Source of the DNA: Diplonema papillatum
Taxonomy: Eukaryota > Euglenozoa > Diplonemea > Diplonemida > Diplonemidae
Length of the DNA stretch: 64,000 nucleotides
Direction: 5' to 3'
NCBI GenBank assembly: GCA_030068145.1
Contig: JAPJBO010000315.1
Location: forward strand, 170,128-234,127
Shown: positions 1-64,000 of the stretch, piece after piece
Layout: the number at the start of each line of letters is the position of its first letter
Position numbering within the stretch: position 1 is the first letter of the stretch
The notes under the pieces: model-generated
Database searches by the model: none
What the model was told of the DNA's origin: nothing
The model's input: only the letters and a program-made list of their open reading frames with translations
Made by a program: the position numbers and the translations under genes

Positions 1-120
1 TGCTCAACACCGCACTGGTTCCGTCTGCGTCGTGTTTCGGTCTTTTGAGCCACGGACACATGAGGCGGAGCATCATCAACGCGCAACCTGAGTGTCTGCA
101 GACAGGACAGCGGTGTAAGT
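1..120 (+). repeat. Dispersed repeat, copy 1 (second copy at 10399-10520)
   Basis: The first 120 bases closely match 10399-10520 in the same orientation. Both run from 'ctca(a/g)caccgcactgg' to 'gacaggacagcggtgt'. No coding potential is seen. The copy starts at or before the window edge, so its true length is unknown. Confidence 0.8.
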
Positions 121-140
121 CTGGTTTGTGTAGAGGCGGA

Positions 141-431
141 AAATACTCGACGTAGCTGCTTCGACTCCGAATGGAAGGGGGGAAATATAGAGGTAAGGGG
201 CAAATACAATACAAACACAATCTGATTTGTTCTTCGCTTACACCACCGTGTGTTGCTTTCTCACTCAGGACTTTGACCTGTTGTGTTTGTGTGATTTGTC
301 GTGTAGGGGTAGACCCGCATGACCTCACGTCCGTTCAACACGTGGTTCGGTAGTTACAGCACTTGGGATCCCTTCTGTTCTTTGTCGGGCAGCATCGTCG
401 AGCATTTTCTTTCAAGCTGGCGCTTATGTAA
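141..431 (-). repeat. Full terminal repeat (A2B2) of YR retrotransposon I
   Basis: This 291-bp unit runs from 'aaatactcgacgtagctgc' to 'gcgcttatgtaa' and is immediately followed by a second start of the same unit at 432. It contains both halves that flank the ORFs separately (432-537 and 4768-4979). Solo relatives occur at 8900-9100, 10995-11266 and 34611-34905. Confidence 0.85.
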
Positions 432-537
432 AAATACTCGACGTAGCTGCTTCGACTCCGAATGGAAGGGGGGAAATATAGAGGTAAGGGGCAAATACAA
501 TACAAACACAATCTGATTTGTTCTTCGCTTACACCAT
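432..537 (-). repeat. Half repeat B1 of YR retrotransposon I
   Basis: Matches positions 141-246 of the full repeat and stops after TTTGTTCTTCGCTTACACCA. The same 20-mer begins the other half repeat at 4768, so the split point lies in or next to this short shared sequence, a candidate recombination core. Confidence 0.8.
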
Positions 538-568
538 CCAGGACCCCCAGGGACCACGCAGTGGCTTT

Positions 569-2383
569 TCAAGTAGTCAGATCCGGAGGAGGCGAGAGAT
601 CTTCCTCCTTCGGTAACCACCCTCCAGGCGTCGCGTTCTCTTTCGCCTGGGTACCCCGGGTGTACTCGTCCGCCCTCTGTTCGTGGGTCGGCACCCACGC
701 AGCCGTGAGCTCAAGTCCGTACTCTCGGGCCAGATCGAAAATGCGCGACAGTATTATGTTCGCCGCGTAATTCTTCGAGTGGCCCTTGTTCAGGCAATGA
801 ACCGCCGGTAGATTGTCTACCATCAGCTCTACGGACACTCCACGGTGCGTTCTAACGGCCAGCTCGAGGCCTTTCAACACTGCGAAAAGCTCTTTCAAAA
901 AAATGTGCTTTTCCGCGAAGTGACCAAAGAAAATGCCCTGTGACACCCGTTCGGGCTCACCCTCGAGCAGCGCCGCCCATTCTTTTGAGGAGGCGTCGGA
1001 CCATAGTCGGATCGACTGCCCCCCGCGCGTGCCCACTCGCGTGACCCACCGGTTCTCCCCGATGGTCGCCGTGAGGCTTTCAACTTCGCGGGCTGTCGAC
1101 GCCGGAACGTTCACCGGCACGTCCCATGCCTGCAGACCTCCCACCGACAGTCGTGAGGAGAGTCTCTGCACGAACGAAAGAGCGCACCGGGCGTACGCCA
1201 AGGGAAAACGCGTTGTGTACGCGAACCACACCAGAGCGCCGAACAGCCTGTAGAACGCCCGGGGAGAAACGACTCCGCCCCGGAAAACGGCGAGTTCGGA
1301 AGACCGCAGCAGCTTTTCAACCCAAGCAGTGGCCATACTGTACCGAGGTGGGCTGCTGGCCAGATCGAACCGCAGCCCCAAAAGGTCGAACTGCGTGAGG
1401 GGGATCCCGTACTGGCCTTCGTCGTCGTTGAGGACGCAGTGCACCTCACGACATCGCCGGGCGAAACGTGCGAATTTCTCTTCCGGCCAAAGAATCGCCC
1501 ACGATGATAAAATTGTCAACCCACGGGAGACCGTCAGTCTCCGGCAGGATGACGCGAGAAGCTCTCTGTGCTATCGCCGGAGCCCAGCTCCAGCCCATGC
1601 ACATCGCCCTTAAACGGGCTCTGACGAAACTCCCACGTGGGCCCGCAAGGTTCATGCCGAAATACCCGCGGACGCCCTCATCCAGTTCGAACTGGTAGAA
1701 GTAGCTCTTCGCATCCGCCAGGTAGACGACCGCCGAGCTTAGCACCCGATCGATCACGTCGGGCATGGAGGGCAGGAGCATCGGAGGCGGTCGGGGCATG
1801 ACAGCGTTCAGCTTTCGTCCATCGCACACGAACCTCTCCCCCCCGCTCTTCTTGGGAACCGTGAATGCGGGGAGCACGACTCTCGGATGCTCGTGTGCTA
1901 CCTCCGCGACACCGTACTTCAGCAGGTCCGGAAGGTGGTGTAGCATCCGCCTCGAGGTCCCGCGCGCTATGGCCTCTGAGTGCCAAGAGGAGGCGTCGCG
2001 GACTAGCGCGGACTCGAAGGACTCACGCGACCTGATAACGTCCAACACGCCTCCGAGTAGGCCGTGTGTATCCATGGCAAGGAGCCTGTCGAGATCCATG
2101 AAGGAGGACGTGATGGGCGCTAAATACCCCTCCGAGCTGCGCTGCGCCGGAGGAGCGGCAAGCTCGTTGACGATGAGGTCGCCCCCGTAGGCGACGGTGA
2201 CGAAAGGCGTAAAATCCGACGGCGGGGCATCGCCGATGCCCCCATGGTGCCGGATCGCTTCCAAAAACGCCGGGGGGGGTACATCCTGCGACAAAGCATC
2301 GGGTCCAGGATAGCACTTGGACAGGGGGTTACGAGGAGCTCTCTTCGGCGGCCTGTATGGGAAAACCGGTTCCAAAGGGAGGC
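569..2383 (-). pseudogene. RT-RNase H of YR retrotransposon I, frameshifted
   Basis: The reverse transcriptase frame is open from about 2383 to 1446 and the RNase H frame from 1519 to 569. RT landmarks are FTVPKKSGGERFVCDGRKLN (fingers), YLADAKSYFYQFELDE (motif A), MCMGWSWAPAIAQR (motif B) and WVDNFIIVGD (motif C). Motif C has Asn in place of the second catalytic Asp of the usual DD pair. Just after motif C, near 1500, the sequence changes frame by one base into WPEEKFARFARRC, so one protein cannot be made without a shift. RNase H keeps its four acidic positions: LWSDASS, the Glu of FLKELFAVLKG, MVDNLPAV and the Asp of EQRADEYTRG. The copy is probably inactive for reverse transcription. Confidence 0.8.
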
Positions 2384-3345
2384 TCACAGGAGGGTTGCCG
2401 ACGCGCCTGCCGTCTCCCGGACGAGGGGTACCTCCGCCTCCGGGAGGTAGCGCACAAGGGCATCCTGGGTCGAGTGGCGGGACACTCTCCGGAGCGTGTC
2501 GAGGTCGACGCCCATCCTCAGGAGGCGAAACAGCGCCCCCCGGCGCAGGGAATGCCCCGTCAGAGCCTGGTTGGCCCTCTTCAGCGCCGCCACGACGCGG
2601 CGGAACGTGACGCCCGCGAAAATACGTTGACCCGGGCGCGTGGAGCGGAGGAGGGATCGGAGAGTCTGATCCTGCGGGGGTGGAAGGACCACGCCGGTCA
2701 CCTGTCCCAAACGGAAAGGGTCCGATTTCGAGCCGACCCAGTTCACCGACCAGAAATCGGAGCTCTCGGTCACGTTTCGGGCCTCTCTGGTAAGGACATC
2801 GTCCACCCGGGCTGCCCCCTGCCACGCGAGGGTGATGGCCAGACGCATCACGGGATCTGATTCGAGGCGCACGGCGCGCTCCACATCCTCCTTTGTGGCC
2901 GGAACTGCCTGCTTGGTCGGCCGCAAAGCACCCGCCCTCTTCAGGGACCTGACGAAGTCTCGAACCAGCTGACTCTCGATCGGTCGACCGAGACGCTTCT
3001 CCGCGGATTGTACGTTGACCACGTACTGTATCGCGGTGGACGGAGAGATGGGGTTCAGTTCGCGCGACAGGAGACGCGTCACAAACAGAACGACCGCCGT
3101 CGGAACGTCCAACGGCGTACCGAATCGCGTCTCCCAGTGATGGCGGAACTCTAGGAAGCGCCGGTACACCGAGTGAACGCCGCGTCGCGTCGACAACGCC
3201 AGCGCGTCGCCGATGTACGAGTTGGCCTTGCCAACAAGTCTCTCCCGCTCGCCGTTCGACAGCGGAGGCTCCAACAAAAGCGCCCGACCACCGGATGTCG
3301 CGCGCGGAGGTGGGGGGAAGCGGTCCAGGACGCTCACCGAGACCC
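2384..3345 (-). CDS. Tyrosine recombinase of YR retrotransposon I
   Basis: About 320 residues with the phage-integrase/Crypton-DIRS signature. Arg lies in GAARVDDVL, the HxxR box in TGHSLRRGAL, and His then Tyr in SRHSTQDALVRYL, so all five usual catalytic positions can be assigned. The N-terminal part (NSYIGDALALSTRRGVHSVY onward) fits a SAM-like core-binding domain. No ATG is found near the expected start. The frame opens at the gag stop (3334) and lies -1 relative to gag, with an AAGGGG run eight bases before that stop, so expression by -1 frameshifting is possible. It would cut and rejoin a circular cDNA with the genome. Confidence 0.85.
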
Positions 3346-4762
3346 CTTCCTCCTGTTGCCGGTGCGCGCCCCGTCCGCCTGCGGAAGGGGGGCTGCGCTG
3401 TGGGGAGGGGCAGCGCGCCTCGTCTGTGGTAACCCCCGAGACCGGGCGGGCTTCGTTGGCTGCTCGTCCGCCTTCCGCATCGCCTGGTACCCCCGGCGGA
3501 GAAAGGCGGGCACCACGTCCTCCTCGTGGTACGCCTTCTGGAGGTCCGCCGCAACGGACCAGCCCGCCTTGAGGCCTGTTTTGAGTACCACTAGGCGGTG
3601 CAAGGTGCTCTCGGCGAGCTGCACCATCCCCTCTGGGTCGGAGGAGTCGTCCATCAGATGCAGGATGCACGAGAGGTGGTGAAGGAGGTGCTGGCCGTCG
3701 TTCGCCAGGGTCTGCGACCCGTTGAGGACTTCCGCGAAAATATCGCGGATGTGGACGAGGAGCAGCGACTTCTCGACCTGCCCGTAGGACAGCCACACAC
3801 GGGGGTCGAGGAGCCCGGGGCCCGGGGTGATCAGCGCTGGTTGGGATTGAACGGACCCGCGCTCCAGCGCGTCGAGCGGGTCCTGCTGAAAAACCTCCGT
3901 CTGGGAGGGTGCCGAGAAATGTTGCCCCGCGAATGGGTTCTCCTGGACCGGTTGGGAGGGCTGCGTCGGCGCAGGAACGGGAGCCGGCGGCTGGGGGGCA
4001 GAGAAGGGCGCCGGAACATGGCCTGCCCCCGCGTGATGCGACCCGAACGGGACGCGAGAGGCATCGACGAGGGGAGGCGGGGGCGGCACTTCCATGCTGC
4101 GCTGGACAGATGGGCGCTGAGGGGCTGGGGGCGAGGAGCGTTCCACGAGCTCCAGCACCATCGCGGTGAGGCGCTCCACCTGGCCCTCCAGGCGCCGGAT
4201 GTCGTCCGGGCGTTCCGCAAACGTCACCCGCCTCGCGGGTGTGTCCTGCACGTCGACCTGCAGGGCCCGGGCGACCTCTTCGTCCCCCTCCGGTGTTCCC
4301 GGGAGCGGAATCCCCGAGGGGGTGCGCGGAGCAGCAGCGGAAGACGAGGCGGCGGAGGGGTCAGCCGCGGCAGCAGCAGACGTGGCGGCAGTTGAGGAGG
4401 TGCGGGCGGCGTAATCCGCCGAGTCCGAGTGTGTGGCGGCCAGGTAGTCGAGGGGAGGGGCCGTCGTGGGCGGGCGACACTGACCGAATCAGCTCTTCGA
4501 AGTCAGCCGGGGTGGCCGTGGGCGCGGACGCGCATGCCAACCAAGCCAACACCCACTGCGCCGTTCCGCTCGGCGGCTGCTCGCCCCCCAGGGCCCCTAA
4601 CAGGGACCTCAGGTAAGCGTCCGCGGAAGCGCCGGCAACCCCTGCCAACCGGATAATCGGCCGCAGCCGACCATTGTCCGGACGAAAATGGAAAGCGGAC
4701 GGAACTTGGAGCCCCGTAGCCTGCTTCACCCACTCCACCGCGGCCTCCCTGCTCCACTTCAT
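3334..4762 (-). pseudogene. Gag-like protein of YR retrotransposon I (one frame break)
   Basis: The ATG at 4762 lies only 6 bp inside repeat A1 and starts MKWSREAAVEWVKQATG. This frame runs to 4361. The continuation, Ala/Pro-rich then a coiled-coil stretch (EGQVERLTAMVLELVER), lies one frame over and ends at 3334 with a basic tail (ARTGNRRKGSR). The frame change falls near 4400-4480 and looks like decay rather than a programmed event, since the equivalent ORF of element II is unbroken. No zinc knuckle is visible. The assignment rests on position, coiled coil and basic tail, so 'gag' is by analogy. Confidence 0.6.
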
Positions 4763-4767
4763 CCCCT

Positions 4768-4979
4768 TTTGTTCTTCGCTTACACCACCGTGTGTTGCTT
4801 TCTCACTCAGGACTTTGACCTGTTGTGTTTGTGTGATTTGTCGTGTAGGGGTAGACCCGCATGACCTCACGTCCGTTCAACACGTGGTTCGGTAGTTACA
4901 GCACTTGGGATCCCTTCTGTTCTTTGTCGGGCAGCATCGTCGAGCATTTTCTTTCAAGCTGGCGCTTATGTAAAAATAT
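4768..4979 (-). repeat. Half repeat A1 of YR retrotransposon I (5' end)
   Basis: Matches positions 227-431 of the full repeat, starting with TTTGTTCTTCGCTTACACCA and ending at 'cttatgtaaaaata'. It forms the outer 5' boundary of the minus-strand element and probably carries the promoter of the gag transcript. No promoter motif can be proven. Confidence 0.8.
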
Positions 4980-5110
4980 TGGTTTAAGTTCAGGCAGAAC
5001 ATTGCCTGTCAGCATCTCTTGCCCGTTCGAAAGAGATAAGGGAAGAGGGAAAAAGGGAGCACGACTCCGTCCACAAGGAATTGGGCCCCTGATGTCCCTT
5101 GGTTTATCTT
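4980..5110 (+). repeat. Dispersed repeat family J
   Basis: The pattern 'ggtttaagttcaggcagaac..tgcctg..' recurs at 8500-8560, 10900-10960, 24150-24200, 24880-25000, 30120-30205 and 53630-53715. The copies share a 'gcagnacactgcct..catgcatg' core and, in some, 'cttcttcgaagaaga'. Several copies lie in introns, close to splice sites. Confidence 0.6.
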
Positions 5111-5213
5111 TTTGCCACGCCCCCGACAACAGCTTGTGCCAGACGAGCCTACGAAGTCTTCACTGTGGCTGGTTCCTTCGAGATAGGCTTAATATGCACC
5201 ACGCGGTGTGTTG

Positions 5214-6920
5214 CTACAATTGCTCACTCACGGTCGGAGGGGGGTGCCATACCGGGACGTTGAACTTGAAGTTGAGGGTCGACTTGCCCTTGGCGGCGGC
5301 GGCGAGGTCCTTCCAGTTCTTCACCGGCTTATCGTTGACGTGCGACAGCTGCGCTCCGATGAACTTGTGCAGCCCGAACTTGTCGCCGACGCCGCCGGGC
5401 GTGACGGTTTTGAGCACCAGCGTCGCCTCGTCGCAGAAGATGTCCAGCGACTCCGCCGGAAGCTTCTTGATGACGACATCCTGCACCACTTTGTCGAACG
5501 CCTCTTTGTCGTCGGTCTGCAGGGACTGCGCGAACTCTGTCTTCGACGTTTCGTAGTCGTCTCGCAGGGCGGCCGGGTACTGGCCGATCCAGTCCTCGTA
5601 GATGGCTCCCTTGGTGCGGTACCTCTCGCAGAGCTTCAGCAGGACGCTGTCGAACAGGAACGTCCCGTCCTCGATCCTCTTCATCAGTCCGTCAGCGAGC
5701 TGCACGTAGCGCGGGTCGTATCTTTCGTAGAACTGCTCGAGCACGAAACGCTCGAGGGCGGCGCATTCGGCGCCCAGCCACTCGGCGTCGTTGACTTCGA
5801 ACTTCCTGCAGAGCGCCATGGTCATCTTGTCGATGGTCGTGTTCCCGCTCATGATCCTCGCGACCAGGTCGTCGATCGCGGAGTCGCCCTGCACGAGCTC
5901 GTTCTCGTAGAAGAACACCTCCAACCGGAACCGCACGGCCTCCTCGGTCAGCGGCGGCCCGTCGCCGGCCTTCCTCAAGATGCCAGACCTCGGCTTCTTC
6001 GGGCGAACGGGCTCGTTGCTGGAACGCGATACGCTGGTCAACGTGCAGGCACTCCATCCCTCCTGCATGCCCGGGGTCCCGCCGAAGTACTCCCAAGCCT
6101 CGGTCTTGTCGGGGAAGACGCCTTGGTGCGGCGTGGCGCTGGACACGATGCCGAGGTTGTCCATCATCCGCATCGCGGAGGCGAACATCCAGTACCCGCC
6201 TTCCGCGCAGTAGAGCCTCTGACGCTTGTGCTGCCAGACCGGATACCCGTTCATCTCTTCCGCGCTGAGGTTGTAGACGCCTTCGATCTCCGGCTGCTCG
6301 AAGCATGTCACGTACAACGTACGGGGCACAGTACCGGCGTCCTCATCGGTCTTCCACGTCACGTTCTTCTCGACGTTCCCCGACGACGCCTTCGCACCCG
6401 GAGAGCTAGACACAGGCCCGGGGGATTGCACTCCCGGACGCGACCACACATCGCCGTCGTTCCACGACACTCTGTCGGTGGTGGAGTCGTCGAGGACTAA
6501 GTTGGACCCGGCGAGGGTGATGACGTCTCCTGAGACGGTGAACTTTTTTTTCTCGTTGTCCATGTCGCCGAAGGTGGCGAGGTTGCCGGCGATGGACACG
6601 GCGAGCTTCTGCGAGGTGATCCAGTCGCCAGCGAGGAGCCTGATGACCTCGTCGGCGCCGTTCATTTTGAAGATGACGTCGAGCGGCGCGTTCTTGTTCG
6701 CGCCGCCGGCGTCGCCGAACGGGTCGTGGGCCGTGTCGCCCGCCGGCGCCCGGCGAGACCGCCACGAAAACCAGCTCCTCCCCGGCGACGCGTTCTCCGT
6801 CTTCTTCACGCCGACGGCGGCGGCCGCCGCCTCCCTCTCGTCCTTCTCGTCGTTCCGCGGCGCCTCGACGTCGACCGGCGTGCCGCCCCACATCCACTTC
6901 TTCATGGATTCGAACGCCAT
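5214..6920 (-). CDS. Alveolate-type multidomain protein with C-terminal PDZ-like domain (568 aa)
   Basis: The ATG at 6920 (MAFESMKKWMWGG) is the first in a good frame after a C/T-rich leader. Residues 1-80 are low complexity with a basic/aromatic patch (GRSWFSWRSRR). Residues 81-162 form a module ending TTDRVSWNDGDVWSRPG. Residues 200-300 hold a module with GVYNL, MNGYPVW, RLYCAEGGYWMF and EAWEYFG, also found in the gene at 25.9 kb. Residues 320-490 are predicted helical and rich in charged residues. Residues 495-560 look like a PDZ fold (TPGGVGDKFGLHKFIG, AQLSHVNDKPV). The function is unknown; a protein-binding scaffold is an inference. The stop at 5214 follows a good donor (GTGAGT at 5231), so splicing to an exon left of the window is possible. 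Confidence 0.7.
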   Translation of the reverse strand: MAFESMKKWMWGGTPVDVEAPRNDEKDEREAAAAAVGVKKTENASPGRSWFSWRSRRAPAGDTAHDPFGDAGGANKNAPLDVIFKMNGADEVIRLLAGDWITSQKLAVSIAGNLATFGDMDNEKKKFTVSGDVITLAGSNLVLDDSTTDRVSWNDGDVWSRPGVQSPGPVSSSPGAKASSGNVEKNVTWKTDEDAGTVPRTLYVTCFEQPEIEGVYNLSAEEMNGYPVWQHKRQRLYCAEGGYWMFASAMRMMDNLGIVSSATPHQGVFPDKTEAWEYFGGTPGMQEGWSACTLTSVSRSSNEPVRPKKPRSGILRKAGDGPPLTEEAVRFRLEVFFYENELVQGDSAIDDLVARIMSGNTTIDKMTMALCRKFEVNDAEWLGAECAALERFVLEQFYERYDPRYVQLADGLMKRIEDGTFLFDSVLLKLCERYRTKGAIYEDWIGQYPAALRDDYETSKTEFAQSLQTDDKEAFDKVVQDVVIKKLPAESLDIFCDEATLVLKTVTPGGVGDKFGLHKFIGAQLSHVNDKPVKNWKDLAAAAKGKSTLNFKFNVPVWHPPPTVSEQL

Positions 6921-7029
6921 TTTCGGATGCGCGCGCAGGTGGTGGAAGGGGGGGGGGGAGTAAAGACTTCTCCTTTTCTTTGTTTTGCTTTGCAAAAAGA
7001 CGAGGGGGTGTGTTTTTTTTCGGTTTCCT

Positions 7030-7200
7030 TTTTCTCTTGTGGGTTGCCCTTCAATGTATTGTGCAGGCTAAAAAGACGTAGGCAGCGTGTTTTGGTGGTT
7101 GATCAGAATTCCTTACCTGAATACACACAGGGTAAATACAAGTGGGAAAACGATCAACCGGCACGCACAAACAAAACGAAGCGCCTGTCTTTTTGAGGTG
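7030..7200 (-). repeat. Dispersed repeat family A (reverse copy)
   Basis: Reverse complement of the unit at 34906-35090. It includes 'ttgatcagaattcc', 'ggcagcgtgttttggtgg' and 'gggttgcccttcaatg'. It sits just upstream of the gene at 6920. Other copies are at 31130-31285, 38811-38880 (part) and 52678-52736 (part). Confidence 0.75.
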
Positions 7201-7554
7201 CTTGTTGCAGACTGTTTCGAGTTATTCAAGCAGCCGGTGGTTTTGAGTCTCCGGTTGACCGTTTGAGGCAACGTAGGGTGTCCAAGGGTAGGGAATAACG
7301 GTTGCAAGGACGACCACTGTCGGTTTGGTAAGCCTTGCTCTTCTGTCGCACAGCTTCTGTTTGTAAACGGCGTGGTCTTTTTTTTTTTTTTTAGCCACAT
7401 GCAATGTGTGAGGAAACTGAACCGCCCAAGTATGATCATGATCTTTTTTTTTTTTGCCAATTTTCCACCTGAAACCACGTCCAGGATGGGCTCAGGGTAA
7501 CGAAAACTAGCTTCCCTTTCTACTTTCTCGTACTCTCGCGCTGTACGGTTTTCG

Positions 7555-7680
7555 TTCGTGTCCACGTCTCCGAAGGTGGCGAGGTTGCCGGCGGTGGCCA
7601 CCGCGAGCTTCTGCGACGTGATCCAGTCGCTGGCGAGGAGCCTGATGGCCTCGTCGGCTCCGTTCATTTTGAAGAACGGG
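7555..7680 (-). pseudogene. Duplicated exon fragment of the 5214-6920 gene
   Basis: On the minus strand this reads FFKMNGADEAIRLLASDW followed by ITSQKLAVATAGNLATFGD, nearly the same as residues 83-119 of the neighbouring protein. A possible acceptor (gagctgcag) precedes it, but similarity stops abruptly after FGDVD and no matching downstream exon was found. It is best read as a partial tandem duplication or the remains of a second paralogue. Confidence 0.6.
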
Positions 7681-8499
7681 GCTGCAGCTCTCCTGGGTCT
7701 GGGGATTTCCGGCGCTTGATTGACGACGCGAACAAGTTCTGTCGATTCATCGTGGGAAAGCTAAACGCGTAACGAACCACTCACTAGGAAGGTGTTGGGC
7801 ACCGGATTCCAAAGGAATCGGGCAACAAAAGTTCCTACCCACCCACATCGGCTTGCTTGTCTTGTTTTTCGTGTCAGCGTTCAGCGCGAGATACAGGGGT
7901 CCTGGGTTCCCGCCCTCCGTCCCCCGGTGGCCTCCTGGGCCAGCCTGTTTCTCCCACCATTCAGCGGCTATCTCGGGGGGTTACCCCATCGTAAGTGCAA
8001 TTCGTTTAGGTTTCTTCCTTTCGCGTTCATTTCATAGAATTCGTCGAGATCGTCCCCGAGTGAAGCGCACAAAGCATTCCTTCAACCCGAAAGAAAAGGC
8101 AAGCCGAGAACTGCGAACGTGCCGGGACACGGTGAGATAGAACGAGGAGCCGAAGACCAACTGCGGTTCTGCAGGTCCAGACCACAGGACGAGCGTTTAA
8201 ACACGAGCCGAACAGTGAAAAACAAGAATACGGTTAAAGGGCAGGGGTAAGAAACGAATGTCGAGAACGAGGAAAAGAAACGAAGAAGACGTCAGAAAAA
8301 AGTGAGGGTGGGGGGAAGGAGGGCCGCAATGGGGTAGGGACCGACCGCTTGGAAAGAAAATAAAAGCAAGTCTTGCTGTGCGGAGCATTCTCTTCGTTCT
8401 ACTGTTTTGTGGGCCGCACCAATGTGTCACTCGACCATTTCTTCTGAAAACGCACTTCGTTCGGGTTTGGGGGTATGTTAATGTCCTTCGCGTGTACAA

Positions 8500-9330
8500 C
8501 ACGGGGAATATCTTAGTTCGATGATTGGACAAAACACTGCCTCTCATGCAGGATGGGGACAGTGCTTTGTATGGAGATTCTCCGATTGTACCCCTGTTGC
8601 GTTCAAGCATTCCGTTGTCCCGGAAATGCTCCCTTCGGTCAAAAATACGAGAGGGACTGCCTTGTGCCCATTTCGAAGGAGGCAAGAGGGGGAGAAAACA
8701 ATACAACTACAAAGTGGGTCTTTTTTGTTGAACGCTTACGCCCGCCACTAAATCCAGCTTTACCTGTATTTCGTGTGGGCTACAGCACATTTACCTCCTT
8801 TGATCTATCGCAACTGGCAGTCTCCTCAAGCATTTTCTACAAAGCAGGTGCTTATACAAATGCACGATTATGATTTAGGGTGCAAGTTCACTCAGAGACA
8901 TTTGTTCTTCGCTGACACCACCGTGTGTTGTTTTTTCACAGGACTTTGACCCGTTGTGTTTGTGTGTCTTGTCGTGCAGGGGTAGACCCGGATGACGACA
9001 CGTCCGTTCAACACATGGTTCGGTAGTTACAGCACTTGGGATCCCTTTGGTTCTTCGTCTGGCATTGACTCTGTCGAGCAGTTCCTTTCAAGGTGGCCCC
9101 GGGCAACGCGACCTCATAGAAGGGCACACAGCACAGTGAACGGAGACGGGGGCATCTTGGCCAGCCAAGCAGAAATACTCGGAGGGGCTGCCCGGTGCCC
9201 ATTTCGACGGAGGCTAGAGGAGGGGAGGGGGAAGGCGGGGGAAACAACACAATTCCAAATGGGTCCTTCTTCGTGTTGCCGGCAACCACTTATTAGCTTC
9301 TTCGTTGAACGCTCTCGCCCGGCATCAATG
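8500..9330 (+). repeat. Cluster of solo retroelement-like repeats (families J, F, B, F)
   Basis: Four repeat pieces follow each other: J at about 8500-8560; F at 8640-8870 ('gagggactgccttgtgccc', 'gggggagaaaacaatacaac', ending 'aagcaggtgcttatacaaa'); a diverged B copy at 8900-9100; and a diverged F piece at 9175-9330. F has the same layout as B (opening near 'aaatactcga', G-rich middle with 'caatacaa', end 'gcttatrtaaa'). F is therefore probably the terminal repeat of a related YR element. Confidence 0.55.
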
Positions 9331-10398
9331 CTGTCTTCGGACATGAAGCTGGTGAAGCCGCTGCCCGCCCTACTTATTGTTGTTGCCGTGGATGTTGAGG
9401 TGACGCAGGCTTCACCTGGCTGCTTCACCTGAGACCATTTTTTTGGTGTGAAAGAAGCTGTACAATGTCAAGAAAATCTACAGCTACGCAGCCTGTGACT
9501 CTTTGAGAGTTACAGCGCGTCACCTGTATTTCACCTACATACGTTCAGGCTCAAGACCCAGGGACAACATTGCCCGACATTAATCCCACATGGTATCGTT
9601 TCGTCCCAGATGTTATCGTTTCGTGCGGGCAGCGGCACATTTCCTCAGTTGTGACGGGAAGCCGGATGCCGGTCAGGGTTGTCTTTCCGCAGCACGACTC
9701 ACGCGGACGCGGAAACTCTGGGCGGAAGCCACTGGGCAGACCATCTCTCCTGATTCCACAGTCTTTCTTTCCGAAAAAGTGATGAAATGATCGCGCAACG
9801 GCTGTCGGGTTCGAAACAGGCCCCTTCTAAGTTTCAATTAGAGACTGTTTGAGGACAATGTTCCCCCGTGCCAATGCCGATCAAGGACAATTGAGTGAAA
9901 ACTAAGTTGCTGTTTCTTCCGAGACTTTCAGGTATTCTGAAGCCTGGCTGCCTTGAGCTGACGCCACCTGGAGCACTTCCAGTTGATCTTCTTAAGTTCT
10001 TAGTAAGTTTTACGCTTAAGAAAAACAAAAAACACATGATTGAGTAGATAGGTCAATAACCTGATACCCTCCACTTGTGCTGGCTCAGCTATACAGCAAC
10101 AGACAACAGGGCTTTCGAAGATAAAGAATACCGGTGAACAAGCGCACACGGAGATACCCGACCTTTTTGGTGATGGTCAAGTTCCGCCTGCCTCGAAGGA
10201 GAAACAAAAGAAAAAAAGCCACAAGACTGGGGAAAGAAGAGGGGGGGCGGGAGGGGGGTAGGTGAGGTAAAACTTGTCTTTACCCGTTGCGGTTGCAAGG
10301 TAGGCCGCGGTAGCCTTTTACGCAACGCCAGCAAGGGAGAAGAGCGGGGCTAGGCGCGGGGGATGGGGGGATTGCAAGAACGTGCTTGGAATGGGTAT
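9331..10398. other. Intergenic stretch without recognised genes
   Basis: No exon with convincing coding sequence, no repeat matching other parts of the window and no RNA gene was recognised. 10200-10260 is a purine-rich run on the plus strand. Confidence 0.4.
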
Positions 10399-10520
10399 GT
10401 GCTCAGCACCGCACTGGTCCCGTCTGCGCCGCGTTTCGGTCCTTTAAGCCACGGACACATAAGGCGGACCATCATCAGCGCGGAACCTGAGTGTCTGCAG
10501 ACAGGACAGCGGTGTGAGTG
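10399..10520 (+). repeat. Dispersed repeat, copy 2 (matches 1-120)
   Basis: Closely matches 1-120 in the same orientation ('accgcactgg', 'agccacggacacat', 'cctgagtgtctgcagacagg'). Confidence 0.8.
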
Positions 10521-10786
10521 TTCGTAGCTCGTCACAGCCAGGACCACCCGTGCTACCACCGGAGGATGGGGGAAGGGAAACAAAGCATCGCGCGCCGCTG
10601 CGAAGGAGTACCGCCAACTGAGCGAGGTCCAGCGGACCGCTGAACCTTGCAGGCGGCGTTTGCTTGCTCTTTCCCGCGGAAAACTAAGGGGCAGCAGCTC
10701 GAAGTGTCTCCCTTTTTTTCAGTCGGCTAGTATGGTGACTGTTGTTGCATATCATTCCTCTTCTGTGTGCGTCATTCATACTCACC

Positions 10787-10872
10787 CTAATCGGCATCCT
10801 TCAATCAAGAACGATCGCGTGGAATCAAACCCCGCCGTGTGAGTAATCGAGGCGAGGTCATGCCAGATTAGT
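10787..10872 (+). mobile_element. Short MITE-like element, copy 1
   Basis: Begins CTAATCGGCAT and ends ATGCCAGATTAG, an imperfect terminal inverted repeat. A related copy lies in opposite orientation at 33174-33281, nested inside another MITE, which shows that the unit moves. It encodes nothing. Confidence 0.55.
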
Positions 10873-10994
10873 TTAAGTATGTGGCCACAAAAAGGGGAAG
10901 ATCTTGGTTTAGTGTTCGGGCAGAATCCTGCCTCAGGTTTCACACAACTAAAACTCAACGGTGCGCAAAAAGATAAGCAACGCAAAAACAGAGA

Positions 10995-11266
10995 ACAAAT
11001 ACTCGACGTTGCTGCTTCGACTCCGAATGGAAGGGAGGAAATATAGAGGTAAGGGGCAAATACAATACACTGTAAATACTGGTTTGTGTCCTTCCGTACC
11101 ACCGTGTGTTGTTTTCTCACTCAGGACTTTGACCTGTTGTGTTTGTAGGGGGACCTCACGTCCGTTCAACACGTGGTTCGGTAGTTACAGCACTTGGGAT
11201 CCCTTCGGTTCTTTGTCGGGCAGCATCGTCGAACATTTTATTTCAAGCTGGCGCCCATGTAAAAAA
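10995..11266 (-). repeat. Solo terminal repeat of YR retrotransposon I type
   Basis: Runs from 'aaatactcgacgttgctgc' to 'gcgcccatgtaa', covering both halves of the 291-bp repeat at 141-431 with small deletions. It is not adjacent to any element ORFs. It is probably left by recombination between repeats, or is a non-autonomous insertion. Confidence 0.75.
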
Positions 11267-11643
11267 AGAAGATTATCGACGCATCGCAAGTGAAAACATT
11301 GCGCTGCGCCGACTAGAGGCACCTAGGTGCCTGCCTCTTCACTGTCGGATCGTACCAAATTGTGTAATGTAATCTTGTACGAAAACAGTCGAATTGGAAT
11401 GAACCCGAAGCTGATCTGACGGACTCACATTTGAACACATCAGCTGGGCAGAGCTAGGTGACGCGTGAAGGCTTGGAAGCTGACAGGGAGAGCAAGGGGT
11501 CCTGAAAAGAAATTACTACTTTGGTTTTATTCTGAAAGTGAGGCTTCAGCATGAGTAGACACGTGCACAATTGGTCGAGTTCTGCGTGGCGTGGGCCTAT
11601 CAGAGGGATGACTGAATCTTGAAAAACTTCCAAATTACGTACT

Positions 11644-11696
11644 AAAGGGGGGGGTCGAATAATAACACAGGTGTTATTATTCGACCCCCCCCCTTA
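11644..11696. repeat. Near-perfect 53-bp hairpin with G/C tract ends
   Basis: Left arm: aa, eight G, then tcgaataataacac. Spacer: ag. Right arm: gtgttattattcga, nine C, tt. The inner 14-bp arms are exact complements. No promoter or terminator function can be assigned; it may be a minimal foldback insertion. Confidence 0.75.
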
Positions 11697-11699
11697 CGC

Positions 11700-13687
11700 C
11701 TGGGCCTGGGTACATAAGCATAAACACGTATGACCTGGTACGTACTCCGGCTTCCTAGGCCAAGGTATCACAAAATGGACAAGGCGCTAGCTTTGTGGTA
11801 CGAAAGGCTGCGGTGCGACTAACGAGTTGGCTTCCTCTGTTTGGCTAACGATTGCTCATTTCTTGCGTTACTGGCCAATAATGCTCTTAATCCCGGGAAA
11901 CCCACCGCTGAACAGCACTTTGCCCAGAAAAAAAAGAAGCTTCCTCCAGGGGCAAGAGCGTAACAACAGCATGCAAAGCATGAGTCGGATATAGCTTACT
12001 GTGCCCTGTAGTCTACAAGCTTGTTCAGCGCAAGCGCCAGCCACAAGGTACGCCCCGCCGATGCTTTGTTTGAGAACCCAGTGGTCACTTGACTTGTAGG
12101 CCCGCAGCACTGCAGTACGGCCGAACACGTGATGCTGGTACACACGGTAGCACTATGCAGTATTGCTACGCATTACGTAACAATGTACTACGTATGCATG
12201 TGTACAAATGCAGGTAGTGTAGTGCTGCATCCAGGAATTGCGGCATCTACCCCTGTGCACCAGAGCGTGTAGCAACGCGTGCACGCCTGGCCAGGATCGA
12301 GCCGCTGACCACAAATTATTTGCCGAAAGAAAGAGCTCGTGACTCGCACAACCGCGGCTGATACAAAACTAACGATGATGATGATGGGAAGAGAGAGTTG
12401 TTCTTGTTGAACGCAGTGCCTGAACGTTTCTACAAGCGTTTATTGTGTGTTTTTAACTCAAAGCTGTTCAGCAAGTGAAAACGCCACGGTTTGCGGCGAC
12501 GAGCTTCTCATTTCCTCCAACATTTCATGTTTGGTAAAAACAAAAGGAAATGCCAATTGTCGACCTCGTTTCCTCCACCGGCCTGGTGGTGTTGTTCCGT
12601 CAACGCGCGCGACCAAGCATCTCATTGCTGTTCACCAACCGGCCATCGTTTGCCCCCTGTGGCGGTGCAAAGATCCACACGAACCGTTGGGTGGCCACCT
12701 GTCGTAGTTGCGCACAACCGCAGGGGTCAGGAGGATGGGCGTGCTGCTTGCCTCCTGTGGATCCCACTCCGTCAGGCTGCTTCTTCATCCTCACATCTCG
12801 TGATAAAAAAACTCCCGTTCCCATGAGGGTTCGTGTGCGGCGGTGCGAGGTGCTGTATTGGTGGCAAAATAGAATCCACAGGCGCTCTGGGTGAGTCAGG
12901 GGGGGGGACGATGAAAACCCGTCTCGGAAATACGACCGGTGCTTGTTTTGACGGACGGCGACTCGACAACACATTTGTAGTAGGGGTCTTCTAGCTGCTG
13001 CATGCACCTGGAGGTGCAGAACTGAGGCGACGTTTCCGTTTCCATGTTTCGGGCAACACGGCTGCTTACGCGTTTACTTGCCAGGGGTTTAGCGCCTGAC
13101 CGGAGTCGGAAGCTGGCTTGAAAAGAGGGAGGCCTGCGCTCTCGTAAGAACACTTCAGACCCCCTTTACATGGTCCGGCGCCGAAGTGCAAACGCCCGCA
13201 ATGACGCGGGAAATGCCCGAACTGATAACACTAAGCCGGTCCATCTCCTCATGGTGCACCGCGCTAGTTTGAGGTTAGAATGCAGAATATCTGTAGCGAT
13301 GACCTGCATGAGTCAGTGAGTGACCCATGATTGGCAGCTTCAAGCAATTTTATGAAGCTCCAGGGGATGAGACGGGGGACACGATAGCCCATAGTGATTT
13401 GGGTTAGAATGCAAAGAATCTGTGGCAATAATATGCACCCATAGTGAACCTCTGCACACCGTGATGAAGGGCAGGTAAGTCGATGCAGTACCAGGGGATT
13501 GGGATTCAGACAAAATCTTAGCACCGACCTCGTGCGGCGTGCTCAGATTGAACAAAGCACGTCGGCATGCCCGCACGTGGTAACCCATTCCAGCGACGGG
13601 GGTGGGATTGCGAGAATGTGCTTGGAATGGATACGTGCCAGCGATGGAGGTAGGGAGGGGGGGCTGCCCTTTGAGAGCACCGTCACC
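11700..13687. other. Intergenic region downstream of the three-exon PDZ gene
   Basis: No coding exon was recognised. About 12330-12410 shares a segment with 30953-31040 ('gagctcgt.actcg', 'cggctgata', 'gatgatgatg..gggaagagag'). 13265-13320 and 13400-13450 are a diverged direct repeat ('ggttagaatgca'). Confidence 0.4.
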
Positions 13688-14677
13688 TCACGTCGTTTCA
13701 GATTTTCCGTCGTCGGCCGCGGTGCTGAGCAACGCCAAATCGTCGAAATCGTATCCGGTGCGCCGTGCTGCGGGCTGCTGGTGGTCGGTGGCCTTCAACT
13801 GGCTTTGATGCCCTTCATCACTGGTTGCCGCCTTCTCCGCTGGATCTACATCGCCGGGCGTGGGGGAGGTGCCAGAGTTCATCGAGGCGAGCCGTGGGAG
13901 GCCGAGGAACGATAGCGACGTCTCGGGTACGCACGCGTTGGTAAAAAGAGTGCAAACCTGCACAACGCTGTTCGTGTTGCTGTGCACGGACGCGTCGACG
14001 GCCGGCGGCGCACCCGCGACACTTTTTTCGTACGGGAGGGTGTGCGAGTACAGCTGCGGCGTGATGTGCGCCACGCTGTTCATCTTCGCGATCAGCGCCG
14101 AGATCTGCGACTTCTGCGCAGCGATGTCCCGGTCGAGGTCCAGCAGCTGCGCTTTGAGCGTCGACTCGGACGGGCGGCGGGAGAGCTCCCTCCTGGTTTT
14201 ATACGCGCTGTCGTCTAGTTCGTCTGTGCGTGCGAGGGCCATTCGCAGCTGTACTCTCAGCTCGTTGCAGTGCGGAAGCGTGGTGAGGTACGTGTTCACG
14301 TCGTGCTTGATCAGCGCGTACTGCTCCTTCGCCGGCGACACGAGCACGGCCCGCCCCTTGAACGAGTACTCTCCGGCCGCCATCGACGCCTGCATGCCTT
14401 CGATCAGCCGCGCTTGCGTCCGCTCGAACGGCGCGAGAGCCTCGGCCGCGCCACCCGCGCCGCGGCCCTGCTCGACCGACTTCTCGATCTCCCGCTTCAT
14501 GTCGGTCTTCACCTGGAGCCACTCGGTGTGGTAGGTCTCGCACTGGAAGTAGCTCAGGTTGAGGATGCGCGTGAGAACCAGCATGTGCGACACGTCGGCT
14601 TCCTTCGAGACGGCGACCCGAGATGCCTCCTCTGACTCCAGGATGAGCTCCAGCAAAGGGCTTTTTTCGACGATCAC
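13688..14677 (-). CDS. Exon 3 of the three-exon PDZ/coiled-coil gene (C-terminal 329 aa)
   Basis: The acceptor 'caattaaacaagcag' ends at 14678 and the exon reads VIVEKSPLLELILESEEASR in phase 0, continuing from exon 2, which also ends in phase 0. The region is mostly helical, with heptad-like stretches (MKREIEKSVEQ, LKAQLLDLDRDIAAQKSQIS) that suggest a coiled coil, followed by a polar Ser/Gly/Gln-rich tail. The stop is at 13688. No enzyme motif was recognised. A GTGAGG overlaps the stop, so further splicing cannot be excluded. Confidence 0.65.
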   Translation of the reverse strand: MIVEKSPLLELILESEEASRVAVSKEADVSHMLVLTRILNLSYFQCETYHTEWLQVKTDMKREIEKSVEQGRGAGGAAEALAPFERTQARLIEGMQASMAAGEYSFKGRAVLVSPAKEQYALIKHDVNTYLTTLPHCNELRVQLRMALARTDELDDSAYKTRRELSRRPSESTLKAQLLDLDRDIAAQKSQISALIAKMNSVAHITPQLYSHTLPYEKSVAGAPPAVDASVHSNTNSVVQVCTLFTNACVPETSLSFLGLPRLASMNSGTSPTPGDVDPAEKAATSDEGHQSQLKATDHQQPAARRTGYDFDDLALLSTAADDGKSETT

Positions 14678-14887
14678 CTGCTTGTTTAATTGAGGTAACA
14701 ACGTGCGCCGTCCCTCGTACTCTTCACGGGGGGAAACCATGCTGCACTTGCACGCAAGTTCATGGGTGCGTGTACACAAAAGATTCTAGTGGTGGAGTGG
14801 TACGGGGTGGGTAGGTATCCCTCCTTTCTGCTGTCACAAGCCCACGACAGCTGGGCGAGGCACGATATGTCGCTGAAACCTACCAAG

Positions 14888-15076
14888 CTGCACGGTGGAG
14901 TCCAGCTTCAGAAGCGGAAACTAAAGCTGGAAAGCGGGCGTCGCACCCGCTTTTTTCGGGTCCGGATTTACACGCGTTTCGGTTGTGGCACACCCGCTTT
15001 TCGGGTGTGCTATAACCTTCGGGCACGCCCTCTTTTAACTTCAGCTTCGAGGTTGGACTCCACCGTGTGGACGTGG
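14888..15076. mobile_element. MITE with CACGGTGGAGTCCAGC termini, copy 1
   Basis: Begins 'cacggtggagtccagctt' and ends 'ggttggactccaccgtg', an inverted repeat of about 25 bp. The interior has two short hairpins ('cacccgcttttttcgggt', 'cacacccgcttttcgggtg'). A related copy is at 33047-33344. It encodes nothing and presumably moved by a transposase supplied elsewhere. Confidence 0.7.
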
Positions 15077-15304
15077 TGTACTTTACTTTACCTGAAACTG
15101 AAATGGCATCTGAGGACGTGATATGATAAATCCGCCTGTGGTGCATGCATTCTCAACTGCTTGCCCCATTGACAAGAGAAATGCGGAAACGGGGTTTGCC
15201 TGGAGGCTTTTTGTGTTATTCGGCATGATGGTTTGGGCTGTATTTGTGTCTAGGTTTTTGTACGTCTTCTGAAGTACTTAATATATATATATTAATATAT
15301 GGTA

Positions 15305-16912
15305 CGATGCCAAAAGGGGGGGGGGGGGGTTTGGGCGGAAAAATCCCCGCATAGTTCACCAGGGTCTGACGGGTACTGAGGCCCCATACCCTTCCTAAAA
15401 CATCATTCTGCGTTCAAATACGCCCTCAGAAGCCTCCGGAGAGCCTTCTATGATGTCCCAAATGCGATTTTGTGGGTTTTTAGGGGGTCCCCCCGTCTGC
15501 TGGCCGTAAACCGCCATAGTAGAAACATATGCAACCTGAAGCTGGGTCGCTTCTCTGTGCAAGATCCCAGCCCAAACACACGTTTTCGGCGTTCTCTAGC
15601 ACTCTCCAGGCGCATTCGACCCTCGGGCTTCGTGGTTTCTTTCACTCACAGGTGTTCCGGGACGTGCAAAGATAAGGAGAATGGCCCCCTGCATTGGGGA
15701 CAGACCGAACTACGCCCTGCCTGTCTATACAGGCTTTGGGGTCAAATTGCACCGGCTTTGGCGCCACATCCACCGTTTCGGGCTTCGGTTGTGCTGCTTT
15801 GGGGTCCATTAAGAACTCTGGTCTGATTTGCGGGACGCTTTCCTCGGTTTTGGCGCCCACTTTCACTGTTCTAAGGCCTGTTCAGGCTTCTACCTGCATC
15901 ATGTTATGCTACTCTGGTGATTCTGCAAGGCTTGGTGAACGAAGTAGGACAAGCGTTAAGTAACAGGCGATCATCAGCCGTTCTCAAACGTCGTCGAAGC
16001 GGTTGACTACGACGCGTTCACTTCATGATTTTGAAGCAGGCTTCACCGCTTTCAGGGCAGGCTTTCAGAGCTTTCCTGGCAATGTCTTCCCTTCTGGCAC
16101 CTTTCTCACCCATGGCTGCAAAGTGCTTCTCGCTGGATGACTTTGCAGAGGCGGCACATGACCCGAGGGATGTGTGGCAAGCTCCTGTGCAGTGAGCTTG
16201 GTCAGACAAACTGTGTGGCGCACACACCCGCCATGGTCGGCAGTATCACCTGGGACAGTTTGAGTTCTGTTCCGAGACCCGCTCACGGTGAAGTGGCGCC
16301 TACTGGGTCGCTTCCTCTCCTGCTTCGGCGCAAAGTCTTCACCACTGGATGCACTTTGAACGGTGAAAGTGGGCACCAAAACCGAGCAAAGCGTCCCGCA
16401 AATCAGACCAGAGTTCTTAGTGGATCCCAAAGCAGCACGAACGAGACCAAAACGGTGCACATGGCGCCAAGGCGGCGCAATTTGACCCCAAAGCCTGTAT
16501 AGACAGGCAGGGCGTGGTACGGTCTGTAGGGTCCATTCGCCTTGTTTTTGCACACCCCGGAACACCTGTAAGCGAGATAATTTATGAAGTCCGAGGGTCG
16601 AATGCACCTGGAGAATGATAGAGAACGCCGAAAACGTGTGTTTAGGCCGAGATTTTGCTCCGAGGAGCGACCCAGCATCAGGTTGCATATGTGTCTTCTA
16701 TGGCGGTTTACGGCCAGCAGACGGGGGGACCCCCTAAAAACCCACAAAATCGCATTTGGGACATCATAGAAGGCTCTCCGGAGGCTTCTGAGGGCGTATT
16801 TGAACGCAGAATGATGTTTTAGGAAGGGTATGGGGCCTCAGTACCCGTCAGACCCTGGTGAACTATGCGGGGATTTTTCCGCCCAAACCCCCCCCCCCCC
16901 CTTTTGGCATCG
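15305..16912. mobile_element. Foldback-like element with arms of about 560 bp
   Basis: The termini are CGATGCCAAAAGG followed by a G run, and the exact complement at 16900-16912. The arms (15305-15875 and 16355-16912) can be followed base by base in reverse complement with scattered mismatches; both contain 'acccacaaaatcgcatttgg' or its complement. The 480-bp centre has no recognised ORF. No clear target duplication flanks it. It lies inside intron 2 of the PDZ gene. Arms this long would form a large hairpin in RNA. Confidence 0.8.
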
Positions 16913-16947
16913 ACTCATATGTATTAAGGAAAGCTGAACAGGCATAC

Positions 16948-17413
16948 CGGCTGAGCAAAGGTCAGAGTGATGAGGCTGGCGCCGGCGACGGCGACCTGCA
17001 CGTCGTTCGTCGTGTTGACGTTCTTGCCGCATGCTTGGGAGAGGCGTCTGCCGGAGAAGCGGCTTACGTTGAAGGTTTGCGCGGGCGACTGGTCGACGAC
17101 GCCACGGAGGGTCAAATCAGTGGGCGGTCCATCGAACCGCATGCCAATGCCTTGCTGCGGCAACTTCAACAGGACAGCCTCGTCTTTGCCCTCTGCGTGG
17201 AGGCTGCTCGCGCTGACCTTGATCACGTCTCCGTACTCGGTCGTCACCTCCGCCTCCCCGTTACACGACAAACTCGCGACGATGCCTCCTTCACCGGTGT
17301 GGCCTCCCTTCAGCGTCCGCACCCGCATGCCGACTTCTATGTGGCTCGACCAGCTGTCAACTTTCACGGTGATGTCGGCGTCGTCGGTGTAGCCCTTCGT
17401 CTGCCACATCGGC
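16948..17413 (-). CDS. Exon 2 of the three-exon PDZ/coiled-coil gene
   Basis: The acceptor 'acgcgcag' ends at 17414 and the donor is CCG|GTATGC. The last two bases of exon 1 (AT) plus the first base here (G) rebuild a codon and keep frame through MPMWQTKGYTDDADITVKVD. Residues of about 300-350 of the protein (VGMRVRTLKGGHTGEGGIVA..) look like a small SH3/KOW-like barrel. The exon ends in a third PDZ-like domain (GIGMRFDGPPTDLTLRGVVD through ASLITLTFAQP). The exon leaves phase 0, matching exon 3. Confidence 0.7.
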
Positions 17414-17445
17414 CTGCGCGTGTGTGTGTGTATGTGTGTTGGAAT

Positions 17446-17640
17446 TCAATCACGGGTCCCCTGAAGCGGAGTATAGCCCAAGTTGTCAGCATCCTCATGA
17501 TGGTCCTGCCGGCTGCTCGTGGTGGCCACGCACTGATCTAAACTGCAGCCTTGTTTGGTCAAGGCTCCCTGCTTCATGTCTCCTTGGGCTGGTTGCAAAA
17601 TGTATCTGGGGGCAATCGCCTCTTTTTACACGCGGTGCAG
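17446..17640 (+). repeat. Repeat family C, copy 1
   Basis: Follows a (GT)n tract and starts 'ttcaatcacgggtcccctg', then 'gcggagtatagcccaagt'. It matches 23616-23800 in the same orientation, which also follows a (GT)n tract. The pair brackets YR retrotransposon II and may be a terminal repeat of a related element. Confidence 0.65.
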
Positions 17641-17699
17641 CGGGGTGCAACATGCTTCGTGCATCTTGCCGTTGGTCGGGATCACTGGCTGCTTGAGCC

Positions 17700-17960
17700 C
17701 CTCTCCTGCTCTCTTCCCTTCCACTCGGCTTCCTTCGCCCATGTTGTACTGTAAAAGAGCTCTGGGTGCCTGCTTGCTGCCCATGCCTCTTGTGCCTTCA
17801 CAAACGGGTTCGCGAGTGTCGTCACAGCTATGCCAGGGCGCGGCTGGCTCATTGCCCGCAGCACTGTTTCGGTTTGCGAGGCGAGTTCGGCTCGGCACGC
17901 GAGGCCTAGCATTACCCGCCTAGCGCTGTGACGCTGGTGACATTGGAGGCATGCCCACAA
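17700..17960 (-). CDS. Unassigned exon-like ORF
   Basis: The minus strand is open through LACRAELASQTETVLRAMSQ and PGIAVTTLANPFVKAQEAW, with protein-like composition. No family is recognised and splice sites are uncertain. It lies in the large first intron of the PDZ gene, downstream of the RNase H exon. It may belong to the same nested gene or be a chance ORF. Confidence 0.25.
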
Positions 17961-18073
17961 TGCCACGCCACGCCACAAATCCGTGCTACCGCGCTGGTGA
18001 CCGCTCGGAAAGATTGGCCTTTCGCCAGTGCACTGCTCTTAAACTCGTCGTACTACACCCGTATCAATCCTAC

Positions 18074-18208
18074 CTGCGCACCCGTCTCTGCTTGTGCCAT
18101 GTCCATGGCCGCGTTACTTAACGCGTCCGCATCAACGTTCTTCTTCCGCGGTACGTGTTCCAAGCTGAACTCAAACCGCGGCGACAGGTCGACCATGCTG
18201 GCTTTCGC
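18074..18208 (-). CDS. RNase H C-terminal exon (45 codons)
   Basis: A clean exon: acceptor 'gtattttctgcag', 135 coding bases, donor CAG|GTAGGA. It reads FEFSLEHVPRKKNVDADAL then SNAAMDMA, the end of a type 1 RNase H fold of the class in which a catalytic His (HVPR) is followed by Asn and Asp (N..DADALSN). It starts and ends in phase 0, so it cannot be a cassette exon of the surrounding PDZ transcript, whose intron is phase 2. It is either part of a nested host RNase H gene or a relic of a spliced retroelement. Partner exons were not found. Confidence 0.6.
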
Positions 18209-18254
18209 CTGCAGAAAATACGTCGCAGGTTGAGTTTGCATATAGCCGTCCCGT

Positions 18255-18286
18255 TTGTGTATGTGTGTGTGTGTGTATGTGTGTGT

Positions 18287-18320
<34 letters not shown>
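18255..18320. repeat. (GT)n microsatellite, left edge of element II
   Basis: Imperfect GT dinucleotide tract with TATG interruptions, directly abutting TGGAATCC, the start of the full terminal repeat. Confidence 0.9.
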
Positions 18321-19334
<1,014 letters not shown>

Positions 19335-19358
19335 GACCTCTGTGCGATGCCTCCTTGA

Positions 19359-21100
19359 TCAGACTTGGACGGCTGTATGGTGGTCCAATGCGAACCCCCC
19401 AGGGCATGTCTTCACACCTTCTCGGCAGACTCGAAAGGCATCACTACCAACTGTGCCCCTGCGCGAGTACGAGTCAGCGGGCATTCTGTCTGTGGGAAGC
19501 CAAGCCACTAGTGCCCCCAAGGCGAATGAGCGAAAAATAGCAAAGTGTTCTTTCAACATGGCGTTGGCCAAACGAGTCGTCGAGTGTCCCTTTGTCAGAA
19601 CGTGAAATACGGCCATGTTGTCAGTTAGGAAAAGCGGCGACCTGCAACCCAAACTGCGGGCGGTGCGAACGGCACGCAGTGCGGCACGCAGCTCCAGATG
19701 GAAGATACCATCTGTCGTCGACCACCTACCCCAACTGGCACCAGCAGTGGTGCATGTGTTGTAGCACACGCCCCATCCAACGCTGCTAGCATCCGACCAT
19801 AACACACAATCAAAGACCTCCGGAGGCCTCGACCTCGGGGGCATCCAGTCGGGTACACGAAGCCTGCTGAGGAAAACAGCTACATCACTGCGAAAACCTT
19901 GAGGGAGACACTGAGGGGACGACCAGGTTAGTTGTCCCTTTCCAATCTTAGCTGCACGATCTCGCACCCACTCCAACACCTCGGCATAATGACACAACCA
20001 GTGCCCCGTTGCGTAACACGTCCAGACAATACAACCTACTACGTACCATACCTGTCTGACCGAAACCACCGGGGACCGCAACAGCCCTGCTATCGCGTCC
20101 GTGGTGTCAGCTCGCCAAAGGTCAGGCAGGCGAAAGCCGGAGCCTGCAAGGTCCCATTCGATCCCAAGATATTCCAACTGTTGTGTTGGTTGCAAAATAC
20201 TCTTGGCATCGTTAATCTCGGCCCTGACCTGAGCCGACCTTTCAAGAAATTGTGCTGCGTTCGACTGACACTCGATGGCTGTCCTCCCTAAAATGATGAT
20301 ATCGTCGTAGCACGCCGCGCCACAATTTAACAGACCAGGACCCATTATGGTTTCGGTGGACCGCTGTGCCACGTAGGGTGCCCATGACCAGCCCATGGGC
20401 ATTCTGGTCCAGCGATACCAGGTCGACCCCACGCGAAACACAAAAAAGGAGGAATTGTAGGCGTCGAGAGGAAACTGATGGAAGTATCCCCGGAAATCAA
20501 TCTTGATTGCCCATTTAAATCCTGACGAAAGGATGAGGTGGGACAGAGTCAATGGGCTAGGCAACTTGAAGGCGGGCGGACGATGCATGATGTCATTGAC
20601 CGGTCTACCGTCGACGACGAGCCGTCGTACCATGGGGTCCTTCTTAGGCACATCGAAAAGCGACACTACCGCACGCACCGGGTCTGAACGATGTTGCGGA
20701 AGCGCCACGTGCTGGGCAACGCACTGATGGATAAAAGCGGCCGGCATCCGGGTTTTTGGACCGGGAACCGGAGATCGAGAGAGCACTGCCTGTGAAAACG
20801 CGCCGGTCTCTTGCAGCATGTCGATGAAAGATACGTCCCATCCTGAATCTAACGCCATGCGTCTGAGTGCCTTCAAGTCTATTAGACCCGTCGGGAAATC
20901 ATCCAGACGGGCTCCGGGAGCGCGATTGTCAGCAGCCTTTGAAAAGGAGGCGAGGAAAGGTATGAGCTCCGAGTATACGAACCTCCAGAACTCATCTGGG
21001 TATGCACATATACCTTCCCCAAAAAGTATCCTGTACAAGTCAGGGACCCGCGCATGCCTTACTGAAGGGCAGACAGTTGTGCCGGCCTGCGGCCTATGTC
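19359..21100 (-). CDS. Reverse transcriptase-RNase H of YR retrotransposon II
   Basis: RT landmarks in order: VSLFDVPKKDPMVRRLVVDG (fingers), WAIKIDFRGYFHQFPLDAYN (motif A), MPMGWSWAPYVAQR (motif B), ACYDDIIILG (motif C with DD intact), and LQPTQQLEYLGIEWD (thumb start). RNase H follows with LWSDASSVGWG, the Glu of HLELRAALRAV, LFLTDNMAVFH and the Asp of DRMPADSYSRRG, so all four acidic residues are present. The frame lies -1 to the recombinase ORF and overlaps its 3' end. The upstream start is uncertain; open frame continues past 21100. It would make cDNA from the element RNA and degrade the template. Confidence 0.85.
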
Positions 21101-22012
21101 CGCAGGTGCCGTTTGCATCATATACCGGCGTGTCGTGCGGGGATCGGAATGGCGGAGCAACTCGACGAGCTCCTGCCTCGTGGCTCCATCCCTCTCTAGT
21201 ACCTGGGTGGCGCCACGACGGAAACTGTGCAAGACGGCTCCTGGCGGCAAGGCAGCTCGGATCCTCTGAAGGGCGACATCGTACTCTTGTTTCGTCTGAG
21301 CAAATACGGGTCCCGACCGGGTCGCTCGGACGAGTCGAACCAGCCGTGCAGTGAGAAGCCCGGGCGGCATGTACTCCGGAGCATTGTAGGACTTTGCCTG
21401 TTTCTCCTTCATGTACAGTTGCAGCCCGACCATCTGCGGGGAGGCACCCCGGTTGTGGATCTCCTCCACATCTTCGCACGTCAGCACGCGGAGATCGGGA
21501 ACTCGAGCCCGAGTCAACCATACCGTCGCTACCATCGCGGCCTCGCGTGCATGGCCTTTCTGCTCCAGCCTTTCGACTGTCGCTCTCGCCTGAGCCGTAT
21601 CGAGCGGCGTCGCCTGATGGGGTCGAACCATCACCGAAAGCCGCTTCAAGGCCTGCGCCGTCTGCTGGACACGTCTCGTCCTCACCCCGCGTATGCCGTG
21701 GTCCACCAATACCTTCATGAGCCGCGAGAGGTAATTTCGCACGGTCAACGGCTGGGCCGGTCCCAAACGACTCCAAGCAAACCGAACGAGAGACAAATCG
21801 ACGGGGGCGCGCCTCTCTTGCGTCTCCAGGAAACGAGAGAACTGGGCCAGCAGCCGGTCGGCCTCGCCGACATTTCTCGGACCCGTTGCGAACAGATGTG
21901 CGTGTTCGGGCGGGATGCTGCTGGCAATGGCGCGAGCCAGTGCGTGTCCGTCGCGAATCAAGAACAGCTCGTGTTCTAGTCTCTCGCGGGCGCTCTGGTT
22001 TCGCAGAAGCAT
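21059..22012 (-). CDS. Tyrosine recombinase of YR retrotransposon II (317 aa)
   Basis: The ATG at 22012 (MLLRNQSARERLEHELFL) lies 5 nt after the gag stop, in the string TGAGCAGCATG, which would suit termination-reinitiation. Catalytic residues: Arg in LTRARVPDLRVL, the HxxR box in LHSFRRGATQ, His in LLRHSDPRTTRRYM and Tyr in the same string. The length fits the compact DIRS-type recombinase. The gene precedes RT, as in element I. The product would integrate circular cDNA by site-specific strand exchange. Confidence 0.88.
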   Translation of the reverse strand: MLLRNQSARERLEHELFLIRDGHALARAIASSIPPEHAHLFATGPRNVGEADRLLAQFSRFLETQERRAPVDLSLVRFAWSRLGPAQPLTVRNYLSRLMKVLVDHGIRGVRTRRVQQTAQALKRLSVMVRPHQATPLDTAQARATVERLEQKGHAREAAMVATVWLTRARVPDLRVLTCEDVEEIHNRGASPQMVGLQLYMKEKQAKSYNAPEYMPPGLLTARLVRLVRATRSGPVFAQTKQEYDVALQRIRAALPPGAVLHSFRRGATQVLERDGATRQELVELLRHSDPRTTRRYMMQTAPADIGRRPAQLSALQ

Positions 22013-22017
22013 GCTGC

Positions 22018-23277
22018 TCACTTCTGCCGGGCGAACGACTTCTTGCCCTCGCTCCCAGATCTGCTGCCCTCTGAACGGGGGCGAAATCCGGACTGCTTCG
22101 GCCGACGTTCTCGGCCTCCGCCTCCCCGAGACCGACGGCGATACGCATGTGTCCTGGGCGCGGCTGCCTCGTTGATAGCTGCCGCCGCCGCGACCTCTGC
22201 TGCCTGCTTCGCCCGCTTCATGCGCTGTGGCACCACTTCGGGGTCCTCGAGGGCGCCGGCGAACGCATCCGCGGCCTGGTACCCCAGTTTCTCGCGGACC
22301 CTCCAAAACTCCAACTGCTCGGCGATCCTGCTCAACACGGCACCGTCGTCTTCTCCTGACAGGACCATCCTGACGATGTCCGTCAGTTGCCGGTAAGCCG
22401 CTGCCGCAGCGACCTGTAGGGGGGCTCGATTCCCTAGCTCTGTGAGCAAGAGCTGGGAAAAACCCGGCTCGTCGTCCGCAAAAACCGGCCACGACGCGCC
22501 ATCGTGTAAAACAGCTCTGACGGAGCCCGAGTCGAGACGTCTCTTGTCGTTCCTGTCTTCCGGAACATAGGCCTTTGATGGGGGAACGGCGGGCTCTGGC
22601 GCGGCGACTAGCTTCCAAAAACGCTTCAGCTGATGATGCGGGACAGGCTGAAACGTGCTCTGGCCCAAAACGACGAGGGTGACACCCTCCAGTCCGATGT
22701 CGGTTATCACGGCCGTGACCGTACCATCCGTCATCTTTGCTCCAAGCTCCAACCCTTCCATCAGCGTCGGGGCGGGAAACTCCTCCGCCTGCTGTTGAGG
22801 CTCGGTGGACTCGCTTGCCTTGTTCTCCAATGCACCCACCCGGTTCGCAATGCCCGACAACACGCTCAACACCTCTTCCAGCTTCGCTTCGACGGAGCCG
22901 GAGAGGCTAGGGGCCGGCACGACCGGTGTGGCGGGGGCCGTCTGAGACGTCACATTCTTCTTTATCGCCGCCGTCGTGGACGCCGCGTCCTTTTCCATGC
23001 AGGTCGTGACGACTCCCAAAATTGCGGTCGCCGACATCTTCCCGAGTTCAGCGTACGGGACAGCTAAGAGGTCGACGATCACCCCTTTCGCCTGCTCGAC
23101 GGTGTGATGAGAAAACCCACCAAACCAGTCGCGGCAGTTCTTCTCCATCTCGGCGGTGCTGAAATTCCGTCGTGCAGTGCCAGGAGCTGAGCCGAAAACG
23201 GCGGTCCATCTCTGAACTAGCGGTGCAGGAAAATTGAAGTCTGCGCGTTCTCGTGCCGGGAGGGGCGAGCCTTGCAT
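22018..23277 (-). CDS. Gag-like protein of YR retrotransposon II (419 aa)
   Basis: The ATG at 23277 (MQGSPLPARERADFNFP) is 12 bp inside half repeat A1. A coiled-coil stretch (VEAKLEEVLSVLSGIANRVG) lies near the middle and a Gly/Arg/Lys-rich tail (YRRRSRGGGGRERRPKQSG) could bind RNA. The helical block QLTDIVRMVLSGEDDGAVLS corresponds in position to a similar block in element I gag. No zinc knuckle is seen. Assigned as gag from position, size and layout rather than a family signature. Confidence 0.65.
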   Translation of the reverse strand: MQGSPLPARERADFNFPAPLVQRWTAVFGSAPGTARRNFSTAEMEKNCRDWFGGFSHHTVEQAKGVIVDLLAVPYAELGKMSATAILGVVTTCMEKDAASTTAAIKKNVTSQTAPATPVVPAPSLSGSVEAKLEEVLSVLSGIANRVGALENKASESTEPQQQAEEFPAPTLMEGLELGAKMTDGTVTAVITDIGLEGVTLVVLGQSTFQPVPHHQLKRFWKLVAAPEPAVPPSKAYVPEDRNDKRRLDSGSVRAVLHDGASWPVFADDEPGFSQLLLTELGNRAPLQVAAAAAYRQLTDIVRMVLSGEDDGAVLSRIAEQLEFWRVREKLGYQAADAFAGALEDPEVVPQRMKRAKQAAEVAAAAAINEAAAPRTHAYRRRSRGGGGRERRPKQSGFRPRSEGSRSGSEGKKSFARQK

Positions 23278-23288
23278 TATTCTCGGGG

Positions 23289-23800
<512 letters not shown>

Positions 23801-24193
23801 ACGGACCCTTTTCAACCTGTGCGAGAGGTGTCCACGCCTCCTTCAGTTTCAAGTAAACGCGATGCTCCCGCAGGTTGCGATACGGGGTTCGTGTTCAACT
23901 GGGGGTGGTGCCTTGAACAGCACCTCGCGATCCCTTCGTTGTGGTGCTGTTACAACCAGCAACAGGTCTCCGCTGGCAGGCGCTTCGCCCGTGGGCCAAG
24001 GTGGCACACGTCAAAGAGCGCACCCCGCCTCAATTCCGGCGTGTCTGCCAATGCCACGGTGATGCGGGGCAAGAAGCCCGAGGGGCTGCCAACCCTGTTA
24101 TGGTGCATGATCACAAGTGCAGGAGAAGGGGTGGGAGTGAGAAAATCGTAGTTTCAGATTTTGGGCAGAATACTGCCTGGTGAAGGTCTGCCC

Positions 24194-24402
24194 TCACACA
24201 AAGCACATGTTGGGAGCTTCCAGGTCGTCATCGTCGGCGTCGTTGTCGCCGGCGGAAAAAGTGTCACCACCATGCATCCGCAGAAACAGTCTGCGGATCC
24301 ATGGTGGCGCAGCGCTTCTTCTCCGTGGCGTTTCCACGTCACCGCTCAGCGGTGTGGCCAGCACCGCCGCAACGTGGGTCGACAGCGCGGGAAACTTCTC
24401 TG
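24194..24402 (-). CDS. Terminal exon with acidic C-terminus, gene unknown
   Basis: On the minus strand this reads EKFPALSTHVAAVLATPLSG, then WIRRLFLRMHGGDTFSAG, then DNDADDDDLEAPNMCFV and stop (24196-24194). Codon composition resembles the neighbouring true exons and the acidic end is protein-like. It has no long ATG-initiated frame, so a simple ORF scan misses it. Possible acceptors (CAG at 24403-24405 or 24400-24402) need one upstream base, which does not match exon 1 of the PDZ gene. No family is recognised. Confidence 0.4.
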
Positions 24403-24879
24403 CTGCCTTTCCCCCCCAACACGTGTTTCTCCACCAAAATGGGGGTTTTCATTGGCGGGTATCTGCCCCAGATTTCTGTGGGTGAGCCCCGCACCTAGTG
24501 GGTCGGAAAAGGCACAATAAATTGACCCTGCATGGTACGGAGGGCGAGCAAAGGGCGAGTACAAACGAGTCTGCGGCGAGTCGCGACTCGCCCGCCACCT
24601 GTGCCAAGGGGGGAAATCTTAGGTTAACCACTTAAGGACGAACTACCGCTATAGGGGTAGTTAATTCAAAAAAGTTCGCGGGTGTCAAGTTCGCGGGTGA
24701 GAGGCCAAAGAATGGTCGAAAGTGGTCGCCGTTTGCTTTATTGGAAAGATCTGACACAAATCTTTGAAATGCGTCCTTCGTCGGGCAGAAATCCTGCTCC
24801 GAGCTCTCAACGGATACCTGAGGTTTGCTATGGAGCCCGCCCTTTTCCCAAATTAGCTCTCCCCCCCCTCCGTCCTTGA

Positions 24880-25020
24880 GTGGTTAAGCAAAGCACTGCC
24901 TCTCATGCATGCTTGATGCTAGCATTAAGTATTCTTCGAGGAAGATGTTGTCTGGAGATAAGGGATGCAAAAATGGAAATGGGAAAAAGGGGAGTGTACG
25001 ACTCCCAAAGATGGGGGAAG
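24880..25020 (+). repeat. Family J repeat near the donor of PDZ gene intron 1
   Basis: Contains 'gcaaagcactgcctctcatgcatg', abbreviated by position: 'agcactgcctctcatgc' at 24893-24909, then 'attcttcgaggaaga'. It is continuous with a 'gagataaggga' stretch similar to 5030-5060. It lies within about 30 bp of the donor at 25051. Confidence 0.6.
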
Positions 25021-25051
25021 GGGGCCCGGGAGGGTGGGAACTTCCGCATAC

Positions 25052-25881
25052 ATATCGGGCGGGAGACGGCCGAAATGGCGGTCGCGAGAGATGATGTAGC
25101 CTGCGCCCAGCTTGAAGTCGCCAGCGTTGTCGGTGATGCGCCAGTAGCCGTTCGGCGTCGAGTACAGCCAGCGCGGCTTGTCCACCGAGGCCACGCGCTC
25201 CCACGCGGGCCACCCGTTGGCATCCTGCCCCGGCCGGTACACATACTTCCCCGAGCAGTGCTGCCATTTGTTGGGAGACGTCACCACGATCTCAGCCGCC
25301 TCATTAGCAGCCGCAACCCATTGCATCGGCTCCTGAGACGAGGAACCTGCTTGGCTGAGTGTTTTGGGTGCGGTGGACGGATCGGGGAGGGGTATGGACA
25401 TCCCGAGTGTTATGTTCTTGTCTTTGTCGGCTAGCAGGATGATGTCTTGCGACGAGGTGATGTTCGCCCCGTTGACGCTCACCGCCCGCAGGCCGATGAA
25501 CTGCTCCGCGTTCGCCCGTTTGCCTGCAGTTCCGTCGACGACGCTCGTCAAGACGCAATCCTCCGAAAAAGAGAGGCCCACCTGCTCTGTGACACTCTTC
25601 CTCTCGATGACAAGGGGAAGCTCTTTCGGGACGAAGCGGAGGGTTAGGTTCGTTTCGCCCAGCGACTTCGCCCGGACTTCTGCCGCTGAACCGACGAAGT
25701 AGCCGTTTACGCACACCAGCCGCATTCCCAGGTACGCGTTGCACCCATGGCGAGACGCAGCACTTGGCTCGTCCACGGACGTGACGATAAGACTCTTCAT
25801 GTTCAACCCAAGTCGTTCAGACGGCTCCTTGTGGATCGTCACCTCCTGCATCGCGCTCCCCAGCTTCCCCAGCCGCGCCAT
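25052..25881 (-). CDS. Exon 1 of the three-exon PDZ/coiled-coil gene (start of a 761-aa protein)
   Basis: The ATG at 25881 (MARLGKLGSAMQEV) is chosen over one 27 bp upstream because it begins the conserved part. Residues 22-84 are a PDZ-like domain (LGLNMKSLIVTSVDEPSAAS, LGMRLVCVNGYFV). Residues 100-163 are a second one (VGLSFSEDCVLTSVVDGTAG, LRAVSVNGANI). Residues 207-276 are the NG(W/Y)P-type module (GKYVYRPG, NGWPAWERV, RWLYSTPNGYWRI) also seen in the gene at 5214-6920. The donor CCCGATAT|GTATGC leaves phase 2, matched by exon 2. Exons 1-3 total 2286 bases (762 codons with the stop). The product is likely a multi-PDZ scaffold; partners are unknown. Confidence 0.75.
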
Positions 25882-25919
25882 GGCGTGCGTGCTATGCGTG
25901 GGTCCCATTTGTTAGCCCG

Positions 25920-26110
25920 TCCCTTCTCCCCTAGCTCGCAGCCCCACGCCCCCCCCCCCCCCTTTCCCCCCTGCCCCCCGCAAGGTGAGAGGGGCTGTTT
26001 TTTTTTTTTCGGTGTGCCTTTTGGTCGAGGGGTGTGGGGGGGGGGGGGGGGGGGGCGGCTTTCCTCTTTTTCCTGCGTTCTGCCCTTCTTCTTTTTTTTG
26101 AAACGCAATG
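25920..26110. other. Homopolymer-rich upstream region of the PDZ gene
   Basis: Contains long C, T and G runs (25949-25961, 25999-26009, 26036-26055). It lies upstream of the exon 1 ATG and may hold the 5' leader or promoter. No TATA-like motif was assigned. Confidence 0.35.
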
Positions 26111-26189
26111 TGTTTAAACTTTTCGATGGTTTCGCTTACCAGTTTCGGTACCAGGGAAAGCCTGCTGCACAGGAGCCAAGCTTCACGTG

Positions 26190-26440
26190 TTCGGCGGTAC
26201 TGCAGAGCCACGGGACCACGGGTCAAGTGGGTACCGATTTCCCAAACTAAAGCATCAAGGCGTGGCGCACCTTGGGGCTTGGCGCTCGCGCTGAACACAA
26301 GCTCGTCGAGACGGTCAGCCACAGGGCAGAAGGGCAGAGCGGACGGGGTTGTGGCACATCTGTGCTGCCTTCGTCTCAAGCTTGGCAAGCTGTGGTTGAC
26401 CGTCACGTTCCTGAACCCGGTGCGGCCTTTCCTCTTTTTC
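26190..26440 (+). repeat. Dispersed repeat family G, copy 1
   Basis: Matches 33645-33870 in the same orientation ('cacgtgttcggcggtactgc', 'aaagcatcaaggcgtggcgc', 'cttggggcttggcgct', 'gaccgtcacgttcctg'). Both strands stay open in both copies, which explains similar paired ORFs; coding is not supported. Confidence 0.7.
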
Positions 26441-27394
26441 TTCTTCTGCATGGCTTCCATAGTTGGGGAGAGTTCTCACCGCGCAGCTTCTGTCTGGCCC
26501 TTTGGCAGAGCCCATCTCATGATAACGCGGGTTTTGCACACGGAAGTACCCAGTACTGCTCCGGTACCGTTCCCATTCAAACAGTCAAAACTCCAACCCG
26601 CCGCTAGGTAGTAACGTTACAGTACTCTCGCTAAGATCGGTCCACGGTCTTACCACCTGCACGGTAAACTCAGGCCTCACAAGCTAGCACCGATAATCCG
26701 GCAAAACGAGCGTGTGCAAAGTCACGTTTCCGGTGGAAAAATGAGAAGTACGTGGCAAACGTTCAGCGACAGCGTGCGTGTTGGTTCCGCCTCACCGTTC
26801 CCTTTCCGTCGACTCTTGCCCTGTGCACACAGACACCGCAACCGTCGGCGAAAACACTCAAATCTCAAGGTGCCCGCTCGACTTGCTACGGTTGTCTTCT
26901 TGCAATCCGAAGAAGACTCTAGAGCACTCGTGTTGCAGCACCAATGGTTGATAGTACCCAAGAGAAACGAGTGCGGGGAAAGCTGCGAGCCGAGGGCCGC
27001 AGGTCGCATTGAAGTGCGCGGGAGGGCAAGAAGTTTAGAAAAAGCGGGGGTGCCCTACTTGAGTTTTCAAAACGGCCAGATGGATGCCCGTTCGGCTAAA
27101 CGAATTTGGCTGGGGGAGGAGCAACTCTGGCCGTCGGGCGGCAAAGAGAAGGGTTTTGGTCTATTCTACACGTTTCGACTGCTCCGGGCAAAGACCCGCC
27201 AAGGGGGGACGCATCGGTGGTGGTGTTGGAAACTAAGTTTGGCTGACCTGAAAATACACTCGTTTTCGCGCGCAAGCCTGAGGCCTGAGAACAGGTGCTC
27301 GTGCGGTCGAGAATGCCATGCGGCGCATTTTCGAAAATGACACACTCGGGCCAAGACCGCACGGGTTTAGGCCCGAAGAATAGTTGAAGCGCAG

Positions 27395-27520
27395 CTTCGA
27401 GGGACTGCCTTGTGCTCATTTCGGATGAGGCTAGAGGGGGAGAAAACAATACAACTACAAAGGGGGTCTTTTTTGTTGAACGCTTACGCCCGCCACTAAA
27501 CCCAGATTTACCTCAGGCTT
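27395..27520 (+). repeat. Solo repeat family F
   Basis: Shares 'gagggactgccttgtgc', 'gggggagaaaacaatacaac' and 'gaacgcttacgcccgccac' with 8640-8760 and 36375-36470. Confidence 0.7.
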
Positions 27521-28525
27521 ACATTTTTGAAACACATTGCAATGTCTCCAAACAGATTGGAATTTCCGACTCCAGCAATCGTGGTCAGCACAAACTCAAG
27601 AGGTCTGGTCAACTATTCCCTGCAGAAGAGCACTACTTTCAAAGGAAGAACTTCTTCCCACCGGTCCACCCCATCATGCTATCCACCATCGCTGCCCGCC
27701 TTCCCGTTCGAAGGACCCCCCAAAGAAGGGGTTGCTGGAGCTCAGTGGTGCGCTTCCACGGACCACCAGAACTGGTTCGACTGGTGTGGCCCGAAGGTCA
27801 CGGCAAGGGACCGAAAATTGACCCGATGCATTCCCCCGCTATACTCAGAAACCCCCCCGGAGCAACGAAGACGAAAACAAAAAGGGGTTTCTTGGGAGAA
27901 ACGCTGTACAATTCACACATTGATGGCTCGTGCTTGAAAGAAGTCATTGACAACCGCGGACGGACGAACTGTACAGCGTCCTGCGGCATAAGGAGACTGG
28001 AAGACCGCAGTCAGAAGGTCGAGTGAACACGGAACTTGCTAAATGAAAGTACTGCACGCGCCAGTTCTTGAAGCTACTTCCAACACAAGTACGTTACTAA
28101 CTGTCAGCCACCCTCGATGCAAACTGTCACGTCATGACAGAAGGAAGAAAGGGTGCTCGGCACATCAGACACAGGTCGACACTCAGGGGGAACTACCGCC
28201 GCTCACTCGCCAGTCTCACGACAGTCTGTCCCATGTAATTGCATTTTAGAACACAATGCAATGTCTCGAAAAAGAAAAAAAAACCGTACACCGCGAGAGT
28301 AGGAGAAAAGAAGAAGGGAAAACAAGAGTTTTTCGTTGGCCTGCGCGACCCTGAACCCAAATCGTGGACGTGGTTTCAGGTGGGAACTGATTTTGATCAG
28401 AGGGTCCTACTCGGGCGGGTGCAGTTTTCTACATTGCGCGTCGCTTCAGAAGAGAGAGAACAAAAAACGAAGAAGTGCGTAGTTTTGTTTTTTTTTCTTG
28501 AAGAATGGAAGAGAAAGCGCGCGCT

Positions 28526-29065
28526 CTAGTTCTTGTACCGCAACGAGAACTTGCCGCCCCGCAGGGGCGTTCTCGAGACTGTCGGCTTCTCCATGACGAC
28601 GTTCGATTCGGTGATGTACTTGACCCCGTCCTTTGCCGCCGCGACGTCGACCAAGTTGCGCCTCTCGGTCTTCGTGCCGACCATTCGGACGCCGATTTCG
28701 GTGTTTCGCTTGATCAGGTCAAGACTCCAAGACGCCAGCGTGTTGCCGATGCTCGCCACAATCCGCGATTCATCGGCATCCCGCCGGGTGCGTTCGAACC
28801 GAGCCTTCTTGAACGTCGCCCCGGCGCCGATGGCTCCCATCTTGTCCAGACTGAGGGCCAGCTTGATGGGTTTCGGTTTCCTCTCGCCCATGGGGACGTC
28901 GAACCCGTTCTTCGCGTTCCCGGCGTCGTCTTCGAAGTCAATCCGGAGCAGAAGAAGGAACTTATCCAGCGTGGCTAGAAGCCAGTCTCCCTTCTGCGTG
29001 ATGTCAAGGAAGCGGATGGGGTGCCCATCCCCTTTCAGCAGCGTCTTCGCGGTTTTCGGGTTCGC
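28526..29065 (-). CDS. VID27: VID27-like protein, exon 4 (C-terminal 179 aa)
   Basis: Acceptor 'ccccgcgcag' ends at 29066. The exon reads ANPKTAKTLLKGDGHPIRFL then DITQKGDWLLATLDKFLLLL, the most conserved part of the VID27 family, followed by GFDVPMGERKPKPIKLALSL and an ESRIVASIGNTLASWSLDLI block. The stop is at 28526. Family knowledge: yeast Vid27 is a cytosolic protein named for vacuolar import and degradation, with a WD40-like C-terminal domain; its biochemical role is poorly known. The four exons give 615 aa, shorter than the yeast protein. All junctions are phase 0 and keep the frame. Confidence 0.85.
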   Translation of the reverse strand, partial: ANPKTAKTLLKGDGHPIRFLDITQKGDWLLATLDKFLLLLRIDFEDDAGNAKNGFDVPMGERKPKPIKLALSLDKMGAIGAGATFKKARFERTRRDADESRIVASIGNTLASWSLDLIKRNTEIGVRMVGTKTERRNLVDVAAAKDGVKYITESNVVMEKPTVSRTPLRGGKFSLRYKN

Positions 29066-29737
29066 CTGCGCGGGGAGATTGTGCATGGAATTCGTTGGTC
29101 ACGAGTCGACACACTCTATCCTTTCCCTTTTCTCGCAGTCGGTTTGCGCTCTTTTGAAATGGGCTCAAATAGAAAAGTACCATGCCAAAGTGGACGGATC
29201 CTAGCTTTACCCACGATGGCTCTCGAGGTGGGAAACACATTCGCTTTATCTGGCGCAACCCCCCACTATGGTTGCAACACGAGAAGAAGTCCATTTGCCA
29301 AAGAAGACATCCATGACATGATACTCGACGAATGACAGAGTTGCAAGCGAGCTTCCTCCTGTGTATGAAGCCCATGATACTCGACGAATGACAGAGTTGC
29401 AAGCGAGCTTCCTCCTGTGTATGAAGCCCATGATACTCGACGAATGACAGAGTTGCAAGCGAGCTTCCTCCTGTGTATGAAGCCCATGATACTCGACGAA
29501 TGACAGAGTTGCAAGCGAGCTTCCTCCTGTGTATGAAGCCCATGATACTCGACGAATGACAGAGTTGCAAGCGAGCTTCCTCCTGTGTATGAAGCCCATG
29601 ATACTCGACGAATGACAGAGTTGCAAGCGAGCTTCCTCCTGTGTATGAAGCCCATGATACTCGACGAATGACAGAGTTGCAAGCGAGCTACCTCCTGTGT
29701 ATGAAGCGATGGGAGAACAGAACAGGAAAACGCATAC
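29066..29737 (-). other. VID27 intron 3, mostly minisatellite
   Basis: 672 bp. Begins GTATGCG at 29737 and ends CGCGCAG at 29066. Seven 56-bp repeats take up 29317-29708. Confidence 0.75.
29317..29708 (+). repeat. 56-bp minisatellite, seven copies
   Basis: Unit 'catgatactcgacgaatgac' followed by 'agagttgcaagcgagcttcc' and 'tcctgtgtatgaagcc'. The period is 56 bp (successive starts 29317, 29373 and so on). Copies are nearly identical; the last has 'gctacc' for 'gcttcc'. The array ends 29 bp from the intron 3 donor. Confidence 0.95.
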
Positions 29738-29881
29738 CTTTCCGTTGGACTTCTGCGTGCCCGGTGTGCCACTGTACAGCCGGATTTCGCCGCTGTAGTT
29801 GCCGACGGCTAACTTCCCGGTCGGGGACGTGGCGTGGCATGACAGGTACTTCGCAGAAGAGTTGAGGGTCAGACTCCAATC
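29738..29881 (-). CDS. VID27: VID27-like protein, exon 3 (48 aa)
   Basis: Acceptor 'aaacgcgcag', then DWSLTLNSSAKYLSCHATSP, TGKLAVGNYSGEIRLYSGTP and GTQKSNGK, then donor AAAG|GTATGC. The LAVGNYSGEIRLY string is the typical VID27/WD-like blade that precedes the GHPIRFLDIT block. 144 bp, phase 0 at both ends. Confidence 0.8.
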
Positions 29882-30212
29882 CTGCGCGTTTGAGATCAAA
29901 GGTACCCAGCGCGATTGAAGGCAACCCTCGGACGGTATGGAGAAAGGGGTACTCTCATTCTTCGTAGCAGTAGGGTATGAACCCTTGAGGGACAGGCCCC
30001 CTTATTCTTTTTCGAACCGCCGTGTTGTGCGCACTATTTCGAAGTTAGAGCTCATCAGTGAGTCCTTTGGATGGGGGTATTCTGTCCTGTTCCGGTGCGA
30101 GAACAACCTTTTGGTTGCGGGAAAATCTTAGTTTAATGTTTAGGCAGGACACTGCTTCTCATGCATGGTTGATGCTAGATCACGTCTTCTTCGAAGAAGA
30201 GGGGTGACATAC
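29882..30212 (-). other. VID27 intron 2 with family J repeat at its donor
   Basis: 331 bp beginning GTATGTCACCCC and ending CGCGCAG. The family J repeat (30120-30205) begins within about 10 bp of the donor. Confidence 0.7.
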
Positions 30213-30788
30213 CAACACGGACTTGGTGATGCCGGTCGGCCCGGTGACGCCGCAGTTGTCGGCATTCTTTCGGAGGTCCATGGCGAAGACGTTATTGTCG
30301 ACCAGGCAAGTCACCAGCGATGGGTCGGTCTCGGCGCTGGTCGGAAGGACGTGGTCGATTTGGATGTCGAAGTTGTCGGCGGCCTTGTAGTGCGCCACGA
30401 CCTTCTCCGCGTTCAGGTCCGCAAGGTACACGCCGCCTTCCGCGGCCTCCGGGTCAAGGAGGAGAGCCTTGCCGTGTTCTTGCGGCATGCACACCAGCTC
30501 CGACGCGTGGAGGTGCTTCTTGTTCCACGTCAGGCCTTCAATATCAACCGTGTTGTTCGAGTCGAACCCCTCGTCCCCGTAGGCGCACACGCCGACCACG
30601 TTGCCATGGTCCGGCCTGTTCTTCAGCACGAAGAGGCGGTGGTCTTCAAGCGCGTCGGAGAACATCAAATTCGTATCCTTCGTCTTCCGCTGCAGCTTTC
30701 TCCGCATCGGCGTCTCGTCCAGCGGGGAGCCGCTGTCATCCTCGTACACGTCGCACTCCATTAATTCATCTTCGGTGTCGCCGGACGG
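30213..30788 (-). CDS. VID27: VID27-like protein, exon 2 (192 aa)
   Basis: Acceptor 'cattcaacag', then PSGDTEDELMECDVYEDDSG. The middle reads NLMFSDALEDHRLFVLKNRP, matching the start of the VID27 core domain, then MPQEHGKALLLDPEAAEGGV and KVVAHYKAADNFDIQIDHVL. It ends GPTGITKSVL at the donor TTG|GTATGT. 576 bp, phase 0 at both ends. Confidence 0.82.
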
Positions 30789-31289
30789 CTGTTGAATGTT
30801 AATGGAAGTTCTATTTTAGAGTAAGTTTGCTTCGAGGTCCGAGATTTCAATGAAATATTCAATTAGACGCGGCGGGCGTAGCATCACCACCACCCTCCCT
30901 ATCTCTAGCTGAGAGCGGAGAAGGCAGGTTTAAGAGTCAATCGTTTCGTCCATAGTAAGAGCTCGTCACTCGGCACGACGGCGGCTGATAACAAAGCTGA
31001 GGATGACGATGATGATGGCGACGGGAAGAGAGTAGTTCTGTAGACCGTACGACCCTGAACGTGTTTTCAAGTGGCCATCGATCTGATCAGGGGTCCTACT
31101 CGGGCGGTTCAGCTTCCTCGAACATTGCAAAAAAGGCGCTTCGTTTGTTTGGTGATCGTTTTCCCACCCTGTGTCATTTTCAGGTTAATAATTCTGATCA
31201 ACCACCAAAACACGCTGCCCACGTCTTTCTAGACAATAGACTGCAGGGCAACCCGCCAGATTGTTAGTACTAAAAAAAGAAATGCGCAC
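30789..31289 (-). other. VID27 intron 1 with family A repeat at its donor
   Basis: 501 bp. Begins GTGCGCATTTC at 31289, an unusual donor, and directly enters a family A repeat (31130-31285), whose end 'agtactaaaaaaagaaat' abuts the splice site. Also holds the 30953-31040 repeat shared with 12330-12410. Confidence 0.7.
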
Positions 31290-31877
31290 CGGCAAAACTG
31301 GATCTCCGTACCCGTACTCGGGTTCGGGCGACGCCGCGGGGGACCACAGGTCGGTCTCGTCGGGGGATCCGGCGCGGCCGTCTTCGTCGACGTCGTTGAC
31401 GTACGTGTCGAACGACGCGGTGTTGTATGCGGCGACGAAGTTGCGGAGGGCGAGGTCCTGCGCCTTGTCGCTTTCGCCGGCGACGATCGCGGAATAGTGC
31501 ACGAACCGGGCGCTGGCCTCCAAAGCGACCACGAACAGCACCGAGAACGTGCTGTCGTGGTACGTGAGGCTGAGCATGTCTCCGACGGGCGTGCGGATGA
31601 TCAGCTTTTCGTCCTCGATCGAGTGCATGTCGATGACGAACTGCGCGGGCGCCTTCTCCACCTGCGCCAGCGTCATCGTGCACTCCGGCACCATCTGCAC
31701 GTAAACGCTGTCCTGCTTGTGGTAAAGCGAGACGCGGCCGGTCCACTTGACTTCGTACATGCTGTCTTCCGCCGCCGGCTTCACCTCCCCGACGTCGTCC
31801 GCGCTCTGCGGCTCGACGGGCGCATCGCCCGACAACGACGAAAACAGCCCGCGGGCCACCTGCGTTACGTACTGCAT
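31290..31877 (-). CDS. VID27: VID27-like protein, exon 1 (N-terminal 196 aa)
   Basis: The ATG at 31877 (MQYVTQVARGLFSSLSG) opens the frame. An acidic linker is followed by YEVKWTGRVSLYHKQDSVYV and a beta-rich, PH-like N-terminal region (FVIDMHSIEDEKLIIRTPVG, SVLFVVALEASARFVHYSAI), as in the VID27 N-terminal domain. It ends YGYGDPVLP at donor CCG|GTGCGC. 588 bp, phase 0 at the end. Confidence 0.8.
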
Positions 31878-31879
31878 GC

Positions 31880-33040
31880 TCCGCCGCCCTTCCCCGCCCC
31901 CTCCCCGTCCTGATTCACACGGAGCAGGGTGCAGCTATGAAACATCGACTCACCGCACTACATGCGGGACGTGCAGCGACGGAGAGATGACAATCTAGGT
32001 AGTAGATGGTGGGGCAGCAGCCGCTACATGCTGGACGAGATAGCAGCAGCGGCCAACTAAATAGACAAATACTGCAACGGCTTAGTGACAGCTACATTCC
32101 GCCTCAGGAGCAGCTGTGTAGTACTGTTCGGATGACGACCCATTCGATTGACACAGCTGCTCATCGGGAGCACTTCGAAGCTCAAGGCTGTACCGTAGGC
32201 AAGGAAGCCGTACCGGCGACAATGATCCGGGAGGATAACAGGAGCACATGAGCCCCAATTCCTCTCTGCTTGCACGAATGCTTCGAAACGAGGGAATGCA
32301 AACCGGTATTTTTCTGTGTACTCTCTTGTGCCTTGTCTTGAAGGGGGTTTGCGGGGTGCTTTCTTCTTTTCATCACCAGATGCAGAGACAAACAAATGCA
32401 CAGAACTTGAAAATACTACCAAACACAAGACAGCCAAAGAGCAGGAGATGCTGGGCTAAAGGCGAGCAAAACGAGACAGAGGGTTGGGGGACTGAGCAGT
32501 ATAGCTTTCTTTTGTCTACCCTTTGGACCCTCGGGATACGGTTCGGGCTGAGGCGGCGAGGTCTCGAGCTGGCAGTTGACTTCGAGGTTTTCACCGGTGT
32601 AGACGTGACGGGCGCCAAGCGATGACTGGATGGACAAGAAGGTACCACCATGAGCCTCTCGGGCGAAACCATATCGTCTACACGTTCTCGGCATCCGTAT
32701 CGCCTGTGACCACTGCCTGTAGAAAGATGGGATGTTGGAGATCCCGCGTAAGGGATGAGACGCGGAACTCCGTGGGTTTGTTCGCCAGAAGGGCCGTTTA
32801 GAGCTTTTCACTTCGATTGAGTCCCGAATGGACCCGTTGGTGTTTTTTTAAACGTGACCTTGAACCGCCAGGTTCCAGGCGATTAATAACCTTCAATGAG
32901 GAATGCTTAATAGGCGCAAGCCATCAGCTTGCACTGATGACGCCCGCACCATTTAAACACACCGCGGGCAAATTTCATGGGGGCGCGCTAAGCGGCCTGT
33001 GCTTCACAATGTGAAGCGTGGGGCTGTCAGCCGAATTGGA
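31880..33040. other. Upstream/intergenic region of VID27
   Basis: No gene or repeat copy was recognised between the VID27 start and the MITE at 33047. The first 100 bases are C-rich and may be the VID27 5' leader. Confidence 0.4.
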
Positions 33041-33046
33041 CCTGTA

Positions 33047-33344
33047 CACGGTGGAGTCCAGCCTCAGCAGCTGGAGCTAAAATGGAGTTAAAAAAAGCGG
33101 GCGTCAAAGCCGCTTTCGGGTGCACGTCCATCACATTCTGAATCGGAGCAGCACTCCGCTCTAGTGACATAGCTAACTAATCTGGCATGACCTCGCCTCG
33201 ATAATCTCAAATGGCGGTGTTAACAATCCGCGGAGGGGAAGTTTGCGATTCAAGAAGAGATGCCGATTAGGATGCGTTTTGGTTGTCGGGCTCACCCTCT
33301 TTAACTCCAGCTTCTGAGGCTGGGCCTCGCCGTGTACTCTCACT
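33047..33344. mobile_element. MITE with CACGGTGGAGTCCAGC termini, copy 2 (with nested MITE)
   Basis: Begins 'acacggtggagtccagcc' and ends 'ggctgggcctcgccgtgt'. Interior 'agcgggcgtc' and 'accctctttaactccagctt' match copy 1 (14888-15076). It is longer than copy 1 because a second MITE-like unit is nested at 33174-33281. Confidence 0.7.
33174..33281 (-). mobile_element. Short MITE-like element, copy 2 (nested)
   Basis: CTAATCTGGCATGACCTCG to ATGCCGATTAGG, the reverse of 10787-10872. It lies inside the MITE at 33047-33344, which gives the order of insertion. Confidence 0.55.
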
Positions 33345-33349
33345 CGTTT

Positions 33350-33393
33350 CTGCAGGCCGGCCCAGGTCGGGGAGCTTGCAAAACGCTGCAGCG
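33350..33393 (+). repeat. 44-bp exact repeat (also 37850-37894)
   Basis: 'gtttctgcaggccggcccag' then 'gtcggggagcttgcaaaacg' at both places, same orientation. The origin is unknown. Confidence 0.8.
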
Positions 33394-33644
33394 AATTTGA
33401 GGCCGCACGTCCGCCAACGGGAGCATTTTTTTGCCGAACTCTTGTTTTCTCGAGGGTGATGCTTCCCGTTCGTTTTTCGACAACGAGTTTCGTTCAGCGT
33501 TGCAACATTGACAAAGCCGTTGCGGTTCTTTCTTCCTTTTTGATCTCCTGGTAGCTAGGGCCTCAGTAAAGAAAATCGCAGTGCTATTCGCATATTATGC
33601 TCTCACTTTTTTCGTTGACGACGTCCCCTTAATGCGAGCGCGAG

Positions 33645-33870
33645 TGTGTTCACGTGTTCGGCGGTACTGCAGAGCTACGGGCCTGCGGGTCAGGTGGCTA
33701 CGGATCTCCCAACCTAAAGCATCAAGGCGTGGCGCGCCTTGGGGCTTGGCGCTTGCGCTGAACGCCACAGGGAAGAGCGGACAGCGTTGTAGCACTGTGC
33801 TGCCTCGACTCAAGCTTTGCAAGGTGTGGTCGACCGTCACGTTCCTGGACCCGGTGCGGCCTTTCCTCCT
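33645..33870 (+). repeat. Dispersed repeat family G, copy 2
   Basis: Matches 26190-26440 with one internal deletion; see that entry for shared strings. Confidence 0.7.
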
Positions 33871-34329
33871 TTGTGTTTCCGGCGATCCTCGCTCTTTTTC
33901 TATTTATTTTTCTTTTTTCTTTTCTTCGTTGACGACGACACACGTACTTTACTCTCAAACGTCTTTTTTTTGTGCCTTCCTTATAATGAAAAGTAGAAGT
34001 TGCTCGAAATCACGGAGTGCCTGGGTTCTTTTCACGCCTGCTCCTGGTGTCATTTGCGGCCACCGCTTCACAATGGACCACAATGTGTCGTCACACTGAG
34101 CTTCTCAACAACACGGGGCGTTTAACGCTTATCAACCCCCTGATCTGATAGTATTCACCGAAGCCAGTTGTCACGGTGTGCTGCAAACCGTCGCTGTATT
34201 GGGGGTTAAATATGACCTGCAGTTGTTGCCCGGTGCTAGAACGGAAAAGCATTGTGAACCTAGTTTCTGCACTCCATGTTATATTTAAAAAAAGAATCGT
34301 AGGAAAGCCGACGATCGGGCGCAGGAGAA

Positions 34330-34375
34330 AGAAGTAGAAGAAGAAGAAGAAGAAGAAGAAGAAGAAAGAAGAACA
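34330..34375. repeat. (GAA)n microsatellite
   Basis: About 14 GAA units with small interruptions, on the plus strand. Confidence 0.9.
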
Positions 34376-34439
34376 GGAATGTTTCCTGCCTTCCTTTTTT
34401 CTTTTCTCTCTGCGGAACACAAAAAGCGGAGGAAATACT

Positions 34440-35090
34440 CAGACCTGCACTCAGTTCAAAGAGGGGGAGGATAATTCCAACTACAAGATGGGCATTGTGG
34501 GATTGGGCGAACAGCACATTTCCTCGTCTATAATTGGCAAGTGGCGGCCTCTTCGAGTACTTCCTCCAGAGCAGGCTTATTCGAAAAAGAAAGGAAAGGT
34601 TTGCAAAAAGAAAATACTCGACGTAGCTGCTTCGACTCCGAATGGAAGGGAGGAAATGTAGAGGTAAGGGGCAAATACAATACAAACACAAACTGATTTG
34701 TTCTTCGCTTACATCATCGTGTGTTGTTTTCTCACTCAAGACTTTGACCTGTTGGGTTTATGTGATTTGTCGTGTAGGGGTAGACCCGCATGACCTCACG
34801 TCCGTTCAACACGTGGTTCGGTGGTTACCGCACTTGGGATCCCTTCTGTTCTTTGCCGGGCAGCATCGTCGAGCATTTCCTTTCAAGCTGGCGCTTATGT
34901 AAAAAAAAGACAGGCGCTTCGTTTTGTTTGTGCGTGCCGGTTGATCGTTCTCCCACTTGTATTTACCCTGTGTGTATTCAGGTAAGGAATTCTGATCAAC
35001 CACCAAAACACGCTGCCTACGTCTTTTTAGCCTGCACAATACATTGAAGGGCAACCCACAAGATTGTTAGTACTAAAAAAAGAAATCCGT
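34440..35090 (+). repeat. Repeat block: F-like, full B repeat, then family A
   Basis: A diverged F piece (34440-34605) is followed directly by a full solo copy of the element I terminal repeat (34611-34905), then by family A (34906-35090; 'gacaggcgcttcgttttg', 'ggaattctgatcaacc', 'agtactaaaaaaagaaat'). The joins fall at the 'cttatgtaaaaa' end of B. This suggests insertion of one repeat at the end of another. Confidence 0.7.
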
Positions 35091-35199
35091 AGTTTTTGTT
35101 TGAACCCCTTTTTTCTCGTATTCGTTTTTGATTGGCTTACCTCATGTTGGCTTCTCTCCTTTTACTTGTTCTTCTCGCCATTCCGCGGAATGCTTCGAA

Positions 35200-35472
35200 A
35201 ATCTAATGCTACGACTGCACGGATCGGACGAGGGAGTCACCAGGACGCCACGCGGCCATGCCCCAGAGGAACGGGGCGGAAGCGACGTTGCGCGACTGGC
35301 AAAACCAGGGTCCAGAAACGAGAAAAGCGCAGGCGAACAACTCAGAGCGAGTCAGACAGTGCGATCTTATCGGACGCGTGCGACTCTTGGGGTGTCACCC
35401 ACGAGCTGCACAGGCAGAGAGATGTGCCGTTCGCTGAGGACGCGATCCTGATATACTGGAAAGGGATTTGAT
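35200..35472 (+). CDS. Unassigned basic ORF end
   Basis: The open plus frame has a Lys/Arg-rich part (GRKRRCATGKTRVQKREKRR) and then SDACDSWGVTHELHRQRDVP and EDAILIYWKGI with a stop at 35472. The last part is protein-like. No ATG start, splice site or family was recognised. It could be the last exon of a transposon gene or chance. Confidence 0.25.
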
Positions 35473-36374
35473 GTCAAGTACACTTCGCACGTTCCTCTTA
35501 CGACCGCACGCCCGGTGCAACCACTAGTTTCTGCACCAAACCCGCAGGGTTGCTAAGACGAGCGGGCGTAAAGGAACGATTCGAGGGGTTGAGAAAGGGT
35601 GAGGCTCCATAGGCAGGTCTCCGAAAGGGGCATGTATGAGCATGCTTCGCAACATGACCGGAGATTTGCCGTCGCCAGCCTTCCCAAGGGTTTCCACAAC
35701 AATGTGGGGATTCTTGACGTAAATTATTTTGTGACGTGATTACTTCTACTTCGCTTTCGGAGAGGGCTTGCAAACCTCGTCAGAAAATGACAAACAAGAA
35801 GTAGGTAGATATAAAGAGGCGACTCACCGAAGGTGCTCAAACGACGTTTACCAAGTCTTCTATTTTCTGACAAGTGAGAAAGATGAAAAATAATGTCATG
35901 ATGCCCTTGGTCAAACAACGCAAAGCAAAAGCCGTTGACGTGTGTCAAACAACGCAAAGCAAAAGCCGTTGACGTGTGAAGTCGACCACTATGAGCACCA
36001 TGACATCCACACGGTATGAGCGGAGTGGGTCAACCACGTATTCGACATACTCCCCATGTCGACCAGTCTTCCGGCTGCAAGCACGTTAAAACCACTTTCC
36101 TCGAGGGTGGTCAAGGGTTGTGCACATTGACGAAGCCGCCCGGAGGGTGAAAGACTTCTCACGAACCGCGGGTCGTACGCAGGTTGTAGGAAGGGAATCC
36201 AGGGCCGTCGCAGGGGTCTCCTTCACTTTTTCGCCTCTTTTTCGCCGCGTCTTCCCAGCAGCAGCGCTGTGCACAAATGTCAGGTTGGATGCAACACCAA
36301 ATTTGCTCGGCGTTTTCCGTGTGCAAAGGCTAACGGTGCAGAGGCGGTCCCCTTTCAAGCCACCTCTGCTCGCA

Positions 36375-36590
36375 AAAAATTCTCGAGGGGCTGCCTTGTG
36401 CTTAGTTAGGAGGCTAGAGGGGGAGAAACAATACAACTACAAAGTGCGTTGACCGCTTACGCCCGCCACTGAGCCCAGATTCACCTGTGTTTCGTGAGGG
36501 CTACAGCACATTTACCTCCTTTATTCTTTTTTGCAGCTGGCAGCCTCCTGTATTTCCTACAAAGCAGGTGCTTATACAAAGAAAGTATCG
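36375..36590 (+). repeat. Solo repeat family F
   Basis: Matches 8640-8870 over its length ('gaggggctgccttgtgc', 'caatacaactacaaagtg', 'ggctacagcacatttacctc', 'aagcaggtgcttatacaaa'). Confidence 0.75.
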
Positions 36591-36929
36591 GCGGCTGTAG
36601 GGACACTGGGTGGGGAGAGGCACTCGGACTCGTCCCTGTCCCTTCCAGGGAGCCGCCCTGAACGTGCCACCTGAAGGTGGGACACGCACCCTTTGTGTTG
36701 CTTTGACGTGCTTTCTCTCTCTCCTGGCGCGAACGGGCCCCCCTCCCACCCATCGTTACCGCTCGGAGGAGGGACGTGAACTTTGACTTTGCTGCACGAT
36801 GAGTTTTGCGCCACCTTTTTGTGCTCCGCCCCAACCCTTTCCCTGCAGCTAATCTCTTGGGTTGCTTGACTATAGGGCACAGCCGTCATCGCGACCGTGA
36901 TTGGACAGTCGGGATTGCCGGGGGCGGGT

Positions 36930-37305
36930 ACAAAAGAAAGGGCAAAGCAAGTGACCTGCCCCCTGCGCCTGCGGACTCCGGCTGCTTCGGCAGTTCGACA
37001 CTTACACGCCCGCAAGAAGCTGAAGCCGCAGCACCGTCCTGCGAACGAGGCGCACACCAAAGGTGGACAGCCCACGAACCCAACCGAAGTGGAGCCGCGA
37101 AGACGAGCAGGCGAAGGCAAGGAACATAGAGGAGTCGAGATCTCAGCTGAGGGGACAACCGGCGAGGGAGCAAAGGAGGCGCGCTGAATCATCTGGTGAT
37201 TCCTCGGGCTCGTCAGACTTCACAGCTGACGTGAAGCGTGCACCGGAGAGCAGTACGCGGGGCAAGAAGCGACCGCAGCATAACACGACGCGTGCAGAGA
37301 GGTAG
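36930..37305 (+). CDS. Unassigned charged ORF
   Basis: A plus-strand frame rich in Arg, Glu, Ser and Gln ends TRGKKRPQHNTTRAER at 37305. It resembles in composition the ORF inside the foldback element at 46.7-48.1 kb. No ATG or domain was recognised. Confidence 0.2.
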
Positions 37306-37447
37306 TCTGTAGCGGCTTGTGCAGTCCATCGTCACAGATTGTTGCTGCATATCAAGTTCAAACTACTACTATTACTGTAAATAAGAACTGTTTGTACGCA
37401 CCTGCTTAGTCGGAAATACTGGCCTCATGGAGGTTTGCGTCTCGGTT

Positions 37448-37758
37448 TCAAAACTGCGCGGCGGTGCTTTTCACACATTTTAGCGCGGCCAACGCCATGG
37501 CGCGTATGGACAACACATGGAAATACGGCCGCCCGTCCTTTTGGTCGTTGATATCGCTACCGGGATCCGTTTCCATCTCTTTTTCTCTGCATCTCGCAGG
37601 TACATGTGTCCCGAGACATCGGTTCCATCCATTATGAACTCCACAGCACCTCCCCGCTTCAACAATGAGAACATCGACACCCCCAGGGCTGGAATGGCGG
37701 AGCATGTGCGTAAGGACTTTGCCAGCTTCTCCAAAGTCGTCGGGCAGCGTCCGAACAC
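37448..37758 (-). CDS. Unassigned exon-like ORF
   Basis: The minus frame reads FGRCPTTLEKLAKSLRTCSA, then MFSLLKRGGAVEFIMDGTDV and HMYLRDAEKKRWKRIPVAIS. The composition is globular-protein-like. The opposite strand is also open, so coding direction is unproven. No family was recognised. Confidence 0.25.
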
Positions 37759-38659
37759 CAGCTTAGTTCTGACGTTTGCGCCCTAGGTTTATGCCCCCCC
37801 TGTCCTTCGAGGGATCACGAGGATTCCTGTTTTACCCAGGTAAACAGCTGGTTTCTGCAGGCCGGCCCAGGTCGGGGAGCTTGCAAAACGCTCATTTTTC
37901 GAGGGCGGGGCTCCCAAGAGGCGGCCCACTCCTTTGCGGGCGAAGTGGAGACCGGCAGCAGGTGGGGTACCTGCCAACCCTTCGCGACGTCGGGCATTCA
38001 TGCGAGGATGCGTCGAAGCTGCTTCGATGCGGCTTGTTCCGTGGCCCGGCTGGAAAAGGAACCCCCGAGCTTGCTTGGAAAACGGGTGGTGAGCCCGCTT
38101 TGGTTCCTCGTAATCCCGATGCTGAGGTTCCGTGGAAGGCCGCCGGGACGGCATCGTTGCAGACCGGCACGTTGTGGTGAGCTAAAGGTCCAAAGCTTCG
38201 TGCCAAAGGCTATCAGTTGCCACTGTCTTCACCGGACGAAGCCTTGCGTTCCTGTGCGTTGTGTGTGTGTGTTGCGGACCCGGTTTAACGTGGTGCCTCC
38301 CTTCACGAAAGTACAACCACGCTTGTGTGTGTGTGTGTGTTGCGGACTCGTGTTAACGTGGCGCCCCTTAGCAAGAGTGTGTCCGCGGTAGTGTGTGTGT
38401 GTGTGTGTGGGTGTGGTGCATGTGCGAAGTTGACAATGCCACGTTGTCTCACACAGGCTCATGTTTCTTGTCCAACAACAAATCGCAAGTGTAGGTCTTA
38501 TTTGTGGATTAGACTACTCCAAAGTCTCCCGTTGACCGCAGAGCTCTTCTTTGGAAAACTAGTACTTTGTTGACCGCACTACACCCTGAACCCAAATTCT
38601 GGACGTGGTTGCAGGTGGCAAATTGGCAAATGATCATATGCAGACGGTCGTGGGAGATT

Positions 38660-38880
38660 CATAAAAAGACTCGAGGGGCCGGTTTGTGCTTATTTCGAGT
38701 AAGTGGTCTTTTGTTTCTTAGAGCAAGAAAGGGCGTGAGTGTCTAAACCCAGATTTTCCTGTTGGGCTACAGCACGTTTATCTCCTTTGAGATTTCGCAA
38801 CCTCAAGGATAAAAGACAGGCGCATCGTTTTGTTTGTGCGAGCCACCTGTATTTACCGTGCGCCACTTTCAGGTAATGAA
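38660..38880 (+). repeat. Family F (diverged) followed by part of family A
   Basis: 38660-38810 keeps 'actcgaggggc', 'ctaaacccagattt' and 'gggctacagcac'. 38811-38880 matches the first half of family A ('aaagacaggcgc.tcgttttgtttgtgcg', given here with one variable base; 'cctgtatttacc'). Confidence 0.6.
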
Positions 38881-38917
38881 ATTTAAATCCTCGGAAAATT
38901 TTATTTGCTACCTACCC

Positions 38918-39690
38918 CCCCCCCGTGTTAGCGTCGCCTCCATTTCTCCCTTGTCGGTGTCGCCTTCTGTCCTGGAGACGCGAGGCGACACTAACACGGG
39001 AATACGGTTTTCAATATAATAGGGTTCCCCGTATTTCTCCGAATCCCCCCTCCGAATGTCTCCTCCTCACCTAAGCAACAGAGCTGAGGCACCTGAAAGA
39101 ATTGACACCGATTGACTGAAGCTTGTGGCAGAAAGCAAGCATCCCGATTCTCATGACTGCGAGAGTCTCCTCACCTAAGCAACAGAGCTAGGGCACCTGA
39201 AGAATTGACACCGATTGACTGAAGCTTGTGGCAGAAAGCAAGCCTCCCGATTCTCATGACTGCGAGAGTCTCCTCACCTAAGCAACAGAGTCTCCTCACC
39301 TAAGCAACAGAGCTAGGACACCTGAAAGAATTGACACCGATTGACTGAAGCTTGTGGCAGAAAGCAAGCCTCCCGATTCTCATGACTGCGAGAGTCATTG
39401 ACCTAGATTCGACTGATCCGATACTGAACCAGCAGGAAACAAGACGGGGCAAGAAACCCGTCTTGCACCATCTATCAACATGCATGACCAAAGCACAAGC
39501 CTGCAGCGGCGGAGGCTGATCTATGAACGCAGAGTGCGGTTGCTGGTACCCCACACGTCCATGGAGAAGTTGAAAGCTTCCTCGCGTGATCGACCGGTCA
39601 CACCAATTTCCCGTCACCCCTGGTCACACCCGTGTAAGTGTCGCCTTTTTTGGAAAAGGTGCCTTTAGGTAGGCGACACTACACGGTGCA
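38918..39690 (+). mobile_element. Foldback element K, copy 1
   Basis: Starts TACCTACC plus a C run, then CGTGTTAGCGTCGCC. It ends with inverted units GTGTAAGTGTCGCC and GGCGACACTACACGG. Each end is itself a small hairpin of two opposed units. The interior (39010-39480) matches the reverse complement of 52330-52530 in copy 2. The right end runs into element L. Confidence 0.7.
39063..39395 (+). repeat. Tandem repeat inside element K
   Basis: Three copies of a unit of roughly 115 bp with 'cctcacctaagcaacagagc', 'gattgactgaagcttgtggc' and 'gattctcatgactgcgagag'. There is one extra partial unit near 39275. Copy 2 of K has a single unit. Confidence 0.85.
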
Positions 39691-42250
39691 CTAGTCGGAC
39701 TTTTTTGACTTTGACTAGTGGTTTTACTAGTCAAAATTTTGACTGGTAAAATGACTAGTGCCACTAGTAAAAATGACTAGTGCACTAGTAAAAATGACTA
39801 GTGCACTAGTAAAAATGACTAGTGATATAGACAAAATCCACCTAACCTGGACCCAAGTCCTGGGTGTTTTGAGAGTTTTCGAGGGGTTCCACGGCACTAC
39901 CGTGACCACCGGTGCCCAGACACCACAAACCACCTGGGCAACCCCAGTTTTCGCGAGACAGGCCGAGTTGCGAGGGTTTTGGTTGGTTTCTTGGGAAAGT
40001 CCCTGAGCTTGTATGGCTTAGCAAACATAGTGCAAACGACAGTGCTATCCCTGCACGGTGAGGTCAGAGACATGTCGTGACAGGTTTCAGACACTGGAAT
40101 AATGCGGGCTTCCGACCACATTCAAACTCTGGTCCGTAGATTCGGTTTGTCGTTCATAGCGCTCCTATCGCCTTGGCATCGCACCGGACACAGTGCATTT
40201 ACAGTAGTGGGTTCCCTAAAACCCACGATTCTTGCCGAGCTTCCCAACATGAATGTGCAACAGGTGCTGGCTTTGTCCGCCTGTGAACTGTTTGCATGCA
40301 AGGCTTTGTGTTGCGCACATTCCACAAATAGTGTCGTTGCTCACTGCTATGTGCTCCGCTTTCTAGTGTTGGAGGCACTCTCCCATTGCGTGCTTCCTCT
40401 TTCACGCCGCCGCGGAAAACCAGTCTTGTAGCCTGTGGCGCGCGCGTTGTGTGCCAGTCAACACGTCGTGGTGCTTTGTCCAGGCATTTCGAATGCCTGG
40501 AAGTCACGTTTCTTTGTAGTTTCGGGACGTGCTAACGACCATTGAGCCCACCGATCAACTGCTCAAAGCTTTCGTCGGGTGGGACACCAGCAGGTTCTGG
40601 TTTCTACTCGTCGGGTCTACCGCACAGTAACGTATCGCGTAGCCGGTGTACTATTTGTGAAAGCAGCTTCTTTCGCATCTTCGGTTGTTCACAACGACAA
40701 TAAAAATCACCGCCTCGGATTAGCTTGAATTCACAACGCACTGTCTATCGGGCATTGAGAGCTACTAGTAGTAAGTGCGGAAGAGCATGAGGCAGGCAAG
40801 CTGTATAACGCTCCCAGTAGGCAACAAGTTCCCAGAAACTCCCCGTCCTCAGCTGTGGTGCTGCTTGCCTTCATGGCACTTGCACTTTCTAGAACTCAAT
40901 ACTCAGCCCGGTTCCTGTGGGGGAAGAGTCGGGGTGGCCCACCAAAAAAGCGACCACAGTTCTGCATGTTCAGCCGCAAAACACAAACCGACGAGTAATC
41001 GTAACTTATTCCTGCAGAACTGGCTTTGTTGAATGACGCTCGTGACAGACAACTGACCCCCAGCTTTCGTCTATCGCACAGTAAGGAATCGCGTTGGGAA
41101 CCGCATTCGGAAAAATATTGGACCGGAACTTCTTTGGACCGGAATCTTTTTGGACTTTTTAGAGTTAAAGTTTTGGGCTTTTGGAGGTTCTGAAAGTTTT
41201 GGACTTTTCCCTGGGGTTTTCAGTTTTTGGCGGTATTTTGAAGTCTGACCGAAGCAGCTTTTGCACTGTTTCATGTTTCCGTTACACCAATGATGGGACC
41301 GGCAGATTGTGCGAACATTCCAAAGCTTCCCGAATTCCGGGCCGCAAACGCGTCCAAATTGGTTCAGGTTACCTTTAGTTTCTGTTCGTCCTTAAAACTC
41401 GTGGTTGCATGATCATGACTATGGGCGTAGCCTGGGTCGCGTAGACAAGCAGCTCGGGTGAGCATGGCGGGGCGACTCATGAGATTGCCCCCGTCGCCGA
41501 CCACGTGCCGGAACACGACGTCCGGGACCGGCTATACTTGATCAACTCCTTGAACGCCAGCAGCCCGCTGTCGTCGGCATCCACCGTCAAAAACGCGCGT
41601 GACCGCCACTCGGCGGCCAGGACGTCGCCTTCACTCAGCGACGCTCGCTTCACTGCGAGCTCGCCGAGGTCGAGTCCTTCCGCGGGCATGCCGCCGGCCC
41701 TGCTCCGTATGGCCCGGCGACGCCGCGTGCCGACTACGCTCAGCGACTCGCCACCTTCTGCGTCTGGCTAAAGTAGCGACCTCCAAGTTGTAGGGCGCTG
41801 TTAACGGACTTGGGCGCGCCCTTGACTGTAGGCACCACATGTATCATATCTTATCGTATTCTTGGATTCTAAACTTCCTTGTGGGCGTGAACCCTACTGT
41901 AAAATATTTGGACCGGAACCTTTTTGGACTTTTGGGGGTTTTGAAAAGTACTTCGACTTTTTCCCGGTCCAACATTATTCCGAACACGGTTGTAAGCGCA
42001 ACGGTAGGGTACAGTTGTGCCGTGGGACACTCTGAAATCTACAAAATAGCCCAGATTTCGGTTCGGAACAGGTGGATTTCTACTAGGACACTAGTCATTT
42101 TGACTAGTGCACTAGTCATTTTTACTAGTGCACTAGTCATTTTTACTAGTGTTTTTACTAGTGCACTAGTCATTTTTACTCATACTTTTTCACTAGTAAA
42201 ATGACTAGTCAAAACACCTTTTTCACTTTTACTAGTGCACCGTGTAACAC
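39680..42250. mobile_element. Foldback element L with ACTAGT sub-repeat termini
   Basis: The outer tip ACACGGTGCACTAGT (39680-39700) is repeated in reverse at 42232-42248 (ACTAGTGCACCGTGT). Each terminus is an array of 'gcactagtaaaaatgact' units or the complement, built around the palindrome ACTAGT. The next internal stretch ('aaaatccacct', 'aggtggatttct') is also inverted. The 2.5-kb interior holds an EF-hand exon (41538-41763) and a repeated 'ttggaccggaac' segment (41114, 41904). No transposase is recognised. Confidence 0.7.
41538..41763 (-). CDS. EF-hand exon inside foldback element L
   Basis: Acceptor 'actttagccag', 226 bp, donor ATCAA|GTATAG. It reads EGGESLSVVGTRRRRA, MPAEGLDLGELAVKRASLSE, then FLTVDADDSGLLAFKELIKY. 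The latter matches an EF-hand loop: D at 1, D at 3, S at 5, G at 6, L at 8, with K-E next at the end of the loop. Calcium binding is plausible. Partner exons were not identified. Because it lies between the inverted termini of L, it may be a host exon captured by the element, or a genuine exon of a gene in which two elements flank it. Confidence 0.5.
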
Positions 42251-42761
42251 GGGGGGAAAATGTTTCTTGGGTTTGAAGAGCGCGTGGTGCTTGCACCACT
42301 GAGGCCAGGTTATTTAATCGCGGATTTAGTGAAGGATTGTTCAGGAAACGGTCGCGAGCGAAACCCGACCAGGTAACGACCATTTCACTGTCTTCTTTGT
42401 TTTGTGATGCGAACATCACGAGGTGCTGTCCGAAGACACCGCCCACGTGAGCACTGTTAAGCAGCGGTTGCCAGATACTCCCGTAGCACCTATTCACGGG
42501 TTTGCAGGGGTAAAAAGGAAGCCCGGGTTGGGGAGGGTGGTGGGTTTGGTGCGTAGTATTCTTCTTTTTTTGTTCTTTCTCGGTTCTGGGGTGCTGCTCC
42601 TTCCTTCTCGTCCTGTGTTGGGTTACGACTTTTTTGTTCTTTATCGGTTCTGAGCGTTTCCATATGCCTTTTCCTGCTTTGACATGCAGTCCCTTCCAAA
42701 CTGTACCTCTCTTGGTGTTCGGGGGTTGGGCCGTATGGTAAACGTCTTCGGGGACGAAGGT

Positions 42762-45700
42762 TTGGTGGGGGGGGGGGGGGGGGGTCGTTGTAGAATGGTT
42801 TTAGCTTGAAGGGTATTGGAAAGGTTGAAAAAGGTTTTGGGGGTCACCGTCGGTTTGTGTTTCTATTTTTTTTCTTTTTTTTTTTTTTGGGGGGTAATTA
42901 TTTTTTCGGGGGTTCGCGTAACCCTTCTTTTCCGGAAGATAACGTTATCTTTTCTTTTCTCTCTGGCGCTCTTTTTCTCTCTATCTCTCTCTTTGGCTAG
43001 CAAAGCGACTATTGCGACCGACACCACGACCACACCCGTAATGAATGTGATCAAGGGCCCCCCACGTTCTACATGTTGAGCAGGGGTTGCCATGTAGCCC
43101 GTACCGGTCTAAGCCTTCATTGCAGCTTCCATAAGCACCCCCGTTGGGACGGGTCCGACGGTCCGTTAGTCATCAGCGACATCGGGCGGGAAAAAGTAAA
43201 TAAAAAGAAAGGGGAAAAATGGGGGTGTGGGTGGATAAGCTCGTGGTAGGTTGTTCGGAAATAAGTACAACCTCAAACTACGCCTAGCACAGGGCCAGGC
43301 GGCATATACGTGCCTTCATCCTCTCATGTTAGTGTGCGTTCACTCGTACAGACACTTCGAGTTTTTCCCGTTAGTCAGGGTAAACGGGTGCGGAGTGAAA
43401 CATAGACCAGCCAGCAATCAAGAACCCGATGAGGCTCAAACGACGTGGATCAGAATCTCACACCCGCGAGGTGGCAACGTCTCTCATGCGCGCGGAGTCC
43501 CCTCAGACCTTGGAACCTCTGGCCATCCCTCGTGCACTCGATGGAGCAGTGTTGACATCGCAGCACCGGGGAACCCGTTAACTGCTGTTCAAACAACTGA
43601 CCATGCGGTGTCAGACATTGGGAGTCCGGCAAGGGCGGGCAGGGTGGCGAATTACCAAAGGGGCAGAAGGAGTCAGGTGAGCCTTCCGACTGCCGGCTCA
43701 TCAAATTACCGGCTGAACCTGGGGGTGCAGGCAAGTCGGGTAGTCGATCCTGAGTAGGAAGCACCATGGAGGGTGACGGGGCACGGACAGTCATGTCGTG
43801 GGCATTCCGGGGGATCCGGACAAAGGCCGCGAGGTAAACGTCACCCCACGGAATGTCGTCGACAGAGGTGACGTGCAGGTCGTCGAAGAGGATCCACCCC
43901 GTGTCTTGCGCAACGTACGTGACGTAGTGCCCGCTAGCCGTATCCTCCCCCATGTGCACCACGACGGCTGCGAGGCGTAGCAGATGGTCCGGCGGTCCGA
44001 AGAAGGGGGGCAATTTCACGTCATTCTGGCGCCTGGCACCGTTTCTCGTGTAGATGCCAAACTGCATCAGAACACATTCAGCTGTCAGACGGAGATCCAT
44101 GCTTTCAACAACCGTACCTACAGCCTTGCAGTCGCATACTCTCTCCGGATTTACAAACCCGTGCACGTGGAGAGAATCTTCCAGCTTCCTTCCGCAAGGA
44201 ATTTGCAGACATTGCACTACCTGACTGCTGGAAGAAGTGCGTCCACATGCATTACATCGCACTGAGGTGGTCCAGCCGTTCTCCAAGCATGCTACGAAGA
44301 GTTGGTAGCCCGGGCAGGGGGACCCCGTTTCGTCCGGACCCAGCGTCGCATTGGTCGCGCTGAGTATCGCTACCAGAGCTTCGTGCGCATCGTGCTGCCG
44401 TGCATCGCAGAAGTTTGCGAACATGCTCAGGATGGCTTGGACACCCATTCTCCGACAGTCCCGGCTACGTTGGTCACCACTGTCGCGAGAGCTTGACAGC
44501 ATGGCAAAGTACGCTAGGAAGTCCCCGAGAAATCCACGGCAGTTGAGGAGGTCCTGCGCAAGGCTCCAGTACATCTCTCTGATCGGCTCCACCCGCATCA
44601 GGAGCTGCAGCACCGCACCAAGAAAGCACGTGTTCCCCAGATTCGGGAGGCCGGTGGGGCCAAACAGCGTCGGATCATGCTTCACGGAAGGCGGGCGTGT
44701 ACAAACGACTGACCGGCAGCACGTGGACGGAGGGGCAGCCGTAAGAACCGGTTTGTGGACATTCGAGCGGCGTCGCTTTGAAACCTGTTGTTCGTCCTCT
44801 TCAGCCTTTCGCTTGTGGCCTTTCCGCGTGGACTCACGGGGGGCGGTCGCATCAGTCTGTTGGGTCGGCGCTTCGGTGGACGGTGATCGGGGGGAGCCAT
44901 CTTCAGCTTCTGGGACAGGCTGGGGGCGGCCGTTGTACTTCACGAAGCGTCTTTCAGCCAGAAGGCGCCCGATCGCACGGTCCATCGCGGTCGGTTCTGG
45001 TAGCGACAGAGTGCGTTCCACCTCATGAATGAGCCAGAAGAAATGCGCCCGCACCTTCTCGCAATGCTCGCCAAATTTAGCCTCCGGGTACGTGTCCAGG
45101 AGCCATTTGCGGAATCCACTCTTCAAAACGCTCTTACGGTAACCGCGCCGCATGAGTTTCAAGACCGTGTTGTTCATTTCGGTCTTGAAATCATATATGT
45201 TGTTGGCGATCCTACCGTTGCGAACGAGGGCCCCAATGAGGATGCTCGAACCGAAGTTTGATGGGGCCGTCGACAGGACTGACGTGTACGCGAGGGGGCG
45301 GTATGGGTAGGCTTTCGCCTTGTCCAAGACCGACAGTCGCATGTATCGCCTTCTAGACGCGTCGGAGACTTCGTGTCGTATCCGTATGCCAAGGAAAGTC
45401 GAATCCCCTACGCATGTGTTCGTCTGCTTGTACCTCATGCTGTAGACGGACTCGGGAGGGGGTTTCGTCCCGAAACAGAGCAGGTCATCGATAAAACGGC
45501 GCGTCATGCTGAGGAGTGTAGCCCGTCGGATGTCCCTTTCAGCCGGGGGTCTCATCATGTACCTCTTCTCCTTTGCGTAGCAGAAGAGATTGGCAATGTC
45601 TGGGGAGGCGTTAGCGCCCATTGGGATGCCCAGTATTTGCCGCATGAGGATGCCGTTCACCAGTACGTACGTGTTCGCCAGGCAGAAAGCGAGGAGGGCC

Positions 45701-46071
45701 TTGAGGTCGTGTGCAGAATATGCTGCCTGCTGCGAGCCCAGATCCGTCACTAGCATGAACGCAAAACTACGTTTCTTCTTCTGTGGCCCATGTTGGCTCC
45801 TCGGCCGTACTAGGACCAGCTCATCAACCCGTACGCCGAGCCGTTCGGCCTCCGCTGCAAAGGCTTCGTCGATGGTGCCAGCAATTTCCTCCAGCAGTTC
45901 CTCGAGCCCCAGCTGGTCGTACATGGTCGTAAAATCCCATGTACCAGCGATCAGGCCCGGAGTTAACATGCGGGGGGGGCGGGGCAGGGGGCGCACTAAG
46001 GATTGGGGGGTGCAACGGGCAATGTCAACGTCTGCTAAATTTGAAGAGGGGGGGGGGGGGGTCCCTTGCAA
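42762..46071 (-). mobile_element. Retroelement encoding RT fused to ubiquitin-specific protease, copy 1
   Basis: The ORF (46071-43450) is followed by a 680-bp 3' region ending at a G run (42767-42784). The same 3' region and ORF end recur at 49333-51369, which defines the 3' boundary of the element. RT begins close to motif A with no fingers region upstream. This copy is therefore probably cut at its 5' side, at or near the G/C runs at 46045-46130. Such truncation fits target-primed reverse transcription. No long terminal repeats or target duplication were recognised. Confidence 0.75.
43450..46071 (-). CDS. Fused reverse transcriptase - USP deubiquitinase - zinc finger protein
   Basis: An 873-codon open frame; its first codon is TTG, so the true start is upstream or lost. 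Residues 35-350 are a reverse transcriptase: motif A TWDFTTMYDQL (Asp46), motif B ILGIPMGANASPDIANLF, motif C RRFIDDLLCF (Asp195, Asp196), then a long thumb-like helical part. The pattern resembles Penelope-like RTs and related single-ORF RTs with an IDD box. Residues 400-445 are a basic linker with a possible nuclear signal (SKRRRSNVHK). Residues 470-790 are a USP-type cysteine protease: Cys box LPNLGNTCFLGAVLQ (Cys482), ARQHDAHEAL, a CNAC/CDC zinc-ribbon-like pair, and His box TASGHYVTYV (His715) with LFDDLHV (Asp730/731). Residues 843-866 are a C2HC finger (CQHC..HERRC). All protease residues look intact. Confidence 0.85.
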   Translation of the reverse strand: MQGTPPPPSSNLADVDIARCTPQSLVRPLPRPPRMLTPGLIAGTWDFTTMYDQLGLEELLEEIAGTIDEAFAAEAERLGVRVDELVLVRPRSQHGPQKKKRSFAFMLVTDLGSQQAAYSAHDLKALLAFCLANTYVLVNGILMRQILGIPMGANASPDIANLFCYAKEKRYMMRPPAERDIRRATLLSMTRRFIDDLLCFGTKPPPESVYSMRYKQTNTCVGDSTFLGIRIRHEVSDASRRRYMRLSVLDKAKAYPYRPLAYTSVLSTAPSNFGSSILIGALVRNGRIANNIYDFKTEMNNTVLKLMRRGYRKSVLKSGFRKWLLDTYPEAKFGEHCEKVRAHFFWLIHEVERTLSLPEPTAMDRAIGRLLAERRFVKYNGRPQPVPEAEDGSPRSPSTEAPTQQTDATAPRESTRKGHKRKAEEDEQQVSKRRRSNVHKPVLTAAPPSTCCRSVVCTRPPSVKHDPTLFGPTGLPNLGNTCFLGAVLQLLMRVEPIREMYWSLAQDLLNCRGFLGDFLAYFAMLSSSRDSGDQRSRDCRRMGVQAILSMFANFCDARQHDAHEALVAILSATNATLGPDETGSPCPGYQLFVACLENGWTTSVRCNACGRTSSSSQVVQCLQIPCGRKLEDSLHVHGFVNPERVCDCKAVGTVVESMDLRLTAECVLMQFGIYTRNGARRQNDVKLPPFFGPPDHLLRLAAVVVHMGEDTASGHYVTYVAQDTGWILFDDLHVTSVDDIPWGDVYLAAFVRIPRNAHDMTVRAPSPSMVLPTQDRLPDLPAPPGSAGNLMSRQSEGSPDSFCPFGNSPPCPPLPDSQCLTPHGQLFEQQLTGSPVLRCQHCSIECTRDGQRFQGLRGLRAHERRCHLAGVRF

Positions 46072-46210
46072 AGTCGTTGGGGGCCCTCAGGGTAGTGTCA
46101 GCACTGCCCCCCCCCCCCCCCAAAAAAAAAAAGGGGGGTGCAACGTGCAACGGGGGCAACGTCCCTTAGTGCGCACCCTGGGGGGAAAATCTTAGTTAGT
46201 GGGGGGGGGG
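46040..46210. repeat. Cluster of long G and C runs at the 5' edge of the RT-USP element
   Basis: G runs at 46049-46062 and 46201-46213 and a C run at 46107-46121 with 'aaaaaaaaaaagggggg'. Short segments around them repeat ('gggggtgcaac', 'ttagtgcgcac'). Confidence 0.85.
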
Positions 46211-46666
46211 GGCCGGCAGTGATCATGGCAAACGTTGAACGTTTGAACGTTTGACAAACGTTTGCGTTTGCAAAATTCATGTCAAACGTGTATCAAACGT
46301 GAGTGAGGCGCTGGCCGCGCCTGCAGTGGGGTTCCGAGTGTGGGGTCGGCTTGTGAACACTCGAGCCACAAGGGCAAGATCTTCATGCCCGGGGCCCCAG
46401 AAAGTGGGAGGGAACACTTGCTGAAGGCTAGTATCTCCCTGTATCTCCCTGTGCACGCCCAAGGAGAACCAGAAGGATGTCTTGTTCCCTTATTTTCGTG
46501 GTGCCCGCCTGCAGCCACGTGGACAAGTGCTATCAAGGGTCGTGTACTGTGGACAGACCCGGTCCATCGATTGGCAAACGTCACGTTTGCACGTTTGTCA
46601 AACGTTTGCGTTTGATAAATCTTGTCAAACGTACGTTTGCAAACGTTTGATAACATCACTGCCCTA
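46211..46666. mobile_element. Foldback element M with AAACGTTTG sub-repeat termini
   Basis: Tip GGCAGTGATC at the left and the matching ATCACTGCC at 46656-46664. Each terminus is a cluster of 'caaacgttt' and 'aaacgt' units in both directions, centred on the palindrome AAACGTTT. The interior of about 250 bp has no ORF. G runs flank both sides. Confidence 0.7.
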
Positions 46667-46689
46667 GGGGGGGGGGAGGGGGGGGGGCA

Positions 46690-48096
46690 CACGACGCACT
46701 TGTCATGCACAATCACTTGTTATATAACAAGTGACCTAACAAGTGAAAATGTATAACAAGTGCCACTTGTTATATAACAAGTGATCACTTGTTATATAAC
46801 AAGTGATTGCTTGTTATATAACAAGCGATTGCTTGTTATAACAAGTGTTTGGCTGCAATTTCATAAGGAACCTGGGGTTTGTACCTACCTCACGTCATCT
46901 GCAAGACACAAGGCTCCACCTGGTCCAGACAAAAATATCGGGGAGGTTCGGGGAAATTCGGGGAGTTTCGGGGTATTTCCTTTGTGGCGACCACTTTCCC
47001 TGCAGCCGGCCTTGGCGATGGCGGGGAGGGGGCTACGCTATTACGGCCCTACCTTGCGCAGAGCGGTCCCGTGTTTGGTTATGCCCCGAAGACGAAGATA
47101 GAGGCTGAGAAGGAAGGACAGACTGGGAGGACGCCCGAACCGACACCGAAGTCGAGACGCAAGCTGCGACCATCAGCCCAAAGCGCCACAACGGAAGCGG
47201 CGGATGCCGGCGCCAACACCGCCATCGAGAACGCCGCAGAAGGCGACGACACTAGGACGGCCGCTGCAACGAAGCGGCGGCGCAAGGACTCGCCATCATC
47301 GAAGACAGAGGTGCGAGATAAGGTGCCAGTGACGAAGAGAGGTAGCACGAAGAGGTAATCACGAAAGAGAGCAGATGCAGATTATCGCCATGTACGGACC
47401 TTGGACTTTTCTGGAGCATCTGGGTGGGATATTATGGTCCCGTGAGTGCTTTTCTGCCCGCCAGGTGTTGTGTGCTGCCAGTGGGGGTAATTTTCTGGCA
47501 GTCTCGGGCTTCAGGAAGGCGTATCGGTAACAGTCAATCTCGCTCCCCGAAATAGGCAAAACCCCCTGATTTCGTTGACAGGCCGAAACCCCTCCTTTTT
47601 TGGCTTTGGTGCAAATACGCAGTTCCGCAGCTTTTTGGCCGTAAATTCGGTGCCATGCCGCAGTGGAGGTGATGTGTAATACCCGGAGTACGGTCACCGC
47701 CTTGGGCGAAAATGTCAAAAAACACGAAATCACGCTCGTTGGCACCCGGCTCGGGGTTTTTCACACGACAAGAAACTTCGACCCACAGATAAACCCCGAA
47801 TGAGCGGTTCGGGTGTGCAAATGCCAAGCGTGCTTACAGCAACCGTTTGTTTGCCAAAAGCCTAGTGTCTTGCAGATCACGTGACTTTCTCTCGTAGGTA
47901 GGTGCAAACCCCAGGTTCCTTATGAAATTGCAACCAAACATATAACAAGCAATCACTTGTTATATAACAAGCAATCACTTGTTATATAACAACTGACCAC
48001 TTGTTATATAACAAGTGACCACTTGTTACATCACTTGTTAGAAATGTAACTAGCTATGTCCCAAAAAAAACAGCTAACAAGTGCGTCGTGCAGGGA
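46690..48096. mobile_element. Foldback element N with ACTTGTTATATAACAAGT termini
   Basis: Tip CACACGACGCACTTGT (46688-46703) and its reverse at 48080-48095 (ACAAGTGCGTCGTGC). The terminal arrays consist of the palindrome ACTTGTTATATAACAAGT, repeated at 46714-46850 and 47940-48030. Inside the arrays 'tttcataaggaacctggggt' (46858-46878) and its complement form the second inverted layer. The interior carries a basic ORF (47041-47358). Confidence 0.8.
47041..47358 (+). CDS. Lys/Arg-rich ORF inside foldback element N
   Basis: The open plus frame ends at 47358: GYAPKTKIEAEKEGQTGRTP, KSRRKLRPSAQSATTEAADA, then ATKRRRKDSPSSKTEVRDKV and KRGSTKR with a stop. It has strong nuclear-signal-like clusters and Ala/Thr spacers. 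No ATG lies at its left end, so it may be the last exon of an element gene. No transposase motif was seen. It could be a DNA-binding accessory protein, but this is a guess. Confidence 0.35.
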   Translation, partial: LRPYLAQSGPVFGYAPKTKIEAEKEGQTGRTPEPTPKSRRKLRPSAQSATTEAADAGANTAIENAAEGDDTRTAAATKRRRKDSPSSKTEVRDKVPVTKRGSTKR

Positions 48097-48099
48097 TGA

Positions 48100-48190
48100 T
48101 AAAATACAACCCCAGTTCCAAAAATACAAAAATACAAAAAATACAAAAAATACAGTATTTTTTGTATGTTTTTGTATTTTATGGATTGCC
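48100..48190. repeat. AAAAATAC tandem repeat with inverted half
   Basis: Units of 'aaaaatac' are followed by 'gtattttt' units. A related, longer array of 'aaaaaatac' and 'ccaaaaaatcc' lies at 49180-49322. The two may bound another element (48100-49322), but inverted ends could not be confirmed. Confidence 0.6.
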
Positions 48191-48687
48191 AGCAGTGGAC
48201 GATCTTAAACACAGGGGGTGACAAAAAACACATCAAAAAAAGTATTTCAAGCGAACTTTAACTCTAAAAAAAAAAAATCCCCGCTGCGCGGGGCCTTCTG
48301 GACCCTGTTAGCCTCAGTTACAAAACACTTCCAAGACCCAGAGGAATCCTGATGGAGCCTCTTCATGACGCACTCACGTATCTCTCTGTCTGATAGAGTC
48401 ATTTCTACCGTCTTCTACACACAGCAAATATCTCCTTGGAATCCTTGGCAATGGGGGTCACGTTGGGGGTCAGGAAAAGGCATAGAGCCTTGCAGATTGT
48501 GCGTGGCTCATGTGCCTAATCGAGCTTAGCCCGAGGGTGGGAAGGGGTGGGAACAAAAGGGACAAAAAGTGTGTAATGTGTGTAGCGGGAGATACCCTGT
48601 GGATTGTTGCGGTCTCTGCCACCCGATCCATGATTCCCGGCGTAAACTCTTCTAATTTATTCAGGGAATCAGCCTATCCGAAGATGC

Positions 48688-49041
48688 TTAACCAGTATTG
48701 TGATCAATACTGCGATCCAGGAGTTGGGAGTTGGGTCCGAACACACAGCGTATAGTACAAACATGCCGATTCTTACTTTCCCCTTTTCGTAGCTGGTAGC
48801 TTAAATCGAAGGACAAGGCCGATTCTGAGAACCACTTTGCTGGTGCTGCCGGGAGAAAGTGCCTTGTGACATTCGGGCGCACATTTCGAAGCACTGTGCG
48901 GAACAGAGGATCCTCCACAGTGAAGAAAAGGCTTGCAAAAACATATCTGATGCATTGCTGCATGCTGTCCCTTTCAACTTCAGACATTCCGGGGCATATA
49001 CCGAGGCGTGTCTGCTCGAACAGAATTGCCATGAGCACCAC
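48688..49041 (-). pseudogene. Possible hAT-type transposase fragment
   Basis: The minus frame reads QQCIRYVFASLFFTVEDPLF then RTVLRNVRPNVTRHFLPAAP. The spacing (helix, aromatic, 'VE.P.FR..L..VRPN', proline) resembles the region after the BED finger of hAT transposases. No catalytic domain was found and the frame ends soon after. It lies between two AAAAATAC arrays, which might bound the remnant. Confidence 0.35.
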
Positions 49042-49179
49042 TTTTCACCACTTGCTACGTCGGACTGACATCCTTCGGGTGGTGTTTTGCCCCAAAATAT
49101 TCACGCCGCCCAGCTCTTCCTCATCAGCTGGGAAACACTCCAACCCACACGAAACCCGTCCCGGCAGAGAACACCGGGA

Positions 49180-49322
49180 CCCCAAAAAATCCAGAACTCC
49201 AAAAAATCCAAAACTCCAAAAATCTCAAAAATCCAAAAAATACAAAAAATACAAATTCCGGGTTCAAAAAATACAAAAAATACAAAAAATACAAGTCCAA
49301 AAAATACCATAAAATACAAGGC
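49180..49322. repeat. AAAAAATAC / CCAAAAAATCC tandem array
   Basis: A-rich units of 8-11 bp with 'ccaaaaaatcc' first and then 'aaaaaatac'. It abuts the G run at the 3' end of RT-USP copy 2. Confidence 0.85.
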
Positions 49323-49332
49323 TTCTCAACCC

Positions 49333-51369
49333 TGGGGGGGGGTCGTTGTATAATGGTTTAGCTTGAAGGGTGTTGGAAAGGTTGAAAAAGGTTTTGGGGG
49401 TCACCGTCGGTTTGTGTTTTTATTTTTTTCTGTATATTTTTTTTGGGGGGTAATTATTTTTTCGGGGGTTCGCGTAACCCTTCTTTTCCGGAAGATAACG
49501 TTATCTTTTCTTTTCTCTCTGGCGCTCTTTTTCTCTCTATCTCTCTCTTTGGCTAGCAAAGCGACTATTGCGACCGACACCACGACCACACCCGTAATGA
49601 ATGTGATCAAGGGCCCCCCACGTTCTACATGTTGAGCAGGGGTTGCCATGTAGCCCGTACCGGTCTAAGCCTTCATTGCAGCTTCCATAAGCACCCCCGT
49701 TGGGACGGGTCCGACGGTCCGTTAGTCATCAGCGACATCGGGCGGGAAAAAGTAAATAAAAAGAAAGGGGAAAAATGGGGGTGTGGGTGGATAAGCTCGT
49801 GGTAGGTTGTTCGGAAATAAGTACAACCTCAAACTACGCCTAGCACAGGGCCAGGCGGCATATACGTGCCTTCATCCTCTCATGTTAGTGTGCGTTCACT
49901 CGTACAGACACTTCGAGTTTTTCCCGTTAGTCAGGGTAAACGGGTGCGGAGTGAAATATAGACCAGCCAGCAATCAAGAATCCGATGAGGCTCAAACGAC
50001 GTGGATCAGAATCTCACACCCGCGAGGTGGCAACGTCTCTCATGCGCGCGGAGTCCCCTCAGACCTTGGAACGTCTGGCCATCCTTCGTGCATTCGACGG
50101 AGCAGTGTTGACATCGCAGCACCGGGGAACCTGTTAACTGCTGTTCAAACAACTGACCATGCGGTGTCAGACATTGGGAGTCCGGCAAGGGCGGGCAGGG
50201 TGGCGAATTACCAAAGGGGCAGAAGGAGTCAGGTGATCCTTCCGACTGCCGGCTCATCAAATTACCGGCTGAACCTGGGGGTGCAGGCAAGTCGGGTAGC
50301 CGATCCTGAGTGGGAAGCACCATGGAGGGTGACGGGGCACGGACAGTCATGTCGTGGGCATTCCGGGGGATCCGGACAAAGGCCGCGAGGTAAACGTCAC
50401 CCCACGGAATGTCGTCGACAGAGGTGACGTGCAGGTCGTCGAAGAGGATCCACCCCGTGTCTTGCGCAACGTACGTGACGTAGTGCCCGCTAGCCGTATC
50501 CTCCCCCATGTGCACCACGACGGCCGCGAGGCGTAGCAGATGGTCCGGCGGTCCGAAGAAGGGGGGCAGTTTCACGTCATTCTGGCGCCTGGCACCGTTT
50601 CTCGTGTAGATGCCAAACTGCATCAGAACACATTCAGCTGTCAGACGGAGATCCATGCTTTCAACCACCGTACCTACAGCCTTGCAGTCGCATACTCTCT
50701 CCGGATTCACAAACCCGTGCACGTGGAGAGAGTCTTCCAGCTTCCTTCCGCAAGGAATTTGCAAACATTGCATTACCTGACTGCTGGAAGAAGTGCGTCC
50801 ACATGCACTGCATCGTACTGAGCTGGTCCAGCCGTTCTCCAAGCATGTTACGAAGAGTTGGTAGCCCGGGCAGGGGGTCCCCGTTTCGTCCGGACCCAGC
50901 GTCGCACTAGTCGCGCTGAGTATCGCTACCAGAGCTTCGTGCGCATCGTGCTGCCGTGCATCGCAGAAGTTTGCGAACATGCTCAGGATGGCTTGGACAC
51001 CCATTCTCCGACAATCCCGGCTACGCTGGTCACCACTGTCGCGAGAGCTTGACAGCATGGCAAAGTAAGCCAGGAAGTCCCCGAGAAATCCACGGCAGTT
51101 GGGGAGGTCCTGCGCAAGGCTCCAGTACATCTCTCTGATCGGCCCAACCCGTAGCAGGAGCTGCAGCACCGCACCAAAGAAGCACGTGTTCCCCAGATTC
51201 GGGAGGCCGGCGGGGCCAAACAGCGTCGGATCATGCCTCACGGAAGGCGGGTGTGTACAAACGTCTGATCGGTAGCACGTGGATGGAGGGGCAACTGTTA
51301 GAACCGGTTTGTGGACATTCGAGCGGCGTCGCTTTGAAGCCCGTTGTTCGTCCTCTTCAGCCTTTCGCT
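49333..51369 (-). mobile_element. RT-USP retroelement, copy 2 (5' truncated)
   Basis: Matches 42777-44813. Coordinates differ by exactly 6556 at both the stop codon and the break point, so there is no net indel in the 1364-bp coding part; the 3' region has only small indels. Similarity stops at 51369 ('cctttcgct'), where element K copy 2 and a small hairpin begin. The RT domain is absent. The break may be original 5' truncation or later insertion of K. Confidence 0.8.
50006..51369 (-). CDS. USP deubiquitinase and zinc finger, truncated copy
   Basis: Open from the break at 51369 to the stop at 50006. It keeps the basic linker (SKRRRSNVHK), Cys box LPNLGNTCFFGAVLQ, ARQHDAHEALV, zinc-ribbon-like CSAC, His box TASGHYVTYV with LFDDLHV, and the C2HC finger CQHCSVECTKDGQTF..HERRC. 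Differences from copy 1 are scattered substitutions and the frame is undamaged. Without RT it could at most be an orphan protease; no promoter is evident. Confidence 0.7.
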
Positions 51370-51394
51370 GGGGGGGGTAGGTAGTTGGAAAATA

Positions 51395-52645
51395 TAGACA
51401 TTACCTACCCCCCCGTGTTAGTGTCGCCTACCTAAAGGCACCTTTTCCAAAAAGGCGACACTAACACGGGAAGGCGACACTTACACGGGGTGTGACCAAA
51501 GGGTGTGACTGGCACCGTGGTAGATAGCTATGTTCCCTCGTGCATTCTTCCGATGCTCACCGGCAAAACTGCAAACCCGCGAACCAGCCATCCAGGACCA
51601 GAATGCCGTAGTTGCCTGATGGTAGTCGTGGAAGTAGAGAGGCAGACGTCTACATACAGCACCCTCCCATGACATCGCGCGCTGTCTTGGCATTGGCATG
51701 TGAAAGCGCGTTCGTTGACTCTGTCTCCCGCTACAAACAAGGCCGCCCGCGGATGTGATCTCGCACGTTTTTGGTGTTGTTTTGGTCCTTTCTCTGTTGG
51801 CTCAAAATTTAGACCCCATGTCAGTTCTCCTGTCATGCTTCTTCGCGTGCTTCGCGCGCTTGTTCTGCACCGGGGGCTCGAGTTGTTTCTTCTGGCAAAA
51901 CGTGCCCGGGGAAACACTGTCGACTCGTCGGCAAGTATGCGGTTGTACCTCCCTCCATTGCACCCATTCTTCGAGAATTAGTGGAGGACTATCCGGCTTC
52001 GGAAACGAGATGATCGTTTGACGCAACAGCACTACTCGACCGGCTACCAATATGTGTTGAAATCCCATTCAGTCGGCGAAAGACGACCACCATATTTCTA
52101 AGTTTGCATGGAGGCGTTGTTGAGGAACACAGATTTACATTGGCGAGGTGAAATCAACACCTGTCGATCATGCGAGGAAGCTTTCAGCTTCTTCATGGAC
52201 GCGTGTGCGCCCGTTGTTGCTACTGTTCCGGGTACCAGAAACCGCACTCTGCTTTAATAGATCAGCCTGTTGCAAAGCCCACCTCTGCAGGCTTGTGCTT
52301 TGGTCATGCATGTTTATAGATGGTGCAAGACGGGTTTCTTGCCCCGTCTTGTTTCCTGCTGATTCAGTATCGGATCAGTGAATCTAGGTCAATGACTTTC
52401 TAAGTCATGAGCACCAGGATGCTTACTTTCTGCCACAAGCTTCAGGCAATCGTTGTCAATGATTGTTTCCTTCAGGTGCCCTAGCTCTGTTGCATAGGTG
52501 AGGAGGAGACATTCGGAGAAATACGGGAAACCCAGTTAAAACCCGTATTCCCGTGTTAGTGTCGCCTCGCGTCTCCAGGACAAAAGGCGACACTGACAAG
52601 GGAGAAACGGAGGCGACACTAACACGGGGGGGGGTAGGTAACTAA
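51395..52645 (-). mobile_element. Foldback element K, copy 2 (inverted relative to copy 1)
   Basis: Ends TACCTACCCCCCC plus GTGTTAGTGTCGCC (51401) and GGCGACACTAACACGG plus a G run and GTAGGTA (52620-52645), an exact terminal inversion. Sub-terminal units repeat the same motif in both directions. 52330-52530 matches copy 1 reversed. A segment of about 600 bp (51520-52140) is not present in copy 1. Confidence 0.75.
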
Positions 52646-52677
52646 ATAAATAAAGCGGCGATGGTGGCCGAGTTGCA

Positions 52678-52736
52678 CAATACATTGAAAGGGCAACCCG
52701 CAACGGGTTGCTAATACTTGAAAAAAGGAAGCCGGA
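52678..52736 (-). repeat. Family A fragment at the donor of the membrane-protein gene
   Basis: 'acaatacattgaaagggcaa' and 'aatacttgaaaaaagg' match the 3' half of family A. It abuts the donor GTGTGC at 52742, as the copy at 31285 abuts GTGCGC. Confidence 0.65.
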
Positions 52737-52742
52737 GCACAC

Positions 52743-53612
52743 CGGCGACGGGATGTACCCAGACTCCGACCCCGCGGCTTCCATGTCCGTCTCCTGCGCC
52801 GCCGCCGCGGCCGGCGGCGCTGGCTCGGGCTTCTTTTTCCCGGGCGCCATGGTCTTCGCCGGGTGCTGCTCGAGCGGCCGGCGCGGGCTCCGCTTGCCGC
52901 CGGGCTTGTGGGCCGGCGGGTCGGCCGCCGCCGCCGCCGTCGCCGGCGGCGTCTCGGCGTAGGCCGCGTCGGCACGGGGCACCGGCTTGCGGTGGAGCGC
53001 CTTGATGGCCGTCTTCCGGCGCGGCCCCTGCCGGTCGCCGGCGTCGGCCGCCTGCGGCGGTGGCGGCGACGGCGGCGGCGGCGGCGCCGCCGCCGCCGGC
53101 GTGCGCGGACCCTCGGCGGAGGTGAACTGGCGAAGGGGGTTCGTGGTGATCAGGGGGTCCGGCTGGAACGGGGCGGCCCCGCAGCCTTCCTCCTCGTCGT
53201 CGTCGTGGGCTAGCCGGCGGATGTCGGGGACGGGCACCCCCATCACGATCCCGTCTGTTCGGCCCGAGTCGACTGTCACAACGTGCTCCTGCTGTTCCCT
53301 CGCAAGCCGGGCCCTCGCCTTGCTCCGCTCGAACACGACGATCACCAAGCCGAACATCGGGCAGAGCACGAAAACGATGATGAGAAAAATGATCAGCACC
53401 ATGTTGTTCTCCTTCTTCGAGCTCGCCCGCTGCGTCGACCGCAGCAGGCATGTCCACTCGTCCCCCATGCTTGTGTACGGGCCGATGCACGACCCCGTCA
53501 CCGAGTAGCACCGCTTCTGCGGGCTCGCGCCCGTCGTCTGCTCCCACGCAATGCCACACCAATTGGAGGTCTGACTCTTCAGCGCAAGGTCCAAACATGC
53601 GGGCGCTTGAAT
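52743..53612 (-). CDS. Type I membrane protein, exon 2 (transmembrane and proline-rich tail)
   Basis: Acceptor 'ctcaacacag', then IQAPACLDLALKSQTSNWCG in phase 0, continuing exon 1. A Cys-rich extracellular stalk (WCG, RCYSVTGSCIG, EWTCLL) is followed by KKENN and a 24-residue hydrophobic helix (MVLIIFLIIVFVLCPMFGLV), then FERSKARARLAREQQ. The helix is at about residue 392-416. The cytoplasmic tail is acidic (HDDDEEEGCG) then rich in Pro and Ala with basic patches (RKTAIKALHRKPVP). The exon ends GYIPSP at donor CCG|GTGTGC. The gene continues left of 52742; no next exon was found before the transposon cluster. Confidence 0.7.
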
Positions 53613-54961
53613 CTGTGTTGAGTGGGGGAAGATCTTAGTCTTTTGTTCACAGAACACCGCCTTCCATGCATGGTGTGATGCTAGCATGAAGAATCAAGCT
53701 TCTTCGAAGAAGACTGTGAATGTTGGATAGAAAAGTCATGGTACCCCCGAAACCCCCGTGCGAAGTTCCTGCGTACTTCGTGTGCAGTTCGTGCGGGGTT
53801 TGTACTACGGCGACGGAGTGTTCCTAAGTTAGTAGGGTACGAAACAGGGGGAGGTGAGCAGGCTTCGCTGGAGGGAAAGTGCACCGTCTGCCTTTTGGCC
53901 TGTTCGCTTGTAACAGATCTCATCGACCCGAACCAAAAGGAGGGTGTGTAAACACGCTGCGTTTTCCCAAACCAACACTTGTGCTTGCACTGAACACGAG
54001 CCCGTAGCTGGTTTGACGCAGGCAAAGCGGACGTGGTTGTGAGCCACACTATGTCTTGCGCATTGCGTCTTTCTCTCGCGGTGCGATGTTCGCTCAACGC
54101 AACGCTCGTTGGGGTTTGTAGCACGGAGTATCTGCTTAGTCGCCCGTTTGTGGCTCGCACGCATGTTTCAAAAGGAGTCAGCGGGAGCATGTCACTCGGT
54201 AATAGTAATGCTTCCGGCGAAAAAAACTTCTTGAACAAATAAGTCGCATACTCCAGTCGCAATCAGATTGGCGCTGCCTTCGAAGTAACCGGCTTTCCAT
54301 ACGCATGCTGAGGTAGGTGGTAAGCCATTCATCACTGGATAGACACTCGGACTTAAGTCTCAGTTTGAGAGTGCATCTCTTCTCGAAATCACAACCTGAG
54401 TCTGTGCTGGCATTGCGAATCGCATGGCAGATCACCTTTAGATTTCAGAGTGTCTCAGTTGGAGGCTTTGATTGCTGGGCGCCTCATTATGGTGGCAGAA
54501 CTTAGCATACCTGGTTCCCTTTGCGTACACGCGAAGGACGAGAGCAGGACGCTGCCTCCGCTGGGTTGCTGTCTGCAGCGGCCGCGATCAGTTGACAGCG
54601 TGAACGTGTACGCTGGCGCGCTTTTTAGCTGTGTTTTAGGAATGCAATGGGCATGTTTACCTTTGTGTCGTTTCTTCGTGTGTACCATAATGCGTGGGGC
54701 TGACCCCTCCGATTGCTTCCCCCTGCCCTCTTTGGCAGCTGCGTACAACTAACAAGGTTTTTCAACTTCCCCCTGAGGTGTAGCGGCGGAGCGCCTGTGT
54801 AGAAGCGGTACAGAACTGAGGGAAGGTTTCTTTGGTGTAGCTCCTGTTGCGTAGTGCGGCTGCTATAGGCTAGCCTACGACACGTTGTGTGAATGACACC
54901 AAGTTCCCGTCCGCGAGGATATTGTCCTGGCGCCCCTCACGTTCTCATAAGAAGAGCGTAC
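53613..54961 (-). other. Intron 1 of the membrane-protein gene
   Basis: 1349 bp starting GTACGC and ending CACAG. A family J repeat (53630-53715) occupies its 3' end, about 20 bp from the acceptor. No other exon was recognised inside. Confidence 0.6.
53630..53715 (+). repeat. Family J repeat at an intron acceptor
   Basis: 'aagatcttagtc..tgttcacagaacaccgcc' type sequence with 'ccatgcatgg', 'gatgctagcatgaag' and 'cttcttcgaagaaga', as at 30120-30205 and 24880-24950. Confidence 0.65.
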
Positions 54962-55927
54962 CTCGAGTACCGTGCTGCTGCTGTCGCAGGCGCTGATGTC
55001 AGGTGCAGTTGTGACGGAGCTTGCGTAGAGTGTGTCTCCTTCGCAGAGAGCGGAGCCAACAACTTGAAAGTAGCTTCCCGTGTACCCCCAGTGCGGTCTG
55101 CAGCTTCCATCGGCTTCGAAGAAAGTGACCGTCCTGTTGAACTCGCTGCACTCTCCGTCGTTGTAGTACGTGTAAGAAGCATCTAAAAGCCCCTCTATTC
55201 CGCCCTCACAGTCGGCATACAAACGGGAAGGACCGATGTGGAACCACTCGTTCAGAACAACGGAGCGCTCCTTACCGTCGGCCCGCTCCGACTTCTGCAC
55301 CTCGAAGTGACCGAAAAACGCGTCCAGCTGCTGCTTGTTGCCATCGCCCCACGACATCTTGGCATTGCGCAGCTGCACCACCAAGAACATGCGAACGGGC
55401 CGTCCAACGATCTCGGTGAGTGCTTCCGACAACTCGACCTCCCTGCCGGCACCGAGCTTGTAAGTTTCCCTCTTTTCGTAAATGTTGCCGCCTGTCCTGC
55501 CAACTACATGCTGCGTGTACAGCACCTCTTGCGAGCACCGGTTTGTCTCAAAATCGAACGTGTGAGTGAGTTCGGTTCTATCGCCGAGGGAATCATACAC
55601 GGTGCAAAGCATGGTAATGTGTTTGCAGTCGATGGTATTCGGAGAGAACGTAGCCTTCCAAGTCGCGGGGCGTATGCTAGACTGGGGGTGGGACTCGTTG
55701 AGATGCGCAGCGTACGTTTCACACATGAATTCGGTGTAGTTCAGCATCCAATTGTCACACGGAAGCTGCAATGGCTGTGCCGACCGCCTACGCCCTCTTA
55801 ATTTCAACTCACTCGCCGCTGCAACGCCTCTAAAACTTGGATCTACTTCATTATCCGTCACATCGGTCGCGTACGCGACAGCAACACTGAGCAGCCCTAG
55901 CAGCTGAGTCCGCATGGCCCTGCTCAT
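54962..55927 (-). CDS. Type I membrane protein, exon 1 (signal peptide and ectodomain)
   Basis: The first in-frame ATG is at 55927 (MSRAMRTQLLGLLSVAVAYA), a good signal peptide; a second ATG at 55915 is possible. The ectodomain has about ten Cys residues (LPCDNWMLNYTEFMCETYAA, NTIDCKHITMLCTVYDSLGD, NRCSQEVLYTQHVVGR, LYADCEGGIEGLLDASYTYY, ECSEFNRTV, CRPHWGYTGSYF, ALCEGDTLYA) and N-glycosylation sequons (NYT, NES, NRT). It ends SSSTVLE at donor GAG|GTACGC, phase 0. No family is recognised; a secretory-pathway or surface receptor-like role is inferred from topology. Confidence 0.7.
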
Positions 55928-56520
55928 GGAGGCGAGAGACTGGGCGAGACCGAATACCAGCACTCACGACCACTAGGGTGCAGAATCCTGTCCCCCCTTA
56001 TGTCGGAGCTTCGCTGAAAAGCTGAGCCAGCGCGTCCTTCGCCGTGGTCACCTGGAATGATGTGTCGCAAGCGGTGGCGGTACCTTGGCTCGCGGGCCAA
56101 TCCCCCACCGAGCCACGCAGCAGCAACCACTGCGGTGGTCTTGACGTTTTCCTGGAAGATCACTCGTGTCCGAATGTGGCCAAGGTTAGTTTCTCTTTTC
56201 TATTCTTACACTACTTTTATTATCCCGGGGTTTGTGTTTCTGGCGTTTTTTTTTCCCCTTTTCCTGACGTTAGGGATCTTGAAAAAGTTTGGGAGTTGTA
56301 ACGGAAAACCCGGTGTGAGGTCAATTTTTCTTCCGACACTTGGGCAGTGCTCCGGACCTCCGAAACGGAGGAAGCCTAAATCACAAAAAAAATCCGAGAC
56401 TAGAGGTATGCTAATAGCTCTGTCGAGCCAACCCCACTTCCTGACCCTTTACGCTCCGGCCCGGGGTTTCTTGACCCGTCATTTGGCACATGTGGTATTT
56501 GCATACTTGAGGCCCGGACG
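55928..56520. other. Upstream region of the membrane-protein gene
   Basis: No gene or repeat was recognised. It presumably contains the promoter of the minus-strand gene; no core motif was assigned. Confidence 0.35.
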
Positions 56521-56539
56521 GAACTTAGCCTCATGCTTG

Positions 56540-57370
56540 CTTCGCCGAACTTACCCGAATAGGGGTTCACCAGAACATAGCTTTGCTTCGCCCGAACTTA
56601 GCTTCACCAGAACTTAGCTTCGCCCGAACTTTGCTTTGCTTCGCCCGAACTTTGCTTCTACCAGAACTTAGCCTTCCCAGAACTTAGCTTTGACTTAGCT
56701 TCGCCCGGACTTTGCTTCATCAGAACTCAGCATCACCCGAACTTTGCTTTGCTTCGCCCGAACTTTGCTTTCACCAGAACTTAGCTTCACTCGAACTTTG
56801 CTTTGCTTTGCTTTGCCCGAACTTTGCTTTCACCAGAACTTAGCCTCCCCAGAACTGAGCTTCACCCGAACTTTGCTTTGACTTGGCTTCGCCCGAACTT
56901 TGCTCCACCACAACTGCTTCGCCGAACTTAGCTTCACGAGAACTTTGCATCGCCCGAACGTTGCTTCGCCAGAGCTTAGCTTCACCAGAACTTTGAACTT
57001 TGCTTCGCCGAACTTAGCTTGACCAGAACTTTGCATCGCCCGAACTTTGCTCCACCAGAACTGCTTCGCCGAACATAGCTTCACGAGAACTTTGCATCGC
57101 CCGAACGTTGCTTCGCCAGAGCTTAGCTTCACCAGAACTTTGAACTTTGCTTCGCCGAACTTAGCTTGACCAGAACTTTGCATCGCCCGAACTTTGCTCC
57201 ACCAGAACTGCTTCGCCGAACATAGCTTCACGAGAACTTTGCATCGCCCGAACGTTGCTTCGCCAGATCTTAGCTTCACCAGAACTTTGAACTTTGCTAC
57301 GCTTCAGCAGAACTTAGCTTCACCCGACCTTTGCTTCGTCCGAACTTTACTGCTTCCGAACTTTACCTGC
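56540..57370. repeat. Minisatellite of 'cttcgcccgaacttagc' units with a 147-bp higher period
   Basis: Short degenerate units ('ttcaccagaacttag', 'cttcgcccgaactttg') are repeated throughout. From about 56900 to 57350 they form three copies of a higher unit: 'ctgcttcgccgaac' starts at 56914, 57061 and 57208, exactly 147 bp apart. A 149-aa repetitive frame on the minus strand exists only because 147 is divisible by three. Confidence 0.9.
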
Positions 57371-57463
57371 TGCCTCTAGTCTCGTTGAACGCCGGTCTTT
57401 ACCGGAGCAAATGTACTTTGTTTTGGTGCTGTCGCGGCGTCGCACTTTTTTTAGCAGCGTCTG

Positions 57464-57676
57464 TCACTGCTCCCACGGTGAGATGGAGTAAGAGGGGGTT
57501 TTGCTCCACCACAACAAAAATGCGTGTGAATCCGCGCCACACCTCCCTCGTCGGTGGGCAACTCCTCCAACGCCCGTGCTGCCTGCGGGCCTGTGTGCAT
57601 CGTACGGCGCGATGCGGTACTTGTCCTGGTCAAACTTCTTCAGTACAATCAATGTCCGCACGGTAAAGAACGGCAC
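57464..57676 (-). CDS. Unassigned exon-like fragment
   Basis: The minus strand reads FTVRTLIVLKKFDQDKYRIA then PYDAH. One frame over it continues PQAARALEELPTDEGGVARI then HTHF. Both halves look protein-like and meet near 57590, as if by a frameshift or a very short intron. No family is recognised. Confidence 0.25.
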   Translation of the reverse strand: MPFFTVRTLIVLKKFDQDKYRIAPYDAHRPAGSTGVGGVAHRRGRCGADSHAFLLWWSKTPSYSISPWEQ

Positions 57677-57759
57677 ACGGCGAGACAGCAGTTAAAGTTC
57701 GGAAACAGAAAATTTCGGACGAAGCTAACTTCTGGTTAAGCAAAGTTCCAGTGATGCTA

Positions 57760-58017
57760 AGGCGGTTTTCTTACTTCGCTTGAGCATCCGGCACTTTAGA
57801 GTCTCCGGGTGACCTTCGTCGAATGGGTTCTTTGAAACCTAATTATTGAATACGCACAGGATGGGTTTGGGGGGGAATGCATGACTTCCTTCGCTTACAC
57901 TCTAATTGCTTGCCTTTGCAAGCCAAGCTCGAAACAATTTGTGACCGACATCAAGATCTCAGCACGTTGGGTGAGTGTTCTTGCGCTCCCCACGTCTTAC
58001 AGTTAAAACATTCAGTT
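57760..58017. other. Spacer between minisatellite and satellite
   Basis: No gene, RNA or repeat recognised. Confidence 0.4.
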
Positions 58018-58019
58018 CT

Positions 58020-61000
58020 GGTGTGAGGGACAAGAAGACGCCGACATGCGGAATTCCTGAGAACCATCCTGTTTCACAGATTGCTGAATCTTGGAAGCCC
58101 AAGTCGCTGTCACCTTGCAAAGAATGTGTTCAAGGGCAGCGTGCTTAATAAACCTCCTTTCGGTTGTTGTGGTGGATGAGACGACGCCGACATGCAGAAT
58201 ACCTGAGAAACATCCTGTTTCACAGATTTCTGAATCTTGGAAGCCCAAGTCGCTGTCACCTTGCAAAGAATGTGTTCAAGGGCAGCGTGCTTAATAAACC
58301 TCCTTTCGGTTGTTGTGGTGGATGAGACGACCCAGACATGCAGAATGCCTGAGAAACATCCTGTTTCACAGATTGCTGAATCTTGGAAGCCCAAGTCGCT
58401 GTCACCTTGCAAAGAATGTGTTCAAGGGCAGCGTGCTTAATAAACCTCCTTTCGGTTGTTGTGGTGGATGAGGCAACCCAGACATGCAGAATGCCTGAGA
58501 ATCATCCTGTTTCACAGATTGCTGAATCTTGGAAGCCCAAGTCGCTGTCACCTTGCAAAGAATGTGTTCAAGGGCAGCGTGCTTAATAAACCTCCTTTCG
58601 GTTGTTGTGGTGGATGAGGCAACCCAGACATGCAGAATGCCTGAGAAACATCCTGTTTCACAGATTGCTGAATCTTGGAAGCCCAAGTCGCTGTCACCTT
58701 GCAAAGAATGTGTTCAAGGGCAGCGTGCTTAATAAACCTCCTTTCGGTTGTTGTGGTGGATGAGACGACGCCGACATGCAGAATGCCTGAGAAACATCCT
58801 GTTTCACAGATTCTGAATCTTGGAAGCCCAAGTCGCTGTCACCTTGCAAAGAATGTGTTCAAGGGCAGCGTGCTTAATAAACCTCCTTTCGGTTGTTGTG
58901 GTGGATGAGGCAACCCAGACATGCAGAATGCCTGAGAAACATCCTGTTTCACAGATTTCTGAATCTTGGAAGCCCAAGTCGCTGTCACCTTGCAAAGAAT
59001 GTGTTCAAGGGCAGCGTGCTTAATAAACCTCCTTTCGGTTGTTGTGGTGGATGAGACGACGCCGACATGCAGAATGCCTGAGAAACATCCTGTTTCACAG
59101 ATTGCTGAATCTTGGAAGCCCAAGTCGCTGTCACCTTGCAAAGAATGTGTTCAAGGGCAGCGTGCTTAATAAACCTCCTTTCGGTTGTTGTGGTGGATGA
59201 GACGACGCCGACATGCAGAATGCCTGAGAAACATCCTGTTTCACAGATTTCTGAATCTTGGAAGCCCAAGTCGCTGTCACCTTGCAAAGAATGTGTTCAA
59301 GGGCAGCGTGCTTAATAAACCTCCTTTCGGTTGTTGTGGTGGATGAGACGACGCCGACATGCAGAATGCCTGAGAAACATCCTGTTTCACAGATTTCTGA
59401 ATCTTGGAAGCCCAAGTCGCTGTCACCTTGCAAAGAATGTGTTCAAGGGCAGCGTGCTTAATAAACCTCCTTTCGGTTGTTGTGGTGGATGAGACGACGC
59501 CGACATGCAGAATGCCTGAGAAACATCCTGTTTCACAGATTTCTGAATCTTGGAAGCCCAAGTCGCTGTCACCTTGCAAAGAATGTGTTCAAGGGCAGCG
59601 TGCTTAATAAACCTCCTTTCGGTTGTTGTGGTGGATGAGACGACGCCGACATGCAGAATGCCTGAGAAACATCCTGTTTCACAGATTTCTGAATCTTGGA
59701 AGCCCAAGTCGCTGTCACCTTGCAAAGAATGTGTTCAAGGGCAGCGTGCTTAATAAACCTCCTTTCGGTTGTTGTGGTGGATGAGACGACGCCGACATGC
59801 AGAATGCCTGAGAAACATCCTGTTTCACAGATTTCTGAATCTTGGAAGCCCAAGTCGCTGTCACCTTGCAAAGAATGTGTTCAAGGGCAGCGTGCTTAAT
59901 AAACCTCCTTTCGGTTGTTGTGGTGGATGAGACGACGCCGACATGCAGAATGCCTGAGAAACATCCTGTTTCACAGATTTCTGAATCTTGGAAGCCCAAG
60001 TCGCTGTCACCTTGCAAAGAATGTGTTCAAGGGCAGCGTGCTTAATAAACCTCCTTTCGGTTGTTGTGGTGGATGAGACGACGCCGACATGCAGAATGCC
60101 TGAGAAACATCCTGTTTCACAGATTTCTGAATCTTGGAAGCCCAAGTCGCTGTCACCTTGCAAAGAATGTGTTCAAGGGCAGCGTGCTTAATAAACCTCC
60201 TTTCGGTTGTTGTGGTGGATGAGGCAACCCAGACATGCAGAATGCCTGAGAAACATCCTGTTTCACAGATTGCTGAATCTTGGAAGCCCAAGTCGCTGTC
60301 ACCTTGCAAAGAATGTGTTCAAGGGCAGCGTGCTTAATAAACCTCCTTTCGGTTGTTGTGGTGGATGAGACGACGCCGACATGCAGAATGCCTGAGAAAC
60401 ATCCTGTTTCACAGATTTCTGAATCTTGGAAGCCCAAGTCGCTGTCACCTTGCAAAGAATGTGTTCAAGGGCAGCGTGCTTAATAAACCTCCTTTCGGTT
60501 GTTGTGGTGGATGAGACGACGCCGACATGCAGAATGCCTGAGAAACATCCTGTTTCACAGATTTCTGAATCTTGGAAGCCCAAGTCGCTGTCACCTTGCA
60601 AAGAATGTGTTCAAGGGCAGCGTGCTTAATAAACCTCCTTTCGGTTGTTGTGGTGGATGAGACGACGCCGACATGCAGAATGCCTGAGAAACATCCTGTT
60701 TCACAGATTTCTGAATCTTGGAAGCCCAAGTCGCTGTCACCTTGCAAAGAATGTGTTCAAGGGCAGCGTGCTTAATAAACCTCCTTTCGGTTGTTGTGGT
60801 GGATGAGACGACGCCGACATGCAGAATGCCTGAGAAACATCCTGTTTCACAGATTTCTGAATCTTGGAAGCCCAAGTCGCTGTCACCTTGCAAAGAATGT
60901 GTTCAAGGGCAGCGTGCTTAATAAACCTCCTTTCGGTTGTTGTGGTGGATGAGACGACGCCGACATGCAGAATGCCTGAGAAACATCCTGTTTCACAGAT

Positions 61001-64000
61001 TTCTGAATCTTGGAAGCCCAAGTCGCTGTCACCTTGCAAAGAATGTGTTCAAGGGCAGCGTGCTTAATAAACCTCCTTTCGGTTGTTGTGGTGGATGAGA
61101 CGACGCCGACATGCAGAATGCCTGAGAAACATCCTGTTTCACAGATTTCTGAATCTTGGAAGCCCAAGTCGCTGTCACCTTGCAAAGAATGTGTTCAAGG
61201 GCAGCGTGCTTAATAAACCTCCTTTCGGTTGTTGTGGTGGATGAGACGACGCCGACATGCAGAATGCCTGAGAAACATCCTGTTTCACAGATTTCTGAAT
61301 CTTGGAAGCCCAAGTCGCTGTCACCTTGCAAAGAATGTGTTCAAGGGCAGCGTGCTTAATAAACCTCCTTTCGGTTGTTGTGGTGGATGAGACGACGCCG
61401 ACATGCAGAATGCCTGAGAAACATCCTGTTTCACAGATTGCTGAATCTTGGAAGCCCAAGTCGCTGTCACCTTGCAAAGAATGTGTTCAAGGGCAGCGTG
61501 CTTAATAAACCTCCTTTCGGTTGTTGTGGTGGATGAGACGACGCCGACATGCAGAATGCCTGAGAAACATCCTGTTTCACAGATTTCTGAATCTTGGAAG
61601 CCCAAGTCGCTGTCACCTTGCAAAGAATGTGTTCAAGGGCAGCGTGCTTAATAAACCTCCTTTCGGTTGTTGTGGTGGATGAGACGACGCCGACATGCAG
61701 AATGCCTGAGAAACATCCTGTTTCACAGATTTCTGAATCTTGGAAGCCCAAGTCGCTGTCACCTTGCAAAGAATGTGTTCAAGGGCAGCGTGCTTAATAA
61801 ACCTCCTTTCGGTTGTTGTGGTGGATGAGACGACCCAGACATGCAGAATGCCTGAGAAACATCCTGTTTCACAGATTTCTGAATCTTGGAAGCCCAAGTC
61901 GCTGTCACCTTGCAAAGAATGTGTTCAAGGGCAGCGTGCTTAATAAACCTCCTTTCGGTTGTTGTGGTGGATGAGACGACGCAGACATGCAGAATGCCTG
62001 AGAAACATCCTGTTTCACAGATTTCTGAATCTTGGAAGCCCAAGTCGCTGTCACCTTGCAAAGAATGTGTTCAAGGGCAGCGTGCTTAATAAACCTCCTT
62101 TCGGTTGTTGTGGTGGATGAGACGACGCCGACATGCAGAATGCCTGAGAAACATCCTGTTTCACAGATTTCTGAATCTTGGAAGCCCAAGTCGCTGTCAC
62201 CTTGCAAAGAATGTGTTCAAGGGCAGCGTGCTTAATAAACCTCCTTTCGGTTGTTGTGGTGGATGAGACGACGCCGACATGCAGAATGCCTGAGAAACAT
62301 CCTGTTTCACAGATTTCTGAATCTTGGAAGCCCAAGTCGCTGTCACCTTGCAAAGAATGTGTTCAAGGGCAGCGTGCTTAATAAACCTCCTTTCGGTTGT
62401 TGTGGTGGATGAGACGACGCCGACATGCAGAATGCCTGAGAAACATCCTGTTTCACAGATTTCTGAATCTTGGAAGCCCAAGTCGCTGTCACCTTGCAAA
62501 GAATGTGTTCAAGGGCAGCGTGCTTAATAAACCTCCTTTCGGTTGTTGTGGTGGATGAGGCAACCCAGACATGCAGAATGCCTGAGAAACATCCTGTTTC
62601 ACAGATTGCTGAATCTTGGAAGCCCAAGTCGCTGTCACCTTGCAAAGAATGTGTTCAAGGGCAGCGTGCTTAATAAACCTCCTTTCGGTTGTTGTGGTGG
62701 ATGAGACGACGCCGACATGCAGAATGCCTGAGAAACATCCTGTTTCACAGATTTCTGAATCTTGGAAGCCCAAGTCGCTGTCACCTTGCAAAGAATGTGT
62801 TCAAGGGCAGCGTGCTTAATAAACCTCCTTTCGGTTGTTGTGGTGGATGAGGCGACCCAGACATGCAGAATGCCTGAGAAACATCCTGTTTCACAGATTT
62901 CTGAATCTTGGAAGCCCAAGTCGCTGTCACCTTGCAAAGAATGTGTTCAAGGGCAGCGTGCTTAATAAACCTCCTTTCGGTTGTTGTGGTGGATGAGACG
63001 ACGCCGACATGCAGAATGCCTGAGAAACATCCTGTTTCACAGATTTCTGAATCTTGGAAGCCCAAGTCGCTGTCACCTTGCAAAGAATGTGTTCAAGGGC
63101 AGCGTGCTTAATAAACCTCCTTTCGGTTGTTGTGGTGGATGAGACGACGCCGACATGCAGAATGCCTGAGAAACATCCTGTTTCACAGATTTCTGAATCT
63201 TGGAAGCCCAAGTCGCTGTCACCTTGCAAAGAATGTGTTCAAGGGCAGCGTGCTTAATAAACCTCCTTTCGGTTGTTGTGGTGGATGAGACGACCCAGAC
63301 ATGCAGAATGCCTGAGAAACATCCTGTTTCACAGATTTCTGAATCTTGGAAGCCCAAGTCGCTGTCACCTTGCAAAGAATGTGTTCAAGGGCAGCGTGCT
63401 TAATAAACCTCCTTTCGGTTGTTGTGGTGGATGAGACGACGCCGACATGCAGAATGCCTGAGAAACATCCTGTTTCACAGATTTCTGAATCTTGGAAGCC
63501 CAAGTCGCTGTCACCTTGCAAAGAATGTGTTCAAGGGCAGCGTGCTTAATAAACCTCCTTTCGGTTGTTGTGGTGGATGAGACGACGCCGACATGCAGAA
63601 TGCCTGAGAAACATCCTGTTTCACAGATTTCTGAATCTTGGAAGCCCAAGTCGCTGTCACCTTGCAAAGAATGTGTTCAAGGGCAGCGTGCTTAATAAAC
63701 CTCCTTTCGGTTGTTGTGGTGGATGAGGCAACCCAGACATGCAGAATGCCTGAGAATCATCCTGTTTCACAGATTGCTGAATCTTGGAAGCCCAAGTCGC
63801 TGTCACCTTGCAAAGAATGTGTTCAAGGGCAGCGTGCTTAATAAACCTCCTTTCGGTTGTTGTGGTGGATGAGACGACGCCGACATGCAGAATGCCTGAG
63901 AAACATCCTGTTTCACAGATTTCTGAATCTTGGAAGCCCAAGTCGCTGTCACCTTGCAAAGAATGTGTTCAAGGGCAGCGTGCTTAATAAACCTCCTTTC
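58020..64000. repeat. 146-bp satellite array, about 41 copies, open at the right edge
   Basis: Head-to-tail units of 146 bp run without interruption to the window end. Landmarks per unit: 'gccgacatgcagaatgcctg', 'aaacatcctgtttcacagat', 'gcccaagtcgctgtcacctt', 'aagggcagcgtgcttaataa'. The first unit is diverged and one unit (near 58810) is 145 bp. Two sites vary in a linked way: 'gacgacgccgac' or 'gaggcaacccag', and 'gatttctg' or 'gattgctg'. Variant units are enriched at 58.2-58.9 kb and scattered later, without a clear higher-order period. Both strands show short open frames in every unit, but these are a by-product of repetition. The role is unknown; centromeric, subtelomeric or other heterochromatin is possible. 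Confidence 0.97.

What the first reader, a model, noticed from the sequence alone, without database searches (positions are those of the whole stretch)
43450..46071. A reverse transcriptase fused in one frame to a ubiquitin-specific protease
Seen: one uninterrupted frame carries an RT (MGANASPDIANLF and RRFIDDLLCF boxes), a basic linker, a USP cysteine protease with Cys482, His715 and Asp730/731, a zinc-ribbon-like pair and a C-terminal C2HC finger. Known: some retroelements and transposons carry OTU or ULP/SUMO-type proteases. I do not know of a described retroelement with a USP-family deubiquitinase in the RT polyprotein. Inference: the element may remove ubiquitin from its own protein or from chromatin (such as histones) at the target, to escape degradation or open DNA.
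Basis: partly seen in the sequence, partly recalled or inferred. Interest (0 to 1): 0.95.

Follow-up and report, generated by a model that had tools for sequence, protein, structure and literature searches.

The report
Penelope-like retroelements carrying a deubiquitinase
The sequence is a broken copy of a jumping gene that is common in the marine protist Diplonema papillatum, whose single protein joins a DNA-cutting enzyme and a reverse transcriptase to a ubiquitin-removing protease; the protease has been kept in several diverged branches of these elements, so it probably helps them copy themselves.

Summary
In detail: 43450-46071(-) is one open frame with reverse transcriptase (RT) motifs, a USP/peptidase C19 domain (Pfam UCH 1.2e-21; Cys482, His715, Asp730/731) and a C2HC finger. 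It is not a chance fusion. The window copy (42764-45972) is a 5'-truncated member of a young multicopy family of Diplonema papillatum; a second truncated copy lies at 49334-51369.

Intact copies encode 1,499 aa: GIY-YIG endonuclease, CxC motif, RT, USP, C2HC finger. Ragged 5' ends, a fixed 3' end at poly-C, head-to-tail tandems and an inverted piece mark an N-terminal-endonuclease Penelope-like element (PLE). Five lineages examined in this genome (A-E) and two relatives from other genomes carry the USP after the RT; the catalytic Cys and His are kept in all eight sequences aligned. USP dN/dS is 0.16-0.24, against 0.36-0.61 in the adjoining linker.

My searches listed no report of a USP in a PLE, but the key PLE paper (Craig 2021) is not held. 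Function is inferred: most likely the USP removes ubiquitin from the element's own protein-RNA complex; acting on chromatin or repair proteins is the main rival. A single ancient capture is not proven.

The parts
42764..45972 (-). Window copy 1: 5'-truncated element copy (RT core, linker, USP, C2HC finger, 3' UTR, poly-C end)
   Evidence: blastn of a full-length unit: 96.0% identity over 3,214 bp; 99.2% to the copy on contig C17 (L035)
45973..46086 (-). Flanking DNA that happens to be in frame upstream of the copy; not part of the element
   Evidence: no match to the full-length units beyond 45972; long copies align only from residue 43 of the 878-aa frame
45484..45936 (-). RT palm motifs A (DFTTMY), B' (GIPMGANASPD) and C (RFIDD); fingers and endonuclease are missing from this copy
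   Evidence: motif names recalled
43855..44655 (-). USP / peptidase C19 domain (Pfam UCH)
   Evidence: E 1.2e-21; PDB profile search, best USP12 3.7e-14
44626..44628 (-).
43927..43929 (-). Catalytic His codon (His715)
43879..43884 (-). Catalytic Asp pair (Asp730/731)
44128..44256 (-). USP zinc-ribbon cysteines CNAC ... CDC
43474..43557 (-). C-terminal C2HC finger
42764..43452 (-). Stop codon, 3' UTR and poly-C 3' end (ACAACGA followed by a C-run)
49334..51369 (-). Window copy 2: shorter 5'-truncated copy (linker, USP, C2HC finger, 3' UTR), with C-runs at both ends
   Evidence: 99.9% identity over 2,036 bp to a full-length unit; C8 before it and C9 at the 3' end
50411..51208 (-). USP domain of copy 2 (frame 50006-51241)
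   Evidence: Pfam UCH 4.6e-22

Best explanation
This is a 5'-truncated copy of a young Penelope-like retroelement with an N-terminal GIY-YIG endonuclease, from Diplonema papillatum. Its intact relatives make one polyprotein: GIY-YIG endonuclease - CxC motif - RT - basic/proline-rich linker - USP deubiquitinase - C2HC finger. Shown here: the architecture, its repetition across lineages, conservation of the USP Cys and His, purifying selection on the USP, 5' truncation, tandem and inverted copies, and insertion at poly-C tracts. Inferred: the endonuclease nicks the G-rich strand of a poly-C/poly-G tract; the 3'-G end pairs with the C-rich 3' end of the RNA and primes reverse transcription (target-primed). 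The USP, held in cis on the RT, trims ubiquitin from the element's own protein-RNA complex, so that it survives the proteasome until integration. I give the identity and architecture about 0.95, the statement that the USP is a selected working part about 0.85, and cis-protection as its role about 0.45.
For: Host: P0001, 100% identical over the queried part of an intact frame (L005), is a Diplonema papillatum protein on a contig of 302,521 bp, the length of contig C186 here. Copies: 54 matching stretches for the whole frame, 101 for the USP part (lower bounds). 14 A copies of the 20 loci align over all 1,499 residues at 99.67-100%. Domains: UCH 1.3e-20 and GIY-YIG 1.3e-4 in P0001. PLE kinship: hhalign probability 100, E 6.9e-60 over 588 columns (CxC and RT; not the endonuclease) to five proteins without a UCH match, four of them with Pfam GIY-YIG at the N terminus, one from Pinctada imbricata. 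Structure of copies: ragged 5' ends, 3' end about 675 nt past the last codon, 7.9-kb head-to-tail tandem, inverted piece. Target: C-runs of 5-29 at the 3' end in 18 of 20 loci; a C-run of 7 or more at 7 of 16 5' junctions against 0.5-2.4% in controls. Selection: USP dN/dS 0.237 (A-B), 0.157 (A-C), 0.193 (B-C); linker 0.358 and 0.609 (A-B, A-C); RT 0.069-0.098. Other lineages: D (UCH 1e-15), E (1.1e-14), P0008 (3.4e-15), P0014 (1.6e-9).
Against: Pfam does not see the RT in P0001 or the window frame. GIY-YIG in P0001 sits exactly at the curated cut-off (22.6 bits); Pfam found none in P0008 and P0014, whose models begin further downstream, and the start of E was not fetched. Three of ten rows in the same RT clade (P0011, P0016, P0020) show no USP, by loss or incomplete models. 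Two copies (contigs C4, C1875) lack the USP through an in-frame deletion and keep the rest open, so the USP may be dispensable in cis, or they are one duplicated locus. The third catalytic residue is Asn in E and apparently in P0008. Between A and the window copy the finger has dN/dS 1.0, on 1 synonymous and 3 other changes. No transcript, protein, structure or activity data were available; structure prediction was off.
Confidence: 0.88

Rival explanations
1. Same element, but the USP works at the target: it strips ubiquitin from histones or from stalled-fork/repair proteins at poly-G/poly-C tracts, opening the site or shaping repair of the nick.
For: Insertion is strongly biased to C-runs, where replication and repair factors are likely to gather (inference); the C2HC finger next to the USP could bind nucleic acid (inference). 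Best PDB profile hits are USP12/USP46, relatives of deubiquitinases that act on repair factors (recalled).
Against: The PDB ranking discriminates poorly among USPs; no substrate evidence; N-endonuclease PLEs without a UCH match also exist.
Confidence: 0.3
2. The USP processes the polyprotein or a host ubiquitin fusion, acting as a maturation protease.
For: A protease inside a polyprotein suggests processing, by analogy only; no call bears on it.
Against: No Pfam match to ubiquitin in P0001, P0003 or P0008 at E up to 10 or in the fetched part of a D frame at E up to 1; a USP needs a ubiquitin fold to cut (recalled).
Confidence: 0.07
3. Chance fusion: an RT fragment landed next to a host USP gene, and the frame means nothing.
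For: The window copy alone, truncated and with its frame starting in flanking DNA, would allow it.
Against: Same order in dozens of copies at different sites, in lineages A-E and in P0008 and P0014, with purifying selection.
Confidence: 0.01
4. The USP is a passenger captured earlier and no longer needed; copies spread because the endonuclease-RT works.
For: Two USP-deleted copies; USP dN/dS is about 2-3.4 times that of the RT.
Against: USP dN/dS well below 1 and below the linker; Cys and His kept in all eight aligned sequences, across RT identities down to 34%.
Confidence: 0.1

Closest known systems
Naiad and Chlamys: N-terminal-endonuclease Penelope-like elements (Craig et al. 2021, MBE; recalled, paper not held)
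   Same: N-terminal GIY-YIG, CxC motif, PLE-type RT, tandem/inverted insertions, microsatellite bias, no hammerhead found
   Different: USP and C2HC finger after the RT; RT clade apart from the Pinctada protein and five other rows without USP; poly-C as target; euglenozoan host
Canonical Penelope/Poseidon, Neptune, Nematis PLEs
   Same: RT and GIY-YIG in one ORF, tandem copies; target-primed mechanism proposed (PMC11167929, passages read)
   Different: Their endonuclease is C-terminal and the one in that paper has a hammerhead ribozyme
Ginger1 DNA transposons and others with OTU or Ulp1 domains; Trichomonas protein with transposase_11 and peptidase C19 (PMC2836005, passages read)
   Same: Mobile element fused to a ubiquitin/SUMO protease, including a C19 case
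   Different: DNA transposons with transposases, not retroelements; the Ginger1 cases are OTU or Ulp1
Cellular USPs (USP12, USP46, USP36)
   Same: Family profile, Cys/His/Asp boxes, zinc ribbon
   Different: The element USP is divergent: A and C copies score about 75-86 bits to Pfam UCH, D and E 55-59, against up to 206 for the best other hits in the genome

Membership tests
N-terminal-endonuclease PLE (features recalled from Craig et al. 2021) | GIY-YIG domain N-terminal to the RT | tested here: met
   P0001 22.6 bits at cut-off 22.6, P0003 23.0, D 26.9. Absent from the truncated window copy; not seen in P0008 and P0014 (models start downstream); not examined in E
N-terminal-endonuclease PLE (features recalled from Craig et al. 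2021) | CxC motif between endonuclease and RT | tested here: met
   CPC or CEC in A, B, C, D, P0008, P0014, P0011; CAC in E; aligned to CEC of the Pinctada protein
N-terminal-endonuclease PLE (features recalled from Craig et al. 2021) | PLE-type RT | tested here: met
   hhalign 100%, E 6.9e-60, 588 columns; among those relatives P0018 passes RVT_1 (29.7 bits, cut-off 29.6) and P0018 and P0022 match RT models weakly
N-terminal-endonuclease PLE (features recalled from Craig et al. 2021) | Tandem (pseudo-LTR) and inverted insertions, 5' truncation | tested here: met
N-terminal-endonuclease PLE (features recalled from Craig et al. 2021) | Insertion bias to microsatellites | tested here: met
   poly-C; 7 of 16 5' junctions against 0.5-2.4% in controls
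N-terminal-endonuclease PLE (features recalled from Craig et al. 2021) | No canonical hammerhead ribozyme | tested here: met
   no hammerhead among the 4 matches at E up to 5 in L029, L034, L020; only these 3 loci were searched
N-terminal-endonuclease PLE (features recalled from Craig et al. 2021) | Insertion-in-fingers domain of the RT | not testable with these tools
   structure prediction switched off
Naiad clade | CCHH motif of the endonuclease (recalled); RT groups with metazoan elements | tested here: not met
   one Cys in P0001 residues 86-180 (read by eye); RT clade apart from the Pinctada protein, 96/98
Chlamys clade | RT groups with Chlamys elements | not tested
   no named Chlamys sequence was available
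Peptidase C19 (USP) | UCH profile, Cys/His/Asp boxes, zinc ribbon | tested here: met
Peptidase C19 (USP) | Deubiquitinase activity | not testable with these tools
   needs an assay
Canonical C-terminal-endonuclease PLE | GIY-YIG C-terminal to the RT | tested here: not met
   GIY-YIG matched only near the N terminus in P0001, P0003 and D

The most novel reading that the evidence does not exclude
A separate, old clade of N-terminal-endonuclease Penelope-like elements, abundant in Diplonema and present in other genomes, took up a ubiquitin-specific protease once, before its lineages split, and has kept it as a core part of the transposition machine, making deubiquitination a built-in step of retrotransposition.
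Probability: 0.45. Interest if true: 0.85.

Novelty: new variant of a known kind. Interest (0 to 1): 0.74.

Why it matters
[quoted passage not shown] also PMC11167929, passages read). Lineages of them that carry their own deubiquitinase suggest that ubiquitin is a barrier or a switch for these elements, and give a clean handle to test it: a catalytic Cys, in a protist that an abstract listed (PMC8611851) calls genetically tractable. It also corrects annotation: the representatives of two NCBI clusters, P0001 and P0003 (10 and 11 member sequences), are named 'putative ubiquitin carboxyl-terminal hydrolase 16' but are retroelement polyproteins.

Tried and rejected
Chance fusion, and a host USP gene hit by an RT insertion, were rejected because the order recurs in dozens of copies, five lineages and two other genomes. 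Hammerhead ribozymes: none in 3 loci at E up to 5; the 4 matches were miRNA families and a plastid UTR model, all below their gathering scores. The RT profile A2 against PDB gave chance hits (huntingtin and others); A7 gave weak retron-type RT hits, E 0.66. An IMG/VR scan matched 28 stretches, none of them a relative. PADLOC found nothing. The 2.7 kb upstream in the unit has stop-to-stop frames up to 207 aa; none was taken as a gene.

Rows dropped and limits: dN/dS rows with L036 after its frame break are meaningless; L035 rows were left out of the headline because its 5' part is not homologous and holds stops. For 5' junctions 16 of the 20 loci were counted; L026, L029, L033 and L034 were left out, since no simple genomic 5' junction lies in the fetched stretch. 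For 3' C-runs 18 of 20 loci fitted the pattern; L030 and L023 did not. The flank control is the first 400 bases of the 20 loci put end to end, and some of those hold element ends, so 2.4% is if anything too high. In alignment A1 the USP parts of P0008 and P0014 are misaligned; one search was used instead. In the RT tree P0015, P0016, P0020 and P0023 have long branches and unsure places.

One capture is not shown: the RT tree needs 4 changes of the USP label (3 forced by well-supported branches), no bootstrap tree has 1, and 75 of 500 shuffles do as well. In pairwise phmmer the USP of P0014 matches none of the other USPs, and that of P0008 only D's.

That I found no report rests only (listings, plus passages). 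Craig et al. 2021 was not held; what I say of it is recalled.
Full report
What is in the window. The frame 43450-46071(-) exists as described. Pfam finds one strong domain, UCH (peptidase C19), E 1.2e-21; PDB sequences of USP12, USP46, USP14 and USP36 match. A full-length unit matches the window at 42764-45972 (96.0%) and at 49334-51369 (99.9%), both on the minus strand. So the window holds two 5'-truncated copies of one element; the first lacks the endonuclease and the RT fingers, and the first 38 or so residues of its frame are flanking DNA.

What the intact element is. The window lies in contig C315 of a 271-Mb assembly. P0001, identical to the queried part of an intact frame, is annotated as Diplonema papillatum 'putative ubiquitin carboxyl-terminal hydrolase 16', and its contig length, 302,521, equals that of contig C186. 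P0001 has 1,499 residues: GIY-YIG at 86-129, UCH at 1100-1365, CxC at 388 and a C2HC finger at 1465, RT motifs between CxC and USP. Of the 20 loci fetched, 14 of family A align over all 1,499 residues at 99.67-100%. Long DNA alignments among them are mostly 99.3-99.97% identical; one that runs on through a flank is 97.8%. The family is young.

How copies are built. The 3' end is fixed about 675 nt past the last codon, while the 5' end falls at many different points, from 2.6 kb upstream of the ATG to inside the gene. L026 and L029 show head-to-tail units of about 7.9 kb joined directly at the poly-C end. L020 carries, beyond its 3' end, an inverted piece that ends at base 947 of the L029 numbering, while its own direct part begins at base 948. 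18 of 20 loci have 5-29 C's at the 3' end; 7 of 16 5' junctions have a C-run of 7 or more within 30 bp, against 0.5% and 0.8% of random 30-mers on the two strands of the window and 2.4% in the loci's first 400 bases. Copy 2 in the window has C8 before it and C9 at its 3' end. These are marks of a Penelope-like element with a microsatellite target (marks recalled from Craig et al. 2021; tandem copies of PLEs also in PMC11167929, passages read).

Kinship. A profile of USP-bearing proteins (A6) and one of five proteins without a UCH match (A7: P0017, P0018, P0021, P0022 from Pinctada imbricata, P0023; Pfam GIY-YIG in all but P0021) align over 588 columns, probability 100, E 6.9e-60. The aligned part holds CxC and the RT, not the endonuclease. 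In an RT tree of 16 rows the seven USP-bearing rows fall on one side of a 96/98 branch with P0011, P0016 and P0020, in which no USP was seen; six rows without USP are on the other side. The tree needs 4 changes of the label, 3 forced by well-supported branches; 75 of 500 shuffles do as well. A single gain thus needs losses or incomplete models, and is not proven.

The USP in these elements. Subfamilies A, B and C: B is 80% identical over the window frame, C is P0003, 65%; its copy L037 equals P0003 in 1,484 of 1,485 residues. In the UCH scan 54 of 149 rows score 85.3-85.9 bits, as the C copy on C981 does (I did not check each). Lineage D: 45 matching stretches for P0012, UCH 1e-15 and GIY-YIG 5.9e-6 in L039; no C2HC finger. 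Lineage E: frames up to 2,210 aa, UCH 1.1e-14 in L040 followed by two C2HC fingers; its start was not fetched. Further lineages were not examined. From elsewhere: P0008, 46% in the RT, at best 43% among the 28 scored matches in this genome, UCH 3.4e-15; P0014, 34%, whose RT core is at best 52% among 150 scored matches here, UCH 1.6e-9. Their organisms are not named. The Cys and His are kept in all eight aligned USPs (A, B, C, D, E, P0008, P0014, window); the Asp is Asn in E and seems so in P0008. The D and E USPs are 24% and 23% identical to the window's.

Selection. Between subfamilies, dN/dS of the USP is 0.237 (A-B), 0.157 (A-C) and 0.193 (B-C); of the RT 0.069, 0.084 and 0.098; of the linker 0.358 and 0.609 (A-B, A-C; not computable for B-C). 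dS over the whole gene is above 1 for A-C and B-C, so those ratios are rough; A-B (dS 0.55) is the sound one. For A against the window copy the values are USP 0.22, RT 0.172, linker 0.689 and finger 1.0, the last on four changes. The USP is held by selection, less tightly than the RT.

Against. Two copies, on C4 and C1875, of 42 rows, have lost the USP by an in-frame deletion and keep the rest open; they may be one locus twice, or a variant that moves in trans. The matching protein cluster P0002 has 7 member sequences. Pfam does not see the RT directly, and the GIY-YIG score of P0001 equals its cut-off. Expression and activity were not testable, and structure prediction was off.

How it works. 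Shown: domains, order, recurrence, selection, copy structure, target bias. Inferred: the endonuclease opens a poly-G/poly-C tract, the G-ended strand primes on the C-rich RNA end, and the USP, fixed to the RT, removes ubiquitin. Its likeliest target is the element's own protein-RNA complex (0.45), since the domain travels in cis; chromatin or repair proteins at the site are next (0.3).

Known and new. N-terminal-endonuclease PLEs are known (Naiad, Chlamys; recalled). DNA transposons with OTU or Ulp1 domains and one Trichomonas transposase-C19 protein are in print (PMC2836005, passages read). The D. papillatum genome paper names retrovirus-related polyproteins, LINE-1, SLACS, R2, jockey and DNA transposons; the words Penelope and ubiquitin do not occur in its main text (PMC10161547, word counts and passages). 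The searches listed no paper that I recognised as describing a USP in a PLE; I saw listings and some passages, not whole texts. I therefore call it a new variant of a known kind.

Noticed in passing
19359-22148 (-): A 929-aa open frame with RVT_1 (4.8e-14) and a sub-threshold RNase H-like match (RVT_3): a different retroelement in the window.
   Followed up: no
contigs C4:33450-36887 and C1875:20366-23803: Two element copies with an in-frame deletion of the USP (1,239-aa frames), possibly a USP-less variant that moves in trans.
   Followed up: partly
contig C510, 80987-94337: Three copies in the same orientation, 5,726 bp apart, of an apparently D-like lineage with 1,448-aa frames.
   Followed up: no
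proteins P0004, P0009, P0013: NCBI models named Ribosomal RNA-processing protein 12, Magnesium/proton exchanger and Dynein intermediate chain 2 match these elements over part of their length: likely chimeric annotations or insertions.
   Followed up: no
P0008, residues 840-1280: Five C2HC fingers stand between RT and USP, instead of one after the USP.
   Followed up: no
upstream 2.7 kb of the 7.9-kb unit (L029, oriented with the gene, 310-3041): An unusually long 5' region without a clear gene; its role is unknown.
   Followed up: partly
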